Assembly (NCBI GenBank): GCA_020161265.1 | Contig: JAIUOC010000002.1 | Span: forward strand, 248,001-312,000 | DNA: 64,000 bases | Source of the DNA: Chloroflexota bacterium | GTDB lineage: Bacteria; Chloroflexota; Chloroflexia; Chloroflexales; Herpetosiphonaceae | Direction: 5' to 3' | Shown: positions 1 to 64,000 of the stretch, piece by piece | Layout of the letters: every line of letters starts with the position of its first letter | How positions within the stretch are numbered: position 1 is the stretch's first letter | Program-made: the position numbers and the translations under genes | Notes under the pieces: model-generated | Seen by the model: only the letters and a program-made list of their open reading frames with translations | Databases searched by the model: none | What the model was told of the DNA's origin: nothing

Positions 1-1554
1 CGGCTCGATCAAATGCCGTATGACATGACGGTTGACCATGGCTGGAAGATGGAAGATGTTTACACCATTTTGCAGGGTGGTCGCCCATTATTTTTGCCCA
101 ATAACACAGGCCGCGAGCCAGGCCAATTCTATTACATCGCCATGTTGATTCGCTTTTTTGGTGTGCCGTTTGGCTTTATCGCGCTCAAACTTGGCAATGT
201 GATTATCGGCACCCTGACGATTCCGTTTATCTATTTGTTTGCGCGTGAGCTGGGCGGGCGCAAGTTGGGCATTTTGAGTGCCGCCTTGTATGCGCTGGGC
301 AAATGGCCGCTCGAAACCACCCGCATGGGGTTGCGCTTTCCTTACGCCACCTTGCCCGCTGCGCTGGTGTTGTGGTCGCTCTGGCGCTATGTGCGCTTGG
401 GCAAACGCAGCGATGCCTTGTTGGTCGGGTTATGGATGGGCATGGGTTTATATGGCTATATCGGCGTGCGAGCAGTACCCTTCGTCATTGCCGCCGTATT
501 TGGCCTGATGCTGTTTGAGCGACGACGACGCAATCCCAAAGGCTGGCTCAAATTGCTCGGCCATGGCAGCTTGACGTTAATTACAACCGCCTTGATTTTC
601 TTGCCACTAGGCCATTTCATGCTCGATTACCCCGATGTCTTTTGGTTTCGCGTCAGCACCCGTACCAGCAACCATACCGATGATATTAGCCGCGAATTTT
701 GCCAAACTACGAGCAGCGAACGTGAATGCGATATTAAAAAATTCGTTGCCAATAATGTTAATTTAGCAGTCGCTTTTAACTGGCGTGGCGATCGTAACGA
801 AGTTAATAATGTCCGTTTCGATCCATTGCTTGATATTGTCAGTGCGGCTTTGCTCTTGTTGAGTTTGCCAATCGTCGTATGGAGGTTGGTGGTTGAGCGT
901 TCATGGCGTTGGTGGATGCTCGTCGTCGCATTGCCATTACTTGGTTTAGCCACAACGTTGAGCTTAGCCTACCCAATCGAGAACCCCAGCGCGGCGCGAA
1001 CTGGCGTGCTGATGCCAGTGATTTTTACTATGGCCGCTGCACCGCTAGCCTTGGCGCTTGAATGGCTAACCAAAGCCAAGCCGTTTGAGCAATGGTGGCG
1101 CGGCAAATCAGCCGTGAGTGGATTGCTGAGCATTGGCTTAACCATCTGGCTGCTGGCATGGGCTGGGCGCGAAAATTTCCAGCGCTACTTTGTTGATATG
1201 GCCCGCCAATACACAGGCTTTATCCCGAATAACCGTGAGGTTGCCGATGCAATTCGCTACTATCGCGATGCCCAAGGCGTGCCCTACGAAAATGCCTATC
1301 TCATGCTCAACAGCTATTTCTGGAAGGAATCGCGCAATATCAGCGTGCATCTGAATGATATGCAATGGTATGTCAACAACACGATTAAACCCGAAATGGC
1401 GCTGGTCGTACCAGGCAATCGGCCATTAATTTACATTCTCAATCCCGACGATCAAGCGCATATTGATCAATTGCAACAGGAATATCCCGAAGGCGAGTTG
1501 CGCCGCATTAGCAGCGCCGTTGGCAAGGATTTTCTGGTGTTTCATTTACGCTAA
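1..1554 (+). CDS. Membrane glycosyltransferase, GT39/ArnT-like (5' partial)
   Basis: Probable polyprenyl-phosphate-dependent glycosyltransferase of the cytoplasmic membrane. The frame is open to the left window edge (codons Arg-Leu-Asp-Gln precede the first ATG at 13), so the true N-terminus lies outside. About ten hydrophobic segments alternate with short loops. The early GREPGQFYY stretch followed by a membrane helix resembles the first extracytoplasmic loop of GT39 enzymes, where a catalytic Asp lies. The C-terminal roughly 110 residues form a soluble domain (MLNSYFWKESRN onwards) that probably faces outside. Its stop codon overlaps the next start (TAATG). The acceptor and sugar cannot be told from sequence; family assignment is by topology and general pattern. 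Confidence 0.7.
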   Translation, partial: RLDQMPYDMTVDHGWKMEDVYTILQGGRPLFLPNNTGREPGQFYYIAMLIRFFGVPFGFIALKLGNVIIGTLTIPFIYLFARELGGRKLGILSAALYALGKWPLETTRMGLRFPYATLPAALVLWSLWRYVRLGKRSDALLVGLWMGMGLYGYIGVRAVPFVIAAVFGLMLFERRRRNPKGWLKLLGHGSLTLITTALIFLPLGHFMLDYPDVFWFRVSTRTSNHTDDISREFCQTTSSERECDIKKFVANNVNLAVAFNWRGDRNEVNNVRFDPLLDIVSAALLLLSLPIVVWRLVVERSWRWWMLVVALPLLGLATTLSLAYPIENPSAARTGVLMPVIFTMAAAPLALALEWLTKAKPFEQWWRGKSAVSGLLSIGLTIWLLAWAGRENFQRYFVDMARQYTGFIPNNREVADAIRYYRDAQGVPYENAYLMLNSYFWKESRNISVHLNDMQWYVNNTIKPEMALVVPGNRPLIYILNPDDQAHIDQLQQEYPEGELRRISSAVGKDFLVFHLR

Positions 1555-3437
1555 TGGGAATTACGCTCGGCACTGCTGGCCATGTTGATCATGGCAAATC
1601 AAGCCTTGTTCAAGCCCTGACAGGCATCAACCCCGATCGCTGGGCAGAAGAACAGCGCCGCCAAATGACGCTTGATCTGGGCTTTGCCTGGTTCAGCACA
1701 CCCGCTGGTCATTCGGTCAATCTGGTTGATGTGCCGGGCCATGAACGGCTAATCAAAAATATGTTGGCTGGGGCAACTGGTTTTGATGGGGTGCTGTTCG
1801 TCGTTGCCGCCGATGAAGGCATGCAGCCCCAAAGCCATGAACATTTACAAATTCTCAATCAATTGGGCATTGAGCATGGGTTGATCATCATTAGCAAAAT
1901 AGATCTGGTTGATGCTGAATGGCTTGAATTTATCAGCAGCGACATTCAGGCGCAATTTGCCGCTACCAGCCTTGCCAATGCGCCAATCGTGCCAGTTTCG
2001 GCGCGAACTGGGGCTGGCATGGCTCAATTGCGCCAAGCGCTTGACCAATTAATCAGCCAGCTGCCAGCCCGAACAATCCAGCAACACCATCCGCGCTTGC
2101 CGATCGATCGGATGTTTAGCATCGATGGCTTTGGCACAGTCGTCACTGGAACGCTGCGCGACGGCAATTTAAGCGTGGGCATGGAAATCGAAATTCTGCC
2201 CCAACAATTGCGTGGGCGGATTCGCGGCCTGCAATCGCAGCAAATCAGTTACGCCAGCGTGCAGGCAGGCATGCGCGTGGCGGTTAATCTGAGCGGCATC
2301 GAACGCCAAAGTCTCAAGCGTGGCGATGTACTGACATTGCCGCAAACCTTTGAGCCAACCAACTTACTTGATGTGTTGATTGAAACCACCGCCGATGCCC
2401 CAAGCTTGAGCCATAATCAGCCTCTACAACTTTACCTTGGTAGTGCCGAACTGAGTTGCACCCTCGCCCTGCTCGATTGCGACGGCTTGCCAGCCAAACA
2501 ACAAGCCTTTGGCCAATTGCGCTTACATCAACCAAGCATTGCCCAACGCGGCGATCGTGGAATTTTACGGCGTGCCTCGCCTGCCGCCACGCTTGCCGGA
2601 ATACGGGTGCTCGATGCCCATCCCCAACGCCATCGGCGCATGCGCCCAGCTGTGATTGAACAGTTGCAACAATTAGCCAATGGCTTGCCTCATGAAATTC
2701 TGTTACAGCACATTCAACAGCAATATTTAACCTGGCAGGAACTGCAACAACGCAGCGGCTTCGATTCGCCAACTGCCCTAGCTGCGCTCAATACTGGCTG
2801 CAACAACGGCTTAATCAGCATCGTCTCAGCAACAATGGCGACACTCACGGCTAGCAGTTTAATCACAAGCATAGCTTATTGGAGCCAATTACAAGCCAAT
2901 TTGCGCCAGATTCTGGCCGAATATCATGCCATGTGGCCGTTACGCTCAGCCATGCCCCGTGAGGAATTACGCAAACGGATGGGGTTAGCAGCCAACAGCT
3001 TTAATCAAATATTAAACGCTGTAGCCGAGCAACCATGGCTCAGCATTGAAGCTACGCAGATTAAGCTAACTGAACATCAAGCCCAACCTAGCCCTAGCCA
3101 ACAAGCCCAAATCCAAGCCTTGTTGGGATTGTGGCAAAGCAATCCAGCCCTACCGCCAAGCCGTGAGCAATGGCCCAAGCTTGATCAAGAACTTTGGCGC
3201 TATTTGCTACAAACCGAGCAATTGATTCATATTGGCGCAGAGGTCTATTTCTTGCCGAAGCAATACCAACAGATGCATACTTGGGTACTTGAGCAACTTG
3301 CTGCTGGCCAAAGCATCAGCCTTGCCCAAGCCCGTGATGCTTGGCAAACCAGCCGTAAATATGCCCAGGCCATGCTCGAACACTGCGATCAACTGCACAT
3401 TACCCGCCGCGTTGGCGATCTACGGGTAGCCTATTGA
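1554..3437 (+). CDS. selB: Selenocysteine-specific translation elongation factor SelB
   Basis: GTPase that delivers Sec-tRNA(Sec) to recoded UGA codons. G1 is [10 protein letters not shown] (residues 8-17), G3 is DVPGHE (59-64), G4 is SKID (around 113) and G5 is SAR. An EF-Tu-like domain II follows (around 170-260), then a C-terminal region of about 300 residues with the repeated winged-helix pattern that binds the SECIS hairpin in bacterial SelB. The length of 627 residues is normal for the family. The ATG shares one base with the upstream stop, suggesting translational coupling to an unrelated glycosyltransferase. selA, selD and tRNA-Sec are not in this window, so use of selenocysteine rests on genes elsewhere. 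Confidence 0.93.
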
Positions 3438-3540
3438 GCTTAACAAAGTGTTAGAAAAGCTTGGCACGCCTAGCCCCACCCAAATGCTCGTGTTATGCTG
3501 AAGTGAATGGCGTTTGTGCCAGCGGAAAGGATGTCGAAAC

Positions 3541-4731
3541 GTGAGGACAAAACGTTTATCAATTAAGCAACTTGGGAGTGTGCTATTGATCAGTGCCGCC
3601 GCAGGCGCTGGCGCACGCTATCTCGCCAATAAAACCCGCCAACAAGGCCAAAAAATCTACGATTATACAACCCCGCAAAAACTGATCGATTGGTCAGTTG
3701 CCCGCATGATCGCCCTGCGAGTCTCGCAATGGCAAGAGCATCCCGTGATCAATCGAGCTGAGCGCCAAGCCGAATACGATCAAATGGTTGAGCGTAGCCA
3801 ACCCTTAATCGACGATTATTTGAATGTCAAGCTGCCCGAAACGCTTTCGCGGGTCAAAGTCGTTGATCGCAAAGAGTGGATCGATGCCAATTTGCGTTCA
3901 TTTGAGCGCTTGTTTGAGCCAATTGAGCAACTTTATCGCCAAGCAGCTCAAAATGCAGGCCGCAATCCCTCGGTCAATGCGATCAATCGGGCGTTTGTCG
4001 GCGCACAAGTTGGGGCAATGGTTGGGGTTTTAGCGCGAAAAGTGCTAGGTCAATATGATCTCAGTTTGCTTTCGCCGCAAGCCGAGCCAGGCATGCTCTA
4101 TTTTGTTGAGCCAAATATTGCCCGCGTGCAACAAGGTTTGGGCGTTGATGATCATGACTTCCGCTTGTGGATTACGCTGCATGAAACCACCCATGCCTAT
4201 GAGTTTGAAGCTTATGGCTGGGTGCGCGACCATTTCAGCAACTTGATTCAGCGCTATTTCAACGAGCTTGGCGGCCAACTCGATGCGCTGCGCAATGGCG
4301 TTGGCAACTTCATCAACCGCATTTTCAGCAATAGCAAAACGCCCAGCGATGGCCATTGGATGGAGCAGCTGTTGACTCCAACCCAACGCCAAGTATTTAG
4401 TGAACTCCAAGCCCTGATGTCGTTGGTCGAAGGCTATAGCAACCACATTATGAATGCGGTTGGCCGCGAAATTCTGCCAAACTTCGAGCAGATCGAAGCT
4501 CGCATGAGCGATCGCAAAGAAAAACGCTCGATCTTCGATGAATTGTTCAATCGGATCACAGGTATGAGCCTCAAAATGCAGCAATACGAACAAGGCGAAC
4601 GCTTCGTTAATGCAATTGCTGATCATGGTGGCAAGGACTTAGCTGCCCGCGTCTGGGAAGGCCCAGCAATGTTGCCAACCCTCGAAGAAATTCGCAACCC
4701 GCAACTGTGGATTAACCGCGTTGGTGCATAA
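3541..4731 (+). CDS. Zincin-like metalloprotease, F420-biosynthesis-associated family
   Basis: Probable zinc-dependent peptidase of the zincin_2 / coenzyme-F420 biosynthesis-associated family, whose substrate is unknown. The zinc motif HETTHAYEF (HExxH) lies near residue 215. A hydrophobic stretch near the N-terminus (LGSVLLISAAAGAGARYL) could be a membrane anchor or uncleaved signal. I prefer the GTG at 3541 over the upstream in-frame TTG at 3514 because GGAAAGG lies ten bases before it. The gene follows selB after about 100 bases and ends in a strong terminator, so it is probably transcribed alone or with selB. The family name does not prove a role in F420 metabolism here. Confidence 0.75.
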   Translation: MRTKRLSIKQLGSVLLISAAAGAGARYLANKTRQQGQKIYDYTTPQKLIDWSVARMIALRVSQWQEHPVINRAERQAEYDQMVERSQPLIDDYLNVKLPETLSRVKVVDRKEWIDANLRSFERLFEPIEQLYRQAAQNAGRNPSVNAINRAFVGAQVGAMVGVLARKVLGQYDLSLLSPQAEPGMLYFVEPNIARVQQGLGVDDHDFRLWITLHETTHAYEFEAYGWVRDHFSNLIQRYFNELGGQLDALRNGVGNFINRIFSNSKTPSDGHWMEQLLTPTQRQVFSELQALMSLVEGYSNHIMNAVGREILPNFEQIEARMSDRKEKRSIFDELFNRITGMSLKMQQYEQGERFVNAIADHGGKDLAARVWEGPAMLPTLEEIRNPQLWINRVGA

Positions 4732-4751
4732 ATAAGCATCGATTAATTCGG

Positions 4752-4788
4752 CCATGCCTAAGTTGCTGCAATTTAGGCATGGTTTTTT
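4752..4788 (+). terminator. Rho-independent terminator after metalloprotease gene
   Basis: Ten-base-pair stem CCATGCCTAA / TTAGGCATGG with an 11-base loop, followed by six T residues. Confidence 0.9.
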
Positions 4789-4831
4789 GGTTAAAATACT
4801 GCTGCTCTTTTAACCAAATAGGTACAATTGT

Positions 4832-5317
4832 ATGAATGAATTAATCAATCAAGCCCAAGCAGCCTTACTCAGCGGCGATCTCACCCGTGCCCGTGGTCAT
4901 CTAGCCCAGGTCATTCAACAGGAACCCCTGAATGTTCTGGCATGGCTGATGCTCAGCGAAGTAGTGCACGAGCCAGAGCGCCAGCGCGAATGTTTACAGC
5001 GGGTTTTGGCTCTAGAACCACAAAACCAAACTGCCCAAAAACGCCTAACCGCCCTCGATCAACCAACTACCGTAACTCAAGCCGCCCAACTGTCAACGCC
5101 CTCAAAACCGCGCCAGCCACAACCAGCGCAACTAATAATTGCGCCACAAACACCGACCGCAGCCACCATGCAACCAATTTCGATTATTTCAATTGGCCTA
5201 GCCTTATTAATTCTCTTGGTTATTGCAATTGTGGTGCTACGCGGTTTGCCCGAAACTGCTGGCGAACAATCGCGGGTCGTGGAAGGCTTAATTATTGTTA
5301 TTCGCAAACAGCTTTAA
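4832..5317 (+). CDS. TPR-like protein with C-terminal membrane anchor
   Basis: A 161-residue protein of unknown role. Residues 1-75 form about two tetratricopeptide-like helix pairs (ALLSGDLTRARGHLAQVIQQ, then RECLQRVLALEPQN), usually a protein-protein interaction surface. A Pro/Gln/Thr-rich linker follows (about 78-110). One transmembrane helix (ISIGLALLILLVIAIVVL, about 117-138) and a short basic tail end the protein. The topology suggests a cytoplasmic TPR head with a tail anchor. It lies between a terminator and a separately started gene, so it is probably monocistronic. No specific family is recognised. Confidence 0.65.
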   Translation: MNELINQAQAALLSGDLTRARGHLAQVIQQEPLNVLAWLMLSEVVHEPERQRECLQRVLALEPQNQTAQKRLTALDQPTTVTQAAQLSTPSKPRQPQPAQLIIAPQTPTAATMQPISIISIGLALLILLVIAIVVLRGLPETAGEQSRVVEGLIIVIRKQL

Positions 5318-5388
5318 CTAGCCTCTAGCCATCGATACAATGTGAAGCATGATACAATATCTTGAGAATTTTAGTGCTTGGAGTTGCC

Positions 5389-6066
5389 ATGAATGCTTCG
5401 CAATTGCTTAAACAAGAACGCGCTGATGCCGTGGCATTACTTGAATCGTTAACTGAAGAACAATGGCAGGCCACCACGCTTTGCGAAGGCTGGACTGTCA
5501 CGCATTTGGTGGCGCATATGGTCGCCCGCGAAACTCAGCCTGTGCGCTTTATTTTCGCCGAATCGACCAAAGGCAAGCTTGGTTTGCACCCCGACGATTT
5601 GATGCAACAGGCCTTGAAGCAAGGTCGGTTTGCCTTATTGCAAAAACTGCGCAATGGCCCACCAGTAGCGTTTCGCTTACCTGGCCCAGCTTTGGCTAAT
5701 TTTGTTGAGCAGTGGGTACATAACGAAGATTTACGCCGCGCTGGCTTGAATAAACCCCGTGTCTCGCCGCCAGCAGTCCAAGATTTAATTTGGAAATTGC
5801 TGCATATTAATGCTCGCATGATGTTGCGCTCGTTCAAAACGCCTGGAATTATTGCGCTCGTTCGGCCCAATGGCAAGTCCTTGGCCTTTCAGGTTGGCAC
5901 TGGATTGCCGCGCCAAGCGAACCCCAACGATGCAGCAGTTAAATTAATTGGTGAGCCAGGTGAGATTTTGCTGTATTTATTTGGCCGCAAAAGTGCCGCC
6001 AATATCAGCATCGAGGGCGACCCACGCTTGGTTCAGGCCTTACGTGAAGCTGTGATGGCGTTATAG
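5389..6066 (+). CDS. Maleylpyruvate isomerase (MDMPI) N-terminal domain protein
   Basis: Protein of the DinB/MDMPI superfamily (TIGR03083-like): a four-helix bundle that in related proteins binds metal and low-molecular-weight thiols. The start of the family is clear: LLESLTEEQWQATTLCEGWTV followed by HLVAHMVARE, with His residues in the expected positions for metal binding, and a second motif WVHNEDLRRA near residue 115. I choose ATG 5389 because GGAG lies five bases upstream; an in-frame TTG at 5362 would add nine residues. It begins a closely spaced run of genes continuing to lspA. The substrate is unknown. Confidence 0.7.
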   Translation: MNASQLLKQERADAVALLESLTEEQWQATTLCEGWTVTHLVAHMVARETQPVRFIFAESTKGKLGLHPDDLMQQALKQGRFALLQKLRNGPPVAFRLPGPALANFVEQWVHNEDLRRAGLNKPRVSPPAVQDLIWKLLHINARMMLRSFKTPGIIALVRPNGKSLAFQVGTGLPRQANPNDAAVKLIGEPGEILLYLFGRKSAANISIEGDPRLVQALREAVMAL

Positions 6067-6075
6067 GAGAGCAGC

Positions 6076-6564
6076 ATGCAACAGCGCAAGGCCGCCCATA
6101 TAATTGTAACTGGATTGATGTTAGTGCTCGGCTTAGTGTTCGGTGGTTTTTTTGTAGTTTGGTGTGGCCTACTCCAATTTCTCTTTACCGAAGATGGCTG
6201 GACTGGCTGGTTTTTATTAATTATGGCGGGCTTTATTGCTTGGCGAGCACTTGAGGCTGGTCGCGATGCTTGGGATGGCTTGCCCAGCGCCCCACCCAGC
6301 GCTATCGCCGCGTTGCTGGCTACGCAATTTTTAATCGTCGTGATTCAAGTGCATGCCCGTTGGACAGGCCAAAGCAGCGGGATTGATTTCTTGACGATTC
6401 TGCCGCATGCGATCAGTTTTGGTTGTATTGGCTTAGTTTTTGGCTTGAATGGCCAATTTACTGGTCACCTAATCGAGTATGCTGATGATGAGTTTTTGGA
6501 TGAATCAGCGCCGAGCAATGAGCATGATGATGACGATGATTTAATGTATTTGGGGGGCGCATGA
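6076..6564 (+). CDS. Integral membrane protein of unknown function
   Basis: A 162-residue hydrophobic protein with about four predicted transmembrane helices (around 10-35, 42-62, 75-93 and 110-130) and an acidic cytoplasmic tail containing a run of five Asp (EHDDDDDLMYLGGA). I do not recognise a family. A GGAGAG Shine-Dalgarno sits just before the ATG, ten bases after the preceding stop. Its final codons overlap the next start in an ATGA arrangement, so it is cotranscribed and probably translationally coupled with the phosphorylase-like gene that follows. Confidence 0.6.
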   Translation: MQQRKAAHIIVTGLMLVLGLVFGGFFVVWCGLLQFLFTEDGWTGWFLLIMAGFIAWRALEAGRDAWDGLPSAPPSAIAALLATQFLIVVIQVHARWTGQSSGIDFLTILPHAISFGCIGLVFGLNGQFTGHLIEYADDEFLDESAPSNEHDDDDDLMYLGGA

Positions 6565-7322
6565 TTTTATTGCTCGGTGGCACGGGAACTTATTTTCTTG
6601 AGCTTGAGGCCACGCTAGGAGCTGGCAATTACCAAACGATCGAAACGCCCTACGGCACGGCTGGCTCGATCTATCAACCAGAGCGCTTTGCAGGCAAAAT
6701 TGGCCTTGCTTCGCGCCACGGTTGGGGTCGCTTGGATGTTTCGCCGCCTTTCGTCAATAGTCGCGCCAATATTTGGGCTGCCAAAGAGCTGGGCTATCAA
6801 CAGATTCTTAGCTGGAACGGGGTCGGGGCAATCAATCAATTATTGCAAGTGCACGATTTGGTCGTGCTCAACCATGTGCTGAATGGCACCAAAACCCGCC
6901 CGATCAATTTTGCTGGCGATCTGCCCAACGCCAATGCTTGGCAGATTGCTCAGCGGGTGTTTGACCCAGCCAGCGCCAGCGTGCTTTACCAGCAGGCGCG
7001 ACGCTATCAAGCTCGCAGCTTCGATTGTGGCACCTATGCCTGCTCAGAAGGGCCACGCCTAGAAACCGCTGCCGAAATTCGGGCTTGGGCCAATTTTGGG
7101 GCCGATGTGGTAGGCATGACGCTGGTACCAGAAGTATTATTGGCCTACGAATTGGGCATTAAATTTGCCTCGTTGGCCTATGTAACCAATTTTGCCACAG
7201 GCGTGGAACCTAGCACTGGCGCACCACGTTTCTTTGGAGTCGAAGTCGCCCAAACCTGTCTGCAAATTGTGCTAGCGACTGCTGAGCAATTGTTGGCAAC
7301 TAACGAGGTGAGCACCCAATGA
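6561..7322 (+). CDS. Purine nucleoside / methylthioadenosine phosphorylase family protein (first of pair)
   Basis: Member of the PNP/MTAP phosphorylase family, which cleaves purine nucleosides or 5'-methylthioadenosine with phosphate. It keeps the phosphate loop GGTGTY (6-11), the Arg-His pair in ASRHGWGR (about 50) and the family hallmark EGPRLETAAEIR with GADVVGMTLVPE downstream (about 165-195). The central motif normally reading ITTACGS is changed to LSWNGVGA, and the usual IDQFIDRT loop is replaced by LNHVLNGTKTRP. Both boundaries are ATGA overlaps. The next gene encodes a paralogue with the opposite pattern of motif loss, suggesting they may work as a mixed complex. Substrate uncertain. 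Confidence 0.8.
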   Translation: MILLLGGTGTYFLELEATLGAGNYQTIETPYGTAGSIYQPERFAGKIGLASRHGWGRLDVSPPFVNSRANIWAAKELGYQQILSWNGVGAINQLLQVHDLVVLNHVLNGTKTRPINFAGDLPNANAWQIAQRVFDPASASVLYQQARRYQARSFDCGTYACSEGPRLETAAEIRAWANFGADVVGMTLVPEVLLAYELGIKFASLAYVTNFATGVEPSTGAPRFFGVEVAQTCLQIVLATAEQLLATNEVSTQ

Positions 7323-7981
7323 GCTTTACCATAACCTCACTCAATACCCCATTTGGTTTGGCAATGTTTGCCACCAAAAGCAGCGCTGGCGGCTCCTTAG
7401 CAATTTTGCTCGATGAACCAAATCCGCATGCCGCGATTTATGCCGCTAAATCGCAAGGGGTCACTTGGATTATCGAAGCGGTCAGCATGCTGCCATGCGA
7501 TGGCTTGCTGCAACCTGATGATATCTTAATTCCCGACCAACTGGTGGATTTGACCCAGCAACGGTCATCGACCTTTTTTCGCAATCGCGGCTATGGCTTT
7601 ATTGGCCAGAACCTAGTTTGGTGTCCCGATTTGCGAGCTAGTTTATTAACCGCCGCCCAAAGCATCAGCCAACGGGTGTTTAGTCGTGGTACACTGGCGG
7701 TTGGCGAGGCCGACACCACGCTTGAGGCCGCCCAAACATGGCAAGCTCATGGCCTGAGTCGCAGCGCAGCACCAGCGGCCTACCTCGCGAAAGAATTAGA
7801 ATTATGTTACGCTGTTGTCGGGATTGTCGGCACAGCCGCCAGTAAACTTGGCAATACATTAATTGCAAGCGTTGCACAACATTTGCCCACAGCACCAACC
7901 TGTGCCTGCCGCCAGACCATGCAATCTGCGCGGGATCGTGGCTTGGTTGGCGACGATTGGCGTACATGGATTGGGGAATAA
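7319..7981 (+). CDS. Divergent MTAP/PNP-like protein (second of pair, possible pseudoenzyme)
   Basis: A 220-residue relative of methylthioadenosine phosphorylase. It retains the loop ILIPDQLVDLTQQRSSTFF (about 77-95), which matches the IPDQFIDRT...STFF region of MTAP. It lacks the N-terminal GGTG phosphate loop (ITSLNTPFG instead), the Arg-His phosphate ligand pair, and the EGPRF/ETxAE signature, where AVGEADTTLEAAQ stands. It is therefore unlikely to be an active phosphorylase by itself. The start overlaps the previous stop (ATGA), so 1:1 synthesis with the intact-looking paralogue is plausible. A heteromeric enzyme or a regulatory subunit are possible roles; both are inference. Confidence 0.65.
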   Translation: MSFTITSLNTPFGLAMFATKSSAGGSLAILLDEPNPHAAIYAAKSQGVTWIIEAVSMLPCDGLLQPDDILIPDQLVDLTQQRSSTFFRNRGYGFIGQNLVWCPDLRASLLTAAQSISQRVFSRGTLAVGEADTTLEAAQTWQAHGLSRSAAPAAYLAKELELCYAVVGIVGTAASKLGNTLIASVAQHLPTAPTCACRQTMQSARDRGLVGDDWRTWIGE

Positions 7982-7985
7982 ACAC

Positions 7986-8735
7986 ATGACACTCGTTTTA
8001 CGCAACAGCACACAAATCGAAAAAATGCGCAATGCAGGCCGTTTGGTTGCCCAAACTCATGCCATGCTGCGCGAATATGTTGTTCCTGGCGCAGTTTTGC
8101 TTGATCTCGATCAATTGGTCGAGGAATATCTGCGTGAACATGGCGCAACCCCATCGTTTAAAAATTATAAGGGTTTTCCAGCGTCAACCTGTATTTCAAT
8201 TAATGATGTGATTTGCCATGGCATCCCTGATAAATCGCGCTTAAAAGATGGCGATTTGGTGGCAATCGATATTGGAGCGTTTCTCGATGGCTGGCATGGC
8301 GATTCATGCGTAACCTATCCAGTTGGCACGATCGACGCTCAAAGCCAAAAATTGATGGATGTAACCAAAGAAGCCATGTGGCGAGGCATCGCCCAAGCGC
8401 GGGCTGGCAACACGCTTGGCGATATCGGCGCAGCTATCCAAGAATATACTGAAAGCCAAGGCTTTGCGGTTGTGCGCGAATACACGGGCCACGGAATTGG
8501 CCGCAACATGCACGAAGCACCAACCGTTTTACATTATGGCGAGTGGGGCAAAGGCTTGCGCTTACGGGCAGGCATGACCTTCACAATCGAGCCAATGGTC
8601 AACGTTGGCAGCTATGCCACGCGCTTGCTCAAAGATGGCTGGACAGTCAAAACGGTCGATGGCTCACGCTCAGCGCAATTTGAACATCAACTAGCGGTCA
8701 CCGATGGCGAACCAGATATTTTAACGGTGCTTTAA
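7986..8735 (+). CDS. map: Methionine aminopeptidase type I (first copy)
   Basis: Removes the initiator methionine from nascent proteins using a di-metal centre. All expected residues are visible: substrate His in VICHGIPD, metal ligands in VAIDIGAF (Asp), HGDSCV (Asp), GHGIGRNMHEAP (His), TIEPMV (Glu) and QFEHQ (Glu). The 249-residue length fits a type Ia enzyme without an N-terminal extension. The frame is open upstream to 7863, but ATG 7986, four bases after the preceding stop, aligns with the family N-terminus (ringing true with the second copy). A close paralogue follows after three bases. Confidence 0.93.
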   Translation: MTLVLRNSTQIEKMRNAGRLVAQTHAMLREYVVPGAVLLDLDQLVEEYLREHGATPSFKNYKGFPASTCISINDVICHGIPDKSRLKDGDLVAIDIGAFLDGWHGDSCVTYPVGTIDAQSQKLMDVTKEAMWRGIAQARAGNTLGDIGAAIQEYTESQGFAVVREYTGHGIGRNMHEAPTVLHYGEWGKGLRLRAGMTFTIEPMVNVGSYATRLLKDGWTVKTVDGSRSAQFEHQLAVTDGEPDILTVL

Positions 8736-8738
8736 ACA

Positions 8739-9491
8739 ATGGCAATCAGAATCTACAATCAATCGCAAATTAATGAAATGCGCAAAGCCGGCCAATTGGT
8801 TGCCCAAGCTCATGCCATGTTGCGCGAATATGTGGTGGCTGGAGCAGTCTTGCTTGAGCTTGATCAGCGGGTCGAGCAATTTTTGCGTGATCATGGCGCA
8901 ACGCCATCATTCAAAGGCCATGGCGGTTTTCCAGCCTCAACCTGTATCTCGGTTAACGATGTGGTGTGCCATGGCATTCCCGATAAATCGCGGCTGAGCA
9001 ATGGCGATATTGTTTCAATCGATATTGGAGCATGTTTAGATGGCTGGCATGGCGATTCGTGTGTAACCTACGCGGTAGGCAAGCTCGATTCGCAAAGCGC
9101 CAAGTTGATGAAGGTAACCGAGGAAGCGATGTGGCGTGGGATTGCCCAAGCCCGCGCCGGCAAAACCATCGGCGATATTGGCGCAGCAATGCAAGAATAC
9201 ACCGAAAGCCAAGGGTTTTCGGTGGTGCGCGAATACACCGGCCACGGCATTGGTCGCAAAATGCATGAAACACCACCCGATGTTTTTAATTTTGGCGAAT
9301 GGGGCAAAGGGCTAAAACTGCGAGCAGGCATGACGCTGACAATCGAACCAATTGTCAACATCGGCTCGGCCCGCACCCGCTTGCTGCGCGATGGCTGGAC
9401 CGCCAAAACTGCCGATGGCTCACGTTCGGCTCAATTTGAACATCAACTAGCGATCACCACTGGTGATCCGGAAATTTTAACCAAATTATGA
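8739..9491 (+). CDS. Methionine aminopeptidase type I (second copy, tandem paralogue)
   Basis: A tandem duplicate of the preceding gene; most residues are identical. It keeps the same metal ligands and substrate His (VVCHGIPD, VSIDIGAC, HGDSCV, GHGIGRKMHETP, TIEPIV, QFEHQ), so it should be catalytic. The main difference is in the substrate-pocket loop after the His ligand: HETPPDVFNFG, one residue longer than HEAPTVLHYG in copy one. This could shift specificity for the second residue or the metal. It ends in an ATGA overlap with lspA, placing protein N-terminal maturation and lipoprotein maturation in one transcript. Confidence 0.92.
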   Translation: MAIRIYNQSQINEMRKAGQLVAQAHAMLREYVVAGAVLLELDQRVEQFLRDHGATPSFKGHGGFPASTCISVNDVVCHGIPDKSRLSNGDIVSIDIGACLDGWHGDSCVTYAVGKLDSQSAKLMKVTEEAMWRGIAQARAGKTIGDIGAAMQEYTESQGFSVVREYTGHGIGRKMHETPPDVFNFGEWGKGLKLRAGMTLTIEPIVNIGSARTRLLRDGWTAKTADGSRSAQFEHQLAITTGDPEILTKL

Positions 9492-9988
9492 AATTAACCA
9501 AACGCTATCTAAGTCTTGGAATGATGGTTTTAGCAATTTTGGCGCTTGATCGCTGGATCAAATGGTGGGCGCTCGACACGCTTACACCCTTGGGCAATCC
9601 AGGCCACGAGCCAATTCCTGGCATTTTACGGCTGGTTTATGTTGAAAATCGTGGCGTGGCGTTTGGCTTTTTGCAAAATAATTCGCTGCTGCTTGGCATT
9701 ATGGCGCTGGGCGTAATTGCTTTTATGCTGATTCGTTCACGCACATGGTTTGGCGAGGCGGGCTTGCTTGGCCAAATTTCAGTGGCGGCGATTATTGCTG
9801 GCGGCTTGGGCAACGTTATCGATCGCTTTATCTATGGCTTTGTGGTCGATATGATTCATTTGATTCCGCTGCCAATTTTCCAAGTGTTTAACATTGCCGA
9901 TATGGCGATTTCGTTTGGCGCAGTGGGCTTGTTTATCACCCTCTGGCGCGAAGATGCGGCCAAACGGCGCAGCGAACAAACTGCCTAA
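9488..9988 (+). CDS. lspA: Lipoprotein signal peptidase (signal peptidase II)
   Basis: Membrane aspartyl protease that cleaves the signal peptide of prolipoproteins. Four transmembrane helices are visible. The family motifs are present: VENRGVAFG near residue 52, and the two catalytic Asp boxes GGLGNVIDR (about 102) and VFNIADMAIS (about 140). The 166-residue length is typical. The start codon overlaps the stop of the second methionine aminopeptidase gene (ATGA). It is the last gene of the run before a strong terminator. Lipoproteins with lipoboxes encoded in this window (the OppA-like protein and the beta-propeller protein near 63 kb) would be substrates. Confidence 0.95.
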   Translation: MKLTKRYLSLGMMVLAILALDRWIKWWALDTLTPLGNPGHEPIPGILRLVYVENRGVAFGFLQNNSLLLGIMALGVIAFMLIRSRTWFGEAGLLGQISVAAIIAGGLGNVIDRFIYGFVVDMIHLIPLPIFQVFNIADMAISFGAVGLFITLWREDAAKRRSEQTA

Positions 9989-9994
9989 ATCAAG

Positions 9995-10020
9995 GCGCTC
10001 CTAATGCTAGGAGCGCTTTT
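9995..10020 (+). terminator. Rho-independent terminator after lspA
   Basis: Perfect nine-base-pair stem GCGCTCCTA / TAGGAGCGC with loop ATGC, then four T residues. It lies between convergent genes and may also help end the minus-strand transcript. Confidence 0.92.
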
Positions 10021-10026
10021 ACTATT

Positions 10027-11775
10027 TTAGGCTGAATAGAGTTGCACATTGTTGCGGCCAGCAGCTTTGGCTTGGTAGAGCGCATGGTCGGCTTGTTGAA
10101 TCAAGCGCTCCAAGGGAATTTCAGCGTGCGGGTAGCTCAGCGCCAAACCAAGGCTAATCGAAGTCGTAATCGATTGCTGGTTGTAAGTTAATATCTGCTG
10201 CTCAATCGCGCTGCGCAAGCGTTCGGCCACCAATAGCGCCTCGGCATTACTCACCCGCGTCAACATCACCACAAATTCCTCGCCGCCATACCGCCCAATC
10301 AAATCAGATTGGCGCAAGGTTGCTTGGGCCGTTGTGGCCACCAATTGCAGCATTTGATCGCCAATATGATGGCCATGACGATCGTTAATTTGCTTAAAAT
10401 GATCAATATCAAACAGCAAAATAGCCAAAGCATTGCCAGCCTGCCAAGCTTGTTCCAACAAGCTTTGAGCCAAGCCTAAAAAATGGCGACGATTGTATAA
10501 ACCAGTCAAACTATCGATCGTTGCCAAGCGTTCCAATTCAATTCGTTGGCGATCACGTTCTTGCATCTCAGCCACCAATTCCTGTGTTTTTTGATAATAA
10601 AACCGTGCTTGATGTTGAGCCTGAAGTACTTGATGTGTCACTTGCAATAGCCGTAACCGTTGATCTGAGCGCTCGTTAAACAGCTTTTCGCGAATCTGAT
10701 GGTAGTATTTGAAGTGGTGCAAGGCCTCGGCACAAGCGTTGGTTTGTTCGTAGACATCGGCTAGGGCTTTATGAGCCAAGGCTTGTTGGCTAAGATCATC
10801 GGTATCCAAGGCCAAAGCCAAACCAGCGTGAATCAAGGCTAAGGCTTGGGTGTAATCCGGTTGGGTTGCTACTAGCATACCACGCTGGATCAATGAAAAG
10901 ATCATATCCTCTTGAAAGCCAAGGCGCTGAGCCAACTCAAAACTAGCTTCAAACTCGGCCATGGCCCGTTCAGCTTGATCAAATCGCTGATAAACCACCC
11001 CTAAAATATTCAAAACCTCGACAATGCCCTGCGACCAATTCAGGGCTTGATACAATTCCAAGCTGGCATTGGCATAAATCAAAGCATCGTACAATTGACC
11101 ATGTTCAAGTGCAACCCAACAAGTATTATCAAGCATCGTGGCATACAAACGTTTTTGGGCTTGAGTTTCTAAAGCTTCAGGTAAGCGCTGAAAAGCCCGT
11201 TGCAAATAATTTTCGGCCTCGATAGGTTGCTCAAGCACACGATATAAATAGGCAATATTACTATTAAGAATTGTTTGCATCCATTCATTTTGGTGCATAA
11301 TCGCAATTTCTTCAGCAATCAGATAATGCTCTAGAGCTGCATCAAGCTGCGATTGCAAGGCTAAGGTTACGCCAAGAATATTATGTAATGCTAATTTATC
11401 TACCCGATTTTCAATAAACTGATCGGGCGCATCTTGGTAATAGCAAGCAGCCTGATTCTCAAAGCTAAGCAATGCATCATCAACATAATCACAATATTCG
11501 ATTGCTTTATAAAAACAACCAAGTGCATCGGCATATTTTTTATGCACACTATAAAACTTACCACGCCAATACCAACATTCAACTAAACCTTGATAATAAG
11601 GAGTATGGGCAAACATGCCATTACGAGCATGATGTTCGGCTTGATAATTTAATTTCCAAGCTTGCGCTAAATCGGTGTGGCGTAAATTTGCGGCCCATAC
11701 ATTCAATAAATCGATCGTATGTGCAGGATTTGTCGATTGTTTTAATGCGTGTTGGATTTGGAGTGTTACTACCAT
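10027..11775 (-). CDS. TPR-GGDEF diguanylate cyclase
   Basis: Probable diguanylate cyclase making the second messenger c-di-GMP. Residues 1-370 are a helical TPR array (for example ALEHYLIAEEIAIM, AMAEFEASFELAQRLGF, ALHHFKYYHQIREK). A coiled-coil stretch (about 375-410) then leads into a GGDEF domain (about 415-580) beginning at LATIDSLTGLYNRR. The catalytic motif is GGEEF near residue 500. There is no membrane segment or receiver domain, so the TPR array is presumably the sensing or docking part. The ATG at 11775 has only a weak Shine-Dalgarno. The gene is divergent from the Roadblock gene across a 305-base region. Confidence 0.9.
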   Translation of the reverse strand: MVVTLQIQHALKQSTNPAHTIDLLNVWAANLRHTDLAQAWKLNYQAEHHARNGMFAHTPYYQGLVECWYWRGKFYSVHKKYADALGCFYKAIEYCDYVDDALLSFENQAACYYQDAPDQFIENRVDKLALHNILGVTLALQSQLDAALEHYLIAEEIAIMHQNEWMQTILNSNIAYLYRVLEQPIEAENYLQRAFQRLPEALETQAQKRLYATMLDNTCWVALEHGQLYDALIYANASLELYQALNWSQGIVEVLNILGVVYQRFDQAERAMAEFEASFELAQRLGFQEDMIFSLIQRGMLVATQPDYTQALALIHAGLALALDTDDLSQQALAHKALADVYEQTNACAEALHHFKYYHQIREKLFNERSDQRLRLLQVTHQVLQAQHQARFYYQKTQELVAEMQERDRQRIELERLATIDSLTGLYNRRHFLGLAQSLLEQAWQAGNALAILLFDIDHFKQINDRHGHHIGDQMLQLVATTAQATLRQSDLIGRYGGEEFVVMLTRVSNAEALLVAERLRSAIEQQILTYNQQSITTSISLGLALSYPHAEIPLERLIQQADHALYQAKAAGRNNVQLYSA

Positions 11776-11914
11776 AGTAAACTTTCGTTGGCAAGCTTCT
11801 TGCTCTATAGATAGCTAAAATTGCGATTCAGCAATCAACCTATAATCAATAACAAAACTTTAACATAAGCATAATCTTTGTGCCATCCCCTATATGGTGC
11901 AACCCATATTTGGT

Positions 11915-11942
11915 AAAATCTACCGCTTAGGGTAGATTTTTT
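11915..11942 (+). terminator. Orphan terminator-like hairpin
   Basis: Stem AAAATCTACC / GGTAGATTTT with a six-base loop and trailing T residues. No plus-strand gene lies upstream within the gap, so it could end a small RNA or, because the stem is A-rich on the left, work in either direction. Confidence 0.55.
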
Positions 11943-11960
11943 GCAACGTAGGTGATTAGT

Positions 11961-11976
11961 TTGCTTACGTAAGCAA
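11961..11976. promoter_or_regulatory. Perfect 16-bp palindrome TTGCTTACGTAAGCAA, candidate operator
   Basis: The sequence is identical to its reverse complement over 16 bases, typical of a site for a homodimeric regulator. It lies about 30 bases upstream of the likely -35 box of the Roadblock gene. The binding protein is unknown. Confidence 0.5.
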
Positions 11977-12080
11977 TTTTGTTAGGAAATTGATCTAGAC
12001 TGTCTACAAATGCTATTTTTAGCTGCACACTAGATGCAGTTCAGGCTCAACACCAACGATCATACAGGAGCATCGTAGCC

Positions 12081-12962
12081 ATGACAACCCAGCGAATCTT
12101 AGTCGTTGGCGCTGAAGCAGCACCAAAAACCCAGTTTATTCAGCAAATCTGTGATACATGGAGCAGCCATGAGCTTGAGCTTTCGAGCATGCCAAGCTCG
12201 CAAAGCATCGCCATGGATATAGGCCATTTAGACTACGCCGAACAGCGTTCAGTCTGGTATGGCATCCCCGCGAGTGCTAGCCCAGTGTTGCACGACCTTG
12301 CGCAAACCGTAACTAGCTGTATTGTGTTAATCGATTCAATCAACGATAATGCAGCTATGCTCACATTGGCCGACCAAATCCAGCCCTGGATTACTGGCCC
12401 TGTCGTTTTGCTTGTATCACAGCAATCCAACTTACCCGCCCATCTCCGCAACGCCTTAGATCATTCAAGCCATCACATAGTAGACAGTTACAACATGAAT
12501 AAACCAGAATCAATCCAACGCATCATGACCGCCTTGGGTGGTACACTTCCCACCGCTAGCTCTGTCCAAAAAGAATATATTACGCCCGATAACTTTGATC
12601 AATCAGCTGAGGTGCAAGCGCTATTTGAGCAATTAGCCCATCATAGCACCGATCTGATTGGCACAGCATTAATCGCTGCCAATGGCGATCTGCTGGTTTC
12701 AACCTTGCCCCAAGCGATTAATCCTGAGCAACTTGCAGCAATCGGTAGCCCATGGCTGCGGATTGCCGATAAAGTTGCGGCAAGTGCCGCCCTAGGCCAA
12801 ACCGAAGAAAGCATTATTCGGACGGCGCAAGGCTTGTGTCTGATTCGGCCAATTCACAGCCATATTCTAATTACGCTGCTGAATCCACACGCCAATCTTG
12901 GTCTCTATTGGCTCAATCTTGCCGAAATCGAGCAGCCCTTAACTGAGTTATTGGCTGCCTGA
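12081..12962 (+). CDS. GTPase-like domain fused to Roadblock/LC7 domain
   Basis: A 293-residue protein with two parts. Residues 1-155 look like a Ras/MglA-type GTPase fold: a first strand ILVVGAEAAPKTQF in the P-loop position, but the usual GxxxxGK[ST] is degraded to GAEAAPKT, and strands CIVLIDSIND and GPVVLLVSQQ follow. Residues 172-290 match a Roadblock/LC7 domain (LFEQLAHHSTDLIGTALIAANGDLL, then ADKVAASAALG and IRTAQGLCLIRPI). In gliding bacteria such domains pair as MglA (GTPase) and MglB (Roadblock regulator). Here both are on one chain and the GTPase half may no longer hydrolyse GTP. It stands alone with its own promoter and terminator. Confidence 0.65.
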   Translation: MTTQRILVVGAEAAPKTQFIQQICDTWSSHELELSSMPSSQSIAMDIGHLDYAEQRSVWYGIPASASPVLHDLAQTVTSCIVLIDSINDNAAMLTLADQIQPWITGPVVLLVSQQSNLPAHLRNALDHSSHHIVDSYNMNKPESIQRIMTALGGTLPTASSVQKEYITPDNFDQSAEVQALFEQLAHHSTDLIGTALIAANGDLLVSTLPQAINPEQLAAIGSPWLRIADKVAASAALGQTEESIIRTAQGLCLIRPIHSHILITLLNPHANLGLYWLNLAEIEQPLTELLAA

Positions 12963-12979
12963 TGAACCGCTCGACAAGC

Positions 12980-13021
12980 GCATCCTGCTAGGAGTATCGC
13001 TAGCAGGATGCGGCATTTTTT
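12980..13021 (+). terminator. Rho-independent terminator after Roadblock gene
   Basis: Twelve-base-pair stem GCATCCTGCTAG / CTAGCAGGATGC, eight-base loop, then a T run at 13016-13021. It is placed between convergent genes. Confidence 0.92.
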
Positions 13022-13024
13022 TAG

Positions 13025-14095
13025 TTATTGAGTGACGTAGGGCAGGAATGAATGATATTGAGGAATAACCACGGTTGCGCTAACTGAAGGCGTAGCACTG
13101 GCAGTCATCGAAGGGGTTACGCTAGGAATTGTGGTTACTGTCGCACTTGGGGTAAGCGTATTGCTTGGGGTAGCAGTTGCGCTCGCCGTCGCCGTTGGGG
13201 TAGCGGTACGGGTCGCAGTTGGCGTTGCGGTTGGCGTGCGGGTAGCAGTTGGCGAAACCGTTCCAGGTGTGACGGTTACCACTGGCGAACCATCAACTTG
13301 AGCTTCAACAATCGCTTGAATCGCAGTTGGTACATTCGAGAGAAAATCGTAGCCAGTCATACTTTCAATATAATCGACGCTGACCCGATATTGCTCCCAA
13401 GCATTACTCCGAATTCCTTGATCATTCGGCATCCAAATCCCAATTACGCGGGTATTGGCGGCCACACGATTGGCATCATCATTCCCCACAGGCAGCACCA
13501 CAATCACCTTCCACGTTACCGCGGGAATTAACACCCGACCACTAGCAATCGTGCCTTTCGTACCATAGCCACCACTAATAATGTATAACTCATTGCCAGC
13601 GCGTGCCCAGGTACGACTATCGTTTTCCAAATCGTTCCATGGGCCTTGGTTATTATCGGGCGCTTGAGGAATAATATTCGACATGATAAAGGTTTGATCG
13701 TTGGCTGCTCGCGAGCTTGTGCGGTCGCCCGATGGGGTCATATGGCCACGATCATAGCCGCTACCGCTGTAGTCGCTGGTTGCGACGCGATACCAACCAC
13801 TGGGCAAACTGGTATCAACCGCAAAATCGCCGCGCGAAGTGCTGCCCAAATCTTGCACCTCCAAGTGCCAACTAACCCAGGCTGGAATTCCCGCATCGCG
13901 CTGATAGGCCAAGGCATACTGCGTGCGTTCAATTAAATAATTATTTGGCACTAATGGATCAGCCACAGCATTGCTAGGGTTGCCTAGTGTGAGGTGTAAA
14001 CTATCGTTGGGAGCCGCTTGAGTAGTCGGTTGACGCAGGCCTAGCGCCAACAATCCTAAAACGAGTAGACCAAGAAGCCGACGCAGACCAGTCAT
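13025..14095 (-). CDS. Secreted DNA/RNA non-specific endonuclease with LP tail
   Basis: Exported His-Me-finger nuclease of the NucA/Serratia endonuclease family that degrades DNA and RNA outside the cell. A signal peptide (GLRRLLGLLVLGLLALGL, Ala-Ala cleavage region) is followed by the nuclease domain with the catalytic box YDRGHMTPSGDR and the metal-ligand Asn stretch SNIIPQAPDNNQGPWNDLE. The C-terminal 90 residues are a low-complexity Thr/Pro/Ala/Ser linker and the protein ends HSFLPYVTQ. ATG 14095 is preferred because GAAAGGA precedes it; an upstream in-frame start at 14140 would spoil the signal peptide. A role in nutrient scavenging or predation fits, by inference. Confidence 0.9.
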   Translation of the reverse strand: MTGLRRLLGLLVLGLLALGLRQPTTQAAPNDSLHLTLGNPSNAVADPLVPNNYLIERTQYALAYQRDAGIPAWVSWHLEVQDLGSTSRGDFAVDTSLPSGWYRVATSDYSGSGYDRGHMTPSGDRTSSRAANDQTFIMSNIIPQAPDNNQGPWNDLENDSRTWARAGNELYIISGGYGTKGTIASGRVLIPAVTWKVIVVLPVGNDDANRVAANTRVIGIWMPNDQGIRSNAWEQYRVSVDYIESMTGYDFLSNVPTAIQAIVEAQVDGSPVVTVTPGTVSPTATRTPTATPTATRTATPTATASATATPSNTLTPSATVTTIPSVTPSMTASATPSVSATVVIPQYHSFLPYVTQ

Positions 14096-14315
14096 GACAG
14101 CAATGTCCTTTCGCAATGAAAGTATGATGATAGCTTGCATACTGTACCATAGCTGTCTAGGCGTTAATCAGCAACGCGACCTCAGCAAAATCCTGCTTGC
14201 CTATCCCATCACCTGTTTGGGGGATATAGGACTACTCGAACGTTATCATATGATCATACTTGCAATTTCAGAAATTAGCTGTATCGTTACAGAAGTGAAG
14301 TAAGACCCATGCTTT

Positions 14316-14353
14316 GCAAAAACGAGCCGCTCTAGAAAGCGCTCGTTTTTTTG
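14316..14353. terminator. Orphan bidirectional terminator-like hairpin
   Basis: GCAAAAACGAGC pairs with GCTCGTTTTTTTGC around a 13-base loop (slightly unequal A and T runs). There is a T run on the right for the plus strand and one on the left for the minus strand. No annotated gene ends here, so an unrecognised short transcript may. Confidence 0.6.
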
Positions 14354-14382
14354 CAATCTACAGATGCAAAACCGCGGCAATG

Positions 14383-14416
14383 AAGCTGGCGAGGCAGGCG
14401 TAGCACTCGCCAGCTT
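14383..14416 (+). promoter_or_regulatory. Leader hairpin upstream of MFS gene
   Basis: Perfect 11-base-pair stem AAGCTGGCGAG / CTCGCCAGCTT with a 12-base loop, about 78 bases before the MFS start. It is followed by TGTTGTATG rather than a clean T run, so it may be an attenuator or mRNA stabiliser rather than a full terminator. Confidence 0.5.
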
Positions 14417-14493
14417 TGTTGTATGCGCAAAATACCCAGCATGGCTTCCTTTCACGCGTTGGCATATTGTTGGAATCTATGAGGAGTCAGCGT

Positions 14494-15681
14494 ATGGGCA
14501 GCCGTTTGGCGCTCTGGCGGTCGAATGCACGTCCCGGGGTTCGGGGTAGTTTGTACTATTTATGTTTTTGGTCAAGTGTTGGGATGTATATTCCATTCAT
14601 TAATGTGTATTTCACCAACCTTGGCTTAAGTGGGCAACAAATAGCCATGTTTGGGGCAATTAGCCCGCTAGCAGTGCTGTTGTTCAACCCATTGGTGGGT
14701 GCAACAGCCGATCGACGTGGCTGGCATGTGCAGTTACTCCTAAGCATGTTGGCTTTAACGGGCTTAAGCCAAATTGCCTTGGCATTTCCAACAACCTTCT
14801 TTACAATCTTGCCAGTGATGGTCGTTTTGGCAGTGGTACGCGGGCCAATTGCGCCATTGGCTGATAGCATGATTGCAGGTATGGCCGTGCGTCATCAACT
14901 GGCCTATGGCAAATTGCGGCTCTGGGGTTCGGTTGGCTATGCCGTCACCTCATTATTAGGTGGCATTTGGTGGGCCAAAACGGGCTATCCAACCATGTTT
15001 ATTTTGACTGGCTTGATGACTGGCTTGGTTGCGATCGTGGCCAATAGCCTTGATCATACGCCTGAATTGCGCAAAACTGCCACCAAATCGGCGAAAGCGC
15101 CCCGTGATGCCGCTTTTATCGCAATTGTGGTGATCACGAGTTTGGTTGGGGCCGCCTTCAGCATGGTTTCAATGTTCGATGGCAACCTCATCCAACGGAT
15201 CAGCGGTAGCACCATCATGCTAGGAGTTTTACCATGTGTCATCGCCAGCACTGAAGTCCCAGTAATGCTCAACGCCGATCGGGTGATCGCACGCTTTGGC
15301 ACAGCTAAAACGCTGGCCGCATCAACCTTGATTCTTGGACTGGGGTTTATTGGCAGCGGCATGGTGAGCGAAGCTTGGATGTTAATTCCAATTGGCATGT
15401 TTCGGGCTTGTGGATTTGGCTTGTACTCGGTCGCGATCATTCGCCTGATTACCGAGCGCATTCCAACCACCTTGCTGGCAACCGCGCAAGGCCTGATTAG
15501 TGCAATCGCTGGTGGTTTGTCGCCATTGTTGGCAACCCAAGCTGGTGGTTATATGTTCGATATATCAGGGCCACAATTGGTCTTTATTGTCGCCGGCTTG
15601 TGCATTGGCTTGGCAACTTTGGTCGTTTGGCTAGGCTTAAAACTAAATTGGTTCAAACCAATCGCTCAAACTAACGCCTAA
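14494..15681 (+). CDS. MFS transporter, LacY/PPP-like family
   Basis: Twelve-helix major facilitator transporter of the MFS_1-like group (related to 3-phenylpropionate and nucleoside:H+ symporters). The N-terminal pattern SLYYLCFWSSVGMYIPFINVYFTNLGLSGQQI is characteristic, with the loop ADRRGWHVQ between helices 2 and 3. Cargo is unknown. I start it at ATG 14494, because GAGGAG sits seven bases upstream; in-frame starts at 14416 and 14479 give implausible polar extensions. The length is then 395 residues, normal for the family. It is monocistronic, with hairpins in its leader and a terminator after it. Confidence 0.85.
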   Translation: MGSRLALWRSNARPGVRGSLYYLCFWSSVGMYIPFINVYFTNLGLSGQQIAMFGAISPLAVLLFNPLVGATADRRGWHVQLLLSMLALTGLSQIALAFPTTFFTILPVMVVLAVVRGPIAPLADSMIAGMAVRHQLAYGKLRLWGSVGYAVTSLLGGIWWAKTGYPTMFILTGLMTGLVAIVANSLDHTPELRKTATKSAKAPRDAAFIAIVVITSLVGAAFSMVSMFDGNLIQRISGSTIMLGVLPCVIASTEVPVMLNADRVIARFGTAKTLAASTLILGLGFIGSGMVSEAWMLIPIGMFRACGFGLYSVAIIRLITERIPTTLLATAQGLISAIAGGLSPLLATQAGGYMFDISGPQLVFIVAGLCIGLATLVVWLGLKLNWFKPIAQTNA

Positions 15682-15702
15682 ATTCACTATTTGCTTTGCT
15701 CG

Positions 15703-15734
15703 CAGCATCACCCATCAAAGGGTGGTGCTGTTTT
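15703..15734 (+). terminator. Rho-independent terminator after MFS gene
   Basis: Eleven-base-pair stem CAGCATCACCC / GGGTGGTGCTG (one T-G pair), loop ATCAAA, then TTTT. Confidence 0.88.
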
Positions 15735-15811
15735 GATGTTAACCAAACTTGACAGCAACCACCGCATTGCGTAGAGTGGCAACTATTAATTATTAGTTAA
15801 AGGTAGGTTGT

Positions 15812-16633
15812 ATGCTTGTTCGCACTCATGCTGTACGTTGGCTATTGTTTGTAAGTTTGTTCATGGTTTTGCTTGGCAGCTATGCTTGGCAACAACAGAG
15901 CTTTGCCCAACATCCGGCCACAATCACCAATCCTTGGGCCATTCGCCAAGGCCAAGCTACCTATTACACCGCCACTGGTTTGGGCAATTGTAGTATTCCT
16001 GTGCCCAGCGATTTGCTATTTGGGGCCATGAATAACCCCGATTACGCTACAGCCGATTATTGTGGCGCGTTCGTTAAAATTACAGGCCCATTGGGATCGG
16101 TCACAGTTCAAATTACCGACCGCTGCCCTGAATGCCAAACTGGTCATATTGACCTTAGCCCGCAAGCCTTCGACCGGATCGCCAATCGAGTTACGGGCAT
16201 TGTGCCAATCAGTTGGCAGTTGATCAGCAATCCAGCCACCACAGGCAAGGTTAGTTATCATTTCAAAGATGGCAGCAGCCAATGGTGGACGGCGGTGCAG
16301 CCACGCAATCATCGCAATGCAATTGCCAAATTTGAATATCGCATGGGCCAAGCAGCGTATAAAATTGCTCCACGCTTTATTTTCAATTATTTTATTGCCG
16401 AGGCGGGCATGGGTACTGGCCCCTACAGCTTTCGCACCACCGATGTGTATGGCAATATGATTGTTGACGAAAATATTGTGCTTGGCGATGATGTAATTCG
16501 CACCGGAACCCAGCAATTTCCCTATATGGCTCCGCCTGGCTCGGCCACCCCGACCCCTAGCCCAACCCCACGCCCAACCATCCCACCCGAAAACTTCACC
16601 GAACATGTTTGGCTGCCCTATACTCGCAAATAG
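15812..16633 (+). CDS. Secreted bacterial expansin (EXLX-like) with LP tail
   Basis: Non-hydrolytic cell-wall-loosening protein. After a signal peptide (residues 1-33, LLFVSLFMVLLGSYAW) comes the D1 double-psi beta-barrel: GQATYYTATGLGNCS, DYATADYCGAFVKITGP, ITDRCPECQTGHIDLS with the key Asp, and AFDRIA. The D2 beta-sandwich (CBM63-like, about 145-245) has KFEYRMGQ and YSFRTTDVYGN, matching the two-domain layout of Bacillus YoaJ. It then has a Thr/Pro linker (ATPTPSPTPRPTIPP) and ends HVWLPYTRK. ATG 15812 has AGGTAGG before it. The gene is single. A target such as plant cellulose or another bacterium's peptidoglycan cannot be decided from sequence. Confidence 0.88.
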   Translation: MLVRTHAVRWLLFVSLFMVLLGSYAWQQQSFAQHPATITNPWAIRQGQATYYTATGLGNCSIPVPSDLLFGAMNNPDYATADYCGAFVKITGPLGSVTVQITDRCPECQTGHIDLSPQAFDRIANRVTGIVPISWQLISNPATTGKVSYHFKDGSSQWWTAVQPRNHRNAIAKFEYRMGQAAYKIAPRFIFNYFIAEAGMGTGPYSFRTTDVYGNMIVDENIVLGDDVIRTGTQQFPYMAPPGSATPTPSPTPRPTIPPENFTEHVWLPYTRK

Positions 16634-16641
16634 ATACGTGT

Positions 16642-16695
16642 CCTCACCCCCGACCCCTCGCCCACAGCGGCGGGCGAGGGGTCGAAGGGGTGAGG
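16642..16695. repeat. GC-rich REP-like palindrome
   Basis: A 22-base arm rich in CCCC blocks pairs with 16672-16695 apart from two extra bases, around an eight-base loop. It directly follows the expansin stop codon. The block pattern (CCTCACCCC, ACCCCTCGCCC) looks like a dispersed intergenic repeat unit; only one copy is in this window. Confidence 0.6.
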
Positions 16696-16709
16696 GCATG
16701 AAAATCCTT

Positions 16710-16744
16710 AAAACAGCGACGCCCAGAGCAAATGCCCTGGGCGT
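16710..16744 (-). terminator. Terminator of glutamine synthetase gene
   Basis: Stem ACGCCCAG / CTGGGCGT with a ten-base loop, read on the minus strand and followed by CGCTGTTTTA. It lies 23 bases past the glnA stop. Confidence 0.65.
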
Positions 16745-16766
16745 TGACTTAACCTCGAACCAAGAA

Positions 16767-18188
16767 TTAGAACTTGCTCCAGAGGAATTGGTTGGTTACT
16801 TCGTGATGGAATTGAACTTCCGAGCGCTTGATCAACGTGCCCAAGCGATGTGGACAGCGATCAGCCGAAGCAATTTTCAATTCAGCATACTTGGATTGAA
16901 TTTCTTCGCCCAAGACTGAAGCGATAATTTCGCTTGCTTGGAAGGCATCAATTGCATCGTAGATGTTGTCGGGCAATACTTTTGCGCCCTTGCGAACTGA
17001 AGTATCAGCCTTTGGCCCTTCCAAACCAACCTTCAAGATCGAGTAAATTGCCATGTGTGGGTTGGCATCTGGAGCAATCGAACGCACTTCGATCCGAGCT
17101 GAACGAGCATTACCTAATGGAATCCGCACCATTGAACCACGGTCGATCGCCGAAGCCTTGATTTGGTTTGGCGCTTCGTAGTGTGGGTCGAGGCGGCGAT
17201 ATGAGTTGACGCTGGAGTTCAGCAACAAACACAGATCCAAGCCACTGGTCAAAATGCGATCAACATAGCTCCAGCCATATTCTGAAAGGCCTTCTTCGCC
17301 GTTAGCATCATAGAACAAGTTAGTATCGCCCTTGGCCAACGACATGTTGGTGTGCATCCCGCTACCATTGACACCAGTCACTGGCTTGGGCAAGAAGCTG
17401 GCGGTCAAATCGAGTTTGTAGGCCAATTGGCGACAAATCAATTTATACAGCAACACTTGGTCGGCTGCGACTGAGGCTTCGGTGTAGGAGTAGTTCATTT
17501 CGAACTGTGAAGGCGCAACTTCTGGGTGATCTTTTTCATTGGCAAAGCCCATTGCGCGTTGTGCTTCAGCAGCAGCATCGATAAACAAGCGCAGTGGATC
17601 GCCTGGCAATGAGTTGTAATACCCACCCGTGCTCACAAATTCGAAGTGGCCAGTATCACGGTAGTGTTGCTCGGCGTTGCGGCCCTTGAACAAGAAGCCT
17701 TCAATTTCGTTAGCAACGTTACAAACAATCCCTTGTTTGGCAAATAATTCAGCGGTGTAGGCTTGCAAGCGTGAGCGGAAGTCGGCAGGATAGGCCGAAC
17801 CATCGCGTTCCAACACTTGGCCGAACACCAAGACTTTACCAGGCCCAAAGATATCGGCTGGCAACCAATAGAATGCACCCCAATCGATGCCCAAGCGCAA
17901 GTCGGATTCTGATTGTTGTGAGAAGCCACGGATTGAGGAGCCATCAAAGGTCAAGTTATCAGCTGATTTCAACAAGAATTTCTTGTCGTAATCGAGCATA
18001 TGCAAGCGGCCTTCAAGGTCGGTGAAACAGACGGTCACAGCCTTGATGCGTTTTTCGTCGTTCAAATAACGCATGCGCTCTTCTTGCAACTTGTCTAATG
18101 GCGTGCGAGCAACCCGTTGAGCTTTAGCAGCCAGGTTCAGTTCTTCCAACTCTTCGTAGGGAATTTCGAGAAAATCGCGAAGTGTCAT
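16767..18188 (-). CDS. glnA: Glutamine synthetase, type I
   Basis: ATP-dependent ligation of ammonium to glutamate; a dodecameric cytoplasmic enzyme central to nitrogen assimilation. Family signatures are present: beta-grasp segment with FDGSSIRGF, the metal and glutamate site NEIEGFLF, GFANEKDHPEVAPSQFEMNY, the ATP site VNGSGMHTNMS, and NSYRRLDPHYEAPNQ with following RSARIEVRS. The length of 473 residues is typical. A Tyr in the adenylylation loop region (DNIYDA) exists, but the flanking sequence differs from the classical NLYDLPPEE, so adenylylation control is uncertain. It is transcribed alone. An AAAGGAT Shine-Dalgarno is present. Confidence 0.95.
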   Translation of the reverse strand: MTLRDFLEIPYEELEELNLAAKAQRVARTPLDKLQEERMRYLNDEKRIKAVTVCFTDLEGRLHMLDYDKKFLLKSADNLTFDGSSIRGFSQQSESDLRLGIDWGAFYWLPADIFGPGKVLVFGQVLERDGSAYPADFRSRLQAYTAELFAKQGIVCNVANEIEGFLFKGRNAEQHYRDTGHFEFVSTGGYYNSLPGDPLRLFIDAAAEAQRAMGFANEKDHPEVAPSQFEMNYSYTEASVAADQVLLYKLICRQLAYKLDLTASFLPKPVTGVNGSGMHTNMSLAKGDTNLFYDANGEEGLSEYGWSYVDRILTSGLDLCLLLNSSVNSYRRLDPHYEAPNQIKASAIDRGSMVRIPLGNARSARIEVRSIAPDANPHMAIYSILKVGLEGPKADTSVRKGAKVLPDNIYDAIDAFQASEIIASVLGEEIQSKYAELKIASADRCPHRLGTLIKRSEVQFHHEVTNQFLWSKF

Positions 18189-18463
18189 GGTGTGTCATCC
18201 TTTGTACTAACAAAGCCATACTCGGTGTCCCGCGAGCATGGTGGTTTAGTATTGTGCTTGGGAAAGTTTTGGGATCTTGCCAAGGAACGCGCGATCCATT
18301 CAACAGGTCGCATTATACGCAATCCCATCACACCAGAACTTGTGTATTCTATCCAAACTTTAAATCACGCTATTTGTACAAAGTGCACAAAAGGTTATTA
18401 AATTGCTTGCCGCTAGAGGCCTCAGCCAGCATGCTTAAATTACCAAAGTATGTAGCAATTTGC

Positions 18464-20359
18464 CTAATCAATCGCCTCAACCAAGCATGGAAAGACGATG
18501 GTAAAGATCGAGCCTTGACCAAAAACGCTTTCAACTTGAATTGAGCCGTTCAAGAGTTCGATAAAATGGCGACAAAGTGCCAAGCCCAAACCTGTGCCAC
18601 CATAGCGCCGCGTGGTCGAGGCATCGCCTTGGGTAAATGGCTCAAACAAGCGTTGCATTTGCTCATTGCTCATGCCAATGCCGGTATCGCGCACCCGACA
18701 TTGCACATGCTGGCTAGCCGGATCAAAGCTGACGCTGATGTTGATACTGCCTGCTTTGGTAAATTTGGCGGCATTGCTCAATAAATTCAGCAAAATCTGG
18801 CGCAACATCGAGCGATCAGTATGAATTAACGGCAGATGTTTGTTTGGTGCAAAGTAAAGACTATTGGCATTTTTCTGGGCCATTGGGTTAATTGTGGCAA
18901 TCAAATCGCGCACAAGGCTGTTGAGATCAAAGGTTTCGGCAGCAACTTGATATTTGCCAGCCTCAACTTTGGCCAAATCAAGCACATCGTTGACCAAATT
19001 GAGCAATTGATGGCCTGCATCATTAATTTGGCCAATATCATGACGAAACTGCTCAACCATCGTCGGGTCATCAAAATCAGTATCGTCCATCAGCAATTCG
19101 CTGTAGCCAATAATTGCATTCAGTGGCGTGCGCAGCTCGTGGCTCATATTGGCCAAAAAGGTGCTTTTGGCATGATTGGCGGCTTCAGCAGCATCACGGG
19201 CATGGCGCAAAGCCTCTTCGGCCTGTTTGCGTGCCGTAATTTCTTGAATCGTGCCTTCGGCGTAGAGCATCGAGCCATCCTCAGCATACACCAAACGCGA
19301 GGTTTCGCTGATCCAAATTCGTTCGCCCGTAGCAGGCCGATAAACTTCTGATTCAATTTCATCATACGAGCCATCGGTTTGCAGCAGCTCACGCAAATAT
19401 TCAAAACGCTGCGGCTCAACATACATCGTGGTTAAATCGGCCACATAATCGACCAATTCATGCTCATGGGCAAAGCCTGCCAAGCGCACCAACGCCGGAT
19501 TAGCTCGCAACACCCGCCCATCGGGAGTAATGCGGAAGATGCCAATTTTGGTGGTTTCAAAAATTGTGCGATAGTCGTGCTCGGCCACGCGCAAGGCCTC
19601 AGTTAATTGATGGTGCTCAGTTACATCTTGCAGCGAGCCATAAATTTTGATTGGCTGGTCAAACTCTAGCTCAACTCGCCCAGTAAAACGCCCCCAGAAC
19701 GAGCGCCCCCGAAACGTCCGCATTTCCACGCTCATATCAAACGAGCCACGCTGCTCGATCATTTGGCGAAAAATCGCCTCAAGCTGGATTAGCGTCGCAT
19801 TGGTATGGAAAAAATTTTGATTCTCAATTGTGGGCGTGTATTCGTGGGCTGTAGTATCCAAAATATGATACATTTCGCGCGTCCAAAATACCTGATTGGT
19901 ACGTAAATCGATCTCCCAGCCACCAACGCGGGCGGTTTGTTCAGTTTGCAACATCAAGCGCTCAAGCCGATTGCTCTCGCTAATATCGCGTACCAACCAA
20001 ACCTGACGATGGCCATTGGATGCCAACGTACATTCTAAAAGGCAACTTTGATTCTGGCGATTTACCACAAAACCATGAATCGTTTGGCCTAAGGCTGCTG
20101 CCGCAGTTGTTGCATACAATTGGCGCATGCTGGCAGCTTCAGGGCCATACAAGGTACTAAACCATTGCTCAGTCGTCGTAATTTCAGCATTGCTATAGCC
20201 AATCATCGCCGTAACTGCTTGATTAAAAAAAACCTGTGCGCCTTGAAACCAAACCAAGCCAACCGGAAATTGCTCAAGCGTTACATCTTTACGGCGAGTT
20301 GCTTTAATCAAGCGGCGTTGCCATGCGCCAGCGAGTGGCCATTTCAATTTCCGAGGCAT
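18464..20359 (-). CDS. Multi-PAS sensor histidine kinase
   Basis: Cytoplasmic sensor kinase of 631 residues. Three to four PAS domains occupy residues about 25-390, with PAC-type ends such as GSLQDVTEH and GTIQEITARKQAEEAL. The HisKA domain carries the phospho-acceptor His407 in ANMSHELRTPLNA. The HATPase domain follows, with the N-box RQILLNLLSNAAKF, then DTGIGM and GGTGLGLAL. There is no membrane segment, so it senses an internal signal. ATG 20359 with GAGGA six bases upstream is preferred to the GTG at 20371. No cognate regulator is adjacent; it is divergent from the PHA-type regulator gene. Confidence 0.9.
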   Translation of the reverse strand: MPRKLKWPLAGAWQRRLIKATRRKDVTLEQFPVGLVWFQGAQVFFNQAVTAMIGYSNAEITTTEQWFSTLYGPEAASMRQLYATTAAAALGQTIHGFVVNRQNQSCLLECTLASNGHRQVWLVRDISESNRLERLMLQTEQTARVGGWEIDLRTNQVFWTREMYHILDTTAHEYTPTIENQNFFHTNATLIQLEAIFRQMIEQRGSFDMSVEMRTFRGRSFWGRFTGRVELEFDQPIKIYGSLQDVTEHHQLTEALRVAEHDYRTIFETTKIGIFRITPDGRVLRANPALVRLAGFAHEHELVDYVADLTTMYVEPQRFEYLRELLQTDGSYDEIESEVYRPATGERIWISETSRLVYAEDGSMLYAEGTIQEITARKQAEEALRHARDAAEAANHAKSTFLANMSHELRTPLNAIIGYSELLMDDTDFDDPTMVEQFRHDIGQINDAGHQLLNLVNDVLDLAKVEAGKYQVAAETFDLNSLVRDLIATINPMAQKNANSLYFAPNKHLPLIHTDRSMLRQILLNLLSNAAKFTKAGSINISVSFDPASQHVQCRVRDTGIGMSNEQMQRLFEPFTQGDASTTRRYGGTGLGLALCRHFIELLNGSIQVESVFGQGSIFTIVFPCLVEAID

Positions 20360-20516
20360 AACGATCCTCACAACACAAGTTTCAAGCCTAAGGTCTTATG
20401 CTGTATTGTAGTATGAGAAAGGCCACGATCCAAGTGGTTTTAGCGGCTTTTTAAGCCAATTTGGGGGTACACTATTAATATATGACGCACTGCACAGCAA
20501 CCCGCAACGACCGTGC

Positions 20517-20522
20517 TATAAT
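20517..20522 (+). promoter_or_regulatory. -10 box TATAAT for PHA-type regulator gene
   Basis: A perfect TATAAT lies 38 bases before the GTG start; a matching -35 box is not obvious. Shine-Dalgarno TAGGAGG follows just before the start. Confidence 0.5.
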
Positions 20523-20560
20523 GAGTTTCCCGCAGCACAATTCAGATCGTAGGAGGCGTT

Positions 20561-21067
20561 GTGGAATTAATTAAGAAATACGGCAATCGGAAGCTTTATC
20601 ATACCAATGCCAAACAATATATTACCCTGCATGGCATTGCCAAGTTGATTCGGGCAGGCAGTGATGTTCGGGTCGTCGATAATGTGACTGGCGAAGATTT
20701 GACGGTGCAAACCTTATCGCAAATTCTGCTCAATAGCAAAGGCCGCCGTTCAGGCTCGCTGCCAATTCCGATTTTGTCTGATCTGATTCAAACCAGCGGC
20801 GAGACGCTCTCGCAAATGCGCCGGAATCTGTTTCAATCGCTGGGCGGGAGCCAAATTGTTGATGCCGAAATTCGCTTACGCCTCGAACATTTGCTCGATG
20901 AAGGCAAAATTAGCGAAGATGTCTGTCAACATATGGGCCAATTATTACTCAAAGATTCGGGCCATGCCCACGCCGAGAACCTACCTGATCGCTCCGATGT
21001 TGAACGCTTGAAAAGCCAAGTTGAGCAACTAGCCAATTTAGTTGAGCAACTGTTGCACGATAAATAA
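20561..21067 (+). CDS. Polyhydroxyalkanoate synthesis regulator-like DNA-binding protein
   Basis: Contains the PHB/PHA accumulation regulator DNA-binding domain (residues 3-65): IKKYGNRKLYHT, YITLHGIAKLIRAGSDV, VVDNVTGEDLTVQTLSQIL. Relatives (PhaR) repress phasin and PHA genes and sense the polymer. The rest is helical, with a likely coiled coil at the C-terminus (VERLKSQVEQLANLVEQLL) that may oligomerise. The start is GTG at 20561, supported by TAGGAGG. No PHA synthase or phasin gene is in the window, so the target genes are unknown. Confidence 0.85.
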   Translation: MELIKKYGNRKLYHTNAKQYITLHGIAKLIRAGSDVRVVDNVTGEDLTVQTLSQILLNSKGRRSGSLPIPILSDLIQTSGETLSQMRRNLFQSLGGSQIVDAEIRLRLEHLLDEGKISEDVCQHMGQLLLKDSGHAHAENLPDRSDVERLKSQVEQLANLVEQLLHDK

Positions 21068-21129
21068 TCAATCTTCGTTTCACCATTTCGTTTGCTGATT
21101 TATCGCCAATGGCAATGAGGCCACGATCA

Positions 21130-22365
21130 ATGAAGAAATCAACCCCATCCAAACGCGCTCTTGTCCTCGCTGGTGGTGGCATCTCTGGTGCCGTTTACGA
21201 AATTGGCGCTCTCCGTGCCATCGATGATCTCCTCACAACCCTAAGCATCAACGATTTCGATATGTATGTTGGCACAAGTGCTGGCAGCCTGATTAGCTCG
21301 TGCTTGGCGAATGGCATCACCACCCGCGAGTTGCTACGCATTCTCGAAGGTGCTTTGCCCGATGCCAAACGACTACAACGCGACCAAATTCTGGCGCTCA
21401 ATTTGCGCGGCTTGATCAAGCGTGGTCGCCGTTTGCCACGCCTATTGGCCCAACGAGCAATCGAAACTTTGCGTCGCCCACAAGATTTTGCTCCCCTCGA
21501 TTGGGCTTGGAAGTTGCTCGAAGGCTTGCCCAATGGCATTTATTCAACCAACAGCTTAGAGCGCTATCTGCGCCATTTCTTGACTGAGCGCGGTAGCAAC
21601 CACTTTGCTGAGTTACAGCGCGAGCTTTATATCGTGGCAACTGAGCTGGATAGCGGTGACCGCGCAGTGTTTGGCGAAGGCAACCTGCGCAATGTGCCAA
21701 TTTCAGCGGCGGTTGCAGCTTCCAGCGCCATGCCAATCGTTTATGAGCCAGTTCGGATCAATGGGGTTGATTATATTGATGGTGGGGTGCGCGGCACAGC
21801 CAGCCTCGATGTGGCGATTGATCGTGGGGCAAAACTGATTGTCTGTGTCAATCCACTGGTGGCCTTTGATAATCGGAAACATCAGCTTGGCAGCCGCATC
21901 GCTGACGCTGGCATTCAGGCGATTGGCAATCAGGTATTTCGCACCTTTATTCAGGCTGGCTTGCACTATCACATTAAAAAATTGCGCCAGCAACACCCCG
22001 ATGTTGATATTATTTTGATCGAGCCACGCGCCGATGATGCGATTGTCTTTGCTGAACATGTGTTGCATTACGATGAGCGCATGTTGCTAGCTCGCCATGG
22101 CTACGAATCAGCCACAATTCGCTTAGCCGACAAATATCAAGATTACAAGGTGATTTTGGCCAAACACGGCGTTCAAATCAGCCGCCAACGCGTCGCCAAA
22201 GAATTACATCACTTGTTTGCTAGCGACGATGCCGATACCTTGCACTCATTATTAGAGAGCGATCCCAATGGCAAGCGTTTGACCCACCCCCAAAAAAGCT
22301 GGCGCACGGTCAACCTCGCTCACACCCTCGACGACCTTGATGCTCGCCTCGGCAATCTAGAATAA
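21130..22365 (+). CDS. Patatin-like phospholipase
   Basis: Serine lipid acyl hydrolase of the patatin/RssA family. The oxyanion hole ALVLAGGGISGAVYEIGAL is near the N-terminus, the nucleophile motif is GTSAGS (GxSxG) and the catalytic Asp lies in YIDGGVRG; together they form the Ser-Asp dyad. A C-terminal extension of about 100 residues is helical and of unknown role. Of three in-frame ATGs (21109, 21115, 21130) the last has GAGG nine bases upstream and gives an N-terminus that aligns with the family. It follows the PHA-type regulator by about 60 bases, so the two may be cotranscribed; a lipid-granule link is conceivable but unproven. Confidence 0.88.
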   Translation: MKKSTPSKRALVLAGGGISGAVYEIGALRAIDDLLTTLSINDFDMYVGTSAGSLISSCLANGITTRELLRILEGALPDAKRLQRDQILALNLRGLIKRGRRLPRLLAQRAIETLRRPQDFAPLDWAWKLLEGLPNGIYSTNSLERYLRHFLTERGSNHFAELQRELYIVATELDSGDRAVFGEGNLRNVPISAAVAASSAMPIVYEPVRINGVDYIDGGVRGTASLDVAIDRGAKLIVCVNPLVAFDNRKHQLGSRIADAGIQAIGNQVFRTFIQAGLHYHIKKLRQQHPDVDIILIEPRADDAIVFAEHVLHYDERMLLARHGYESATIRLADKYQDYKVILAKHGVQISRQRVAKELHHLFASDDADTLHSLLESDPNGKRLTHPQKSWRTVNLAHTLDDLDARLGNLE

Positions 22366-22371
22366 ATGCCC

Positions 22372-22408
22372 AAAGCCCCACTCTCAACCTAAGAGCGGGG
22401 CTTTTTTT
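22372..22408 (+). terminator. Rho-independent terminator after patatin gene
   Basis: AAGCCCCACTC pairs with GAGCGGGGCTT (one mismatch), followed by a run of seven T residues. Confidence 0.9.
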
Positions 22409-22464
22409 ATGGCTCAACAAGCATCGAAGTGAACAACCTTCCGATCCCTAACCCCGAACCTCAG

Positions 22465-23484
22465 CTATTGCAACTTCAAATTCATTTGTTCTTGCGATTC
22501 AGTTGCCCGCCAGCAAGCCACAAAATGACCGCCACCATAATCGTGGAACGGCGGATCTTCGGCTTTGCATTTGTCGATCACAATTGGGCAGCGCGTATGG
22601 AAGTGACAACCAGTCGGCGGATTAAGTGGGCTGGGCACATCACCTTGCAAAATAATTCGCTGGCGTTGCTTCTCGACCTCAGGATCGGGAATCGGCACAG
22701 CTGAGAGCAAAGCCTGAGTATAGGGGTGCATCGGATTAGCATACAACTCTTTTGAGGGAGCCAACTCGACCATTTTACCCAAATACATCACCGCCACCCG
22801 ATCGCTGATATGCTTGACCACGCTCAGGTTGTGGGCAATAAACAGATAGGTCAAGCCAAATTGGCCCTGCAAATCTTGCAGCAGATTAATAATTTGGGCT
22901 TGAATCGACACGTCAAGCGCCGAAACTGGCTCATCGCAGACGATAAAATCTGGCTCGACCGCCAAGGCGCGGGCAATCCCAATCCGTTGGCGTTGACCAC
23001 CCGAAAATTCATGTGGGTAGCGGTTGATAAAGTAAGGATTGAGACCAACCACCCGCAGCAATTCTTCAACCCGGGTGCGCACCTCTTTGCCAGTGCGCAG
23101 GCCGTGCACCCGAATTGGCTCACCTACAATATCACCAACGGTCATACGCGGGTTGAGCGAAGCATAGGGATCTTGGAAAATAATCTGGACTTTACGGCGC
23201 ATTTGGCGCATAGCCTCGCCGTTGAGTTTGGTCAAATCCTTGCCATCAAAGCTTACCGTGCCAGCGGTTGGGCGATGCAACTGCAATATTGCCCGCCCAG
23301 TTGTCGATTTGCCACAGCCTGATTCACCGACCAAGCCCAGCGTCTCGCCACGTTTGACTGAAAAGCTCAAGCCATCAACTGCCTTAACTGCCCCGATCGT
23401 GCGGCGTAATAAACCGTTGGATTTGACAGGGAAGTGCATTTTTAAGCCGTTGATATCGAGCAGAGTATCATTTTGTACTGCCAT
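22465..23484 (-). CDS. oppF: Oligopeptide ABC transporter ATPase OppF-like
   Basis: One of two nucleotide-binding subunits of a peptide importer. Walker A is GESGCGKST, the Q-loop region is [13 protein letters not shown], the signature is [15 protein letters not shown] and Walker B is [12 protein letters not shown]. The C-terminal oligopeptide-transporter motif with a Cys cluster ([16 protein letters not shown]) is typical of OppD/OppF and may bind an iron-sulfur cluster. It is the last gene of a five-gene minus-strand operon (oppA-B-C-D-F order), 17 bases after oppD. Confidence 0.93.
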
Positions 23485-23501
23485 TTGGCCTTCCTCTGGT
23501 T

Positions 23502-24575
23502 CTACGATGCCTGTTCGTGGGCTAAAACATCTTCAAGCGCAGCATCCAAGGCGGCTTGTTCTTCGGCAATTTTCTTGGCGGCCATCGCTTGGCGCTGTTC
23601 ACGATCAATCTCGAATAAACAGGCAGCGGTATGCTCAGGCGCAACTTGGCGCAAACTCGGCGTTTCGCTCCAGCATTGCTCTTGCACAAAATCGCAGCGC
23701 GGCGCAAATGGGCAACGCTCGGTTTTCTCCAACAAATCCGGTGGTAACCCTGGAATTGGCGTAAGGCGCGTTTGAATTCCATCAAGCCGTGGAATCGAAT
23801 CAAGCAAGCCAATGGTATACGGCATGCGGGGATTATGGAACAGCTCGTTGGTTGAGGCCTGTTCGACCACCCGTCCAGCATACATCACAATCACGCGGTC
23901 GGTCATGCCCGCTACAACCCCAAGGTCGTGGGTGATAAAAATAATCGCCGTGCCGGTCTCGTTCTTGAGACGGTTAAGCAATTCGAGAATTTGCGCTTGA
24001 ATAGTTACATCGAGTGCTGTCGTTGGCTCGTCGGCGATCAACAGCTCAGGGTTACAAGCAAGACCCATAGCGATCATCACCCGTTGGCGCATCCCACCAG
24101 AAAATTGATGTGGAAAATCATCAAGCCGTTTGTCAGGAGCCGGAATCCCAACCATTGAGAGCAAGTCAATGGCGCGGTTTCGCGCCTGTTTGGGAGTCAT
24201 CCCCATGTGCAATTGCAGCGATTCAGTCATCTGCCGACCAATTCGTAGCACCGGATTGAGCGAAGTCATGGGGTCTTGGAAGATCATCGAAATCCGATTA
24301 CCACGGATTTTACGCATCTCCGACTCGCTAAAATCGACTAGATTATCGCCATCGAATAAAATCTGGCCACCAGCAATTTTGCCTGGAGGCGAAGGAATCA
24401 AGCGCATAATCGAAAGTGATGTCACGCTTTTGCCTGAGCCAGATTCGCCGACGATGCCTAAGGTTTCGCCACGATTAACCGAGAATGAAACATTATTGAC
24501 AGCATTGACCACACCATCAGCGGTTTTAAATTGAACTTGTAGGTTTTTGACCTCAAGCAAGGGTGCTTCAGCCAT
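23502..24575 (-). CDS. oppD: Oligopeptide ABC transporter ATPase OppD-like
   Basis: ATPase partner of OppF. Walker [12 protein letters not shown]-loop [12 protein letters not shown], signature [15 protein letters not shown] and Walker [13 protein letters not shown] are all intact. The C-terminal peptide-transporter region has the Cys pattern [14 protein letters not shown]. An alanine- and glutamine-rich tail of about 35 residues ([20 protein letters not shown]) extends beyond the usual end and looks helical. It sits between the oppC and oppF genes on one transcript. Confidence 0.93.
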
Positions 24576-24611
24576 ATATGCTCCTCATGATGTCGAGCAA
24601 TTTGCCTTGAT

Positions 24612-25610
24612 CTATTGACGGGGATCAAGCGCATCACGTAAACCATCGCCCAAAGCCACAAAGGCAATCGTAATTGAAGCAATTGCAATCGCCGACGCGA
24701 TCAGAATCCATGGTTGCGAATCAATCGCCGACTTACCTTCCAAAATCATCTGGCCCCAGCTGGTAGGGAACGGATTATTGGGGTTGGTATCAGGCTGGAT
24801 ACCAATCCCCAAAAAGCTCAGGGTTGCTTCAGTGACAATCGCGCTTGGCACAATAAACGCGCCTGCCACAATAATCGGCGCGAGCGTGTTGGGCAAAATA
24901 TGGCGGAATAAAATTGAGCCACGTCGGACTCCAACCGCTTCAGCAGCTTCCACGAATTCTTTTTCTTTTAATGAAAGCACTTGGCCACGCACCAAACGCG
25001 AAACACTGGCCCAGTTTACCGCCGAGAACGATAAGAAAATCAATAACAAACCATTGAAGGTTTTACCAAAGGCGGTTTGATTGAAGGCAGTTTGCACAAT
25101 AATGAAGAACAGGATATCGGGCAGCGAAAAGACGATATCAGTAAAACGCATGAGCAAACTATCGAGTTTGCCACCAGCAAAACCTGAAATCAAGCCAATA
25201 GTGATCCCGATCGTCAGGGTAAAGATCATGGGAATAAAACCCACAACCATCGAAACCCGCGTGCCATAAATCAAACGGCTGAGCACATCGCCGCCAGCAG
25301 AATCGGTGCCAAGTGGAAATTTCCAAACTCCACTACGTTTCGGATTTTTCTCATCAACTACCCATGCAGCTTGACGATAGGTGCCTCGTTCGCGTAATTC
25401 GGTTGAGGTTGGGCGGCTAGGCGCATGCGGGGCAATAACTGGAGCAAAAATTGCTACCAGCGCCAGCAAAAACAAATAGACAATACTTGCCATTGCCAAC
25501 CGATTGCGTCGCAGGCGCAACCAAGCATCGCTCCAAAGACTCCGAACAGGCCGCGTAAATTCTTGAGCTTGGGCAGGGCTTTTGCCTGCCACATTCGATG
25601 CGGTTGCCAT
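24612..25610 (-). CDS. oppC: Oligopeptide ABC transporter permease OppC-like
   Basis: Membrane subunit of the peptide importer. It has an N-terminal cytoplasmic tail, then six hydrophobic segments, starting with MASIVYLFLLALVAIFAPV, and the large periplasmic loop after helix 1 that is typical for OppC. The EAA-type loop EAAEAVGVRRGSILFRHILPNTLAPI contacts the ATPases. ATG 25610 with AGGAG ten bases upstream is preferred over 25649, which would overlap the oppB stop. Length 332 residues. Confidence 0.92.
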   Translation of the reverse strand: MATASNVAGKSPAQAQEFTRPVRSLWSDAWLRLRRNRLAMASIVYLFLLALVAIFAPVIAPHAPSRPTSTELRERGTYRQAAWVVDEKNPKRSGVWKFPLGTDSAGGDVLSRLIYGTRVSMVVGFIPMIFTLTIGITIGLISGFAGGKLDSLLMRFTDIVFSLPDILFFIIVQTAFNQTAFGKTFNGLLLIFLSFSAVNWASVSRLVRGQVLSLKEKEFVEAAEAVGVRRGSILFRHILPNTLAPIIVAGAFIVPSAIVTEATLSFLGIGIQPDTNPNNPFPTSWGQMILEGKSAIDSQPWILIASAIAIASITIAFVALGDGLRDALDPRQ

Positions 25611-25623
25611 ACGTTCGGGTCTC

Positions 25624-26631
25624 CTAGCTGTTACGAATCCGTGGATCAATCAAGCCATACGAAAGGTCTACCATAATATTGCCCAAGGCAACCAGTAATG
25701 AGAAAAATAGGGTTGAACCCATAATCATCGAGTAATCACGGCTACCGATTGCCCCAATAAATTCACTGCCAATGCCTGGCACACGGAAAACTGATTCGAT
25801 AATAAACGAGCCAGTTACCAAGCCAGCCACTGCCGGCCCAAGAATCGTAATCACTGGAATCAAACTATTGCGCAGGATATGGCGCAAAATTACCACGCGA
25901 TCGCCGAGACCTTTAGCGCGGGCAGTGCGAATATAATCCTGGCGTTTAACTTCAAGCACACTACTGCGGGTCAAACGGGTAATATAGGCCATTGTTCCTA
26001 AACCCAAAATGATCGCTGGTGGAATATACGAAGTACTAAAACCTTGCCAAACCGAAGGATCTTTAATCGGAGCCACATCAAATACCTTGCTCATAACCAG
26101 CAGCAACAGCAAACCAGTCACAAAGGTTGGCACTGAAAACCCAATCGTTGAGAGAATCAAGCTAAAGTAATCGAAGATCGTATTTTGGCGCAAAGCCCCC
26201 AAAATACCAAGGGGAAAGCCCACCAACAGCGCAAAAGCCAACGAAATCATGCCAAGGCGCAACGAAATCGGAAAGGTTTCTTTAATTTTATCTTGAACTG
26301 TTTCGGTGCCTTTCGAAGCATAGGTTGGGCCTAGATCGCCTTGGACGGCATTTATCATATAGTTGCCAAATTGGCTATCGAGCAAACCGCGCAGCGCCGA
26401 AAAGGGGTTGCCCTCAGCACTCAAGCGATTATTAAATTCTGCCGAGTTGAGCCAAGCGGGTTTATCTAAGCCAAATTTGCGATTCAGCAGGGCAATCGTT
26501 GACGGGGCAACTTCTTTTTCTTGATCAAATGGCCCGCCTTTGGCCTGTTTCATCATAAAAAAAGTAATGAGTGCCACGAGAAACAACACCGGAATCATCG
26601 CCAAGACGCGACGAATTATAAAGCCAATCAT
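25624..26631 (-). CDS. oppB: Oligopeptide ABC transporter permease OppB-like
   Basis: Second membrane subunit. The start MIGFIIRRVLAMIPVLFLVALITFF is the characteristic OppB N-terminus, and the EAA-type loop RTARAKGLGDRVVILRHILRNSLIPV is present. A periplasmic insertion of about 70 residues follows helix 1. I choose ATG 26631, with GGAGG six bases upstream; the in-frame 26691 start would add 20 polar residues. It is separated from oppA by a hairpin, which probably lowers its expression relative to the binding protein. Confidence 0.92.
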   Translation of the reverse strand: MIGFIIRRVLAMIPVLFLVALITFFMMKQAKGGPFDQEKEVAPSTIALLNRKFGLDKPAWLNSAEFNNRLSAEGNPFSALRGLLDSQFGNYMINAVQGDLGPTYASKGTETVQDKIKETFPISLRLGMISLAFALLVGFPLGILGALRQNTIFDYFSLILSTIGFSVPTFVTGLLLLLVMSKVFDVAPIKDPSVWQGFSTSYIPPAIILGLGTMAYITRLTRSSVLEVKRQDYIRTARAKGLGDRVVILRHILRNSLIPVITILGPAVAGLVTGSFIIESVFRVPGIGSEFIGAIGSRDYSMIMGSTLFFSLLVALGNIMVDLSYGLIDPRIRNS

Positions 26632-26739
26632 GCCATGCCTCCATTGGCGCGAGAGCGTGCCGGGGTGTTGCCTCGCGAGCCTTGATTGCAATTTAACAGG
26701 GTGCTTGCAAAGAATTAATAAGTGGGAGCTAGGGTTGGT

Positions 26740-26769
26740 GGGGAGCAGCGCAGGCCCGCGCTGCTCCCC
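26740..26769 (-). terminator. Intercistronic hairpin between oppA and oppB
   Basis: Perfect 12-base-pair stem GGGGAGCAGCGC / GCGCTGCTCCCC with a six-base loop and no T run. Such hairpins commonly protect the binding-protein mRNA and reduce read-through to the permease genes. Confidence 0.75.
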
Positions 26770-26783
26770 AGAAGGTTAAGCTA

Positions 26784-28553
26784 TTACTTGACTTCGATGC
26801 TGTATGATGTCCATTGGCCAGGGAATTGATCATCAGCGGCGGTTTGTGAGAAGCCGCTCACCCGTGGGTTGATCACATATTTGTTGACCCGGTTGTACAT
26901 CATGGCGGTTGGCAAATCACCAACAATCAACTTTTGGGCAGCCGCATAGGCTTCCAAGCGGGTTGCGTCGTCGGTGCTGGTGTCGGCCTTGGTCAAGAAC
27001 TCGTCAACCGCAGGGTTGCCGTAACCTTGGCGTTGAGCAAAGGTTGCTTTGCTGCTCCAGAACACGCTCAACCAGTTTTGAGCATCTGGATAGTCTTGAA
27101 TCCAGCCACCCAATGAAATTTGAGGATAGGTTGCGTTATCTTTCTTGGCAGCGCTCAAATCTTTGCTTGGCAATGGTTGCAACTTAACTTCAACACCTAA
27201 GACTTCGCGGAAGGTGTTGGCCAAGAACTCGTGACGAGCTTGGTTAGCGGTATCGTTGCTGCTGTAAGCAAAGGTGATTTCTGGCAACTTATCGGCTGAG
27301 CCATAGGTTGATTCAGCCAAGGCAGCTTTAGCCTTTTCAGGATCGAAGGCAAAGCGATCTTCGGTTGCATCATAACCAGGAATCCCTTGAGGAATCCAAG
27401 TCAGGGTTGGCAAACAGTCGCCGTTGCGGATCACTTCGCAGAAGGTTGCGCGATCGATCGCATAGGCAAATGCTTCACGAACCTTTGGATCGTTGAATGG
27501 TTCGGTTGTGGTGTTGAATTGCAAGCCAGTGGTGTTTGCCCCTGGATATGAAATGTACAATGGCCCAAGATCAGCATCGCTTTGGACGGCTGGAATTTGG
27601 CTTGGGTCTGGTTGGAAGATATCCAGTTGACCTTGGCGATAGGCTTCCAAAGCAACTGATGAATCGTCGATGTAGATCATGCTGATGCCATCAAGTTTGG
27701 CTTTGTTCCAGTAGTTTTCGTTCCGTACAAAGTCAATTTGTTGGTCTTCAGCAATCCGGCTGAATTGGAATGGGCCGTTACCAACTTGCAAGCTGGCATC
27801 TTTCCACCAATTTTCGCCACCTTTTTCGATCAACTCAGCTTTAGCTGGGTACATCACCCACAAGCCAGCGATGGTTGGCAAGTAAGGAGCAGCTTGGACG
27901 GTTGAGATGACGATGGTTTTATCGTCGGGAGTGCTCACGCCCAAAGCAGCCTTGGCTGCATCGTATTGAGCAGTATCGGTTACAACTGCGCTCGCAAAAT
28001 CGGCACAACCAGTGATATCAAACAAAATTGATTGATATTCGCCAGCGGTTACTGGGTCACAGGTGCGTTCGATGGCATAGGCAAAGTTCTTTGAAGTTAG
28101 AGCTGAACCATCGCTGTATTTGAGGTCAGGGCGCAAGGTGAAGGTAAACACGGTACCTTCAGCGTTTGATTCCCATTTTTCAGCAGCACCAGGCACGGTT
28201 TCCAGTTTGTCATTGAGGCGAGTTAGGCCTTCGTAGTTTTGCGACAGCAACACGATTTCGGCGCTGTACGAACTTTTCTGTGGGTCAAAGACATCTGGAT
28301 AGGCAACTTGGTGTACCCGTAAGACGTTTCCGGCGGTAGCGGCTGGCTCAGCGGTCGCTTCGGTCGTTGTTGCAGTTGCTTCAGCCACAGGAGCGGTTGT
28401 TGCAGTTGCTTCAGCACCAGTAGCAGGTGCGGTCGTTGCGGTAGCAGCGGCAGGTGCAGTCGTTGGAGTTGCATCCCCAGCGCCACAAGCGGCCAAGGTT
28501 GGTACTGTCAATACCATTAAGGCCAATAAGCGGGTCAAACGACGTTTGAGCAT
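26784..28553 (-). CDS. oppA: Peptide-binding lipoprotein OppA-like
   Basis: Extracytoplasmic solute-binding protein (SBP family 5) that captures peptides for the importer. A lipoprotein signal ends in the lipobox LAAC (Cys about 22). A low-complexity Ala/Thr linker of about 50 residues (GATTAP-like repeats) follows, then the binding domain with family motifs such as LRPDLKYSDGSALTSKNFAYAIE and KVREAFAYAIDR. The length of 589 residues is slightly above the family norm because of the linker. It is the first gene of the operon, with AAGGAGAT before the ATG. A few hundred bases separate it from the upstream AAA-ATPase operon. Confidence 0.93.
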   Translation of the reverse strand: MLKRRLTRLLALMVLTVPTLAACGAGDATPTTAPAAATATTAPATGAEATATTAPVAEATATTTEATAEPAATAGNVLRVHQVAYPDVFDPQKSSYSAEIVLLSQNYEGLTRLNDKLETVPGAAEKWESNAEGTVFTFTLRPDLKYSDGSALTSKNFAYAIERTCDPVTAGEYQSILFDITGCADFASAVVTDTAQYDAAKAALGVSTPDDKTIVISTVQAAPYLPTIAGLWVMYPAKAELIEKGGENWWKDASLQVGNGPFQFSRIAEDQQIDFVRNENYWNKAKLDGISMIYIDDSSVALEAYRQGQLDIFQPDPSQIPAVQSDADLGPLYISYPGANTTGLQFNTTTEPFNDPKVREAFAYAIDRATFCEVIRNGDCLPTLTWIPQGIPGYDATEDRFAFDPEKAKAALAESTYGSADKLPEITFAYSSNDTANQARHEFLANTFREVLGVEVKLQPLPSKDLSAAKKDNATYPQISLGGWIQDYPDAQNWLSVFWSSKATFAQRQGYGNPAVDEFLTKADTSTDDATRLEAYAAAQKLIVGDLPTAMMYNRVNKYVINPRVSGFSQTAADDQFPGQWTSYSIEVK

Positions 28554-28657
28554 GAAGGCTATCTCCTTAATTCAAAGAGTCCGAAAACCAACACGATCTG
28601 AGAACTTGCAGTGTCACCCATCACCCCCTTTCAAACGCTTGGTTGATTGAGCAAGGC

Positions 28658-28897
28658 CTAGGCTGGCATAATGCTCCATGATGCTCGTGATGAATTCATC
28701 ACATAAAATAGCAAATAAAAACTTGAGCAGGGCTGGCCACCAGGGCCGCCACCACGCAGGCGCGGCTCATAACTGGGGGCAGATTTCATACGTTGGGGTA
28801 AGCTCACTTTTGGTGCTGAATGTGTTAGTTCTTGCTTCAATGCATCACGAAACAGCATGTCCACGGTAGTATCTTCAAGATCGTTGTGAACTGGCAT
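28658..28897 (-). CDS. Small protein following the AAA ATPase gene
   Basis: A possible 79-residue protein of unknown function. It starts 15 bases after the ATPase stop, with AGGAAG eight bases upstream of its ATG, so it is likely the third gene of that operon. The first 45 residues look coding (helical, acidic start NDLEDTTVDMLFRDALKQEL, then a Pro/Arg-rich part). The last 25 residues are less convincing and include a Gly-rich turn (RLRGGGPGG) and a hydrophobic stretch, so a frameshift or a shorter protein cannot be excluded. Confidence 0.45.
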   Translation of the reverse strand: MPVHNDLEDTTVDMLFRDALKQELTHSAPKVSLPQRMKSAPSYEPRLRGGGPGGQPCSSFYLLFYVMNSSRASWSIMPA

Positions 28898-28912
28898 AAG
28901 CAGCTTCCTACC

Positions 28913-30001
28913 CTAATAGAGCAAAGAGTCGGTTAACCCTACCAAGGTGGTGCTTGGTAGTTGGGCAAGTTGGCGATGCAACAAGGCCTCAATTGCGGCG
29001 CTATGCTGCGGTTGCCCCCAAAGCCTTAACAACAATTGGCGTGCCATGACAAACGAATAGGCAAACTGGGCGTTGTTAAGCACATCATATGGAATAAAAA
29101 GTCCGTGCCCCTCTATGGTAAAGCTATTTGCCACAGCCCGCAACATGGTACTACGCCAGGTCTGGGTGTAGGTCAAGTTACTTTGCCACAAAATTGCCAT
29201 CAACTCGCTAGGCGGTTGCAAAATATCGTCGAGATGCGGGCCAAGCAAGGCCTGTAAACGCTCAGTGGCAGCCTCATCACTGCGATACTGTTGCTCAAGC
29301 AACAAGCGTTGCATACCAACCGGAGCCATGCGTTGTTGACGTTTAACTGTGCGAATATTGCTTTGCAACCATTGTGGCTGCATATAGACACAGTTAATTT
29401 GGGCTAAAAGGGCACTTTGATCGCTATCAACTGGATGTTCGGCATCAAGTGTTCCGGTGATAATCACGTTACTGGGCAAGGCTGGCCATTTATCAGGTGG
29501 ATAACCACGCATCACCAAGCGCGTAATTCCATCGGCATCGCGGCTAACATTGGCGAAGTAGGTATATACATCATGGGGTCGCAAATTATCGAGACATAAG
29601 AAGAACAAACGACCAGCATTGGCCGGAGCAGCGGCGTTCTCTAAGGTCTCGACAAATTTCATCCAACCAAAACGATCTTGGATTTCGGGTGCTTGCAGGC
29701 TGCTCCCTAAGTTCACATAGGTATATTGATCATCAAAGGGATGCACCAAAGCCTGAGCAAACAGCCGCGCCAATTCAGTTTTGCCCTGCCCAGTTGGCCC
29801 AAATAGCAAGACAAATGGGCTGGTTTTAAGCGCAATCACATAGTCAATCACTAACAGAGGCGGGATGGCATAACCAGCGGCGTGGCAATAGGTCAACACC
29901 TGAGCAATCAACCGATATTCATCGGCGATCAGATGATGAAAGCCAGTGCCACGCTGCAAACTGGTTGGTGGGGACATCCGGTTCCCTGCTTGATCATGCA
30001 T
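28913..30001 (-). CDS. AAA-family ATPase, MoxR/McrB-like
   Basis: ATPase of 362 residues with Walker A LLFGPTGQGKTELARLF near residue 75. The Walker B region is unusual: RLFFLCLDNLRP has Asp-Asn where Asp-Glu is expected. A sensor-1-like VIITGTLDAEHP comes later. The gene sits between a sugar nucleotidyltransferase gene (TAATG overlap upstream) and a small ORF, an uncommon setting. McrB- and MoxR-type ATPases usually remodel or deliver a partner protein; no VWA-domain or nuclease partner is adjacent. The substitution in Walker B may reduce hydrolysis. The role is unknown. Confidence 0.65.
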   Translation of the reverse strand: MHDQAGNRMSPPTSLQRGTGFHHLIADEYRLIAQVLTYCHAAGYAIPPLLVIDYVIALKTSPFVLLFGPTGQGKTELARLFAQALVHPFDDQYTYVNLGSSLQAPEIQDRFGWMKFVETLENAAAPANAGRLFFLCLDNLRPHDVYTYFANVSRDADGITRLVMRGYPPDKWPALPSNVIITGTLDAEHPVDSDQSALLAQINCVYMQPQWLQSNIRTVKRQQRMAPVGMQRLLLEQQYRSDEAATERLQALLGPHLDDILQPPSELMAILWQSNLTYTQTWRSTMLRAVANSFTIEGHGLFIPYDVLNNAQFAYSFVMARQLLLRLWGQPQHSAAIEALLHRQLAQLPSTTLVGLTDSLLY

Positions 30002-30990
30002 TACTGAATCGTGCTACCAAATGTAATAACTGATGAATCACCGACGTTCAAGTGTTGGAATTCGCCTTTAATATGCGCTCCTTCACCAATAAGTGAGCCT
30101 TCCAAGGTTGATGATTGAATGCTGGCTCCTTGATTGATAATCGAATCACGCACAATCGAATCAACAATCACGCTATGGTCGGCAACTGAGACGTATGGCC
30201 CAATAATTGAGTTACGAATCTCAACATGTTCGCCGATAAAGACTGGCGGAACGATAATTGCGCCATCACGTTGTTCGACGTTGCCGGTTTCATGTTGCAA
30301 CAAATAGCGATTGGTGCGTAACAAGGCGGGGGCTGTGCCACAATCTTCCCACATGGTTGCAGTTTCGGCACTAAATCGCGTGCCATTGCTAATCATGAGT
30401 TGGAGCGCATCAGCCAAATAAAACTCGCCTTTAGTTTGAATATTCTGCTCGATCAGCACATCGATCGCTGCGAACAATTCTTTGACTTCACGCACATAGT
30501 ATGCGCCGATCAAGGCCAAGTTGGAAACTGGCGTACTGGGTTTTTCCACCAGCTTGGTAATAATCCCATCTTCGAGCAATGCCACCCCGAAGCGCGAGGG
30601 ATCTTCAACTTCGCTTACATAGATCACGCCGTCGGCATCGGTTTGGTTCAAAACATTCAGGTTTGCTTCAAAAATCGTATCGACGAATAAAATCAAGGTT
30701 GGGCCAGAGACCATCTCGCGGGCCAAAGCAATTGCATGGGCTTGGCCTTTTAGCTCAGTTTGTTCAACAAAATGGCTCTTGAAGTTATAGTTCTTGCGAA
30801 CATATTCCTCAATTTGTGTACCCAAATACCCGGTAATAAACACCACGTCGTCGAGTGGTAGCACCTTGAGTTTATCAAGCAGGTGGCCAATTACGGCCTT
30901 GCCTGCAACCGGAACCAACGGCTTTGGACGGGTATGGGTATGTGGACGCAGGCGGGTTCCAAGACCGGCGGTAGGAATAATTACATTCAT
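30001..30990 (-). CDS. Sugar-1-phosphate nucleotidyltransferase
   Basis: Makes an NDP-sugar from a sugar-1-phosphate and NTP. The N-terminal Rossmann-like domain has GLGTRLRPHTHTRPKPLVPV (residues 9-28, pyrophosphorylase signature), a later VDTIFEA metal-site segment and KLVEKPSTP. The C-terminal third is a left-handed beta-helix (hexapeptide repeats such as VEIRNSIIGPYVSV and SIVRDSIINQGASI), as in GlmU-type and archaeal bifunctional enzymes. Whether the sugar is glucose, mannose or another is not decided. First gene of an operon with the AAA ATPase (stop and start overlap as TAATG). Confidence 0.88.
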   Translation of the reverse strand: MNVIIPTAGLGTRLRPHTHTRPKPLVPVAGKAVIGHLLDKLKVLPLDDVVFITGYLGTQIEEYVRKNYNFKSHFVEQTELKGQAHAIALAREMVSGPTLILFVDTIFEANLNVLNQTDADGVIYVSEVEDPSRFGVALLEDGIITKLVEKPSTPVSNLALIGAYYVREVKELFAAIDVLIEQNIQTKGEFYLADALQLMISNGTRFSAETATMWEDCGTAPALLRTNRYLLQHETGNVEQRDGAIIVPPVFIGEHVEIRNSIIGPYVSVADHSVIVDSIVRDSIINQGASIQSSTLEGSLIGEGAHIKGEFQHLNVGDSSVITFGSTIQ

Positions 30991-31494
30991 ACTGCATTTT
31001 ACGGCGGTGTGATCACGTTAAACGCGCCACCAAACCGTACTCCCTTTCATTGATTTGCAGAATTTAGCTCTTGTTTTGGAATGCATGCACGCAGTTTTTT
31101 CAGCGTGGATTGCAAACCCACGGTACACTGAGGACGCATTGAGTATATCAGGCAGCCTGATGATTGGCAAATATCCCAATCGACTCTAGTCTAGCATACA
31201 AGCTGTATGTTAAGCCTAGCCTAAGGCCAATTTCACCCTATGGAGTGAGATCGTACCCGCCCCAACTAGCCCATTGCTTAAACGACGGCTACGGACTAAG
31301 GAACCATGGCGCTTATGCCTGAACTTGCATATACTTTTACTAATTACAGCTGATCGATTATTAATCACAACCACCAGCCTAACTAAACTTACAATCGACC
31401 AAGAGTCCTACCTGTAAATTGGCTAGTAAGGTTGTATCGCTATAGTACGTTTGGATACGAGTAACGAGAAGGCCCAAATTTAGGAGATACCCAT
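30991..31494. other. Divergent intergenic region
   Basis: About 500 bases between the nucleotidyltransferase gene (minus) and a response regulator gene (plus). I see small inverted repeats (ATCAGG-CAG-CCTGAT at 31147-31161; CATACA-AGC-TGTATG near 31194), a GTGATCAC palindrome at 31009-31016 near the minus-strand start, and a candidate promoter for the plus-strand gene. No convincing ORF or RNA gene. Confidence 0.4.
31419..31446 (+). promoter_or_regulatory. Candidate promoter of response regulator gene
   Basis: TTGGCT, 16-base spacer, TATAGT, about 49 bases before the ATG; TAGGAGA serves as Shine-Dalgarno. Confidence 0.45.
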
Positions 31495-31887
31495 ATGCCA
31501 ACCATCTTAGTTGTTGATGATATGCCTGACAACCGTCAGCTTTTAGGAATAATGCTCCAACGGTCTGGTTATACAACCGAGATGGCTCGTGATGGGGTTG
31601 AAGCTCTGGAAGCTATTCAAAAAAGCCGACCAGACCTGATATTGCTTGATTTGAACTTGCCGCGCCTGGATGGCTGGGCTGTCTGTCGCACCGTTAAATC
31701 CGACCCTCGCTTGGCGCATATTCCGATTGTGGCATTAACTGCTAGTTGCAGCCCTGGCGAAGTCAAGCAATTGATGACCCCCGATTGGACTGATTATGTG
31801 AGCAAGCCTTTCGACGTTATGTCATTAATGGAGAAAGTTAAGCTTTGGCTGACTGGTTCCAATCAATCCAAGCCATGGTATGGTTAA
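31495..31887 (+). CDS. Single-domain response regulator (CheY-like)
   Basis: A 130-residue receiver domain with no output domain. Acidic pocket Asp8-Asp9, phospho-acceptor Asp52 (LILLDLNLP), Thr82 and Lys104 (SKP) are all present. Such proteins relay phosphate or bind partner proteins. It is the only plus-strand gene in the signalling block and is convergent with the minus-strand receiver genes across a shared bidirectional terminator. The cognate kinase could be the large LOV kinase nearby, but this is not shown by the sequence. Confidence 0.9.
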   Translation: MPTILVVDDMPDNRQLLGIMLQRSGYTTEMARDGVEALEAIQKSRPDLILLDLNLPRLDGWAVCRTVKSDPRLAHIPIVALTASCSPGEVKQLMTPDWTDYVSKPFDVMSLMEKVKLWLTGSNQSKPWYG

Positions 31888-31918
31888 GCCTTCACACATT
31901 AATCAAACTTAAATAAAT

Positions 31919-31950
31919 AGCGCTAGTTGAAGCAATTCAACTAGCGCTTT
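31919..31950. terminator. Bidirectional terminator between response regulators
   Basis: Perfect 13-base-pair stem AGCGCTAGTTGAA / TTCAACTAGCGCT with loop GCAA, flanked by TTTA on the right and ATTTATTT on the minus-strand side. Confidence 0.88.
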
Positions 31951-31975
31951 ATCGTGTCTTTGGTTCATTGTAGGT

Positions 31976-32356
31976 TTAGGTCGAGGGGGCTTCGATAAAT
32001 TGCAACATGGCATTCCAGAGATCGCGCAAATTGATCGGCTTAGAAACATAGCCATCACAGCCAGCCGCAATCGCCTTTTCAGCATCGCCCTTGAGCGCGT
32101 TGGCCGTCACCGCTACAATCGGAATCGTGGCCGTTTGTGGCGTATCACGCAAGCGTCGCGCTACCTCGTAACCATCAATATCGGGCAAGTTAATATCCAA
32201 CAAGATAATCTGTGGATTATGCGCCAAAGCCAGTTCGATACCAGTTGAGCCATTAATTGCCTTGAGCATTTGGCAACCACGGGCAATCAACAGGCGCTCC
32301 ACCAACAGCATATTATCAGGGTTATCTTCGATATATAAGACAACGGTTGTACTCAT
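31976..32356 (-). CDS. Single-domain response regulator, coupled to threonine-synthase-like fusion
   Basis: A 126-residue receiver with phospho-acceptor Asp54 (IILLDINLPDIDGYEV), Thr84 and Lys106 (SKP). It resembles receivers that follow hybrid kinases (YIEDNPDN start, DIDGYEVARRLR). Its ATG overlaps the stop of the preceding gene (ATGA), so its translation is coupled to the PLP-enzyme/receiver fusion. The order kinase, fusion, receiver on one strand suggests a phosphorelay operon. Confidence 0.92.
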   Translation of the reverse strand: MSTTVVLYIEDNPDNMLLVERLLIARGCQMLKAINGSTGIELALAHNPQIILLDINLPDIDGYEVARRLRDTPQTATIPIVAVTANALKGDAEKAIAAGCDGYVSKPINLRDLWNAMLQFIEAPST

Positions 32357-33990
32357 TGGTCCTCACTATCACGCTCTTTGTGTTCAATGACACTCACAAC
32401 CTGTTCGACAAAGGCAACTGGTGAAAGTGAGCCTTTTTGATACACAGCACGGGTATGGGTTGCTAAATGATGGCGCTCAGCGGGCGTAATATCTTTGGCG
32501 CTCACCACAATAATCGGAATATCACGGGTTTTGGGGTGTTGACGTAAGGTACTCATCACCTGAAACCCATCCATATTTGGCATCATTAAATCCATCACAA
32601 TGGCATCGGGCAAGCGTTGAATTGCTTGTTGCACGCCATCGGCTCCATCGGTTGCCCGATAGACACGATAGGCTTTGCGTCGCTCTAAAATACGCTGCAC
32701 CAATTGAGCATCATCAGGATTATCATCGATCAACAGCACCGTTGTCGCTTTTTCATTCAATTGTTCCAGCGCCGCCTGAAGCCCTTCTTGGGGCGCTGAT
32801 TGTTGGGTATCGCTGACATGCACATCAATATGCCATTGATCGTTCAGCACATGCTTATCGACTGGGAAGGTGTGCCCAGTACAATTTACCACAATTAATT
32901 CTTCAGGGTTAACTTGGCCTTGGGCCACCATTTTTTGCAGGCCCGCAAATGCTACAGCCGTGGCTGGCTCCACCGAAATACCTTCAGTTCGCGCCAATAA
33001 GCGCATTGCACTGAAGGCCTCTTCGTCGGTGACAGCTTCCATCGTGCCGCCCGATGTTTGGATGCGTTGCCAAAGCCGCGTATAGATCTTACCGGGATCG
33101 CCTGTTGAAAGAATTGCAATCCGCGTATTTGGCACAACTTTTTCGGCCACCGATTTGCCAGCCTGAAATGCCTGCACCATCGGTGAGCAGCCTTCAGCTT
33201 GAATAATCGCGGTTTGGGGTACGCGCTGGGTCAAACCCATGGCATGTAATTCGGCAAAGCCATGATACACGCCGAGTGGCCCCAAGCCACCGCTAACTGC
33301 CTGAATATACCAATCAGGTGCTTGCCAGCCAAGTTGCTCGCAAATTTCGTAGCTGATCGTTTTCATAGCTTCCCGTGCCGGAATACTGTTAGCCCCACGA
33401 TCATAAATAATGTTTCGGTTTTGGGCAAAATCAGCGGCAATCTGCTTGGTTTGATCATAATTACCACTAACTTTGATCACCTCAGCCCCAAACAAGGCCG
33501 CTTCGCGCAATTTTGCTTCTGGCACCACGCTAGTCATAAAGACCCACAGTTTAATGCCAACTGCGGCACAAGCTGAGGCATAGGCGACCGCCGCATTGCC
33601 AGTCGAGGCAATCACGCATTCGCGAATATCATTCGAAACTAAGGCTGCCACAGCCAAGGCGGCTTGGCGATCTTTAAACGAATTGGTTGGGCTATAACGC
33701 TCATCTTTAATATACAAGCGTGGCAAGCCCAACAAACCACCAAAGCGCTGGGCATGCAACAAGGGAGTTCCGCCAACATGGGTTGGCGCAGCTGGTGGCG
33801 GCACCGGCAAAACGCTACTATAGCGCCATAACGTCTGGCCGCTCATTTGTTGATTGCGCACCAACTCGCAAAAGTTGGCATAATCGTAATGCGTCTCAAG
33901 CCAATCGTTAGCACATTGGGCACAGCTATTCGAGCTACGAAAGGTATATGGCTGAATATGGCCACAGTTCTGGCAAACTAAATCTGTCAT
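32353..33990 (-). CDS. Threonine-synthase-like PLP enzyme fused to a receiver domain
   Basis: An unusual two-domain protein of 545 residues. Residues 1-30 are a zinc-ribbon-like motif (Cys6, Cys9, Cys23, Cys26). Residues about 60-405 are a fold-type II PLP enzyme of the threonine synthase family: Lys106 in NSFKDRQ should bind PLP, with ASTGNAAVAYA for phosphate and substrate binding and VSGGLGPLG later. Residues about 422-540 are a complete receiver domain (LLIDDNPDD, phospho-acceptor Asp467 in VMDLMMPNMDG, VVSAKD, Lys in YQKGS). It lies 46 bases after the LOV histidine kinase gene on the same strand and overlaps a second receiver gene. Catalysis of phosphohomoserine to threonine is the family reaction; the actual substrate and phospho-control are inference. 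Confidence 0.88.
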   Translation of the reverse strand: MTDLVCQNCGHIQPYTFRSSNSCAQCANDWLETHYDYANFCELVRNQQMSGQTLWRYSSVLPVPPPAAPTHVGGTPLLHAQRFGGLLGLPRLYIKDERYSPTNSFKDRQAALAVAALVSNDIRECVIASTGNAAVAYASACAAVGIKLWVFMTSVVPEAKLREAALFGAEVIKVSGNYDQTKQIAADFAQNRNIIYDRGANSIPAREAMKTISYEICEQLGWQAPDWYIQAVSGGLGPLGVYHGFAELHAMGLTQRVPQTAIIQAEGCSPMVQAFQAGKSVAEKVVPNTRIAILSTGDPGKIYTRLWQRIQTSGGTMEAVTDEEAFSAMRLLARTEGISVEPATAVAFAGLQKMVAQGQVNPEELIVVNCTGHTFPVDKHVLNDQWHIDVHVSDTQQSAPQEGLQAALEQLNEKATTVLLIDDNPDDAQLVQRILERRKAYRVYRATDGADGVQQAIQRLPDAIVMDLMMPNMDGFQVMSTLRQHPKTRDIPIIVVSAKDITPAERHHLATHTRAVYQKGSLSPVAFVEQVVSVIEHKERDSEDQ

Positions 33991-34036
33991 AACGCCCTTA
34001 CCACGCGCTTATGCCGCAGCACAATGCGCATAACCA

Positions 34037-37000
34037 TTATTCTACAGACATAGGTTGATTGGCTGGCGTTGCATTAGGATTAACTTCATCTTCGCTGGCA
34101 TTGATTGGCAACTCAATGGTAAAGAGTGAGCCTTCACCAGGATTGCCGCTACTAACCATCGAAAGTTTGCCGCCGTGCATTTCGACAAGGTGGCGACTAA
34201 TTGGCAAGCCTAAGCCCGTACCGCCCGCCTTACGGGTTGTCGAATTATCGACCTGATGGAATTCCATGAAAATCGTATCTTGATTATCGAGCGGAATCCC
34301 AATGCCTGTATCTTGGATTTTAATCATACGGGTCGTTGGCGTTGTGTCAATGCCTATTGTCACCGAACCTTGCTCGGTAAATTTCAGGGCATTGCCTACG
34401 ATATTCAATAATACTTGGCGAATACGGAAACGGTCGGCATAGACTGGCAATTTGAGATTTGGCTCAATATCGACCAGCAACTCGAGATGTTTCTGCGTAG
34501 CCAATGGTCCGACCGTGCTTGCCACTTCATGCAATACTTCCACCACATCGAAGGTTTCACGGAAGAGCGTGAGTTTGCCCGATTCGATCTTGGCCATATC
34601 CAAGATATCGTTGATCAAGTTGAGCAAGTGACGACCGTTACGATGAATAATGCTCAAGTCATTATGAATCAGGTCGTTGATTGGCCCGTTGATGCCTTCG
34701 AGAATGACCTCGGTAAAGCCAAGGATTGAATTGAGCGGTGTGCGCAACTCATGCGACATATTAGCCAAGAAGGCCGATTTAAGTTGGTCAAGCTCCTGCA
34801 AGCGCTGCATCGTCGCGGTTTGTTCAGCAAACAAGCGGGCATTTTGCAAGGCAATCGCAATTTGACTGGCCAAAGTGGTTTGAATCTTGCGATCATCATC
34901 AGTAAAGATGTTGCTTTGGTCGGATTGAACGTCGAGCACCCCTAGCAGCATCGAGCCAGCAATCAGCGGAGTCGCCATTTCAGCGCGGGTTTCAGGCAAC
35001 AGTGGGTGTGGCAAGAAGTTCGGGTTTGAGCGCACATCGTTTTCAATAATCGAGCGTCGTGCCCGCCCAGCTTGGGCCACCAACGATTGCTCCCGATCCA
35101 ATGGAATCGAGCGACCTTCCTTGACCATGGTGCGACCAATTTCACCAGCACCGAAGGCCAATTCTAAGAGTTGGCTCTCAGGGTTATACAAGTAGATATG
35201 AGCATGGTAGAGGCCGAAACGATGTTTGGTCAGATCAACCACGGTTTGCAGCAGTTCTTCCACATTCAACAAACCTGCCGCCGAGGTACTGACCTGAGCC
35301 ACTGTTTCCAGTTCGAGTGCCCGATATTCCACTTGGCTCAACAATTGTTCACGTTCGCGTTGAGCATTGCGCTGCTCAGTTACATCCTGAATCAGCGAAA
35401 GCACCCCAGTTAGTTGTTGTTGCTCATCGAACATTGGCACAGCGACTGAATCAACCGAGACTCGCTTACCATCAAGCCGCATAACATCAACCAATTCGCG
35501 AGTGGGCTTTTTAGATGCTAAGGCCTTGAACAAACCAGTTTCTTGGACTTCCAATTCTTTATCTGTACCTTCATACAGGAACTTTGGTCGTGGCAAGGCT
35601 GGTTGTTCCAAGACTGCCGCACCCATTTGGCCGGATACCCCCAGAATCTCAATCGTCGAGCGATTGATCATCTGGCTGACACCCTTGTTATTGACCACAT
35701 AAACCCCAATCGGCATGTTATCGAGAATCGCTTTGAGCAAGCGTTCTTGTTCGATTGTGGATTGCAGCAAGCGTTCACGTTCTTGCTCATTGAGTTTACG
35801 GTCAGTAATATCTTGCAAGAGGGCAATCCCGCTGATAACCTGGCCTTCGCTGTTGAGCACTGGTGCGCCGCTGGCCAAAACTGTGAAACGACGGCCATCA
35901 GGATGGGCAATATCAAATTCAGCTTGGGCATGTTCGCCGTAGCGCAGTGCCCGAAACACTGGAATATCGTTTGGATCAAAGACGGTTTCAGTGCCAGGAA
36001 TAAAGAGTTGGTAGGTCTCGCCAACTGTATCAATTGCATCGGGGTTCACATCGCCAATCGGCTGACCGACGATCAATTGGGCGCTTTGATTTTGAAGCTG
36101 CATCTCAAAGTCAGCATTGTAAACCACCACCCCAACCGGCAGGGCTTCGAGAATCCCTTGTAGCGTCCGCCGTTGGCGGTCAGTTTCAACCAAGTTGCGC
36201 TCGCGTTCTTGTTCATCGCGCTTGCGGTCGGTAATGTTACGGCCAACGCTCATAATCAATTCGGGACTGCTGGTTTGATCATCCATAATTGGCAGCAATT
36301 GGAAGTCGAACCAAGTTTCCTCATTATTGACCATAAACATCGATTCACGATTGAGGTTTTGGGATGTGCTGAAAATAAATTCAGCATCAGCTCGGCGCGA
36401 TTCGACCGTAGCAGGAGTCAATATTTGCTCATCAAGCAAGCCAATCAGTTCAGCAGGCTTGCGATTGAAGATACCAGCCGCAAATTCATTGATATATTGT
36501 AAACGATGTTCGCGGTCGAAAATAAACACCACGTCACGCGAGGACTCAGCCAAAGAGCGATAGCGGACTTCACTGTCGCGCAAGGCTTGTTGTTGTTGCT
36601 TTTGGGCGCTAATATCGTTGGCAATTTTGAGATAGCCGGTAACCTTGCCTTCACGGTCACGCAAAGCAGTAATTGAAAGCAGCACTGCGAAGCGGCGACC
36701 ATCACGGGCAATATAGGTCCATTCACTATTTGATGCTCGTCCGCGATGAGCCTCATACACCAAAGCTTCATGGTGATTCAATGGCTCACCAGCTTGCTTG
36801 CTGAGTTCTTTGGTAAATTGCACAACTTCTTCAGGGTCGTTGGCCAACTCGATCAGACTCTTGCCAATTACCTCGTGAGCGCTATAGCCCAGCATTTGCT
36901 CAGCCGAGCGATTGAACGAGGTGATATTGCCATCAAGCGAGGTTGCAATAATCATATAGGTGGCACTATCGAGCATGGTTTGCTGGAAGCCCAAGGATTC

Positions 37001-39670
37001 TTGCAAAGCTTGTTGAGCCTCAACCCGTTCGCTTACGTCTTGTTGAACCCCAATAAAGTTGATCAACTCGCCGTTTTCATCAAAGACTGGGTTGATATCG
37101 AGTTCATTCCAGAACAAGCTGCCATCTTTGCGATAGTTACGCAAGAGCACCCGCGTGGCACGTTTTTCCCGCACTGCATAACGCAATTCGCGCAAACCTT
37201 GTTGGTCGGTATCATCGCCCTGCAAGAAACGACAGTTCTTGCCAATGACTTCTTCGGGTGTATAACCGGTAATCCGCTCGAAGGCAGGGTTGACATACAC
37301 CACTGGCATATCAAACTGATGTGGATCGACAATCACAATCCCGTCGTTACTAGCGGTGATCGCCCGTTCACGAATTCGCAAAAGTTCTTGGGTGCGGGTG
37401 ATTTCTTCAAACGATTGGGCATTTTCCAAGGCAACCGCCACTTGGGCCGCAATCGATTGGAGCAAGGTTGCATCATCGTTGGTTAGCGAATTAACTTCAG
37501 CATTTTGCACGTCCAACACGCCAAGCACTTCATCGCCGAGCATAATTGGCACAGCGATTTCAGCCTTGGTTTCGGGGAGCAAGGGATTGGCCAACCAGCC
37601 AGCTTCACGGCTGACATCGGGCACCAACACCACATCTTTGGTATTGGCGGCACGGCCAACCAAACCACGGCCTTGCGGAATACGGTGATTCCGCGCAAGC
37701 AAGGTGCGACCAGCCTGCCCCGTACCACCCATCATCACAAACTCATTGGTCTGTTGGTCAACCAAATAAATGTGGGCGTGATAGTAGTTGAAGGTATTCT
37801 TAAGCTGCTCAACCACTTCCAATACCAATTGATTGGGGTTCAAAATGGTTGAAAGTCGGCGGCTGACCTCGTTGGATGTTTCCAAAGCGATTGTACGTTG
37901 TTGCAAACCTTGTAGCGTTTCTTGCAACTGATCAGACATACTATTAAAGGTGGTCGTCAATTGACCAATTTCGTCTTGCGAGCTGACCGGAGCACGGGTT
38001 GATAAATCGCCTTGGCGGAAACGTTCAACAAATTCAGTCAAACGCTCAATTGGATTCGTCAAAATTCGCGCTGCAAACACAGCAATCATACTAATCCCGA
38101 CCAATAACGCCAACACAATCAAGGTTGTATAGCGCTCCGATTGGCGAATTGGCGCTAAGAAGGTTGCTTCGCTTTGATGGTAGAGAATCCGCCATGGCAC
38201 AGTTTTGGTCGCGGTGTAGGCATAAATATCGTTGCCTTCAGGATCGGGATCGCCTGGTTTATCCTGTTCAGGAATTGAACTGGAAAGCGAAATCACTTCG
38301 CCATTCGTTTGCGGATCAAGCACAATCGCTTTGATTGCATTGATTAATTCGGGATATGGCACAAGCAGATTTTCTGGATTAATGTTTTGCAAACGCCGTT
38401 CATCTTGCAAGCGTTTAATTTCATCAGGCTGCAAATTATCGGCAATTTTATACAAGAGAGTTAATTCGCTGCCCTGAGCAATCCGCATGCCATATTCATC
38501 AAGTACAATCCCAAACGAGTTTTGACCAGCGCGGTCATTACTGCGGGCTACCAATGATTGAATAATACTGGCGCTATAACGAATCCGTAGCACGCCGATA
38601 ATTTCTTGGCTTTGTGGATTACGAACAGGCGTACTGAAATAAATTGAAGGCAGGTTATCGTTACCGAAGGTTACTGGTGAGATAATGCTCTGACCAGTGC
38701 GAATTGCATCTTGATAATATGAAAGCCCTGAATCATTGACCCCAACGTTGGTTGGCACAGTATCGACCAAGACCACGCCACGATTATTCAGCAACGCAAC
38801 CGAGAGTGTATCGTTATTTTCGGTCGTAACTGCCCGAAACAAATTACGTGTATCACGATCTTGGTCGGGAACCAAGGTATTTTGTTCGGCAGCCAACAAA
38901 TATTCGCTTAATTCAGGAATCCGCGAGAGTGCACTGACCCGGTTAATGTTCCGATTGACAAAATCATCAATTTCGTTGGCAATATTGGTCGCATTCACCA
39001 AAATCAAGCTATTAGCCTGATTTGTAAGCGAATCACGGGTTGAGCGCAAGGTAATAAATGAAATAATCGCAATTGGCAGGGTTGTCACCAAAACAAACGA
39101 GATCAGAATTTTGTTGCGAATCGAGAGCGTGCCAAATTCGCGAAACACAAAGAAAAGCAAGATGGCAATTGCCGCAATGCTCATCAAAGGCATGTAGATT
39201 TCTTGGCTGCCCGAAACCCGCACTTCTTGAATATTCAAGAAGGTTTTGAGCAAGGTGGCAATCACGCCAAGGCTAATTGTGCCCAAGATAACTGGAAAGA
39301 TATGGCGTTCAGGCAGGGTTTGGATCGAAATAACCAGCACAAAGAACACATTCAGAATCGAGAGCATAAAGCCAAACTCAGCAATAAAGAGTTGGCTTGG
39401 AAAAGTGGCAACAGCAATTGAGACAATTAAGCTGTAAGCACCTGCAATCAACCAGCCATTTCTTGCCGAAATGGTGGCACATAAACCCCCAAATGCCGCA
39501 ACAACAATGCTGATGATGCTCATGTAGTTTTGCCACGACGGCAAGCGCAAGGCTTCTAGGCCATAGGGTACGGCCATGATTAGGCCAATAATCATGGTAA
39601 AAATCCCAAAGCGCAAAATACGCTTGAGCCGAATGCTATTCAATGTGGTATCAGTCATTCCACTAGCCAT
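34037..39670 (-). CDS. Giant membrane LOV/PAS/GAF sensor histidine kinase
   Basis: An 1877-residue kinase. Residues about 20-190 contain six or so membrane helices; after another helix a dCACHE-like extracytoplasmic region follows (about 225-515). A membrane helix and HAMP (PIERLTEFVERFRQGDLSTRA) come next. A GAF domain (about 625-770), a LOV domain (about 775-890), several PAS domains and a second GAF domain precede HisKA (His1640 in NMSHELRTPLNS) and HATPase (GGTGLGLPI). The LOV motif GKNCRFLQG places Cys813 for FMN adduct formation, with NYRKDGSLFWN and FIGVQQDVS also matching flavin-contact positions. ATG 39670 has GAGG seven bases upstream. No receiver is fused; the next genes encode two receivers. 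Confidence 0.9.
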   Translation of the reverse strand: MASGMTDTTLNSIRLKRILRFGIFTMIIGLIMAVPYGLEALRLPSWQNYMSIISIVVAAFGGLCATISARNGWLIAGAYSLIVSIAVATFPSQLFIAEFGFMLSILNVFFVLVISIQTLPERHIFPVILGTISLGVIATLLKTFLNIQEVRVSGSQEIYMPLMSIAAIAILLFFVFREFGTLSIRNKILISFVLVTTLPIAIISFITLRSTRDSLTNQANSLILVNATNIANEIDDFVNRNINRVSALSRIPELSEYLLAAEQNTLVPDQDRDTRNLFRAVTTENNDTLSVALLNNRGVVLVDTVPTNVGVNDSGLSYYQDAIRTGQSIISPVTFGNDNLPSIYFSTPVRNPQSQEIIGVLRIRYSASIIQSLVARSNDRAGQNSFGIVLDEYGMRIAQGSELTLLYKIADNLQPDEIKRLQDERRLQNINPENLLVPYPELINAIKAIVLDPQTNGEVISLSSSIPEQDKPGDPDPEGNDIYAYTATKTVPWRILYHQSEATFLAPIRQSERYTTLIVLALLVGISMIAVFAARILTNPIERLTEFVERFRQGDLSTRAPVSSQDEIGQLTTTFNSMSDQLQETLQGLQQRTIALETSNEVSRRLSTILNPNQLVLEVVEQLKNTFNYYHAHIYLVDQQTNEFVMMGGTGQAGRTLLARNHRIPQGRGLVGRAANTKDVVLVPDVSREAGWLANPLLPETKAEIAVPIMLGDEVLGVLDVQNAEVNSLTNDDATLLQSIAAQVAVALENAQSFEEITRTQELLRIRERAITASNDGIVIVDPHQFDMPVVYVNPAFERITGYTPEEVIGKNCRFLQGDDTDQQGLRELRYAVREKRATRVLLRNYRKDGSLFWNELDINPVFDENGELINFIGVQQDVSERVEAQQALQESLGFQQTMLDSATYMIIATSLDGNITSFNRSAEQMLGYSAHEVIGKSLIELANDPEEVVQFTKELSKQAGEPLNHHEALVYEAHRGRASNSEWTYIARDGRRFAVLLSITALRDREGKVTGYLKIANDISAQKQQQQALRDSEVRYRSLAESSRDVVFIFDREHRLQYINEFAAGIFNRKPAELIGLLDEQILTPATVESRRADAEFIFSTSQNLNRESMFMVNNEETWFDFQLLPIMDDQTSSPELIMSVGRNITDRKRDEQERERNLVETDRQRRTLQGILEALPVGVVVYNADFEMQLQNQSAQLIVGQPIGDVNPDAIDTVGETYQLFIPGTETVFDPNDIPVFRALRYGEHAQAEFDIAHPDGRRFTVLASGAPVLNSEGQVISGIALLQDITDRKLNEQERERLLQSTIEQERLLKAILDNMPIGVYVVNNKGVSQMINRSTIEILGVSGQMGAAVLEQPALPRPKFLYEGTDKELEVQETGLFKALASKKPTRELVDVMRLDGKRVSVDSVAVPMFDEQQQLTGVLSLIQDVTEQRNAQREREQLLSQVEYRALELETVAQVSTSAAGLLNVEELLQTVVDLTKHRFGLYHAHIYLYNPESQLLELAFGAGEIGRTMVKEGRSIPLDREQSLVAQAGRARRSIIENDVRSNPNFLPHPLLPETRAEMATPLIAGSMLLGVLDVQSDQSNIFTDDDRKIQTTLASQIAIALQNARLFAEQTATMQRLQELDQLKSAFLANMSHELRTPLNSILGFTEVILEGINGPINDLIHNDLSIIHRNGRHLLNLINDILDMAKIESGKLTLFRETFDVVEVLHEVASTVGPLATQKHLELLVDIEPNLKLPVYADRFRIRQVLLNIVGNALKFTEQGSVTIGIDTTPTTRMIKIQDTGIGIPLDNQDTIFMEFHQVDNSTTRKAGGTGLGLPISRHLVEMHGGKLSMVSSGNPGEGSLFTIELPINASEDEVNPNATPANQPMSVE

Positions 39671-39835
39671 AACCCTACCTCGTATACTGTGCCAAAATTT
39701 ACTTTTGTGCTGTGTTGATTCAGGCCAACGTACCAGCGTTGTTCAAGGTTAACCACCATGAGAACAACTGCGCTTTGTGATTATACCTATTTCCCCCCCA
39801 AACTGACTGCTCTTGCGATTTGTCCTTAGTCCCGT

Positions 39836-40741
39836 TTATGATGCGGATTGGGGGGGATTTTTATTGACCCGTTCGTTGGCTACAAGGTTTAAGAGCATTT
39901 CAATGCGCTGGAAGGCTTCGATATAGCCATGCTGTTCATAGGCTGCTAAGTGTGGGTCATCGCAGCGAATATTCTCGGCTTGGGTATCCAAGCGGCTATG
40001 GCGTTGATGGACATGGGCCAAGAGCGCTGAACCAACCGCATTTGGATCACCAGCCTCGGTATGCAAACGAATATGCGAAAGCACCAAGGGTTGGCGACGG
40101 AAAATACACCAACCACGGCCACCATCAGCCAAATTGACCCGACAGCCTTCGACCATGGCCATGTGATCATATGAATCGGATTGGTTGGTCCACGGTACGC
40201 CATGTGGTTGTTGGCGTACCAGTCGTTGCAATTGCGACCAATCGAGCCATTCAATCGAGCCAACTGCTGGTTGTTTGACTGGACCTGGCGGTCGCCGCAT
40301 TACCAACAGCTGGTTGGTTTCCTCAAAGCCCAGCGCCAAAAACAGCTTATGCGCAGGAGTATTGTTCAAAATAACTTCAAGCTGGACATATTTGAGCCAA
40401 TGTTGGCGGGCGGCTTCAACCATGGCAACCATTAAAGCGCGGCCAATCCCACCTTTACGCCGATTGGGCAACACTCCCAAACGGGTGACCCACGCATGGT
40501 CGCGGCGCACACCCAGCATCGCGAGGCCTAAAATGTCGCCATCGGCCTTGGCGACAAACGAAGCATCCAAATTAACATCATATAACCGAATATATTCAGC
40601 GAGCCGTTGACTATTCATTGGCATTGGCACAATATAATCGATCCGAGTTTGGTTATAAATTGCGACCAATTCATCAATGGTAAAGCTGGCTGCTGGCGTA
40701 AGCTCTATGGCCGAACCATCGTGAAAACCATCTGTAGTCAT
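39836..40741 (-). CDS. GNAT acetyltransferase
   Basis: An N-acetyltransferase of about 301 residues. The first half has the acetyl-CoA motif VTRLGVLPNRRKGGIGRALMVAMVEAA and the following LEVILNNTPAHKLFLALGFEE, a full GNAT core. The second half (about 160-300) has a weaker repeat of the fold (HIRLHTEAGDPNAVGSALLAHV, YEQHGYIEAFQRIEM), so this is probably a double-GNAT protein with one degenerate half. ATG 40741 is preferred, as AAGG lies six bases upstream; the ATG at 40747 has no space for a ribosome-binding site. Substrate unknown. Same strand as the flanking receiver and LOV kinase genes. Confidence 0.82.
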   Translation of the reverse strand: MTTDGFHDGSAIELTPAASFTIDELVAIYNQTRIDYIVPMPMNSQRLAEYIRLYDVNLDASFVAKADGDILGLAMLGVRRDHAWVTRLGVLPNRRKGGIGRALMVAMVEAARQHWLKYVQLEVILNNTPAHKLFLALGFEETNQLLVMRRPPGPVKQPAVGSIEWLDWSQLQRLVRQQPHGVPWTNQSDSYDHMAMVEGCRVNLADGGRGWCIFRRQPLVLSHIRLHTEAGDPNAVGSALLAHVHQRHSRLDTQAENIRCDDPHLAAYEQHGYIEAFQRIEMLLNLVANERVNKNPPQSAS

Positions 40742-40771
40742 ATACATCCTTGATATATGGTGCTAAGCCTT

Positions 40772-41134
40772 TTAGGAAAGGTAACTGGCAATCGCTTGGG
40801 CAAAATCGATCACTGACAACGGTTTGCGAATAAAGCCATTACACCCATAGGCACGAACCATTTGGCGGGCGGTTTCTTCGGGCCAAGCGGTAAAAACCAC
40901 AATCGGGATGTTTTGAGTCTCGGGCGTACCACGTAACACGCCGGCCACAGTTTGGCCATCGGCATCAGGCAAGCCCAAATCAAGCAAAATCAGGTCGGGA
41001 TGTTGTTCTAGAGCCATATCCAGCCCACTCGCAGCATCAGCCGCCTCAAGCACCGAATAGCCATAGGCGTTCAGTACGCGACGGGCCAAGGCTGCATTAT
41101 CGGGAATATCTTCAATCACTAAAATCGTCGGCAT
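40772..41134 (-). CDS. Single-domain response regulator
   Basis: A 120-residue receiver. Phospho-acceptor Asp52 (LILLDLGLPDADG), Thr82 in VVFTAWPEE and Lys104 (IRKPLS) are intact. It lacks an output domain. It lies about 30 bases upstream of the acetyltransferase gene and follows the cyclase gene by about 150 bases, all on the minus strand. Confidence 0.9.
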   Translation of the reverse strand: MPTILVIEDIPDNAALARRVLNAYGYSVLEAADAASGLDMALEQHPDLILLDLGLPDADGQTVAGVLRGTPETQNIPIVVFTAWPEETARQMVRAYGCNGFIRKPLSVIDFAQAIASYLS

Positions 41135-41287
41135 ATATACCTCTATTCTTGATCATACCGTCGTCTATTGTAACGGCTTTGGTAGATCGTGCCTAGACCT
41201 TTTGCTGACGAGATCTTAACAATTTGACCCAAATTGGCGTTATAGTTCGATCTTGGTTGGTGCGATAAGGTCATTGTAGCATAGCCC

Positions 41288-44200
41288 TTAGGCTTTTTCA
41301 GTAGCCAATTCTTGCATAATCGCAGGCAGTACTTGTTCAAACGGGGTTGTTGGGCGTTGGCTCATAATCAGCCATTGAGTCTCGCCTAAAATTTGAATCA
41401 GCTTGGGTTTGAGTTTATCAATTGCTGCATGAATTTCGCTATCGATCGCTTCATGATGCAGCACAATCTGAATCAAGCCAGCGCTGGCCTCGGCTTGATT
41501 GGTCGCCAAACGCCATTCAGCCAAGGCTACCAAACTATGCAAACAGACTAGAGTCATGTGTTTGGCATAGCCCAAACTCAATGCTTGCTGCAAATAGGAG
41601 CGTGCTTCATCCCAAGCTTGTTCAACAATCGCCAAACCACCCAAATTGAGCTGATTGACGGCGATGCCAAAATCGTGGCCTTGCTCGATCGAAATCGCTA
41701 AACCATCACGATAAGCTTCGCGGGCAACCTGATAATCGCCCCGTGCAAACGCTACCACGCCGACATTACTAACCCCACTAATAATTCCACTAGGATAATT
41801 GACCTTGCGTGCTCGCGCGACGCTGGCTAGAAAATGTTGTTGGGCAGTGTAAAGGTCGCCTTGGACATAGGCAATGTTGCCAAATTGGCGCAGCACATCG
41901 GCCTCACCAACTCCATCGCCAATTTGTTGCGCGGTTACCAATGCCGCATCCAAATTGGTCAAGGCCATGCTGTGGTCGCCCAACCGCCAGCGGGCTTGGC
42001 TCAGATTAAATTGCATGCGCACGATTTGTTGCTGCGCAGCAAAATCATCATCAATTGCCAACAAATGCAAGGCTCGCTCAAAAAACGGAATCGCCTCACG
42101 ATAGCTACAGCGCACAAGAGTTTGCTCACCCGCTCGCCGCAAGGCATCGATCGCAGGCTGACGGCTTTCTGGTTCATCAGGATCGATCGCATGGCTCCAG
42201 TGGTGGGCCAAAAGGCTGCTGCCTGCTTCAACCAAATGGGGATGTTCGCGGGTGTACCATTCGGCAATCGCGCGATGCAAGGCTCGTCGTTGGCCAAACA
42301 ATAACAATGAATAGGCCACATCGTGGATAATTGCTTGACTAAATTGGTAGCCCTCGGCAGCCTCGTGAATAAAACCCTGTTGCAGCAATAACTCAAGATG
42401 CGCCGGAATATGCTCACGTTCATGAGCCACGGGATAAATCGCATCAAGCACTGCCAAACTAAAATCATGGCCGATCACACTAGCGATTTTGAGGGTTAAT
42501 TGGGGTTGCGGCGGCAGTTGATCAATTCGGCTGACCAGCACGCCCTGAATTGTGCTTGGGAGATTGAGTTTTTCCAGCTGGCTAAATTGATCAAGCTTGC
42601 AAACTCCATTGTTAACCCGAATCATGCCAGCGTTGCGCAAAGCTTGGGCTAGCTCGATGCTCCACAGTGGATGGCCAGCCGCACGTTGATTGATAAATAA
42701 GGCCACACTTGGCGGAATCGCCTGCACACCCAATGATTGAGCAACCACCGCAATACAAGCCACAGGATCAAGCGCTTGCAGATGGATGGTTTGCTGTGAC
42801 TCAAGGCAGGCCACGTTGGCAGGCGCAGTTGTAATCAGAATAATGTCGTCATGCTGCTGCAACAATAATTCCAGCGTTGCCAAGGCCAATGAATCGAACC
42901 ACTGCAAATTATCAATGCACAAGACTAACGGGCGTTGAGCATGCAGTTGATACAACGCATGACCAATTAATTCATGGATGATTTGCACCTGTTGGGCATG
43001 ATCGGTGGCGTTGGCTTCGGCACGACCTGGTAGTTCTAAAACATCGTGGAGCACATGCACCGATTTAGCGAGCTGCTCAGGCAATTGCAAACGCTGAATA
43101 ATTAATTGATAACATTGAGCCGCTTGATTCGGCCATTGCTCAACCGCCAAACACGCCTCAAGCAACAAACGCCAGCCTGGATACTGAGCCGATTGACGCA
43201 GACTGCTGCTGGTAATCAACATAGCTTGGCGCTCGTAATGCTGAGCAATTTCAACGGCCTCATACAACAAGGCCGATTTACCCATGCCGCTATCGCCAGT
43301 GATTGCCACATGTTGAATGCTTGGTTGGGTTTGGTTGAATAGCGCCTCAATTTGGCCACGTTCGCGCCGTCGGCCAATTAAGCGCCGAGGCCGAATTTGG
43401 TCAGGGCTATGGTTGGTTTGCTGCGGGCGATAGATCGTAATTGGCTGGCTTTTACCTTTAATCGTAATTGGCGGCAATACTTGAAAGCGCACATGCTGTT
43501 GGCTAGCTTGGGCAGTGGTTTGATCACAGAGAATTGGCGCAAGATTGGCTTCCATCAAACGAGCAGCCCGATTGACGACATCGCCAATCATGGTAAATTC
43601 GCGGCGCTGGCTATTGCCAATCTCGCCGCAAAAGGCTGGGCCAGTGGCGATGCCAATCGTGTGGGTTAAGCTCAGTTTGCTCAATGCGGCTGAGGCTTCC
43701 AAGGCTGAGCGCACCGCTCGTTCAGCATCATCGCGATGCGAGAGCGGTGGCAAACCAAAAGCCGCCAGTAAACTTACGCCTTTATCATCAACCGATAGTT
43801 TGTCGATGCTGCCTTCGTAGCGAAAAATAACGGTTTGCAAAGCACTAACTGCGGCTTGCACTTGCTCTAGTGTGGTAAAAAAGCTCAAAGCTGGCACATT
43901 AATAAACATCACACTCAGATGGCGTAGCTCAGCCAGCCATTCGTGCAAACCGGCATTAATTCGAGCAATCACCGCCGTGGGCATAAACGGGGTCAACTGC
44001 TCAGTTGGATAATCGGGCATAGTCTGGTTAATTGTTGGCAAGGGCAGATTTTCGGCCATTGCAGTTAGGCGAAAAGCCTGAGCACGCAAATCTTCGCCCA
44101 AGCCATATTCGCGAATTAACGAACGCGCTTCGGGCGAAATGATCACTTGGCCAGCAAAGCTTTGTGAGCCAAGCAAATGCACTTGCAACAGCGCCTCGCC

Positions 44201-44680
44201 CGTAATCAACTGCTCCCAATGATTATTTACACCGCCCACGATAAAACTTGAAATCGAGCCAGCTCCAATTTGCACACGAATCGCCAAGCGCTCAGATTCG
44301 CTAGGATTGTTAAAGCTTGCTTGAATCGCTAGGCCACATTGAGCCGCAAGCTGAGTATTTTGGGTTAATTGATCAAGGTCGTCGGCCATCCAAATCGCAA
44401 TTAATGCATCGCCAGCAAATTTCACCACATCGCCGCCATGGGCAATCACAGTATCAATTAATTGACTAAATGAATCGTTGAGCACATCGGAAATATATTC
44501 GAGAATGGTGGTTTGGTCGTAGGCAAATTGCTCACTGAGGCGGCTAAAACCAGAAAAATCGGCAAACAACACCGTCGCCAATTGATCTTCGGCTAGCGGC
44601 TGGCGCGGTTGATGCTCTTCGATAAGCCGTTGTAGGACATAGCGTGGCAGAAAGCTGCTGATCTGAGGGTTGGCGGCCAT
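41288..44680 (-). CDS. Class III adenylyl cyclase with ATPase and TPR domains (soluble AC-like)
   Basis: An 1130-residue protein laid out like soluble adenylyl cyclase. Cyclase domain 1 (about 35-200) has the metal Asp41 in VLFADFSGF and a second Asp in KFAGDALIAIW (about 92). Cyclase domain 2 (about 255-410) has Asn where the first Asp should be (VMFINVPAL) but keeps the transition-state pair in GDVVNRAARLM, so together they form one asymmetric active site. A STAND/AAA-type ATPase follows (P-loop TGDSGMGKSALL, about 463), then a TPR-like helical array (about 850-1080). No membrane segment. The product is probably cAMP; nothing in the sequence shows what activates it. Confidence 0.87.
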   Translation of the reverse strand: MAANPQISSFLPRYVLQRLIEEHQPRQPLAEDQLATVLFADFSGFSRLSEQFAYDQTTILEYISDVLNDSFSQLIDTVIAHGGDVVKFAGDALIAIWMADDLDQLTQNTQLAAQCGLAIQASFNNPSESERLAIRVQIGAGSISSFIVGGVNNHWEQLITGEALLQVHLLGSQSFAGQVIISPEARSLIREYGLGEDLRAQAFRLTAMAENLPLPTINQTMPDYPTEQLTPFMPTAVIARINAGLHEWLAELRHLSVMFINVPALSFFTTLEQVQAAVSALQTVIFRYEGSIDKLSVDDKGVSLLAAFGLPPLSHRDDAERAVRSALEASAALSKLSLTHTIGIATGPAFCGEIGNSQRREFTMIGDVVNRAARLMEANLAPILCDQTTAQASQQHVRFQVLPPITIKGKSQPITIYRPQQTNHSPDQIRPRRLIGRRRERGQIEALFNQTQPSIQHVAITGDSGMGKSALLYEAVEIAQHYERQAMLITSSSLRQSAQYPGWRLLLEACLAVEQWPNQAAQCYQLIIQRLQLPEQLAKSVHVLHDVLELPGRAEANATDHAQQVQIIHELIGHALYQLHAQRPLVLCIDNLQWFDSLALATLELLLQQHDDIILITTAPANVACLESQQTIHLQALDPVACIAVVAQSLGVQAIPPSVALFINQRAAGHPLWSIELAQALRNAGMIRVNNGVCKLDQFSQLEKLNLPSTIQGVLVSRIDQLPPQPQLTLKIASVIGHDFSLAVLDAIYPVAHEREHIPAHLELLLQQGFIHEAAEGYQFSQAIIHDVAYSLLLFGQRRALHRAIAEWYTREHPHLVEAGSSLLAHHWSHAIDPDEPESRQPAIDALRRAGEQTLVRCSYREAIPFFERALHLLAIDDDFAAQQQIVRMQFNLSQARWRLGDHSMALTNLDAALVTAQQIGDGVGEADVLRQFGNIAYVQGDLYTAQQHFLASVARARKVNYPSGIISGVSNVGVVAFARGDYQVAREAYRDGLAISIEQGHDFGIAVNQLNLGGLAIVEQAWDEARSYLQQALSLGYAKHMTLVCLHSLVALAEWRLATNQAEASAGLIQIVLHHEAIDSEIHAAIDKLKPKLIQILGETQWLIMSQRPTTPFEQVLPAIMQELATEKA

Positions 44681-44802
44681 GCAGGTGCGTCCTTTATCAA
44701 ACGATCAAGCATATGCAGAGATTTTGAACATGAATACATCCATCCTAGCGGCAGTAGAGTAAGATCGCAAGAGACGATTTTACTATTTCAGGGGTGAACT
44801 TT

Positions 44803-45594
44803 GTGGCTAGTCTACGTGTGGGGCATTGGGTTTGGGTGGGCTATTTGTTTGTTTGGGCTTGGAGCGTGCCATTATTGGCCTTCGATCTTGTGCCAGCTGG
44901 CGGCGAATTTATGGCAACCGTGATGCTGGTTGTGCCGGGCGGGCTAGCGGCGTGGTGGCTAATTCAGCGTTATGGCAAGTTGGGTTGGCTCAGCAGCATT
45001 ATAATTGCGGTTGGCTCATGGCTCACTGAGCATCTTGGGGTTACCACAGGCTGGCCGTTTGGCGCATATCAATATAATGGTGTACTTTTGCCCGAAATTG
45101 TTGGAGTTGTGCCCTTAGCAATTCCGTTTGCCTGGCTGTTGGTTGTGCCAGGTGCACTCGAATTAAGTCGGATGCTGATGCCGAAAGTTGGTTTTTGGCC
45201 AACGGTTTTAGGTGCTGCCAGCCTTGCCATGTTGTTTGATTTGGTGATCGAGCCAGTCGCGGTGTATGTCAATCGCTATTGGACATGGCTCGAAACTGGC
45301 CCGTTGTTTGGGATTCCCACCGCCAATTTTGTGGCTTGGTGGGGCTTAGCCTTCATTTTAGCCTTGGCAACTGAAATGTTTAGCCAAACCCCAACCAAAA
45401 CAGCCCAAATCCCAAAACTCAACTTGCCAATTGCGATTTATTTGCTCAATTTAGCGCTGTTCACGCTTGTCAACCTGACCCATCAGCAGTTGGCTGCGGG
45501 CATTTTGGGTTTATTATTGTTGGCTGGCTTTGGCTGGCGCTTGCAACAACGCCACGTTGGTTGGCATTGGCGTTACGATCAATTAATTCAATAA
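44803..45594 (+). CDS. cruF: Carotenoid biosynthesis protein, CruF-like
   Basis: Membrane protein of the carotenoid 1',2'-hydratase group (CruF / bisanhydrobacterioruberin hydratase, DUF422), which adds a hydroxyl to the psi-end of acyclic or monocyclic carotenoids. Seven or eight membrane helices and the family motif EHLGVTTGWPFGAYQYN are visible, with DLVIEPVAV in a later helix. GTG 44803 with AGGGG about eight bases upstream is preferred to the GTG at 44794. The gene is alone on the plus strand, divergent from the cyclase. It fits an orange-pigmented Chloroflexota filament. Confidence 0.85.
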   Translation: MASLRVGHWVWVGYLFVWAWSVPLLAFDLVPAGGEFMATVMLVVPGGLAAWWLIQRYGKLGWLSSIIIAVGSWLTEHLGVTTGWPFGAYQYNGVLLPEIVGVVPLAIPFAWLLVVPGALELSRMLMPKVGFWPTVLGAASLAMLFDLVIEPVAVYVNRYWTWLETGPLFGIPTANFVAWWGLAFILALATEMFSQTPTKTAQIPKLNLPIAIYLLNLALFTLVNLTHQQLAAGILGLLLLAGFGWRLQQRHVGWHWRYDQLIQ

Positions 45595-45597
45595 TGA

Positions 45598-46953
45598 TTA
45601 TGTCAATAAATTTCGTAGCCGTGCCGCCAAACGATCAAGCAACGGCGCATCGTCATCAACTAAGCCAAGTTGGGCGGCTTTATGGCCAATCGTTTGGGCG
45701 ACTGAATGCTGGATGGTTACAGTATTAATATCCCACAATGGATCACGTTGTGGCTCCAAACGCGGCCAGCCTTGCACGCGACTCAGGTGATCAGCATAGC
45801 CTCGTGCGGCCAAGGGCAAACTATGTTTTTCAGCCACATAGCGGCGAGCATTGGTTTCCATGGCCTCGCGTAGCGCCACATCGGCCCATAAACGCTGAGC
45901 ATAGGCCGCGATTAAAGCAACTTCATCGCGATCAACGGGCACATGGGCCACCACATCGGCGGGCAATTCGCTGAAGGTAGCAATATCGCTGACTAGAACT
46001 GCGCGGCCAGCACCCAACAAGCGCAGCAAACTGGCCGAAGTCTCGCCAGCCGAAGGGTAGCGCCCATTAAAACAGAGATCAGCTGCAGCAACATAGCGAT
46101 TAAAATCAGCATGATCAACATAGCCCGTGACTTGGACGCTCTCGCCAAGCTGCAAGCGTTGGAGCAAGGCCTTGAGATCGTAGCTTGGCGAGACGCTGCC
46201 AACCAATATATAGCGTGCATCGGGATAGGTACGGCGAAATTGGGCAAAAGCCTGAAGCGCCTGTTCAATTCGTTTGTAGGGGTTGATATGGCCAAAACTA
46301 GCCCAAATCGGAATTTCAGCGGGCAATTGGAGCGCTTGCCGAGCGGCCAAACGATCAGGGGCTGGTAGCAAAGGAACACCCATTGGCACTAGCGAAGTCG
46401 CCAAATTGGGGCGTTGTTGCTGCACCCGCTCAAGCACATATTGGCTATGGGCAATTAGGCTGCTGGCTTGGGCAATCACTGGCTCAGAAAGCGGAAAATC
46501 GAACACTGCATCGCCAAGTTGACCACGCTCCATGCGTTGGGCAATGCTTGTGCCTTGTTCAGCATAATAGTGTTGCATCAATTGGCGGTAGTTCGCCACA
46601 TTTTTCAAACGATTGGCAGCATGCCACAGCATTAAATGGTGTAAAACATAATCGTGCAGCACCACAATTCCAGGCAAGCTTTGCAAACTTTGCCAAAAAC
46701 GGCTGTGGGCGGGGCTATTGCCCATATGATAGATAATTGCATCGAAAGGTTGCCGTGCATGCTGCTTGGCTAAATCGCCAATGCGGATAATCGGCAGTTT
46801 CGCGAGCAGCTGTTGATTGGTCGGCTGAACCTCAGCATCAACCACCAACGTCAGATCAACATACTGCCCCAAGTAGGGCAATAATTCCTCGCTATAATCC
46901 GAAATACCCGATTCAACTGGATTGACTGGAGTGCAAAAAGCCACACGCTGCAT
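45598..46953 (-). CDS. Glycosyltransferase family 4
   Basis: GT-B fold, retaining glycosyltransferase of about 451 residues. N-terminal half: VAFCTPVNPVESGISDYSEELLPYL, with the Gly-rich acceptor loop after the first strand. C-terminal half: ASFGHINPYKRIEQALQAFAQF and YVDHADFNRYVAAADLCFNGRYPSAGETSASLLRLLGAGRAVLVSD, the nucleotide-sugar site with the E(x7)E-like region. ATG 46953 with GAGG seven bases upstream is preferred to the start at 46965. It lies 25 bases downstream of mobA on the same strand and convergent with cruF. Sugar and acceptor unknown. Confidence 0.85.
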   Translation of the reverse strand: MQRVAFCTPVNPVESGISDYSEELLPYLGQYVDLTLVVDAEVQPTNQQLLAKLPIIRIGDLAKQHARQPFDAIIYHMGNSPAHSRFWQSLQSLPGIVVLHDYVLHHLMLWHAANRLKNVANYRQLMQHYYAEQGTSIAQRMERGQLGDAVFDFPLSEPVIAQASSLIAHSQYVLERVQQQRPNLATSLVPMGVPLLPAPDRLAARQALQLPAEIPIWASFGHINPYKRIEQALQAFAQFRRTYPDARYILVGSVSPSYDLKALLQRLQLGESVQVTGYVDHADFNRYVAAADLCFNGRYPSAGETSASLLRLLGAGRAVLVSDIATFSELPADVVAHVPVDRDEVALIAAYAQRLWADVALREAMETNARRYVAEKHSLPLAARGYADHLSRVQGWPRLEPQRDPLWDINTVTIQHSVAQTIGHKAAQLGLVDDDAPLLDRLAARLRNLLT

Positions 46954-46978
46954 GACAAGCCTCAACTAGCATTTTGGC

Positions 46979-47590
46979 CTATAGTACCTTAAGTGCTGCC
47001 AGTTGGTGCAAATCATCCAAGCGATTGAGATTATGTAAATGTTGATACCATGGGCTAGTGCTGGCAATTGGCCAAATTTGGGGCTGGAATTGCTCAATCA
47101 GTTGGGTTAATCGATAGTGCCCAGCGGCCAAGGCTTGCTCAAAGTGGGGCAAGCACGCCCGTTGATAGAGCGCACACAATGGTTCCCAACCACCCTGCTG
47201 TTGCGAATCGGCTTGGCGTTGCGGCACGACTGCCAAGCCATGGCGTGGCTGAGCTATTAATTCGTGCAGCAATTCAGTTGAGAGCAAAGGCAAATCGGCG
47301 GCTAGTACCAACGTCCATTCAGTGGCAAGCAGGCCCATGCCCGCTACAATTCCGGCTAGTGGTCCAGCATCAGGTACAGCATCTTGAAGCAATGGAACAC
47401 TTAATTCAAGCCACTCAGCCGAATCGTTTAAGCTTATGATAACTTGATCGCATACTGTTTGAGCAACTGCCAGTGTGTATTCGAGCAAGGTTGGGCCATG
47501 CTCGCCCCACAAACGCAGGCGGCGTTTATCACTGCCAAAACGCCGCGCCTTGCCACCAGCAATAATCAAACAACCAAGCTCAGCCATCAT
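46979..47590 (-). CDS. mobA: Molybdenum cofactor guanylyltransferase
   Basis: Attaches GMP to molybdopterin to form the MGD cofactor. The nucleotide-binding start CLIIAGGKARRFGSDKRRL, the DAVPDAGPLAGIVAGM loop and the metal Asp in VLAADLPLLS are the MobA signatures. Length 203 residues. Two start codons (47590, 47587) both fit; the first overlaps the stop of the CHAT gene as ATGA. No other molybdopterin gene is nearby, so this location beside a CHAT protein and a glycosyltransferase looks incidental or newly assembled. Confidence 0.9.
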   Translation of the reverse strand: MMAELGCLIIAGGKARRFGSDKRRLRLWGEHGPTLLEYTLAVAQTVCDQVIISLNDSAEWLELSVPLLQDAVPDAGPLAGIVAGMGLLATEWTLVLAADLPLLSTELLHELIAQPRHGLAVVPQRQADSQQQGGWEPLCALYQRACLPHFEQALAAGHYRLTQLIEQFQPQIWPIASTSPWYQHLHNLNRLDDLHQLAALKVL

Positions 47591-49092
47591 TTGCTCAATT
47601 CAGCAATGCGCTTTTGAATTTCTGTAATATCTTGGAGCAAGCCATCGCGTTGATTTAAGAGATTAATCGGCTTATTGATACCATGGCGTTGCAGTTCCAG
47701 CTCCGTTTCATGGAGAGTGCGCTGCTTCAGAGCCAATAGTTCACGGGCATTCGCCAGCGCCTGTTGCTGATCATTGGCTGAATGTGGAGTATTTGGCTGA
47801 GTAGTGCCATGATTGGTCGTTGTTTGATTCAAATCACCAGCAACCACATTACCGAAAGAGAAATTACCGCCACTAAAGGTGTTGCCACTGCCCATGAAAT
47901 TATTAATACTGTTGCCACTTGTAGGTGGTGTTGCGGGCGGAGCGGTTTCGACAGCCGGAGCAGTGGTGGGAGTTACCACCTGATTGCTTGGCGCTAGAGG
48001 ATTGGGAATATTGAACAGCACGCCATCATCAGCCCGCATATAGAGCGTTGCCAAGCCCCAATCAAGCTGGCCAAAGCCATAGGCAATAATCGATTTGCGC
48101 CCTTCAGCAACACAGGCATCAATTGGCGTTCCTGTTGCGAGTACCCGATAAAATTCTTCAGCAAAAGCCTTGCCTGCTGTATCTAAAATTGATGATTGCA
48201 TGGCGACAACCGCTGGAATATTGGCCGCCATCAGGGCTGGAGCAATCCCACGCAGCAAGGCAGTTGAGGAAACCGTGCTAGTTTTACAAGCATTCAACAC
48301 CACCAAGCGTACCGAGGTATTGCGCAAGAGCGTTGCTAATGTGCGAGCAGTTGAAAGATGTTTTTTGCCATTGCCATCATCGAGAATTAATGCCCCGGTT
48401 GTGCCTTGGAAATCGCCATGACCGACATAATGCAAAATATGTGGTCGCCATTCACGCACAAGCCGCTGGAGTTTGGGCGCAGTTAATTGAGTTTCTTCAA
48501 TAATTTCAACTTGATTTTGGGTAACCAACGGCTCTAACGATCGATGAATCGCCGCTAATTCGCCTTGAATATCGACTGGATGGGTGCTCGCCATTTCAGC
48601 TGGCAAGGATCCTACTAAGGCGATCCGTAATTTTTCTTGGCCCAAACTCAAGACTGGCACCGATTCAGGGAAGCTCAAAAATCGACAGATTGAATGATCG
48701 GTTGCCAGGGGAATTCCCGCACTGTCGCAGGCAAACTCCCATGGAATGGTGGCAACTGTCGCTAAAGCAGGGTTGTTGGCATCAATATTGAGTTTAATTC
48801 GCAATGATTGACCTTGAGCGCGAGCTGTCTCACGGGCTGCCGTAAATAACGCCCAAATTTTGCCTTTTAGTAATGTTTCGTAGAGCACAATTCCAAAATC
48901 AATCACCTGATCTTCAGTCAGCGGGGTGTTATAGTCCAAGGATGTTTGAAACGCTTGATAGCGTGGATCATCAACGGGCAAAATCAGGCTATCGCTATCT
49001 TGCATGCCTTTGGCAGTGCGCCCATGCACCACAAAACTATTTTCAGCATCTTTTGGGTTGATCGTTAATTCAAAGTCGGCATAGCTACTCAT
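47587..49092 (-). CDS. CHAT-domain caspase-like protein with Gly/Asn-rich linker and coiled coil
   Basis: A 501-residue protein with an N-terminal beta-rich region (1-110), a CHAT peptidase domain (about 135-370) and a C-terminal tail. The catalytic dyad is His225 (HYVGHGDF) and Cys269 (LNACKTS), in the typical spacing for clan CD CHAT enzymes. After a Pro/Thr linker comes a Gly/Asn repeat region (NNFMGSGNTFSGGNFSFGN, then VVAGDLNQ) and a coiled coil to the end (ARELLALKQRTLHETELELQ). CHAT proteases act in bacterial conflict systems and regulated proteolysis; no NLR or gasdermin partner is adjacent. ATG 49092 is chosen, with GGAG ten bases upstream. The gene is coupled to mobA. Confidence 0.82.
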   Translation of the reverse strand: MSSYADFELTINPKDAENSFVVHGRTAKGMQDSDSLILPVDDPRYQAFQTSLDYNTPLTEDQVIDFGIVLYETLLKGKIWALFTAARETARAQGQSLRIKLNIDANNPALATVATIPWEFACDSAGIPLATDHSICRFLSFPESVPVLSLGQEKLRIALVGSLPAEMASTHPVDIQGELAAIHRSLEPLVTQNQVEIIEETQLTAPKLQRLVREWRPHILHYVGHGDFQGTTGALILDDGNGKKHLSTARTLATLLRNTSVRLVVLNACKTSTVSSTALLRGIAPALMAANIPAVVAMQSSILDTAGKAFAEEFYRVLATGTPIDACVAEGRKSIIAYGFGQLDWGLATLYMRADDGVLFNIPNPLAPSNQVVTPTTAPAVETAPPATPPTSGNSINNFMGSGNTFSGGNFSFGNVVAGDLNQTTTNHGTTQPNTPHSANDQQQALANARELLALKQRTLHETELELQRHGINKPINLLNQRDGLLQDITEIQKRIAELSK

Positions 49093-49271
49093 ACGCAACA
49101 ACTCCATAGCGCTACAGTGCGAAACTAGCAGCATCATACACTTAAAGGGCTTGTTGGGGCAAGAGTGGGCTGAGCCATTAAAACCATCAAAGAATTAGTT
49201 GTTTTTTGCGGTTAGTAGCAGCATCGGCAAGCACATGGCGTTTATGGTTTGGCACAATTGCTTAAATAATA

Positions 49272-49310
49272 GCTAGACGAGCCAATCACCTAATTGATAG
49301 CTCGTCCAGC
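49272..49310 (-). terminator. Probable terminator after M16 protease gene
   Basis: On the minus strand GCTGGACGAGC pairs with GCTCGTCTAGC (one G-T pair), 17-base loop, followed by a TATTATTT stretch; it lies about 30 bases past the protease stop. Confidence 0.65.
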
Positions 49311-49342
49311 TTAAATTAACTTTCGGATGTTACCAACCAAAC

Positions 49343-51973
49343 TTAGACGGCTGGACCAGCCACACCAATCACATAGCGTTCGCTGGAAAGCAAGCGTTTG
49401 GCGGCAGCATGAATCTGCTCAAGCGTAACTGAGCCAATAATCTCAGGATAGCGCTGCACATAATCGAGGCCTAAATTGTAGCGCTCGATATTCAGCAACA
49501 TATTGGCAATCCCACTATTGGCCTCAAGGCTAATCCCCAACATCCCCGTGAGGTAGGCCACTGAATCGCTGCGTTCGAGTTCGCTAATCCCTTCAGCCAA
49601 CAAACGATCAACTTCCTCTTGAATGGCACTCAGTGCGCGATCAACATTTTTGGCGTTGATCCCAGCATAGATGATCCATGCGCCAGCCCCAACATCGGCA
49701 TCAATTCGGCTGGTGGCATAATAGGCGAGGCCTTGTTTATCGCGTACATTTTCGCCTAAACGCCCCATCAACCCCAATTGGCCAAGCACCAAATTAGCCA
49801 TCATCGCTGCATAGAAATCAGGATCAGCGCGGGCTAAACCTGGCACAGCCCAAACCAAGTCGGATTGGGTTTTGCCTGCAACCTCGATCTCGCGGCGCAG
49901 CACGCTGGGCGGCAGATCAACGCTTGGTACGGCAGTCGTTGGTGGTTCGCCTTGACCTTGCCAATCGCCAAACCAGCGCTCAACCTCGGCCAAAATCGTT
50001 GCTTCGTCAATGTCGCCAACAATTGCAATTGTGGTTGCAGCAGGGTGATAGCGCTTGGCAAAGGCGGCAAGATCAGCAGTGGTAATCCCAGGCACGGTAT
50101 CTAACGAGCCATTGGGTGAAAAATAATAAGGATGATCGCTGGGATACAGTTGCTCCCGCGCAGCTTTGGAGGCTTGCGAACGGGTATCTTGCTCACTTTG
50201 GCGCAGCATGGTGGTAAATTGGGTGCGCAAACGCTCGATTTCTCGCTCAGGGAAGGTTGGGTTGCGCAGCACATCAGCCAATAATTCTAAAATTAACGGG
50301 GCATCATCGCTCAAGGCTTTGCCCCCAAACGAAGTGGTGTGGCGGCCTGCGCTAGCTGAAATCGAGCAGCCACGATCTTCGGTGAGGTTAGTAATATCGT
50401 GGAAAGTACGGCTGGTTGTGCCACGATTGAGTGCGGCGGCGGTAAACACGGCCACTCCATTTAATGCGCTTGGTTCATGGATTTGGCCCAGCGCAATTTC
50501 GCCCTGAATGCTAACAGTTGGGCTATTTGGATTGCGCTGCAATAACACCACAATGCCATTGCTCAGCACATGGCGGGTTGCTTGAGGTGCATTGTTGGCG
50601 GCAGCAGTGGCTTCAGATTCAGCCGCCTTGGCATCATAAAAACTCAAGGCTGGGTGAAATGTACGGGCAGTTGGGGTAATTTGGCCACCGCCACTGCTAT
50701 TGCTTGGTGTAAAGACCCCAACATTGCGCTTTTGTGGGGCCAGATAATGCTGGGCCACTCGTTGAACATCGGCAGCAGTCACCGCTGCAATCTCTTCCAA
50801 CGAACTATCGGCCCGTTCATAGGAATCGAGGGTTTGCCACATGCCCAGCATCATCGCTTGATTGCTGATTCGTTCGAGGCTATAGGCTTGTTGGGCACGC
50901 ACTTGGCGCTGAATTTTATGCAATTCAGCCTCGCTAATTGGTGTTTGTTGCAGTTTTTCAATTTCAGTGTAGAGCGCTTGCTCAACTTGTTCGACTGTAC
51001 GATCAGGCCGCACGGTTGCCCCAATTTCAAATAAAAATGGATCAAGCGTCGCCATAAACGATGAATATGCGCCAGTTGCTAATTCGCCCTCAACTAAGGC
51101 GCGATACAAACGGGCTGAGCGATTGGTTTGAGCGCCACCGCCTGTAAACGAAGGCGATTTACCACCCGTCAACACTGCATCGAGCACAGTCAAGGCGGCC
51201 CAATCAGGCGAGGTGGCTGGTGGGGCATGGAAGGCAATTTGAATCATTGAGTTGGGGCCAGGTCGCGAAACATGCACGCGGCGTTCGCCCTGTTGTTCTG
51301 GCTCCTCGCCGCGCACTTCGGGCAAGGGCAAGCCTTGGGGAATCGAACCGTACAATGCTTCAATTTGTTTGAGCACTTCATCGGTATTGAATGCCCCGAC
51401 GACCACCAAAACCGCGTTGTTAGGAGCATAAAAGGTTTTGTAGTGGGTGTATAAATCTTCGCGGGTCATGGCGCGTAGGTCGCTCTTCCAGCCAATAACC
51501 CCATTGCGATAGGGATGGACTTTGAAGGCAGTTGAACGTAACTCTTCATCAAGCCAAAAACTGGGGCTGTTTTCGTTGCCCTCACGCTCCGAAATAATGA
51601 CCGTGCGTTCAGAAGCAACTTCATCAGGATCAAATGATGAATTGACCATGCGATCGGCTTCGATTTGCAACCCCAAGCTGAGGCGATCAGCGGGCAAGGT
51701 TTCATAATAGGCGGTGTAATCGATCCAAGTAAAGCCATTGAATGTACCGCCATTGCGGGCAATCGTGGCATCAAATGCGCCTTTGGGCATCGATGGCGTG
51801 CCTTTGAACAACATATGCTCACACCAGTGCGAAATGCCCGAAATGCCCACTCGTTCATTGCGCCCACCAACTTTATACCAAATCCAATTGGTCGCGATTG
51901 GCGCGGTATGCACCTCGCGGGTGAGCACCGTCAAGCCATTGGGTAGCCGATGAAGATTGGTTGCAAGTGTCAT
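49343..51973 (-). CDS. M16 family metallopeptidase, single-chain active/inactive pair
   Basis: An 876-residue zinc protease related to mitochondrial processing peptidase and PqqF. The N-terminal half carries the inverted zinc motif HWCEH (His49, Glu52, His53) and the downstream Glu region SEREGNENSP. The C-terminal half repeats the fold (starting near RHVLSNGIVVLLQRNPNSPTV) but has no HxxEH, so it should form the closing half of the clam shell. Many Chloroflexota encode the two halves as separate genes; here they are fused. No signal peptide is evident. It is the first gene on this minus-strand run and ends at a hairpin. Confidence 0.9.
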   Translation of the reverse strand: MTLATNLHRLPNGLTVLTREVHTAPIATNWIWYKVGGRNERVGISGISHWCEHMLFKGTPSMPKGAFDATIARNGGTFNGFTWIDYTAYYETLPADRLSLGLQIEADRMVNSSFDPDEVASERTVIISEREGNENSPSFWLDEELRSTAFKVHPYRNGVIGWKSDLRAMTREDLYTHYKTFYAPNNAVLVVVGAFNTDEVLKQIEALYGSIPQGLPLPEVRGEEPEQQGERRVHVSRPGPNSMIQIAFHAPPATSPDWAALTVLDAVLTGGKSPSFTGGGAQTNRSARLYRALVEGELATGAYSSFMATLDPFLFEIGATVRPDRTVEQVEQALYTEIEKLQQTPISEAELHKIQRQVRAQQAYSLERISNQAMMLGMWQTLDSYERADSSLEEIAAVTAADVQRVAQHYLAPQKRNVGVFTPSNSSGGGQITPTARTFHPALSFYDAKAAESEATAAANNAPQATRHVLSNGIVVLLQRNPNSPTVSIQGEIALGQIHEPSALNGVAVFTAAALNRGTTSRTFHDITNLTEDRGCSISASAGRHTTSFGGKALSDDAPLILELLADVLRNPTFPEREIERLRTQFTTMLRQSEQDTRSQASKAAREQLYPSDHPYYFSPNGSLDTVPGITTADLAAFAKRYHPAATTIAIVGDIDEATILAEVERWFGDWQGQGEPPTTAVPSVDLPPSVLRREIEVAGKTQSDLVWAVPGLARADPDFYAAMMANLVLGQLGLMGRLGENVRDKQGLAYYATSRIDADVGAGAWIIYAGINAKNVDRALSAIQEEVDRLLAEGISELERSDSVAYLTGMLGISLEANSGIANMLLNIERYNLGLDYVQRYPEIIGSVTLEQIHAAAKRLLSSERYVIGVAGPAV

Positions 51974-52227
51974 TCAGCTGTCTCCTGCAAAAGAAACCTG
52001 TAGGTATTATAGGGCCGAAAAGCAGGCTGTGCCGCTTGCAAGCTATTAACATTGGCAGACCTAATTCACACCAAAAGGGGATTCAGTACGGGCGCATAAA
52101 CAGGATTGCGAGCATGATTATTCTAGGCTATGATGAGTTTAGCCCTTGGTAATCAACTAAATGCTTCAGCGCCACTCTGATCAATCGCCGTGTTCGATCA
52201 ATGGTGCCTCTCCAACGGAGCCTATCG

Positions 52228-53055
52228 ATGCAATCTATTCTTGAGCATATTCAAGCGCACCTTGATCGCTACGTCACCACCGCCACTGATCGTGTCTTCG
52301 CAGCCAAAATTAATCTGTATCGTAGCTTTGGCTATGATCAATTGCAAACCTCAATTCGCTATGCCTATATGGCCTTTGTGAGCGATCTCAGCGCTGGCAA
52401 GGTTGAGGCGATGCCCAATTTTCTGATGCGGATTGGCCCGCAACGCGCTGAACAAGGCGCAACCGTCGAAGATATTTTGTTCGGCATCAATATGGGCGTT
52501 GAAGTGATTACTGAAGATCTGAATGCGACGTTTGCCGATAATCCTGCTGGATTATTGTGGTGGATGCAACAGATGCATGCGATTGTCTACACTGGGGCGA
52601 TGAAACTCTCCGATACAATTCTCAAAGCGCGGGAACAGCATATTCGTGATCAGGCCAGTCAAATTGCCGAATTTTCGACCCCAATTATTCCACTTTCGCA
52701 AGGGGTGTTAGTTGTGCCGTTGATTGGGGTTTTGGGCGAACAACGCGCCAGCCGCATTACCGAAGCCTTATTGCAGCGCATCAGCGAGGAGCAAGCCTCA
52801 ACCGTGTTAATCGATGTAACTGGGGTTCCGGTCGTTGATACTCAAGTTGCCCACAACTTAATTCAATCGGCGCAGGCAGCCAAATTAGTTGGAGCCGAAG
52901 TCTTGTTGGTGGGCATTCGGCCTGAAATGGCTCAAACGTTGGTGCAACTTGGGGTAAATTTGCAGGGCGTGCGCACCCAAGGCACGTTGCAAGCTGGGGT
53001 TGAATATGCCTTTGAACGCCAGAAACGCCAAAACGCCAAGCCAATGCGCCGCTAA
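52228..53055 (+). CDS. RsbR-like protein with STAS domain
   Basis: A 275-residue protein. The N-terminal part (1-150) is all-helical and resembles RsbR/RsbT co-antagonist sensor domains. The STAS domain (about 160-270) has IPLSQGVLVVPLIGVLGEQRA and STVLIDVTGVPVVDTQVAHNL, where the Thr after Val is the usual phosphorylation site in RsbR/RsbS. Such proteins form stressosomes that regulate kinases and anti-sigma factors. I start it at ATG 52228, with GGAG nine bases upstream, not at 52201. It is transcribed alone, divergent from the M16 protease gene; partner RsbS or RsbT genes are not in the window. Confidence 0.85.
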   Translation: MQSILEHIQAHLDRYVTTATDRVFAAKINLYRSFGYDQLQTSIRYAYMAFVSDLSAGKVEAMPNFLMRIGPQRAEQGATVEDILFGINMGVEVITEDLNATFADNPAGLLWWMQQMHAIVYTGAMKLSDTILKAREQHIRDQASQIAEFSTPIIPLSQGVLVVPLIGVLGEQRASRITEALLQRISEEQASTVLIDVTGVPVVDTQVAHNLIQSAQAAKLVGAEVLLVGIRPEMAQTLVQLGVNLQGVRTQGTLQAGVEYAFERQKRQNAKPMRR

Positions 53056-53089
53056 CTCAAGCCCAAATCTGCCCCAAATTGGTAGTACA

Positions 53090-53183
53090 ATGAGTGCCAA
53101 CAGAACCTGTGTGCGGCTCAGCGCCGAGTTGTTGCTGGGTTCTCTCGCTGTAGCAGCCAGTTTGTGGCCGTGAGGGAGCATTC
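53090..53183 (+). promoter_or_regulatory. Possibly structured leader of MalY-like gene
   Basis: Several short pairings are possible: AGAACC with GGTTCT, CGGC with GCCG, CTGG with CCAG and GCTG with CAGC. They do not match a riboswitch family I recognise. A GTGAGGGAGC Shine-Dalgarno precedes the ATG. Confidence 0.25.
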
Positions 53184-54365
53184 ATGATCACTGCGGATTT
53201 CTTTGATCAAGTGATTGATCGAGTTAACACCAATTCGGTAAAGTGGGATATGCGCGAGCAATTCTTGGGTGGTGCTGATGTGCTGCCTTTATGGGTTGCA
53301 GATATGGATTTTCGTTCGCCGCCAGCGGTGACAGCAGCACTGATCGAGCGAGCACAACACCCAATTTATGGCTATGCAGCGCGGCCTGAGCGCATGTTCA
53401 AAGCCATTCAAACGTGGAACCAAACCCGCCACAACTGGGAAATTCCTCAAGAGCAGATCGTGATTAATCCCGGGGTCGTGTTTGCATTAAATGTCGCTGT
53501 GCGGGCGTTTACCCAAGCTGGCGATGGGATTATTGTTCAGCCACCAGTCTATGCGCCGTTTTATGGTGCAATCAGCGACAATGGCCGCACGCTGATCGAA
53601 AACCGCTTGCTCGAAGTCGATGGTCGCTACCAGATTGATTTTGCCGACCTTGAGGCCAAACTCGCTCAAGCCAAAATGCTGGTTTTGTGTAGCCCGCATA
53701 ATCCAGTTGGCCGGGTTTGGAACGCCGATGAACTAAATCGGATTGCCGATTTGTGTTTGCAACATAATGTGCTCGTGGTGAGCGACGAAATTCACTGTGA
53801 TTTGGCTCTGTTTGCTGAATTCACCCCGCTTGGCCGTTTGCGCCCCGATTTGGCTGACCAGCTGATTACCTTGGCTGCTCCCAGCAAAACCTTCAATTTA
53901 CCTGGCTTAACGACTTCGTATGGCGTGATTGCCAATGAGGAGCATCGCCAGCGTTACGAAGCCGAAAAAGGCCGCAGCGGCTATCATGTTGGCACGGTTT
54001 TTGGCGATATTGGCCTAGCGGTGGCCTATGAATCGGGTACTGAATGGCTCGATGCGCTGCACGACTATCTGCGTGAAAACTATCGCCTGATCGAACAAAC
54101 TTTTGCTGATAATCCATTGGTACGACTAACCCCACTCGAAGGCACCTACTTGGCTTGGCTCGATTTTCGGGCAACTGGCTGGAGCGAAGAAGAACTAACT
54201 GAGCGGTTTCGCACCCATGCCAAAGTTGGGCCAGAAAAAGGCGGCTTGTATGGCGAAGTTGGCTTGGGCTTTTGGCGGGTCAATTTTGCCACGCCGCGCT
54301 CGTTGCTAGCCGAAGGGTTACGGCGTATGCAATTGGCGTTAGAGAGCATAGAACATAGAGCATAG
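53184..54365 (+). CDS. MalY/PatB-type PLP-dependent C-S lyase
   Basis: Fold-type I aminotransferase-family enzyme, most like cystathionine beta-lyase (MalY/PatB), which releases homocysteine from cystathionine or ammonia and pyruvate from other C-S substrates. PLP Lys lies in SKTFNLPG; PLLWVADMDFRSPP and SPHNPVGRVW are the family motifs. The length of 393 residues is normal. It has the acidic DxxFRSPP N-terminal region of the MalY branch rather than a true transaminase. The gene follows the STAS gene by 130 bases and may be read from its own promoter. The substrate is inferred from the family. Confidence 0.88.
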   Translation: MITADFFDQVIDRVNTNSVKWDMREQFLGGADVLPLWVADMDFRSPPAVTAALIERAQHPIYGYAARPERMFKAIQTWNQTRHNWEIPQEQIVINPGVVFALNVAVRAFTQAGDGIIVQPPVYAPFYGAISDNGRTLIENRLLEVDGRYQIDFADLEAKLAQAKMLVLCSPHNPVGRVWNADELNRIADLCLQHNVLVVSDEIHCDLALFAEFTPLGRLRPDLADQLITLAAPSKTFNLPGLTTSYGVIANEEHRQRYEAEKGRSGYHVGTVFGDIGLAVAYESGTEWLDALHDYLRENYRLIEQTFADNPLVRLTPLEGTYLAWLDFRATGWSEEELTERFRTHAKVGPEKGGLYGEVGLGFWRVNFATPRSLLAEGLRRMQLALESIEHRA

Positions 54366-54452
54366 ATGAAGGCCATTGACCGTTGGCTATGGGCTATTGG
54401 CTATTGGAACAGACTTGAAGCTTACAATAGTTAACTGAGCGAGAATGAAAAG

Positions 54453-54482
54453 CAGCCCGAGATTCGATTGAATCTCGGGCTG
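54453..54482 (-). terminator. Terminator of ricin-domain gene
   Basis: Perfect 13-base-pair stem CAGCCCGAGATTC / GAATCTCGGGCTG with a four-base loop. Minus-strand flank is CTTTTCA, so it most likely ends the minus-strand gene and may also slow the plus-strand read-through. Confidence 0.8.
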
Positions 54483-54515
54483 TTGGGCTTGGAAGGGCTT
54501 CAAGTTTTCTTAGAA

Positions 54516-55073
54516 CTAGTAATCTTGCCAGAGTAACGTAGGTTTATTTTCCCAATTATTGCAAGATACTTGCAAAATCCGAATTGCGTCAGCGCTTGAA
54601 CCTTGCGATGGTTGCAAACATAAATTACTTTTCACCGATACGATGGAGTAGCTAGAACCCTTATATTTAAAGATCCAGCGCTGATTATTACCGCTATGAC
54701 AGCCCCATTGAACTATCCGTGCACCAACTGCATCTGAATCGTTGTAAATATCAAGGCATTTGCCAATTTGGCCGCTATAAGTTTTGATTTGAAAGGTATC
54801 ATAACCATTATGTGTGCCACCATCATACACAAAATCAAATTGTTCGTTAGCATCATTGTTACATGGCCATTGAATAATATCGGCACCATTATTTTGTGAG
54901 CCGCCATAAACATTCATACACTTTCCCGTGCCATTATTACGAATGCGAGAAACAAAAGCTTTATCAGGTGCTGATTTATCGCGTGATTGAGCGAGGCTGG
55001 AGGAACTGCCAATATGGTTAAAAATTGTGAGCAACATTCCGAGCAGTAACCATCCATACATCCGTTTGTTCAT
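54516..55073 (-). CDS. Secreted ricin-type beta-trefoil lectin protein
   Basis: A 185-residue exported protein. A signal peptide (YGWLLLGMLLTIFNHIGSSSSLAQ) is followed by a single ricin B / CBM13 beta-trefoil (about 40-185). The three repeats carry GKCMNVYGGSQNNGADIIQWPC, GKCLDIYNDSDAVGARIVQWGC...NQRWIF and NLCLQPSQGSSADAIRILQVSC; the QxW motif is clear in the second. It should bind a sugar ligand outside the cell. It has no catalytic domain. It lies downstream of a duplicated promoter block and the first LuxR-like gene. Its leader is about 190 bases long and contains a start-stop element. Confidence 0.85.
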   Translation of the reverse strand: MNKRMYGWLLLGMLLTIFNHIGSSSSLAQSRDKSAPDKAFVSRIRNNGTGKCMNVYGGSQNNGADIIQWPCNNDANEQFDFVYDGGTHNGYDTFQIKTYSGQIGKCLDIYNDSDAVGARIVQWGCHSGNNQRWIFKYKGSSYSIVSVKSNLCLQPSQGSSADAIRILQVSCNNWENKPTLLWQDY

Positions 55074-55222
55074 GCTAAAGACTCCAAATCTATAAAAATT
55101 CAGCTCAAATGGCCGTAAACCCTGCGATTAATTGAGTGGTCTAGGATCGATTGATGGATGGTGGCGGATGGTGAGCGGATTGTTGATGGTAGTAGATGAT
55201 CAATCGAAGCCAACAATAATGT

Positions 55223-55246
55223 TTACATTTCCAAGCTCCTTTACCT
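55223..55246 (-). other. Start-stop element (ATG-TAA) with strong Shine-Dalgarno
   Basis: On the minus strand AGGTAAAGGAG is followed seven bases later by ATG directly followed by TAA. The Shine-Dalgarno region aligns with that of the C39-peptidase gene in the second cassette copy, where the ATG opens a real gene. It is either a relic of a replaced gene start or a minimal regulatory uORF. Confidence 0.55.
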
Positions 55247-55265
55247 AATTTAAAGCTCGATCTGA

Positions 55266-55347
55266 TTGAGCAGAGTATAGTGATTGCGCTATAATTGCGC
55301 TGCTAGGATCTCCTAGCGTTCGACGGTGTATGCTAGGAATCCCGAGC
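55266..55347. promoter_or_regulatory. Cassette copy 1: 52-bp conserved block and two operator-like inverted repeats
   Basis: Positions 55266-55317 match 60043-60094 base for base. The block holds TTGAGC, 18-base spacer, TATAAT (plus strand), a minus-strand TATACT (55274-55279), a direct repeat ATTGCGCT at 55283 and 55294 (11-base period), and the inverted repeat GCTAGGATCTCCTAGC at 55302-55317. A second, imperfect copy GCTAGGAATCCCGAGC lies at 55332-55347, 30 bases centre to centre, overlapping the end of the LuxR-like gene. Confidence 0.65.
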
Positions 55348-55557
55348 ATGCTGCGTAGGTTCAATTGCTAGATAGGCAAGAGTGGCACTAACCCGATTAT
55401 CAACGTTGAGTTTGCTATAGATCCGATGCAGGCTGGTTTCGATCGAGCCTTCCGTCATGTGCAGCATATGGGCAATCACTTTGTTGGTTTTGCCTTGAAT
55501 CAGGATTTGCATAATCCGATGTTCGCTGGCGGTAAGTTGGGAAGTAGGTTTTTGCAT
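55333..55557 (-). CDS. Small LuxR-type HTH protein (copy 1)
   Basis: A 74-residue protein that is almost only a LuxR/GerE helix-turn-helix: SQLTASEHRIMQILIQGKTNKVIAHMLHMTEGSIETSLHRIYSKLNVDNRVSAT. It has no receiver or ligand domain. Its twin at 60110 differs at five residues only. The two operator-like inverted repeats of the cassette begin just beyond its stop codon, so autoregulation or control of the downstream secreted-protein gene is plausible. It is divergent from the FHA-winged-helix gene; the gap between them holds an inverted repeat (55626-55645). Confidence 0.85.
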   Translation of the reverse strand: MQKPTSQLTASEHRIMQILIQGKTNKVIAHMLHMTEGSIETSLHRIYSKLNVDNRVSATLAYLAIEPTQHARDS

Positions 55558-55625
55558 AGACGCTCCCTGTGATCTAGTTGATCTGAATGTGCTTTATCGT
55601 ACCCAACACCAGCTTGAAGATCCAT

Positions 55626-55645
55626 TTAGATCGTCTGTAATCTAA
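55626..55645. promoter_or_regulatory. Inverted repeat TTAGAT-N8-ATCTAA
   Basis: A perfect six-base inverted repeat lies in the divergent promoter gap between LuxR copy 1 and the FHA gene, about 40 bases before the FHA start. It is absent from the second cassette. Confidence 0.4.
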
Positions 55646-55684
55646 CTAAAGGTTTTTTAAGTTGCTTGTCGAGGTAACTTGTTT

Positions 55685-56335
55685 ATGATTCATACCACAA
55701 TGGCCTTGGCCAAACTACTTGCCACCGATAGTGTTATTACGCCGCAAAGCTATTTTTTACTTGATCAACCGTGTACACTAGGCCGAATGGTTGATAACAC
55801 AATCCATATCAATAAACGTAATGTTTCACGTTATCATGCTGAAATTTATTTCACCAATGATTGTTTTTGGCTCATCGATCGTGGCAGTCGTAATGGTACA
55901 TTCGTCAATGATTATCAAATCTCAAATGAGCAAGCTTATTGCTTACAAAATAACGATTTTATTGGATTTGGCAATAATCGACGGTTATTAGTATTCATCT
56001 GTGATAATGCCACTACTGAGCTAGAGCATGGTACTGAGTATAATCTCTTATTTATACAAAAAACCATGCAATTTTATTTAAACCAAAACCCCATACCGAT
56101 TCGTACAGGAACAATGAAATTCAAATTATTTAAACATCTTTACGATCATCGTGGGCAGATTTGTTCGCTCGAATCATGTATTTTGGCCTATCAACCGCCT
56201 AATTATCGCTATGACCCAAGCCTGGATAACCCTAACCTACATACTCATATGAGCCAATTACGAATGCTATTAGCAGATATTTATCCTGCTGAGATGATCG
56301 TAACCTATCCAAACCTTGGCTATAAGTTAGTATAA
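55685..56335 (+). CDS. FHA-domain regulator with C-terminal winged helix
   Basis: A 216-residue protein. The FHA domain (about 10-110) has the phosphothreonine pocket CTLGRMVDNTIHI, VSRYHAEI and DRGSRNGTFVND. The C-terminal 75 residues (MKFKLFKHLYDHRGQICSLESCI ... MIVTYPNLGYKLV) match an OmpR/PhoB-type winged helix, including the last hairpin motif with GYKL. This gives a pThr-reading DNA-binding protein. ATG 55685 has GAGG ten bases upstream; the TTG at 55679 is too close. The Ser/Thr kinase gene follows after 11 bases, so kinase and reader are cotranscribed. Confidence 0.85.
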   Translation: MIHTTMALAKLLATDSVITPQSYFLLDQPCTLGRMVDNTIHINKRNVSRYHAEIYFTNDCFWLIDRGSRNGTFVNDYQISNEQAYCLQNNDFIGFGNNRRLLVFICDNATTELEHGTEYNLLFIQKTMQFYLNQNPIPIRTGTMKFKLFKHLYDHRGQICSLESCILAYQPPNYRYDPSLDNPNLHTHMSQLRMLLADIYPAEMIVTYPNLGYKLV

Positions 56336-56346
56336 ATGGTGAGCCT

Positions 56347-58104
56347 ATGCAGGAATTAACGATCTTTGCGAAATCGAGTTTGATTCAACAACGCTATGAA
56401 GTCTATGAGATCATTGGGCGAGGTGGCTCAGGAGTTGTTTATAAAGCGCTTGATACAACGATTCGTCGTTGGGTTGCGATTAAGCAAATCGTGCGTGAGG
56501 ACGGAGATTATCGACGCTTTGTTCAAGAAACCCGTATTTTAGGTGGGCTTAATCATACAGGGTTGCCAGATGTCTATGATTGTTTTGTTGAACAAGCAAT
56601 GTTCTTTTTGGTGATGGAATTAATCGAAGGCGATACATTAGCTGATTTAATCGCTCGTCGGGCAACTTCTGCTACACTAGTACAAGTTTTGGAATGGGCT
56701 AAAAATTTAGGAGCGATTGTAGCATATTTACACAATCAAAATCCCTCAATCATTCATCGAGATATTAAACCGCAAAATATTAAAATAACTGCAAGCGGTA
56801 GTTTGATACTTTTGGATTTTGGGTTGGCCCAAGGATCAGCTCAAGTTACGGCTAATTCAACCCTTGATGAAGCAGCAACTGGATTTAGCCCCAACTATGC
56901 GGCCTTGGAGCAGCGCAATGGCAATCCGGTTAATCAGCGTAGCGATGTATATGCTGTTGCCGCAACCTTATATTATGCCCTAACTGGATACGCACCATGC
57001 GATTCGCTTGAACGAGCAGTGGCAATTGCTGCTGGTTTACCTGACCCGTTGATTGAATTAACCACCCATCGCCCAGAATTGCCTGTTCAGATCTTTCAAA
57101 CACTCCATAAGGCACTCACTTTGAATCCAGATCTGCGGCATCCCACAATTACCGATTTTATTCAGCAATTGTTGAGCGCTGATTCAGTTCAAGCCCTAAA
57201 TCGACGTTGGGTAAATCGGTTAGCTATTGGTTTAGCTAGCCTGATTGGGTTAGTTTTGCTGGCTTATCAAACTGGGCTTGCGACTTATGGGCTACAGCCA
57301 ACTCAGCTACCACAACCAAATGAATTAAGTCAATTACCAAGCTCAACAAGCCAATCAACACCTACCCGTAGCGATTTATGGGCCTTAGAAGCGCCACAAC
57401 CAACGCTTGTACCCACAATTTTACCAATTAGCCAATTGATTGACCCTGCTATTCTTCAAGCCGAAGCCGAACAACTCCGAGCTGAAGCAGCCTTGTGGAC
57501 ACCAATTTTTACTGATACGTTTGATCTCAATCGCCATAGTTGGCCTTTGACCACGACAATCGATGATTATGCCAATAGTACGCTCTCGATTAAGGATGGC
57601 AAACTTATTTTTGATGTAACCTCGATCACCCCAAGCGGCGCAACAGTTTGGGATCTCCACCGAACTATGCCCTATGTTGAAGATTTCGTAATCTCAGTTG
57701 ATATTACTTGTGCGGTTTGTGAACCTTCAACCGAGCCAGGTTTATTGTTTCGCGAGAGCGGTTTGCTCAATGCTGAAACGTATTATTTTTTACGGTATGG
57801 TATCAACCAACGAGTTCGAATTGCCAAGCAACTACCAGATAAAGCAGTCCGGGTGGCATGGGATGTTGCTTCGGTGATCGATACACGTAAGAATCTAACC
57901 AATCATCTTGAATTGATTGTCAAGGGTGATCATATGGCAGTCTTTATTAATAATCAATATGCCTTGAAACTTGAAGATAGTAGCTTTTCTTCTGGCTACC
58001 CGCATATTTTTGTTTGGGTCGATGGGGCCACAACCGAGCAAGTTACCTTTGATAATCTGTATCTCGCAGTGCCACAAGATCAAGTCAATCGGACAAAACG
58101 TTAA
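56347..58104 (+). CDS. Membrane Ser/Thr protein kinase with extracytoplasmic beta-sandwich
   Basis: A 585-residue Hanks-type kinase. The kinase domain (about 17-270) has the Gly loop IGRGGSGVVYKA, Lys46 (VAIK), catalytic HRDIKPQN with Asp139 and DFG Asp157; the activation segment has FSPNYAALEQ. One transmembrane helix (about 290-312, RLAIGLASLIGLVLLAYQTG) and a Pro/Ser/Thr linker separate it from a C-terminal beta-sandwich (about 395-575) of the LamG/DUF1080 type (FTDTFDLNRHSW, LIVKGDHMAVFINNQYAL, VTFDNLYLAVP). This part should be extracytoplasmic and may bind a glycan. The second gene of the FHA operon. Confidence 0.88.
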   Translation: MQELTIFAKSSLIQQRYEVYEIIGRGGSGVVYKALDTTIRRWVAIKQIVREDGDYRRFVQETRILGGLNHTGLPDVYDCFVEQAMFFLVMELIEGDTLADLIARRATSATLVQVLEWAKNLGAIVAYLHNQNPSIIHRDIKPQNIKITASGSLILLDFGLAQGSAQVTANSTLDEAATGFSPNYAALEQRNGNPVNQRSDVYAVAATLYYALTGYAPCDSLERAVAIAAGLPDPLIELTTHRPELPVQIFQTLHKALTLNPDLRHPTITDFIQQLLSADSVQALNRRWVNRLAIGLASLIGLVLLAYQTGLATYGLQPTQLPQPNELSQLPSSTSQSTPTRSDLWALEAPQPTLVPTILPISQLIDPAILQAEAEQLRAEAALWTPIFTDTFDLNRHSWPLTTTIDDYANSTLSIKDGKLIFDVTSITPSGATVWDLHRTMPYVEDFVISVDITCAVCEPSTEPGLLFRESGLLNAETYYFLRYGINQRVRIAKQLPDKAVRVAWDVASVIDTRKNLTNHLELIVKGDHMAVFINNQYALKLEDSSFSSGYPHIFVWVDGATTEQVTFDNLYLAVPQDQVNRTKR

Positions 58105-58156
58105 GTTCTAGATTAAATGAGGCTCAAGGACGAAAGCGACAATCTAGCAAATATGC

Positions 58157-58213
58157 GGCTATTGGCTTGCGCCAGCACTGATCATGATTTCCGTGATGGC
58201 ACAGCCAATAGCC
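58157..58213. terminator. Hairpin between convergent kinase and C39-peptidase genes
   Basis: Eleven-base arms GGCTATTGGCT (58157-58167) and AGCCAATAGCC (58203-58213) enclose a 35-base interior that itself has weaker pairing. There is no T run, but the stem lies just beyond both stop codons. A similar GGCTATTGGCTATTGG string occurs near 54390. Confidence 0.5.
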
Positions 58214-58222
58214 AATTTCCCG

Positions 58223-60004
58223 CTATTGTTGGTGAATTACCAATGGCAAATAGACCAGTTTTTCATCAATCGTATCGGGAGCCGATGGCAAACTGACTTG
58301 GATAATACCTGAAACATTGTTGCTGCTATCGCGGAAGCGTGCATAGTAGGTATCAGCGATTGGCATACTCACATACTGACTAAAAGGTTGCCAGACATCG
58401 CTTGCTTGTTGGTTCGTCCAAAGTTGCATTTCAGCGATTGAGCCTGCATTGCTACTAGCAGCTAGCTCCAAAAACATTTCAGTTTCGGTATTGCTGAATA
58501 ATGTGATGCTGCCAGTGATAACCTCAGTTTGGCTAGCTTGAATTGTTGCTGGAGCTGGGGCAGCTGGCTCAATTACAGGTTCTGCATTCAGCGAACCATT
58601 GCGTCGATAAATTCGCATACCACTTGGTGAGCCACGAAACCATGCTAATGTGCGACTAAGAGTGGTGCGTACACCATTTTTGATTCCAGGATCATTCACC
58701 ATATAATTAGCTGGATTCGTCCCGCTTCCTCCAAGTACCACGATGAAGTGCGTTGAATTAGCGTTGCTTAATTCTACGATGACTGGCCCTTGACGCAGCT
58801 CTTGTTCCAAACGAGCATAACTAAAGCTATTGATTCGTTGGACAAAGCGTACTTTATTATTGCTACAAGGCAGAATTTTAAAGCTGCCCCAATTCATACC
58901 ACAGGCATGATCGCCAAGGCAACTATTGAGGGTGCCTGGATTTTTATCTGCACCATAAAACTGAAAGACCATGGCAACCGAAGTTAATGCACAGCCTACA
59001 TTACCAATGGTATTGTTACATGCTCCAATCCGATTATTCTTCCAAGCTGGATCGGCTTGCCAGAAAAAGGGCACATTCCATGGTGGGTTTGGGCTTGGAG
59101 GTGGCGGCGGTGGCGGGGTTGGTGGGGGACTTGGTGCAGCCAATGAAATATAGATTCGGCGTTGAATATTGTGCCATGAATTACTGATTGTGCTGTGGTA
59201 GCGAATGTGCAGGGTTGCAGCACCAACCGGAAGGGCACGAATATTGATGCTTGCCAGAAAGCCTGTGTTGCGAAAACGCATATCGCCATAAGCATCTTGC
59301 ACATCTTGGCGTGGCTGTCCCGTTGAAACCGCATTGATTAAGCTATTGTTTAGGCGAACTTCGATTGCATCAACGCCTGAAGTTCCGTTAATCGATCCAA
59401 GATCACCTGCCCACCCACGAAGATTGATTTGGCCAAAAACAACCTGATTTTCAAGTGGCTCGTTAATATCACCGACAGGGACTGAAACTGCGGCTGGTTG
59501 GGCAGGGCTACAACTGCCAACCCCAATTCCGGTAATCCGACAATCGGTACGAGCGGCTCGTTGCATAAATGCTTCTTCGCTGAGAATCCCATCATTAGCA
59601 GTTGCATAAATTCTAAAAACTTCTCCAGTATTGGCTTGAGCATTGATAACAACCCGCCACCAACCGCTGGCATTTGGCGTACAACCACCACTGCTTCCAG
59701 CCCGATGGAATAATTCGCTGCGCCAATTGTTGACACTTTCTGAGCGAAATTGAAAATTCGGCGAATCGGCACAAATTCGTAAACCAATGGTCGTTTTGCC
59801 ATTTTCAGCAATAAAAAATATTGGAAGACTATGAACGGTCGATTCGGGTTGGGTGGTATCAATGCTTGTCGTGATAGCGATTGGCTCGGTGGCCCGAGCC
59901 ATATGGCTGCCCCAAAAAAGGCTTTGCAACACGATCAAGCAAGTCATTAAACACTGGCTAAGGCGCAACCATCGATAACGGGGGCTTACTCGGTTATGCT
60001 TCAT
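58223..60004 (-). CDS. Secreted C39-like peptidase with LP tail
   Basis: A 593-residue exported protein. After a signal peptide (LSQCLMTCLIVLQSLFWGSHMA) comes an N-terminal beta-rich region and an Ig-like part (GQINLRGWAGDLGS, VDAIEVRLN), then a poly-Pro linker (about 292-306). The C39_2 peptidase domain follows (about 310-470): VPFFWQADPAWKNN, Cys338 in GCALTSVAMVF and His419 in STHFIVVLGG. The C-terminal part is another beta domain, ending LVYLPLVIHQQ. The ATG has AAAGGAGG just before it and lies 39 bases past the duplicated cassette block, so a promoter there may serve it. Substrate unknown. Confidence 0.85.
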   Translation of the reverse strand: MKHNRVSPRYRWLRLSQCLMTCLIVLQSLFWGSHMARATEPIAITTSIDTTQPESTVHSLPIFFIAENGKTTIGLRICADSPNFQFRSESVNNWRSELFHRAGSSGGCTPNASGWWRVVINAQANTGEVFRIYATANDGILSEEAFMQRAARTDCRITGIGVGSCSPAQPAAVSVPVGDINEPLENQVVFGQINLRGWAGDLGSINGTSGVDAIEVRLNNSLINAVSTGQPRQDVQDAYGDMRFRNTGFLASINIRALPVGAATLHIRYHSTISNSWHNIQRRIYISLAAPSPPPTPPPPPPPSPNPPWNVPFFWQADPAWKNNRIGACNNTIGNVGCALTSVAMVFQFYGADKNPGTLNSCLGDHACGMNWGSFKILPCSNNKVRFVQRINSFSYARLEQELRQGPVIVELSNANSTHFIVVLGGSGTNPANYMVNDPGIKNGVRTTLSRTLAWFRGSPSGMRIYRRNGSLNAEPVIEPAAPAPATIQASQTEVITGSITLFSNTETEMFLELAASSNAGSIAEMQLWTNQQASDVWQPFSQYVSMPIADTYYARFRDSSNNVSGIIQVSLPSAPDTIDEKLVYLPLVIHQQ

Positions 60005-60042
60005 CGGCGGCCTCCTTTTACCTCATTTAACATGTTTGTGGA

Positions 60043-60124
60043 TTGAGCAGAGTATAGTGATTGCGCTATAATTGCGCTGCTAGGATCTCCTAGCTTTAGC
60101 TGATCCATGCTAGGAATCCCTAGC
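60043..60124. promoter_or_regulatory. Cassette copy 2: 52-bp conserved block and two operator-like inverted repeats
   Basis: The same 52 bases as in copy 1 occupy 60043-60094. The inverted repeat GCTAGGATCTCCTAGC is at 60079-60094 and a second, perfect GCTAGGAATCCCTAGC at 60109-60124, centres 30 bases apart and inside a longer palindrome (CCATGCTAGG / CCTAGCATGG). The minus-strand TATACT at 60051-60056 would start transcription about 40 bases before the peptidase ATG. The plus-strand TATAAT at 60067-60072 reads across the LuxR-like gene. Confidence 0.65.
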
Positions 60125-60334
60125 ATGGTTATTGGGTTCAATTGCTAGATAGGCAAGAGTAGCACTAACCCGATTATCAACATTGAGTTTGCTATAGATC
60201 CGATGCAGACTGGTTTCGATCGAGCCTTCCGTCATGTGCAGCATGTGGGCAATCACTTTATTGGTTTTGCCTTGAATCAGGATTTGCATAATCCGATGTT
60301 CGCTGGCAGTAAGTTGGGATAGTGGCGTTGGCAT
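60110..60334 (-). CDS. Small LuxR-type HTH protein (copy 2)
   Basis: The 74-residue twin of the protein at 55333: 69 of 74 residues are identical, with changes at positions 2, 3 and 5 and two near the C-terminus (EPNNHARDS instead of EPTQHARDS). The many synonymous changes are few transitions, so the duplication is recent. It has only the LuxR/GerE HTH. Its own promoter would lie in the 110-base gap before LuxR-like gene 3. Downstream on the minus strand is the C39 peptidase gene, so HTH and exported enzyme could be cotranscribed or the HTH could act on the block between them. Confidence 0.85.
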   Translation of the reverse strand: MPTPLSQLTASEHRIMQILIQGKTNKVIAHMLHMTEGSIETSLHRIYSKLNVDNRVSATLAYLAIEPNNHARDS

Positions 60335-60437
60335 AACTACTCCATATCTAGCCTATTCCAATCAAAATATTTGAAATGGCTACTACATCGCTCGGTCTTG
60401 GGATATTGCTATGATAAGCAATGATCGCGGTAGCCAC

Positions 60438-60459
60438 ATCGCTAATTTTAGCGATTTTT
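60438..60459 (+). terminator. Plus-strand terminator over the end of LuxR-like gene 3
   Basis: Stem ATCGCT / AGCGAT, loop AATTTT, then TTTT. It is oriented for the plus strand, where no gene ends. It could end an antisense transcript from the plus-strand promoter at 60043-60072. Confidence 0.5.
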
Positions 60460-60669
60460 GGCTGTTGTTGTTTGTTGGAATGTTGATAATCTGCGGGCCG
60501 CATGCGCCGCTTGTTGGCGCGATTTCACCCCTAGCTTGCTAGCACTACTACGCAGATGGGTGCGAACTGTCCAGATCGAAATTGATAGGCGCTCAGCAAT
60601 CTCAGCATCACTCCAGCCCTGATCAACTAATGCCAAAACATCGTATTCACGGGCGCTCAGCTTATGCAT
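60448..60669 (-). CDS. Small LuxR-type HTH protein 3
   Basis: A 73-residue protein, again only a GerE-type HTH: KLSAREYDVLALVDQGWSDAEIAERLSISIWTVRTHLRSSASKLGVKSRQQAAHAA. It is clearly distinct from the other two (different recognition helix IWTVRTHL). It lies about 110 bases upstream of LuxR copy 2 on the same strand, making a run of two small regulators before the peptidase gene. A GGAGAC Shine-Dalgarno precedes the ATG. Its targets are unknown. Confidence 0.82.
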   Translation of the reverse strand: MHKLSAREYDVLALVDQGWSDAEIAERLSISIWTVRTHLRSSASKLGVKSRQQAAHAARRLSTFQQTTTAKNR

Positions 60670-60870
60670 ACGCGAGGTCTCCTTATATCAATTGAGCCTT
60701 CTGAATGGTCTAAAGCCAGATGCTGCGCAGCACAAGAACTTGTTGGAATGACTGTAACAGTAGCGGGGTTGTACGAGTTATATTTTTTTAGCACTCAGCT
60801 ATAACTTTGAGCTTTAATCACAATCTGGATGGTTTTTTGGATGCAATCCTATGGATTTGTTGGGGGAACC

Positions 60871-61857
60871 ATGGATCATCGCTATCAAGCCTATACCTTC
60901 GCTGAATTGCTTCGGCTGTTCTTTGAGCGAAGCCGTGAGGAACAGATAAACCAGAATCTGCTAGCCCAAAAAGTTGGTGTAGCAGTGCCAACCTTAAGCA
61001 ACTGGTTTAACGGCAAATACACACCGCGCTTTAAAGATCAAGTCTTGCGGCTCGCGCAAGCACTTGGGCTAACCGCTTTAGAGGCAGATTTATTGCTTTG
61101 TTCGGTCAAGAATGCTTGGAATACCTACGGCACGCCGCATGATGTACTGCAGAAATACACAATTGTGCGCTATCGCGAAGAATTGCTCTCAAGTCGCCAC
61201 AGTGCCAGCACCGACGATATTTCGTTAGCGACGGTACAAGCCACATGGCAACTTTATTTTTATGATCTATTTGTGGGCAATAATCAACATTGGGGGTTAG
61301 GCTATAAAGATGATGGGGTATGTCGAGTTGAACGAACGATCACCGATGGAGCTTATCAACTTACCTTACACAACCGCTTTCATAATGATGTTTTTATCGG
61401 TGGCGATTCCCATTGTTTTGCACCACCGATTTATTATCTCAGTGTTTACGCGAAACGCTGCTCGGGCGGAAGTGAAAATGATGGCTTTGCGCTCATTTTT
61501 GAGGAAATGAGCGATGCTAGCCATGCAATTTTCCGAATCCGCGACCAGCCCCAATTGGCATCGGTGATCAGCACGCGCAATGGTGGCGACAGCTTCCAAA
61601 TCCATCTTGATCGAAAACATGTTGCAACAATTCGTCCAGGCGAGATCAACCAATTAGGCATGTTGGTGATTCATAATCAGCATCGTTTTTTTGTCAATAA
61701 TGTTTGGATTGGCTCAGCCGAAATTGAGCGTATTCCTCATAGTCGGCTTGATGTTGGCATTATTAGCCAATCGATGGTTCCAGTTGTTTGTACCTTCCAA
61801 GATTTTCGGGTCTATATTCCGCCCAATATCTATGAACAACCCGAAATACTAGCTTAG
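60871..61857 (+). CDS. HTH regulator fused to a LamG-like beta-sandwich
   Basis: A protein of about 328 residues. The N-terminal part (5-80) is a Cro/CI-type HTH: NQNLLAQKVGVAVPTLSNWFNGKYTPRFKDQVLRLAQALG. Residues about 125-325 are a beta-sandwich like that of the kinase at 56347: LGMLVIHNQHRFFVNNVWIG corresponds to LELIVKGDHMAVFINNQYAL, and CTFQDFRVYIPP to VTFDNLYLAVP. It has no membrane segment, so it is a cytoplasmic regulator that may bind the same kind of ligand. Of three ATGs (60829, 60841, 60871) the last has GGGGGA upstream. Divergent from LuxR-like gene 3. Confidence 0.78.
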   Translation: MDHRYQAYTFAELLRLFFERSREEQINQNLLAQKVGVAVPTLSNWFNGKYTPRFKDQVLRLAQALGLTALEADLLLCSVKNAWNTYGTPHDVLQKYTIVRYREELLSSRHSASTDDISLATVQATWQLYFYDLFVGNNQHWGLGYKDDGVCRVERTITDGAYQLTLHNRFHNDVFIGGDSHCFAPPIYYLSVYAKRCSGGSENDGFALIFEEMSDASHAIFRIRDQPQLASVISTRNGGDSFQIHLDRKHVATIRPGEINQLGMLVIHNQHRFFVNNVWIGSAEIERIPHSRLDVGIISQSMVPVVCTFQDFRVYIPPNIYEQPEILA

Positions 61858-61917
61858 CTCGAATTAACCCGATGAACGCCAAACCCCCAAAGCATATGAT
61901 CAGTGATCTGGCTTATG

Positions 61918-61950
61918 GCACGGCATTTGAGTCCCCAACCAATGCCGTGC
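61918..61950. terminator. Hairpin after HTH-sandwich gene
   Basis: Perfect ten-base-pair stem GCACGGCATT / AATGCCGTGC, 13-base loop, no T run. It lies between convergent genes. Confidence 0.45.
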
Positions 61951-62007
61951 ACCATTCAACCAAGATTCGTGCGCTTTGTGTCCTTTGTGGTTAACAACTC
62001 CTGATCG

Positions 62008-63399
62008 CTAACGACCCCAATCAATGCTCCCTTCAGCATCGACATTTTGAATCAAGGGAGTGCTCAGTTTGGTTTTGGGGTCGTAGAGTTGAATCGTGCC
62101 ACTCCCACCAGGCGTACAAGCGAACCCATCGTTGGCGCAAACCACGAGTGCTAAAATCTCGCCTGCAGGTGCCCACGTAGCCTGCGAAACATACTCTGTT
62201 CCAGGATCAACCAGCGCTGAAACTTCAATTGGAATATCAATATAATTAATAATTTGAGGTTGATTGCCTGTGTGCACAAGATTCAACATTGGGCTACCTT
62301 TGGCTCCCAGCGAGATAAATGCGGCTCCATCACCACGCAAACTTGGCCGCACGCTGGCACTTTGCACATCCAAAGCTAAACCAATTGGCTTAGTTCCACC
62401 ATTAATTGGATCGATCTGTTCAATCGTGCTGAAATCAATCAAGATTCGGTAGCCAATAAAACCAAAGCTATACAAGGCGCTACCATCACGGTTCCAGAAC
62501 GGTGCATAGAAAATACGCCGTGGATCAGGGAAGGCGGCATTTTGTACCGGAGCACTCACCGGAGTCCAGCCATTTTGCCCTTGGCGACCAACCAAACCAA
62601 CCGTGTTAAAGCCTTCGTTGATATCGCCAATTGTTGGTGAAACATAGGCTAAGCGTTTGCCATCAGGCGACCATGCTGGCTGGCAGCCTTGGGCAATCGT
62701 CGTGCTGGTATCGCTATTCAAATCAACCACAATCAATTGGCTATCGTTGGCACAAGCCAAAGGATAGCGATTATCAGGACTGCCGCTGACCACCGCCAAG
62801 GCTGTGCTATCAGGTGCCCAACGTGGCGCTTCATTGACATTTTGGGTCAAGGCTTGGCGATTTTCACCATCGCGATCAGCCACAAACAGCGTGCGATTAT
62901 CCAAATAGGCAATCTTAGTGCCATTTGGTGAAACGCGGGCCAACTCGCCCTGCTCAGCAATCAGTTGCTCGCTTTTAGCTTTAACATCATAGCTCCACAA
63001 TGCGCCTGCTCGCTCAAAGAAAATCAAGCCACTACTCGCGCTGGGTGGAGCAGGAGTTGCAGTTGGCTCAGGGGTTGGCGTTTCGGTTGGCAACGGAGTC
63101 TCGGTTGGCGTTGGGCTTTCCAAGGGCGTTGGGCTTGGCAACGGCGTAACCGTAATCGGTCCAAGATTAAGGGTTGGGCTAGCCTGCACATTACTTGCGC
63201 CAGTTGGCGTTGGTGCACCTGGCTCAGCAGTTGCAGTAGCTGTGGCGGTTGGGCGTTGCAGCGCTTGGTTTACTAAAGCAAAAGCCGTTGCAGTTTGTTG
63301 ACGTAAATTCGGTGTAACGGTGATATTAACTGTTGCTGGGGCTGTACTGCATCCTACAAGAATGGCTGACAGCAGCAACCAAGAAACCAATCGACACAT
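62008..63399 (-). CDS. TolB-like beta-propeller lipoprotein
   Basis: A 463-residue exported lipoprotein. The signal ends in the lipobox VGCS (Cys17). A Pro/Thr-rich linker (about 45-125, PTATATATAEP, TPTETPLPTETPTPEPT) tethers a WD40-like TolB/PD40 propeller (about 127-463), with repeats such as ARVSPNGTKIAYLDN, PRWAPDSTALAVVSG and PAWSPDGKRLAYVSP. Such domains bind protein or glycan partners at the cell surface. The function is unknown. The gene is transcribed toward the HTH-sandwich gene and preceded by the terminal glycosyltransferase gene 24 bases upstream; the two may share a transcript. Confidence 0.87.
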   Translation of the reverse strand: MCRLVSWLLLSAILVGCSTAPATVNITVTPNLRQQTATAFALVNQALQRPTATATATAEPGAPTPTGASNVQASPTLNLGPITVTPLPSPTPLESPTPTETPLPTETPTPEPTATPAPPSASSGLIFFERAGALWSYDVKAKSEQLIAEQGELARVSPNGTKIAYLDNRTLFVADRDGENRQALTQNVNEAPRWAPDSTALAVVSGSPDNRYPLACANDSQLIVVDLNSDTSTTIAQGCQPAWSPDGKRLAYVSPTIGDINEGFNTVGLVGRQGQNGWTPVSAPVQNAAFPDPRRIFYAPFWNRDGSALYSFGFIGYRILIDFSTIEQIDPINGGTKPIGLALDVQSASVRPSLRGDGAAFISLGAKGSPMLNLVHTGNQPQIINYIDIPIEVSALVDPGTEYVSQATWAPAGEILALVVCANDGFACTPGGSGTIQLYDPKTKLSTPLIQNVDAEGSIDWGR

Positions 63400-63423
63400 A
63401 CGCCTTTTCTCCTACACAGTAAC

Positions 63424-64000
63424 TTAATCATACCCAGTCAGCGCACGCTGTGGTTGTTGAGTAAGTAGTGCCCAATAGAGTTGCTCAACTTGCTCAGCCA
63501 CAATCGTCGTCGCTAAACGGGTTTGGGCCGTTTGATAAGCAGCTCGGCCCAATTGTTCAGCTCGTTGTGGATTATGCAGCAATGCTGCCGCCAAAACTCC
63601 CAATTGCTTCGCTGAGCGGGCCAAATAACCATTCTGGCCATGCTGAATTAAATCGGGGGTGCCGCCTGTAGCCATTGCCACAATTGGCATACCCACAGCA
63701 CAAGCCTCGAGCAAAACCCGACTCAGTGGTTCGCCCCATGTTGATGGAAAGAGCAAGAGCTTGGCCCCCGCCATCAAACGCAAAACCTCGTCATGCTCAA
63801 CCCAATCCAATGCTAAAACCTCAACCCCTTGGGCTTGAATTTCCGCGACAAGCTCTGGATTTTTGCCGCCAGCAATGACAAGGGTTGCAAGCCCACCAGC
63901 CGCCCGAAAACTAGCCATGATTTCGGGTAGCAAATAGGCTCCTTTGTTGCGGGCTAATTTGCCAGTAAACAAGATATATGGTTGATTAATGGTCGTTTTA
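63424..64000 (-). CDS. Glycosyltransferase family 4 (5' partial at window end)
   Basis: C-terminal half of a GT-B, GT4-type glycosyltransferase. The frame is open to the right window edge (residues before the first in-frame TTG at 63972 read KTTINQPYI), so the N-terminal half lies outside. Visible: FTGKLARNKGAYLLPEIM, WVEHDEVLRLMAGAKLLLFPSTWGEPLSRVLLEACAVGMPIVAMATGGTPDLI, the nucleotide-sugar motif with E(x7)E spacing. Sugar and acceptor are unknown. Confidence 0.88.
   Translation of the reverse strand, partial: KTTINQPYILFTGKLARNKGAYLLPEIMASFRAAGGLATLVIAGGKNPELVAEIQAQGVEVLALDWVEHDEVLRLMAGAKLLLFPSTWGEPLSRVLLEACAVGMPIVAMATGGTPDLIQHGQNGYLARSAKQLGVLAAALLHNPQRAEQLGRAAYQTAQTRLATTIVAEQVEQLYWALLTQQPQRALTGYD

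Follow-up and report, generated by a model that had tools for sequence, protein, structure and literature searches.

A receiver-fused PLP-dependent enzyme conserved in Chloroflexota is a candidate two-component output

Gene organization of the locus

The window, a 64,000-nucleotide stretch of a Chloroflexota genome, carries a minus-strand gene that joins a fold-type-II PLP-dependent (PALP) domain to a receiver domain (Table 1). An initial annotation of this DNA had placed such a fusion here, right after a large kinase gene and overlapping a second receiver gene. All three points hold: the fusion occupies a single open reading frame, the kinase gene lies 46 nt upstream, and the overlap with the receiver gene amounts to four nucleotides. 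Adjoining the system on the minus strand (41288–44680) is a gene for a protein of 1130 aa with two class III cyclase-homology matches, an AAA_16 ATPase and TPR repeats. A further stand-alone receiver gene on the plus strand (31495–31887) is convergent with the operon and is not specifically conserved with it.

Table 1. Features of the locus, with positions in the window.
Feature	Position	Strand	Details
Stand-alone receiver, 126 aa	31976–32356	minus	4-nt overlap with fusion gene
PALP.REC fusion gene	32353–33990	minus	545 aa; Pfam domains; intact fusion in 80/80 loci
Receiver domain of fusion	32371–32745	minus	residues 416–540; Asp467 codon 32590–32592; Lys519
Interdomain linker	32746–32865	minus	residues 376–415, EGLxAALExLDEK helix; conserved
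Fold-type-II PLP-dependent (PALP) domain	32866–33828	minus	residues 55–375; Lys106 codon 33673–33675
N-terminal zinc-ribbon-like segment	33901–33990	minus	Cys6, Cys9, Cys23, Cys26; predicted zinc binding
Histidine kinase, 1877 aa, non-hybrid	34037–39670	minus	dCache, HAMP, two GAF, several PAS, HisKA, HATPase
LOV domain of kinase	36992–37369	minus	residues 768–893; GKNCRFLQ, Cys813; PDB 7r5n, 146 bits
GNAT acetyltransferase, 303 aa	39836–40747	minus	orthologue with 47–53% identity in 10 Anaerolineae loci
Second stand-alone receiver, 120 aa	40772–41134	minus	51–64% identity to receiver beside GNAT in several Anaerolineae loci

Both halves of the fusion score far above their Pfam cut-offs. Residues 70–372 match PALP (PF00291) with 249.5 bits against a cut-off of 35, and residues 418–503 match Response_reg (PF00072) with 67.2 bits against 30.2. 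The enzyme half combines the PALP fold of a fold-type-II PLP enzyme with its Schiff-base lysine (K106, within SFKDR) and its glycine-rich PLP-phosphate loop (STGNAA, 129–134). The receiver has the full set of response-regulator residues, namely the acidic pair D422/D423, the acceptor D467, S497 and K519, and is genetically linked to a cognate histidine kinase. Every PLP-site and receiver residue named in the initial annotation is therefore present. That annotation had not recorded the CxxC…CxxC segment at the N-terminus (C6, C9, C23 and C26).

Sequence conservation indicates that both domains are maintained. In an alignment of 57 fusion sequences (44–96% identity), the four N-terminal cysteines, K106, STGN, SGGxGP, D423, D467 and K519 are invariant in all 57, and the interdomain linker is well conserved in sequence. 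Across six pairs, dN/dS is about 0.02–0.08 for the PALP domain and for the receiver alike. Both domains are complete and subject to purifying selection and could work, as had been proposed. An AlphaFold2 model of the fusion (pLDDT 81, pTM 0.67) shows the PALP domain together with a receiver of (beta-alpha)5 order; linker residues 374–414 have low pLDDT and are unordered, so the model contains no domain interface in support of allostery.

Spread and ancestry of the fusion

We scanned about 85,000 species, obtained 146 confirmed relatives and examined the loci of the best 80 of these. All 80 are from Chloroflexota, with Anaerolineae in the majority. An unbroken reading frame encodes the fusion at every one of the 80 independent loci, which excludes a frameshift or an assembly error as its source. 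The initial annotation had allowed for a sequencing error joining two genes, to be recognized by the lack of a fusion in close relatives; the relatives carry it, and sequencing error or mis-joining is ruled out. The host belongs to the genus Herpetosiphon, the Herpetosiphon aurantiacus fusion being 99% identical to the window protein, and the fusion adjoins a kinase gene in more than 100 Chloroflexota genomes.

We also searched 400 sampled Chloroflexota genomes for full-score homologues (E ≤ 1e-80), and 41 of them encode the full fusion. Every full-score match includes the receiver; at this threshold, none of the 400 genomes showed a close homologue that was split or lacked the receiver. The fusions in these genomes fall into two groups relative to the window protein, A (62–64% identity) and B (44–50%), which often co-occur, one of each per genome. 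In a tree, all fusions form one clade against stand-alone PALPs with support of 100, and A and B are separate clades within it. The two clades reflect an ancient split after a single common fusion origin, with the exact root uncertain owing to long outgroup branches. Basal members of the family (L116, L117 and L125) have two tandem receivers behind the PALP domain. Among the searched genomes of its order, the fusion was not found outside Herpetosiphon, which therefore probably acquired it from Anaerolineae.

A conserved operon with an exchanged sensor input

The gene neighbourhood is conserved along with the fusion. A kinase orthologue (mean 52% identity) lies directly upstream in 70 Anaerolineae loci, and an orthologue of the 126-aa receiver (56–60% identity) follows at position +1 in 50 and at +2 in 7. 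The H-box HELRTPL is found in the same-strand upstream gene at 69 of 75 loci, the remainder being mostly truncated or split; in clade B, kinases lie directly upstream of the fusion in most loci. Because the upstream kinase and the downstream receiver are conserved neighbours, HK-[PALP.REC]-REC is, judged by gene order, a real operon. The signalling role assigned at the outset gains support from this operon, whose kinase and receiver are kept in those 70 and 57 loci, respectively. The receiver–GNAT pair is found downstream of the fusion in Anaerolineae as well; the GNAT gene occurs in 10 loci, most of which also have the paired receiver.

Other genes recur near the fusion. Just after the receiver gene and on the same strand, 31 clade A loci encode a stand-alone PALP of the PRK08197 type (e.g. 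L045:11057-12247), which was not found in Herpetosiphon. Another such stand-alone PALP occurs at L125:5833-7365. Annotation would make all of these proteins threonine synthases, though only putative ones. An EamA-family transporter gene is near the clade B fusion in 15 of 20 loci (e.g. L121:7014-7961). Together with the GNAT gene, these PALP and transporter genes place the fusion in surroundings that point to metabolites, in keeping with an enzymatic output. A gene for a ParA-like ATPase is near it in eight clade B loci (e.g. L121:12784-13572), directly before the kinase gene where examined, and near the fusion in L042, L081, L083, L112 and L113, so that both clades are represented.

The kinase contains a LOV domain that the initial annotation did not mention. 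It has the GxNCRFLQ photoactive-cysteine motif within a PAS/LOV fold, and is predicted to be photoactive. The motif is present in the upstream kinases of all four Herpetosiphon loci and in none of the 71 others, which rules out light sensing as a general trait of the system. From this distribution, the kinase input is exchanged in Herpetosiphon while the kinase core is retained, and blue light is a likely input there.

Relation to threonine synthase

The initial annotation called the enzyme threonine-synthase-like. Its closest profiles and structures agree with this, but the name threonine synthase itself has little support. The nearest solved structures to the PALP domain are threonine synthases (ThrC) and the cysteate synthase CapA2. 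The window protein falls below the cut-offs of both threonine synthase profiles, with 234 bits against 303 for PRK08197 and 167.0 against 167.1 for TIGR00260, the latter by a negligible margin of 0.1 bit. It also falls far short of cysteate synthase (TIGR03844), with 133.6 bits against 324.9. One clade B fusion, L120, exceeds both threonine synthase cut-offs (NCBIfam; 307.7 against 303 and 186.3 against 167.1), so ThrC activity may occur within the fusion family.

Active-site motifs separate the fusions from canonical ThrC. NSxNPxRxEGQ and GNAGN are common to the canonical ThrCs in the alignment, among them the host's own and that of Thermus thermophilus. All fusions have DRGxxSxPAREx and SGGxGPxG in their place, along with the further fusion-specific motifs FKDRQA and TGxPGxxY. 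The replaced residues are those that hold the substrate phosphate and the PLP phosphate in ThrC. The motif arginine is also missing from some proteins called ThrC (L016).

A separate canonical ThrC is encoded by the host (325 bits) and by 15 of the 16 other fusion-bearing genomes checked, 16 of 17 in all. For these genomes, the fusion as sole threonine synthase is ruled out. In the one exception (G196), a PRK08197-type PALP adjoins the fusion in place of a canonical ThrC. With its motifs replaced, its scores under both cut-offs and a canonical ThrC encoded separately, we infer that the fusion is a distinct ThrC-family PLP enzyme, whose substrate is probably other than O-phosphohomoserine. To call it "threonine synthase" is probably incorrect.

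A proposed phosphorylation-controlled enzyme and its alternatives

Complete domains, purifying selection and conservation of both fusion and operon make control by aspartyl phosphorylation the best reading of the locus. We consider it on balance probable that the fusion is a response regulator with a PLP-enzyme output. In this model, the adjacent histidine kinase would phosphorylate the C-terminal receiver at Asp467, and the receiver in this state would allosterically raise or lower the activity of the PALP domain at the N-terminus. The PALP domain would use Lys106/PLP chemistry for a beta/gamma elimination or replacement on a presumably amino-acid-like substrate. The co-encoded free receivers may share or drain the phosphoryl group, and in Herpetosiphon the LOV domain would likely make the kinase responsive to blue light.

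Three other readings compete with phosphorylation control of a distinct enzyme. The protein might be a genuine or paralogous threonine synthase under two-component control, its altered motifs still binding O-phosphohomoserine. The closest profiles and structures are indeed threonine synthases, L120 passes the curated cut-offs, and PRK08197-type "threonine synthase" genes are found in many fusion operons. We nevertheless regard this as unlikely, given the sub-threshold scores of the window protein, the replacement of both motifs in all fusions and the separately encoded ThrC. An alternative that reverses the flow of information makes the PALP domain a sensor, in which a PLP-bound amino acid controls phosphorylation or docking of the receiver. 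Location in a signalling operon would suit such a role, for which the MocR regulators, whose fold-type-I PLP domains serve as ligand sensors, offer a precedent. The full conservation of catalytic lysine, substrate loop and PLP site at very low dN/dS is instead the pattern of an active enzyme, and the protein lacks a DNA-binding or any other output domain, which makes the sensor quite improbable.

The receiver might also serve merely in dimerization, localization or as a phosphate sink, leaving catalysis unaltered. The low-confidence linker in the model and the several co-encoded free receivers are compatible with such a module, yet a linker well conserved in sequence and a fusion never seen split in the sampled genomes favour functional coupling, and we hold this reading to be very improbable.

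Beyond phosphorylation control itself, a more specific scenario is possible, though we offer it tentatively and with some doubt. The fusion may represent a kind of two-component output not described before. Its dedicated PLP enzyme would differ from both threonine and cysteate synthases and would be switched by Asp phosphorylation. It would make or remove a small amino-acid-like molecule, perhaps acetylated by the GNAT enzyme or exported by the EamA transporter to act as a signal, and blue light would be one input in Herpetosiphon.

Most two-component systems act through transcription factors or through enzymes of second-messenger turnover. The conserved joining of a PLP enzyme to a receiver suggests that in Chloroflexota with the fusion a signal may directly activate or shut down a metabolic reaction; if true, this would be direct phospho-control of an amino-acid reaction across a large, poorly studied phylum. 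The fusion is also a concrete example in which automatic "threonine synthase" annotation is probably misleading. Herpetosiphon, being cultivable, offers a genus in which the light input, the kinase and the enzyme could be studied side by side.

Comparison with known systems

No earlier description of a receiver–PALP output was found in the literature searched, which is weak evidence as most subscription journals lay outside it; the surveys examined for such outputs make no mention of PALP.

The fusion shares its fold-type-II PALP fold with the threonine synthases of Arabidopsis thaliana (2c2b, Z 43.7) and T. thermophilus (1uim, Z 37.3). ThrC and the fusion have the SFKDR lysine and the STGN loop in common at about 24–32% identity. 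In the fusion, FKDRQA, SGGxGPxG and TGxPGxxY are found instead of NSxNPxRxEGQ and GNAGN, and the ThrC proteins compared have no receiver domain. Plant threonine synthase is allosterically activated by S-adenosylmethionine, a precedent for regulating this fold. The zinc-ribbon "threonine synthase" PRK08197 shares with the fusion its layout of N-terminal CxxC…CxxC and PALP. Its stand-alone members score about 563–602 bits and have FKARGL and PYRxEGKKT, whereas the fusions score 234–308 bits and form a separate clade with 100% support. Cysteate synthase CapA2 (9k3c) is the second-best structural match (Z 39.2); it has no receiver, and the fusion lies far under the TIGR03844 cut-off for that family.

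As a response regulator, the fusion resembles those with enzymatic outputs (CheB, GGDEF, EAL, HD-GYP and PP2C), in which a receiver is fused to an enzyme and encoded with a histidine kinase. To our knowledge, such outputs act on proteins or on nucleotide second messengers; the output here would be an amino-acid-type PLP enzyme. The LqsA/CqsA autoinducer synthases are proteins of another PLP fold type that make signals. One report describes these PLP-dependent enzymes as genetically linked to histidine kinases and response regulators (PMC3376566). LqsA and CqsA are separate signal makers, whereas the PLP enzyme described here is fused to the receiver as its output.

Follow-up and report, generated by a model that had tools for sequence, protein, structure and literature searches.

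A locus of the genus Herpetosiphon, whose members are predators living in soil, was revealed in which a set of small regulators and their control DNA is fixed, and the exported gene behind them varies. It lies in the window, that is, the whole analysed stretch of 64,000 nucleotides of a Chloroflexota bacterium (Herpetosiphonaceae; contig JAIUOC010000002.1). We consider it somewhat probable that this is one of a number of regulator-fixed, cargo-variable exoenzyme loci, in which the HTH-only LuxR protein LuxR74 switches the exported (cargo) gene on by way of sites near −42 and −72, and upstream sensors set LuxR74. The most unusual feature appears to be the variation of the slot's exported gene by species, with the design repeated at other loci, and it is visible by comparison only. 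To our knowledge, no account has been given of how the secreted lytic factors of wolf-pack predators such as Herpetosiphon are induced and diversified. The locus is small and testable as a unit: one cargo gene with two palindromes and a 74-aa regulator. If the proposed reading is true, the secreted arsenal could be found by searching behind HTH-only LuxR genes, and the locus would be a clear case of evolution keeping the trigger and replacing the weapon. The Herpetosiphon genome papers list regulators in general terms only (PMC6210107, PMC3368417), and no published description of this arrangement was found in a literature search that covered subscription journals only in small part.

All of the open reading frames named in the preliminary description of the window were present at their positions, and domain matches supported the domains given there (Table 1). 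LuxR74 A, LuxR74 B and Lux3 (73–74 aa) contain a single GerE domain and no other domain, and the HTH-sandwich regulator is represented by three paralogues in the window genome. Two duplicated cassettes, each with an exported gene, had also been described. The duplication was recovered for the LuxR gene with its operator (295 bp at 91%), but not for the exported genes: the lectin and the C39 peptidase are unrelated and similarity ends at the block boundaries, so that duplication of entire cassettes was rejected.

Table 1. Features of the locus (window positions) and the matches or comparisons that support them
Feature	Position	Strand	Support
Cargo A, exported ricin-type beta-trefoil lectin, 185 aa	54516..55073	-	RicinB_lectin_2, E 2e-24
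Duplicated block, copy A (LuxR74 + operator/promoter)	55264..55558	-	91% to 60041-60335
-10-like TATACT of cargo A	55274..55279	-	Invariant in 7 cargo-bearing copies; lost in 2 cargo-less copies
Proximal palindrome GCTAGGAGATCCTAGC, copy A, centre about -42.5	55302..55317	-	Conserved in genus
Distal palindrome, copy A, overlapping LuxR74 stop codon	55330..55349	-	Sequence comparison
LuxR74 A, HTH-only LuxR/GerE protein, 74 aa	55333..55557	-	GerE, E 2e-13; present in 6/6 genomes
Conserved inverted-repeat element AAGATCYATTTAGATCG, LuxR74 A/FHA gap	55617..55633	.	Aligned in 3 species with FHA-kinase
FHA-winged-helix regulator, 216 aa	55685..56335 (alternative start 55679)	+	FHA, E 8e-18; Trans_reg_C, E 3e-5
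Ser/Thr kinase (585 aa), transmembrane, with outside domain	56347..58104	+	Pkinase, E 1e-35
Cargo B, exported C39-like peptidase, 593 aa	58223..60004	-	Peptidase_C39_2, E 1e-7
Duplicated block, copy B (LuxR74 + operator/promoter)	60041..60335	-	91% to copy A
-10-like TATACT of cargo B	60051-60056	-	Same element as for cargo A
Proximal palindrome, copy B	60079..60094	-	Exact match to copy A
Distal palindrome ATGCTAGGGATTCCTAGCAT, copy B, over LuxR74 B stop codon	60107..60126	-	Sequence comparison
LuxR74 B, 74 aa	60110..60334	-	GerE, E 2e-13; 93% to LuxR74 A
Lux3, second HTH-only LuxR, 73 aa, upstream of LuxR74 B	60448..60669	-	GerE, E 7e-16; 6/6 genomes
Conserved divergent control region, GAGTGCTAAAAAAAYATAACT + CAAGTTCTTGTGCTGCGCAGCA, Lux3/HTH-sandwich gap	60721..60796	.	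Both elements nearly invariant, 6 genomes
HTH-sandwich regulator, 342 aa (conserved start 60871)	60829..61857	+	HTH_3, E 7e-6; 6/6 genomes

The neighbourhood was compared in six Herpetosiphon genomes, and the expectation that its genes are kept together in relatives was borne out. LuxR74, Lux3 and the divergent HTH-sandwich regulator are syntenic in all six, together with the operator block of LuxR74 and a cargo gene, and the layout is therefore more than chance. The slot contains a lectin (A) and a C39 peptidase (B) in the window genome, a CHAP amidase in H. aurantiacus and H. llansteffanensis, an M23 endopeptidase in H. geysericola and the genome G004, and in H. giganteus a lectin that is the orthologue of the window lectin at the same slot (73.5%). 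This distribution cuts across the two species clades. The cargo types are as diverged between the clades as core genes (fourfold identity 49–53%) and are as old as the clade split; because of this equal divergence, recent horizontal transfer of cargo between the clades is not favoured.

The CHAP and M23 genes have a common C-terminal repeat and differ in their N-terminal catalytic part. In the first 100 nt of the repeat the sequences cluster by enzyme type (13:3 sites), over the remainder by clade (29:1), and a breakpoint of within-gene exchange was supported (AU p about 0.001). No recombinase was found among the genes of the locus, and in the genomes inspected the LuxR74–cargo and cargo–patB gaps contained no additional gene, for example one for immunity. 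As common flanks, the operator block and the repeat would suit homologous recombination. An ancestral tandem array of LuxR74–cargo units, with differential loss and gene conversion among co-resident units, would produce such variation without exchange between strains, and we give this explanation an even chance. The window genome retains two units with homogenised LuxR74/operator sequences (fourfold 87%), two species retain a second unit without cargo, and the cargo types predate the clade split; on the other hand, CHAP and M23 genes occur together at the locus in none of the genomes, though their repeats are homogenised within each clade. With six genomes, the variation may reflect cargo exchange, tandem birth-and-death or old polymorphism.

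Modular bacteriolysins and endolysins, in which CHAP or M23 is combined with binding repeats, likewise have different catalytic domains on a common C-terminal repeat domain. Unlike in those proteins, the variation in Herpetosiphon occurs at a chromosomal slot preceded by a fixed regulator and operator, and the slot houses a lectin and a C39 peptidase as well. Polymorphic toxin loci likewise carry a variable effector at a fixed position, but here the varying catalytic part is N-terminal and the conserved repeat C-terminal, the lectin and C39 peptidase have neither, no immunity gene or common trafficking domain was seen, and the conserved part consists of the regulators and their DNA.

The preliminary description made a kinase–FHA pair the centre of a signalling island. 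The pair is always divergent from a LuxR74 copy (three of three carriers, G000, G002 and G005, from both clades), though its position in the locus differs between the clades; it is optional, being absent from the other three species. The kinase gene starts 11 bp after the FHA gene. The regulator contains an FHA domain (residues 32–98) and a winged helix (141–217), whose Trans_reg_C match covers the full domain length at 24.3 bits, just under the Pfam cut-off of 26.2; no domain match to BTAD was obtained. The FHA phosphothreonine-binding residues (G33 R34, S48 R49 H51, N70 G71) and the kinase motifs GxGxxG, AIK, HRD and DFG are invariant in the three orthologues (67–69% for the kinase), and the kinase has a hydrophobic membrane stretch and an outside domain. 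The conserved activation-loop residues T168 and T172 give only a hint of a phosphothreonine that the FHA domain might read.

This part of the locus is of a known kind, resembling PknH-EmbR of Mycobacterium tuberculosis (PMC4601284), where a transmembrane Ser/Thr kinase with an outside domain is likewise paired with a regulator made of an FHA domain and an OmpR-type winged helix; the kinase catalytic and FHA residues are intact in the Herpetosiphon pair. The mycobacterial regulator has the SARP layout (N-terminal winged helix, BTAD, C-terminal FHA), whereas here FHA is N-terminal, the winged helix C-terminal and BTAD missing; the 11 bp spacing and the homology of the outside domain to the HTH-sandwich sensor domain are further differences. 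Similar pairs are common in Chloroflexales, where 11 of the 20 FHA-winged-helix genes checked outside the genus had a kinase gene within about 1.4 kb. Thus, the earlier view that the composition had no described counterpart does not hold for the kinase and FHA regulator.

The outside domain of the kinase gave weak matches to a 3-keto-disaccharide hydrolase (E 0.006) and a levanase CBM66 (E 0.03). Along its length it aligns with the HTH-sandwich regulator's C-terminal domain (hhalign 93%, E 3e-7), and by this profile comparison it appears to be a remote homologue of that sensor domain. The homology is clear only after HTH-sandwich paralogues joined the profile; a profile from the genus orthologues only, compared with the whole kinase, gave no homology (1%). 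The beta-sandwich folds of both are putative; the AlphaFold models were of low confidence (mean pLDDT 44 for the outside domain and 35 for the HTH-sandwich regulator). The same kind of sensor domain would thus be placed outside the cell in the kinase and inside in the regulator, and a kinase and a one-component regulator would share it on opposite sides of the membrane.

According to the proposed mechanism, the divergent HTH-sandwich regulator would set LuxR74, and in half of the species the kinase and FHA regulator would act on LuxR74 in the PknH-EmbR manner. Because no operator common to the LuxR74 site and the HTH-sandwich or FHA proteins was found, these upstream inputs are drawn from gene order. 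It is a distinct possibility, which we rate below even, that the kinase–FHA pair is an ordinary PknH-EmbR-like one with targets elsewhere, merely adjoining the cassette, as such pairs often stand in Chloroflexales without LuxR74 or HTH-sandwich genes nearby and half of the species lack this one. The constant divergence from LuxR74 in both clades across a conserved intergenic element, despite the differing position, argues for the connection, as does the sensor domain common to the kinase and the local HTH-sandwich regulator.

The cargo products would most likely target other bacteria, at their walls and surface glycans, and cargo turnover under fixed control would diversify the secreted arsenal. 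Remodelling of the producing cell's own wall or sheath is a frequent function of CHAP and M23 enzymes, but such a role is rather unlikely here: a single slot with enzymes of varied chemistry and also a lectin is more in keeping with outward conflict, Chloroflexi walls contain L-ornithine (PMC3368417), unlike those of most prey, and Herpetosiphon is a secreting wolf-pack predator (PMC6210107). We infer both the role in predation and the direct control of the cargo by LuxR74.

As to that control, the LuxR74–cargo gap contains two palindromes, about 30 bp from each other, together with a −10-like element that has no recognisable −35. The block is nearly invariant in seven copies of the genus alignment, whereas fourfold sites of the HTH-sandwich gene and patB agree at only 41–57% between the clades. 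Exact copies of the proximal palindrome occur in the 6 Mb genome only at the two sites in Table 1. A wide regulon was rejected, since matches with up to three mismatches numbered 28, against 22 for a reversed control. The cargo-less LuxR74 copies (G002b and G005b) keep the proximal palindrome and have lost TATACT and the distal palindrome, and their loss of TATACT ties this element to the cargo.

At LuxR/luxI class II promoters the palindrome is centred at about −42.5 and the −35 is poor. The proximal palindrome of the LuxR74 block has the same placement, in front of a promoter whose −35 is likewise poor; the differences are the lack of an autoinducer domain or synthase and the second palindrome about 30 bp further upstream. 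HTH-only regulators of the LuxR/NarL family, such as Bacillus GerE, consist of one GerE HTH domain of about 74 aa and lack a receiver or ligand domain. LuxR74 corresponds to this type, and the conserved candidate palindromes lie at the place expected for a GerE-type site near the cargo promoter; unlike GerE, it is encoded directly upstream of its presumed target, with an operator-like palindrome over its own stop codon, and is accompanied by the HTH-sandwich regulator. A LuxR74 dimer would bind the predicted near (about −42.5) and far (about −72) palindromes and activate the cargo promoter, or LuxR74 could be a repressor instead.

The opposite strand of the block carries a better sigma-70-like promoter in both copies (TTGAGC-18-TATAAT), which could explain part of the block's conservation. 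LuxR74 might then chiefly regulate itself, the block being a feedback site, the opposite promoter, repressed by LuxR74 at the palindrome, making antisense RNA into LuxR74 and the exported genes being incidental. The opposite −10 and the proximal palindrome do persist in the cargo-less copies, but we find this account improbable, as it is precisely these copies that have lost TATACT and the distal palindrome, and the seven other LuxR74 copies are all followed by an exported gene.

Control of the cargo by LuxR74 is also consistent with two more loci of the window genome (II and III), where the same design and variable exported cargo were found. This genome has only three HTH-sandwich genes, and it is in their loci that its five HTH-only LuxR genes are all found. 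Locus II also contains a paralogue of the C39 peptidase of cargo B (53% across the peptidase part). In two other families of the order, an exported gene behind a LuxR gene adjoins an HTH-sandwich gene, or a C39 gene does. An insertion hotspot, with exported genes arriving by chance between patB and the regulators and having no regulatory tie, would account for unrelated cargo between species and for the lectin gene's own leader and ribosome-binding site, but it is very unlikely given that the slot holds only exported wall or glycan proteins, that the CHAP and C39 starts are fused directly behind the block's conserved AAGGAGG, that five of five HTH-only LuxR genes are so placed and that loci II and III, as well as other families, repeat the arrangement.

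A broader reading is offered tentatively, at close to but short of an even chance: at least three Herpetosiphon loci would form a modular, regulator-anchored arsenal, with the HTH-sandwich sensor and one or two HTH-only LuxR proteins and operators fixed. Non-homologous secreted lytic enzymes and lectins would be exchanged across species and between loci, partly through catalytic-domain swaps onto the common repeat, and in some species a kinase–FHA branch with the same sensor-domain type outside would feed into the same switch. HTH-sandwich matches in the contig scan were from Herpetosiphon only, and a profile search of the phylum added a few others.

The window, which spans positions 248001-312000 of contig 2 in a genome of 6.04 Mb, was found to contain all the genes named in the preliminary description. 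For comparison within the genus Herpetosiphon, six genomes were used, namely the window genome (G000), H. aurantiacus DSM 785 (G001), H. geysericola DSM 7119 (G002), H. giganteus DSM 589 (G003), a further Herpetosiphon species (G004) and H. llansteffanensis CA052B (G005), with core genes separating {window genome, G001, G004} from {G002, G003, G005}. All six retained the order of an exported-protein gene (cargo), the 74-aa HTH-only LuxR gene (LuxR74), a second small LuxR gene (Lux3) and a divergent HTH_3 regulator (HTH-sandwich), and patB adjoined the locus in all except H. aurantiacus, where the cargo was flanked by other genes. The kinase-FHA pair was present only in the window genome, H. 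geysericola and H. llansteffanensis. The cargo comprised a lectin and a C39 protein in the window genome, CHAP with repeats in H. aurantiacus and H. llansteffanensis, M23 with the same repeats in H. geysericola and G004, and a lectin in H. giganteus. In the translations, inspected by eye, the signal peptides appear intact, as do the active-site residues of CHAP, of M23 (HxH) and of C39 (Cys, His and Asp). This combination of fixed regulators and variable cargo is undescribed as far as the literature was searched and is open to direct test.

The cassettes had been described as duplicated; this holds for a 295-bp block repeated with 91% identity, but the exported genes and all sequence outside the block are unrelated. 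Besides LuxR74, the block includes a pair of palindromes, the TATACT element and the first part of the leader, which lie at the LuxR74 stop codon and downstream of it. The 84-85 bp from the distal palindrome to CTGCTCAA were alignable in all seven cargo-bearing copies, with the proximal palindrome and promoter almost invariant, in contrast to a between-clade identity at fourfold sites of only 41-57% (HTH-sandwich and patB). Because the LuxR74 stop codon lies within the distal palindrome, the site partly determines how the protein ends (HARDS/HARDA). Sequence arithmetic from the -10 element, with an assumed transcription start, placed the palindrome centres at about -42.5 and -72, and no -35 element was recognisable on the cargo strand of the block. 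In the cargo-less second LuxR74 copies of H. geysericola and H. llansteffanensis, the proximal palindrome is kept, and TATACT and the distal palindrome are gone. LuxR74 would bind the palindromes and activate the cargo.

The opposite strand carries, in most block copies, a good sigma-70-like promoter (TTGAGC-18-TATAAT), a better match than that of the cargo strand, which is predicted to start at the palindrome and then run antisense into LuxR74. In both lectin loci (the window and L064), the ATG behind the conserved ribosome-binding site AAAGGAG is immediately closed by a stop codon (ATGTAA / ATGTAG). The lectin itself begins about 150 nt downstream, behind a ribosome-binding site of its own. 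The ATG-stop looks like a start-stop leader, or like a remnant left where one cargo start was replaced by another.

Each clade contains one species with CHAP, one with M23 and one with lectin. Across clades, protein and fourfold-site identities were 73.5% and 49% for lectin, 78% and 51% for CHAP, and 85% and 53% for M23; this divergence resembles that of core genes, and the cargo types are therefore old. The C-terminal repeat common to CHAP and M23 groups by enzyme type in its first 100 nt (13:3 informative sites) and by clade in the remainder (29:1; AU p about 0.001). This switch is a recombination breakpoint, which in six genomes fits either between-strain exchange or gene conversion among once co-located units.

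The window genome encodes 29 LuxR HTH domains, exactly five of them HTH-only (open frame of 86 aa or less), and a profile search found exactly three HTH-sandwich genes. Every HTH-only gene shares a locus with one of these three; the distance is at most 0.6 kb for four of them and 5.3 kb for LuxR74 A of the window locus. In locus II, the LuxR gene is followed by a separate conserved site of the ACACGTTCGTGT type; the cargo of this locus is C39 in the window genome (53% identical to that of the window locus over the peptidase part), M23 with DUF5648 in G001 and G003, and M23 with CBM_4_9 repeats in G004. Locus III carries CBM_4_9 repeats here, joined in G003 by an M23-like stretch recognised by eye only. 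The HTH-sandwich gene of locus III in H. giganteus is split into two frames and may be broken.

Positions of the regulator copies, associated sites and related loci
Feature	Position	Strand
LuxR74 A	window 55333-55557	-
LuxR74 B	window 60110-60334	-
TTGAGC-18-TATAAT	window 55266-55295	+
TTGAGC-18-TATAAT	window 60043-60072	+
AAAGGAG and ATG-stop	window 55223-55242	-
Locus II	C1:649-653k	
Locus III	C2:186-189k	
HTH-sandwich of locus III, H. giganteus (L111)	C5:171193-172133	

The kinase-FHA pair is divergent from a LuxR74 copy in each genome that has it, with a conserved GATC-YATTTA-GATC element between LuxR74 and the FHA gene. Among 158 genomes of the class, 32 contain a match to the FHA-wHTH profile; of 20 such loci examined beyond Herpetosiphon, 11 have a kinase gene no more than about 1.4 kb away. 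The pair follows the logic of PknH-EmbR, where the kinase-regulator interaction requires the FHA domain (PMC4601284); this part of a composition first thought to be undescribed is of a known kind. A profile comparison aligned 185 columns of the kinase's outside domain and the C-terminal domain of HTH-sandwich (hhalign 93%, pairwise E 3e-7). Since HTH-sandwich shows no evident signal or membrane segment, the two related domains are predicted to lie on opposite sides of the membrane.

What the analysis shows is the composition of the locus, its synteny and conserved sites, the variation of its cargo, the breakpoint and the recurrence of the design; the initial observation, once corrected, was confirmed, and the proposed wiring was partly supported. 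The common domain would sense the signal, plausibly a glycan in view of weak matches to CBM66 and 3-keto-disaccharide hydrolase, and the HTH-sandwich and FHA proteins would control the small LuxR genes via the conserved divergent regions. The cargo products probably act on other bacteria. The absence of an immunity gene is not an argument against predation, because Herpetosiphon is a wolf-pack predator (PMC6210107) and L-ornithine is usual in Chloroflexi peptidoglycan (PMC3368417).

HTH-sandwich is rare beyond the genus, with any match in 13 of 400 phylum genomes, six of them Herpetosiphon. In two other families of the order, one genome (G070) has an exported-protein gene behind a 98-aa LuxR gene beside HTH-sandwich, and in another (G040), where the neighbourhood lacks a LuxR gene, an exported C39 + Big_7 protein is encoded divergently from HTH-sandwich. 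In four species (L067-L070; G001, G002, G003, G005), the gene for a related small LuxR protein (78-82 aa, 53-61% identical to LuxR74) has on one side a gene for an exported glycoside-hydrolase-like protein and on the other one for a luciferase-like oxidoreductase; the window genome and G004 yielded no relative as close. In H. geysericola, more HTH-only LuxR genes (L113, L118, L120, L122) adjoin small or very large exported proteins, mostly without assigned function; some are transcribed divergently from other HTH regulators, including one with a fused sulfatase-modifying-factor-like domain. In G002 and G005 (L116, L117), unlike in the cassettes, the gene for an exported C39 + inhibitor I36/crystallin-like protein and a LuxR gene of 79 aa converge.

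What the first reader, a model, noticed from the sequence alone, without database searches (positions are those of the whole stretch)
55266..55347. Identical 52-bp non-coding block with paired GCTAGG/CCTAGC repeats, copy 1
The block matches copy 2 at 60043-60094 in every base, and a second repeat of the same half-site lies 30 bases away, near three helical turns. The spacing is exactly conserved while the sequence between differs, which argues for cooperative binding by a dimeric regulator. The obvious candidates are the two near-identical LuxR-like proteins encoded next to each copy.
Basis: partly seen in the sequence, partly recalled or inferred. Interest (0 to 1): 0.75.

Follow-up and report, generated by a model that had tools for sequence, protein, structure and literature searches.

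The report
Dedicated switch guarding swappable lytic-enzyme genes
The repeated DNA block looks like the on-switch of a small regulator-plus-promoter unit in predatory Herpetosiphon bacteria, kept nearly unchanged between species while the secreted wall-cutting or sugar-binding protein gene behind it is exchanged for another; the regulation itself is inferred and not yet tested.

Summary
The block is real and sits in a 295-bp unit found twice in this Herpetosiphon genome. The unit holds a 74-aa GerE/LuxR-type HTH gene. The outer dyad overlaps that gene's last codons and stop; the inner dyad lies 22 nt from an invariant TATACT. Inferred centres are -42.5 and -72.5, a layout like NarL at ogt. Over seven cargo-bearing copies from six species, the stretch from inner dyad to TGCTCAA is conserved (42/52 invariant against 36/123 reference sites, p=5e-10). 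The paired pattern occurs only at this locus in five of six genomes; the sixth misses it by one base. So it is a local switch, not a regulon.

The larger finding: the gene behind the switch differs between species (C39-like peptidase, ricin-type lectin, CHAP or M23 protein). Homology ends just past the promoter and resumes inside or just after the cargo gene. A second slot, and less clearly a third, behave alike. All 12 XRE genes of one family found in six genomes lie beside a solo GerE HTH. An overlapping opposite-strand promoter is a serious rival for part of the conservation.

The parts
55302..55317 (-). inner dyad (B), copy 1; inferred centre -42.5 for the lectin promoter
   Evidence: position inferred from TATACT, start site not mapped
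55332..55347 (-). outer dyad (A), copy 1; overlaps last codons and stop of the HTH gene; one half-site altered
55274..55279 (-). TATACT, proposed -10 element of the cargo promoter, copy 1; invariant in 7 of 7 cargo-bearing copies, lost in 2 of 2 cargo-less copies
   Evidence: not found by the consensus scan because it has no -35 match
55266..55295 (+). opposite-strand sigma70-like promoter TTGAGC-18-TATAAT (rival or additional feature)
   Evidence: 1 found, 1.2 expected by chance; conservation read
55333..55557 (-). 74-aa solo GerE/LuxR-type HTH gene, copy 1
   Evidence: PF00196, 50 bits, cut-off 23.5
54516..55073 (-). cargo of copy 1: 185-aa ricin-type beta-trefoil lectin with hydrophobic N-terminus
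60079..60094 (-). inner dyad (B), copy 2
60109..60124 (-). outer dyad (A), copy 2; overlaps last codons and stop of the HTH gene
60051..60056 (-). TATACT, proposed -10 element, copy 2
60110..60334 (-). 74-aa solo GerE/LuxR-type HTH gene, copy 2
58223..60004 (-). cargo of copy 2: 593-aa C39-like peptidase with hydrophobic N-terminus
   Evidence: (PF13529, 32.8 bits, cut-off 24)
60448..60669 (-). 73-aa second solo GerE HTH (LuxR73) upstream of copy 2
60829..61857 (+). XRE-type HTH regulator (342 aa), divergent from the solo HTH genes; family partner of solo GerE HTHs in the genus
55679..56335 (+). FHA + winged-helix (Trans_reg_C, below cut-off) protein, divergent from HTH copy 1
56347..58104 (+). 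Ser/Thr protein kinase following the FHA gene

Best explanation
The block is the operator and core promoter of a self-contained regulatory unit. The solo GerE-type HTH protein binds the two dyads as dimers at about -42.5 and -72.5 and recruits RNA polymerase to a promoter that has a good -10 (TATACT) but no -35, so as to switch on the next gene. In each copy that gene encodes a secreted cell-wall-active or sugar-binding protein. The regulator-promoter unit stays; the cargo behind it is replaced by homologous recombination, with the unit itself as the upstream homology arm and a shared C-terminal repeat domain or the 3' neighbour as the downstream arm. Shown: the anatomy, the conservation between species, absence of other paired sites, the cargo differences, and the breakpoints. 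Inferred: binding, activation, cooperativity, start site, secretion, a role in predation, and the recombination route.
For: Conservation: inner dyad to TGCTCAA 42/52 invariant against 36/123 reference sites over 7 copies, p=5e-10; dyads 0.91 mean identity, spacer 0.57, leader 0.58, third codon positions 0.65. Natural test: the 2 copies with no cargo (H. geysericola, H. llansteffanensis F-type) lack the outer dyad and TATACT, the 7 with cargo keep both. Exclusive pairing: the paired pattern in 6 genomes gives 11 rows, all at this locus, control 0. Cargo exchange: H. geysericola (M23) and H. giganteus (lectin) are 90.0% identical over 2055 bp up to 68 nt past the anchor, then 91.9% over 1307 bp from 79/112 nt after the cargo stops; geysericola M23 and llansteffanensis CHAP differ in the N-terminal domain but share the C-terminal part within an 89.6% block. 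Sites: 5' flank 191 clade / 7 allele / 8 third; C-terminal region switches from allele to clade, with 27 clade / 0 allele / 6 third after column 149. Second slot: own C39-like against H. aurantiacus M23, flanks 93.1% over 1420 bp and 95.4% over 826 bp. Recombination at the unit inside this genome: upstream of HTH copy 1 is F-type (77% over 256 nt), while its HTH groups with copy 2 (support 92/95). Precedent: NarL at ogt, two 7-2-7 sites at -44.5 and -77.5 (PMC7419079, abstract and passages).
Against: No binding or transcription data. The consensus scan does not find the proposed cargo promoter (no -35) and does find one on the opposite strand. Conservation of TGCTCA after the -10, kept also in cargo-less copies, is not explained by an activator-dependent cargo promoter alone. 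No second regulated site exists in trans. Cargo is not the only variable part of the neighbourhood: the kinase-FHA-HTH block, the 463-aa gene and the 3' neighbour in H. aurantiacus also differ. Fourfold identities of the cargo alleles between clades (0.49-0.57) equal those of flanks (0.44-0.57), so the alleles are old and an ancestral multi-cassette array with loss fits as well as exchange. One genome per species was seen.
Confidence: 0.7

Rival explanations
1. Face-to-face promoters: the stretch also, or mainly, holds a promoter on the opposite strand (TTGAGC-18-TATAAT) that starts at the inner dyad and runs antisense through the HTH gene towards the FHA-kinase genes (copy 1) or the XRE gene (copy 2). 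The HTH protein on the inner dyad would repress that transcript while activating the cargo.
For: 10 of 12 consensus match on the + strand at 55266-55295. Read from the alignment: TTGAGC in 7 of 7 cargo-bearing copies, TATAAT in 6 of 7 (TATACT in H. aurantiacus), TATAAT in both cargo-less copies (with GTGAGC), and the inner dyad kept in all 9. It accounts for the conservation beyond the cargo -10.
Against: One such match is what chance gives in this region (1.2 expected). Alone it explains neither the outer dyad nor TATACT and their loss in cargo-less copies. The genes it would reach are about 380 to 760 nt away and differ between copies.
Confidence: 0.3
2. The dyads are bound by another regulator (LuxR73 or the XRE protein), and the 74-aa HTH protein acts elsewhere or is only co-inherited.
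For: LuxR73 and the XRE gene also lie at the slot in P-type copies; XRE-family genes are found beside solo HTHs in 12 of 12 cases.
Against: Own copy 1 has neither LuxR73 nor an XRE gene directly beside it, yet has both dyads. Slots 2 and 3 have XRE relatives but a different or no evident dyad. The related HTH next to a luciferase-like gene has the same CTAG-N6-CTAG layout.
Confidence: 0.18
3. The dyads act in RNA as hairpins (terminator, attenuator or processing site) between HTH gene and cargo.
For: Each dyad could form a 6-bp stem with a 4-nt loop.
Against: No terminator-like site in the region; 12 pairs over 7 sequences show 0 compensated changes and 4 one-sided breaks, though this test has little power because most pairs never vary; the inner dyad keeps a fixed 22-nt distance to TATACT.
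Confidence: 0.05
4. The 52-bp identity is only a recent duplication or gene conversion, without constraint.
For: The run of identity between the two copies is not significant (P=0.10); own HTH copies agree at 27/31 fourfold sites, more than with any other species.
Against: The same stretch is conserved over six species well above spacer, leader and third codon positions.
Confidence: 0.03

Closest known systems
E. coli NarL-activated ogt promoter (two 7-2-7 sites at -44.5 and -77.5; PMC7419079, abstract and passages seen)
   Same: GerE-type DNA-binding domain; two inverted repeats of 7-2-7 form; inner site abutting where -35 would be; about three helical turns between sites
   Different: The Herpetosiphon protein is a 74-aa solo HTH without receiver domain; different half-site (GCTAGGA against the NarL consensus); sites 29-30 bp apart, not 33; the regulator gene lies directly upstream and its 3' end is part of the operator
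GerE and other stand-alone GerE-domain regulators (GerE structure 1fse listed)
   Same: Length about 74 aa, GerE fold only, no sensor domain
   Different: E=0.00068 only; here one copy per target gene, locally dedicated
Loci with constant regulator or secretion part and exchangeable effector modules (polymorphic toxins, modular bacteriolysins and endolysins; recalled)
   Same: Catalytic domains exchanged against constant flanks; C-terminal repeat domain shared between M23 and CHAP cargo
   Different: No immunity gene seen between cargo and PatB; the constant part is a regulator plus promoter; whole cargo genes also exchanged; three slots in one genus
Variable hydrolase repertoire of Herpetosiphon (PMC6210107, section 17 and passages read)
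   Same: The authors report considerable variability in hydrolase genes between H. aurantiacus, H. geysericola and H. llansteffanense and link it to patchy prey range
   Different: In the passages seen they describe no locus, promoter or exchange mechanism

Membership tests
GerE/LuxR-type HTH (PF00196) | match above the curated cut-off | tested here: met
   copy 1 protein 50 bits, cut-off 23.5; both copies over cut-off
NarL-type response regulator | receiver domain in the same protein | tested here: not met
   74-aa ORF; only the GerE region matches; NarL model 37.2 bits against a cut-off of 250
NarL-like tandem-site class II promoter (works like) | two 7-2-7 dyads, inner one centred near -42 to -44 | tested here: inconclusive
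   dyads and distances present, start site not mapped, no -35 match
NarL-like tandem-site class II promoter (works like) | binding and activation by the HTH protein | not testable with these tools
   needs gel shift, footprint and reporter assays
Quorum-sensing LuxR solo | autoinducer-binding domain | tested here: not met
   no such domain in the 74-aa protein
Mobile repeat | many dispersed copies | tested here: not met
   2 copies in the 6.04-Mb genome; promoter stretch only at this locus with E below 1e-8 in 6 genomes
Regulon of dispersed operators | further paired sites upstream of other genes | tested here: not met
Polymorphic toxin locus | adjacent immunity gene | tested here: not met
   no ORF of 65 aa or more between cargo and PatB in the five species with PatB downstream; smaller ORFs not examined
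Site-specific cassette or inversion system | recombinase gene at the locus | tested here: not met
   none among the neighbours scanned with Pfam; not every ORF was scanned

The most novel reading that the evidence does not exclude
Herpetosiphon carries a family of guarded weapon slots: XRE regulator, solo GerE HTH, dedicated operator-promoter, and one interchangeable secreted lytic or glycan-binding protein. Species swap whole cargo genes or only catalytic domains by recombination between the regulator-promoter unit and a shared 3' part, which keeps any new enzyme under the same control and lets related predators hold different, mutually exclusive alleles that may set prey range.
Probability: 0.4. 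Interest if true: 0.78.

Novelty: new variant of a known kind. Interest (0 to 1): 0.62.

Why it matters
Herpetosiphon prey range is broad but patchy, and the published explanation offered is hydrolase variability (PMC6210107, section 17). This locus gives a concrete, testable place where that variability arises and the control region that new enzymes inherit. It also gives a simple one-protein, one-promoter module to test how a solo GerE domain activates transcription, with two natural cargo-less copies as built-in controls.

Tried and rejected
Regulon in trans: rejected for this dyad. 12 sites with up to 2 mismatches in the own genome, 4 of them here, against 11 for the control; the only other 1-mismatch site lies in an adenylate kinase gene.

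Mobile repeat: rejected.

RNA hairpin or terminator: unlikely, with little power.

Structure of the M23 cargo: the AlphaFold2 model from two sequences had mean pLDDT 33 and was not used; no fold search was run.

Glycan-sensor idea for the XRE protein and the kinase C-terminus: no support. Pfam gives only HTH families for the XRE protein; the kinase C-terminus matches 3keto-disac_hyd at E=0.09, below cut-off; the two did not match each other.

Recent horizontal transfer of cargo between clades: not supported; fourfold identities are as low as in the flanks.

Literature: seven searches with Herpetosiphon, promoter, LuxR, domain-exchange or GerE terms listed no paper that by title or abstract describes this locus; subscription journals are mostly not in the library. 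PMC3368417 was seen in passages only.

Correction of my own notebook: entry 4 says the second slot-2 element in G003 lies about 230 nt on; one search shows 146 nt.

Full report
What was checked. The finding is real. The window belongs to a Herpetosiphon genome: five same-genus genomes share the locus, and the named records are H. aurantiacus, H. giganteus, H. geysericola and H. llansteffanensis; G003 is unnamed. The block at 55266-55347 lies inside a 295-bp unit present at 55264-55558 and 60041-60335, 91% identical, with only these two copies in the 6.04-Mb genome. Four dyad matches occur in the window against 0.02 expected.

Anatomy, read on the minus strand. A 74-aa ORF with a GerE domain (PF00196, 50 bits, cut-off 23.5) ends in the outer dyad, GCTAGGGATTCCTAGC in copy 2, whose CCTAG contains the TAG stop. 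Thirty base pairs on (centre to centre) lies the inner dyad GCTAGGAGATCCTAGC, then 22 nt, then TATACT. If TATACT is the -10 element the dyads are centred at -42.5 and -72.5. No -35 match is present. A leader with a ribosome-binding-like AAGGAG follows, then the cargo gene.

Conservation. Seven cargo-bearing copies (own two, H. aurantiacus, G003, H. giganteus, H. geysericola, H. llansteffanensis) were aligned. From inner dyad to TGCTCAA, 42 of 52 columns are invariant against 36 of 123 reference columns (third codon positions, spacer between the dyads, leader), p=5e-10. Both dyads have mean identity 0.91, the spacer 0.57, the leader 0.58. The identical run between the two own copies alone is not significant (P=0.10). 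Spacing is 30 bp in four copies and 29 in three. Two further copies, in H. geysericola and H. llansteffanensis next to the FHA gene (F-type), have no same-strand ORF of 65 aa or more before the next gene. They lack the outer dyad and TATACT but keep the inner dyad, AATTATA and TGCTCA.

No regulon. In the own genome 12 sites match with up to two mismatches, 4 of them here, against 11 for the reversed pattern. The one other site with a single mismatch lies in an adenylate kinase gene. The paired pattern in six genomes gives 11 rows, all at this locus, control 0; H. giganteus is missed because of one base. A search with the 89-bp promoter stretch finds the nine copies at E below 1e-8 and otherwise only matches with E above 0.03.

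The cargo changes. By Pfam the gene behind the promoter encodes a C39-like peptidase (own copy 2), a ricin-type lectin (own copy 1, H. giganteus), a CHAP protein (H. aurantiacus, H. llansteffanensis) or an M23 peptidase (H. geysericola, G003). All seven have a hydrophobic N-terminus, weakest in the C39-like protein (2.12 against 2.05 in the rest of the protein); no signal-peptide predictor was run. In searches of six genomes the full-length M23 allele is found only in G003 and G004, the full-length CHAP allele only in G001 and G005, each at this locus; the other two of these four genomes in each search match only in the shared C-terminal domain, also at this locus. The close lectin allele is found in the own genome and G002; all six genomes also hold a distant relative (34-36% identity) elsewhere. 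The C39-like protein has a paralogue in the own genome and only partial relatives in G003, G004 and G005.

Breakpoints. H. geysericola (M23) and H. giganteus (lectin) are 90.0% identical over 2055 bp up to 68 nt past the CTAGCAGCGCAA anchor, and again 91.9% over 1307 bp starting 79 and 112 nt after the two cargo stops. H. geysericola (M23) and H. llansteffanensis (CHAP) break at the same point but resume inside the cargo: the C-terminal 227 aa are 84% identical while the N-terminal domains are of different families. G003 (M23) and H. aurantiacus (CHAP) show the same. Informative sites: 5' flank 191 clade, 7 allele, 8 third. In the C-terminal alignment of 708 columns 32 clade, 27 allele, 6 third: the first 16 allele sites (to column 37) include sequence upstream of the shared domain and are trivial; columns 47 to 149 give 11 allele and 5 clade; after column 149 there are 27 clade, 0 allele, 6 third. 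So the M23 and CHAP proteins are mosaics with a breakpoint in the repeat domain. Other parts of the neighbourhood also differ between species (kinase-FHA-HTH block, 463-aa gene, 3' side in H. aurantiacus).

Age. Fourfold-site identity between clades is 0.57 (M23), 0.51 (CHAP) and 0.49 (lectin), like the flanks between clades (HTH 0.44-0.56, PatB 0.54-0.57). Within clades PatB gives 0.72-0.75, the C-terminal part 0.65-0.68 and the HTH 0.55-0.77. The alleles are thus about as old as the split of the two clades. Either alleles were exchanged or kept since then, or an ancestral array of several cassettes was sorted by loss; the data do not decide.

Recombination within this genome. The 256 nt upstream of HTH copy 1 match the F-type copies (77%) and not own copy 2, whereas the HTH coding sequence of copy 1 groups with copy 2 (support 92/95, just under the tool's starred level). 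The two own HTH copies agree at 27 of 31 fourfold sites. The unit has therefore recombined, by conversion or crossover, near the HTH start codon.

The architecture recurs. The own genome has 29 GerE matches, of which 5 lie in frames under 100 aa: both copies, LuxR73, C1:651966 and C2:187066. The last two each have a gene with a hydrophobic N-terminus directly downstream. At slot 2 (C1) the own genome has a C39-like protein (PF13529 22.9 bits on the whole protein, just under the cut-off of 24; 25.9 on the 296-aa fragment), H. aurantiacus and H. giganteus have M23 plus DUF5648, and G003 has M23 with CBM_4_9 followed by a second gene. Own and H. aurantiacus are 93.1% identical over 1420 bp to about 67 nt past the HTH stop, and 95.4% over 826 bp from 50 nt after the own cargo stop. 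A different dyad, ACACG-TT-CGTGT, follows the slot-2 HTH in three of four genomes, with one substitution in G003, which also has a second, diverged copy 146 nt on. At slot 3 own and H. giganteus are 84.7% identical until about 90 nt inside the cargo; the N-terminal parts differ, the carbohydrate-binding repeats are related (67%), and the own genome has an extra 266-aa ORF. A search with the XRE protein in six genomes gave 13 rows, 12 genes if the two G002:C5 pieces are one; each has a solo GerE HTH immediately upstream and divergent. A related HTH (62-73% identity to copy 2) in four genomes stands before a luciferase-like gene, with a CTAG-N6-CTAG dyad between; that target does not change.

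How it probably works. By precedent of NarL at ogt (PMC7419079, abstract and passages), a GerE-type dimer on the inner dyad would contact RNA polymerase and a second dimer upstream would help. What raises the activity of the HTH protein is unknown; LuxR73, the XRE protein or the FHA-kinase pair are candidates by position only. Predation by excreted hydrolases is described for the genus (PMC3368417, passages; PMC6210107, section 17), and the cargo types fit such a use, but no function was tested.

Results against. The consensus scan finds no cargo promoter and one opposite-strand promoter, TTGAGC-18-TATAAT, at chance frequency (1 found, 1.2 expected). Its hexamers are nonetheless conserved (7 of 7 and 6 of 7 in cargo-bearing copies, read), so face-to-face promoters remain a serious alternative or addition. 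The RNA-hairpin test has little power. Only one genome per species was available, and draft assemblies are among them.

Verdict. Observation confirmed; interpretation partly supported; the exchange of cargo behind a constant regulator-promoter unit is the part worth following.

Noticed in passing
window 55223-55228 (-), and L029 leader: Both lectin-bearing copies have a well-spaced GGAG followed by ATG and at once a stop (ATGTAA here, ATGTAG in H. giganteus), far upstream of the lectin start; read.
   Followed up: no
L024-L027; L032-L034: A related solo HTH with a CTAG-N6-CTAG dyad stands before a luciferase-like monooxygenase gene in four Herpetosiphon genomes.
   Followed up: partly
L187 (G003 slot 2): Second, diverged copy of the slot-2 dyad element 146 nt after the first, and two tandem cargo genes; may be a scar of cassette exchange.
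   Followed up: partly
L186 3264-4064: Extra 266-aa ORF after the slot-3 cargo of the own genome, weak glucosaminidase match (20.8 bits, below cut-off 30.2), not seen at that place in H. giganteus.
   Followed up: partly
L185 (G002:C5): The XRE-family gene of H. giganteus slot 3 is split into two frames (187 and about 105-153 aa): a broken gene or a sequencing error.
   Followed up: no
window 47587-49137 (-): 516-aa CHAT-domain protein (PF12770, 86.5 bits).
   Followed up: no
window 55280-55301: Between inner dyad and TATACT lies GCGCAAT-TATA-GCGCAAT, a direct repeat at 11-bp spacing, weaker in the second clade.
   Followed up: no
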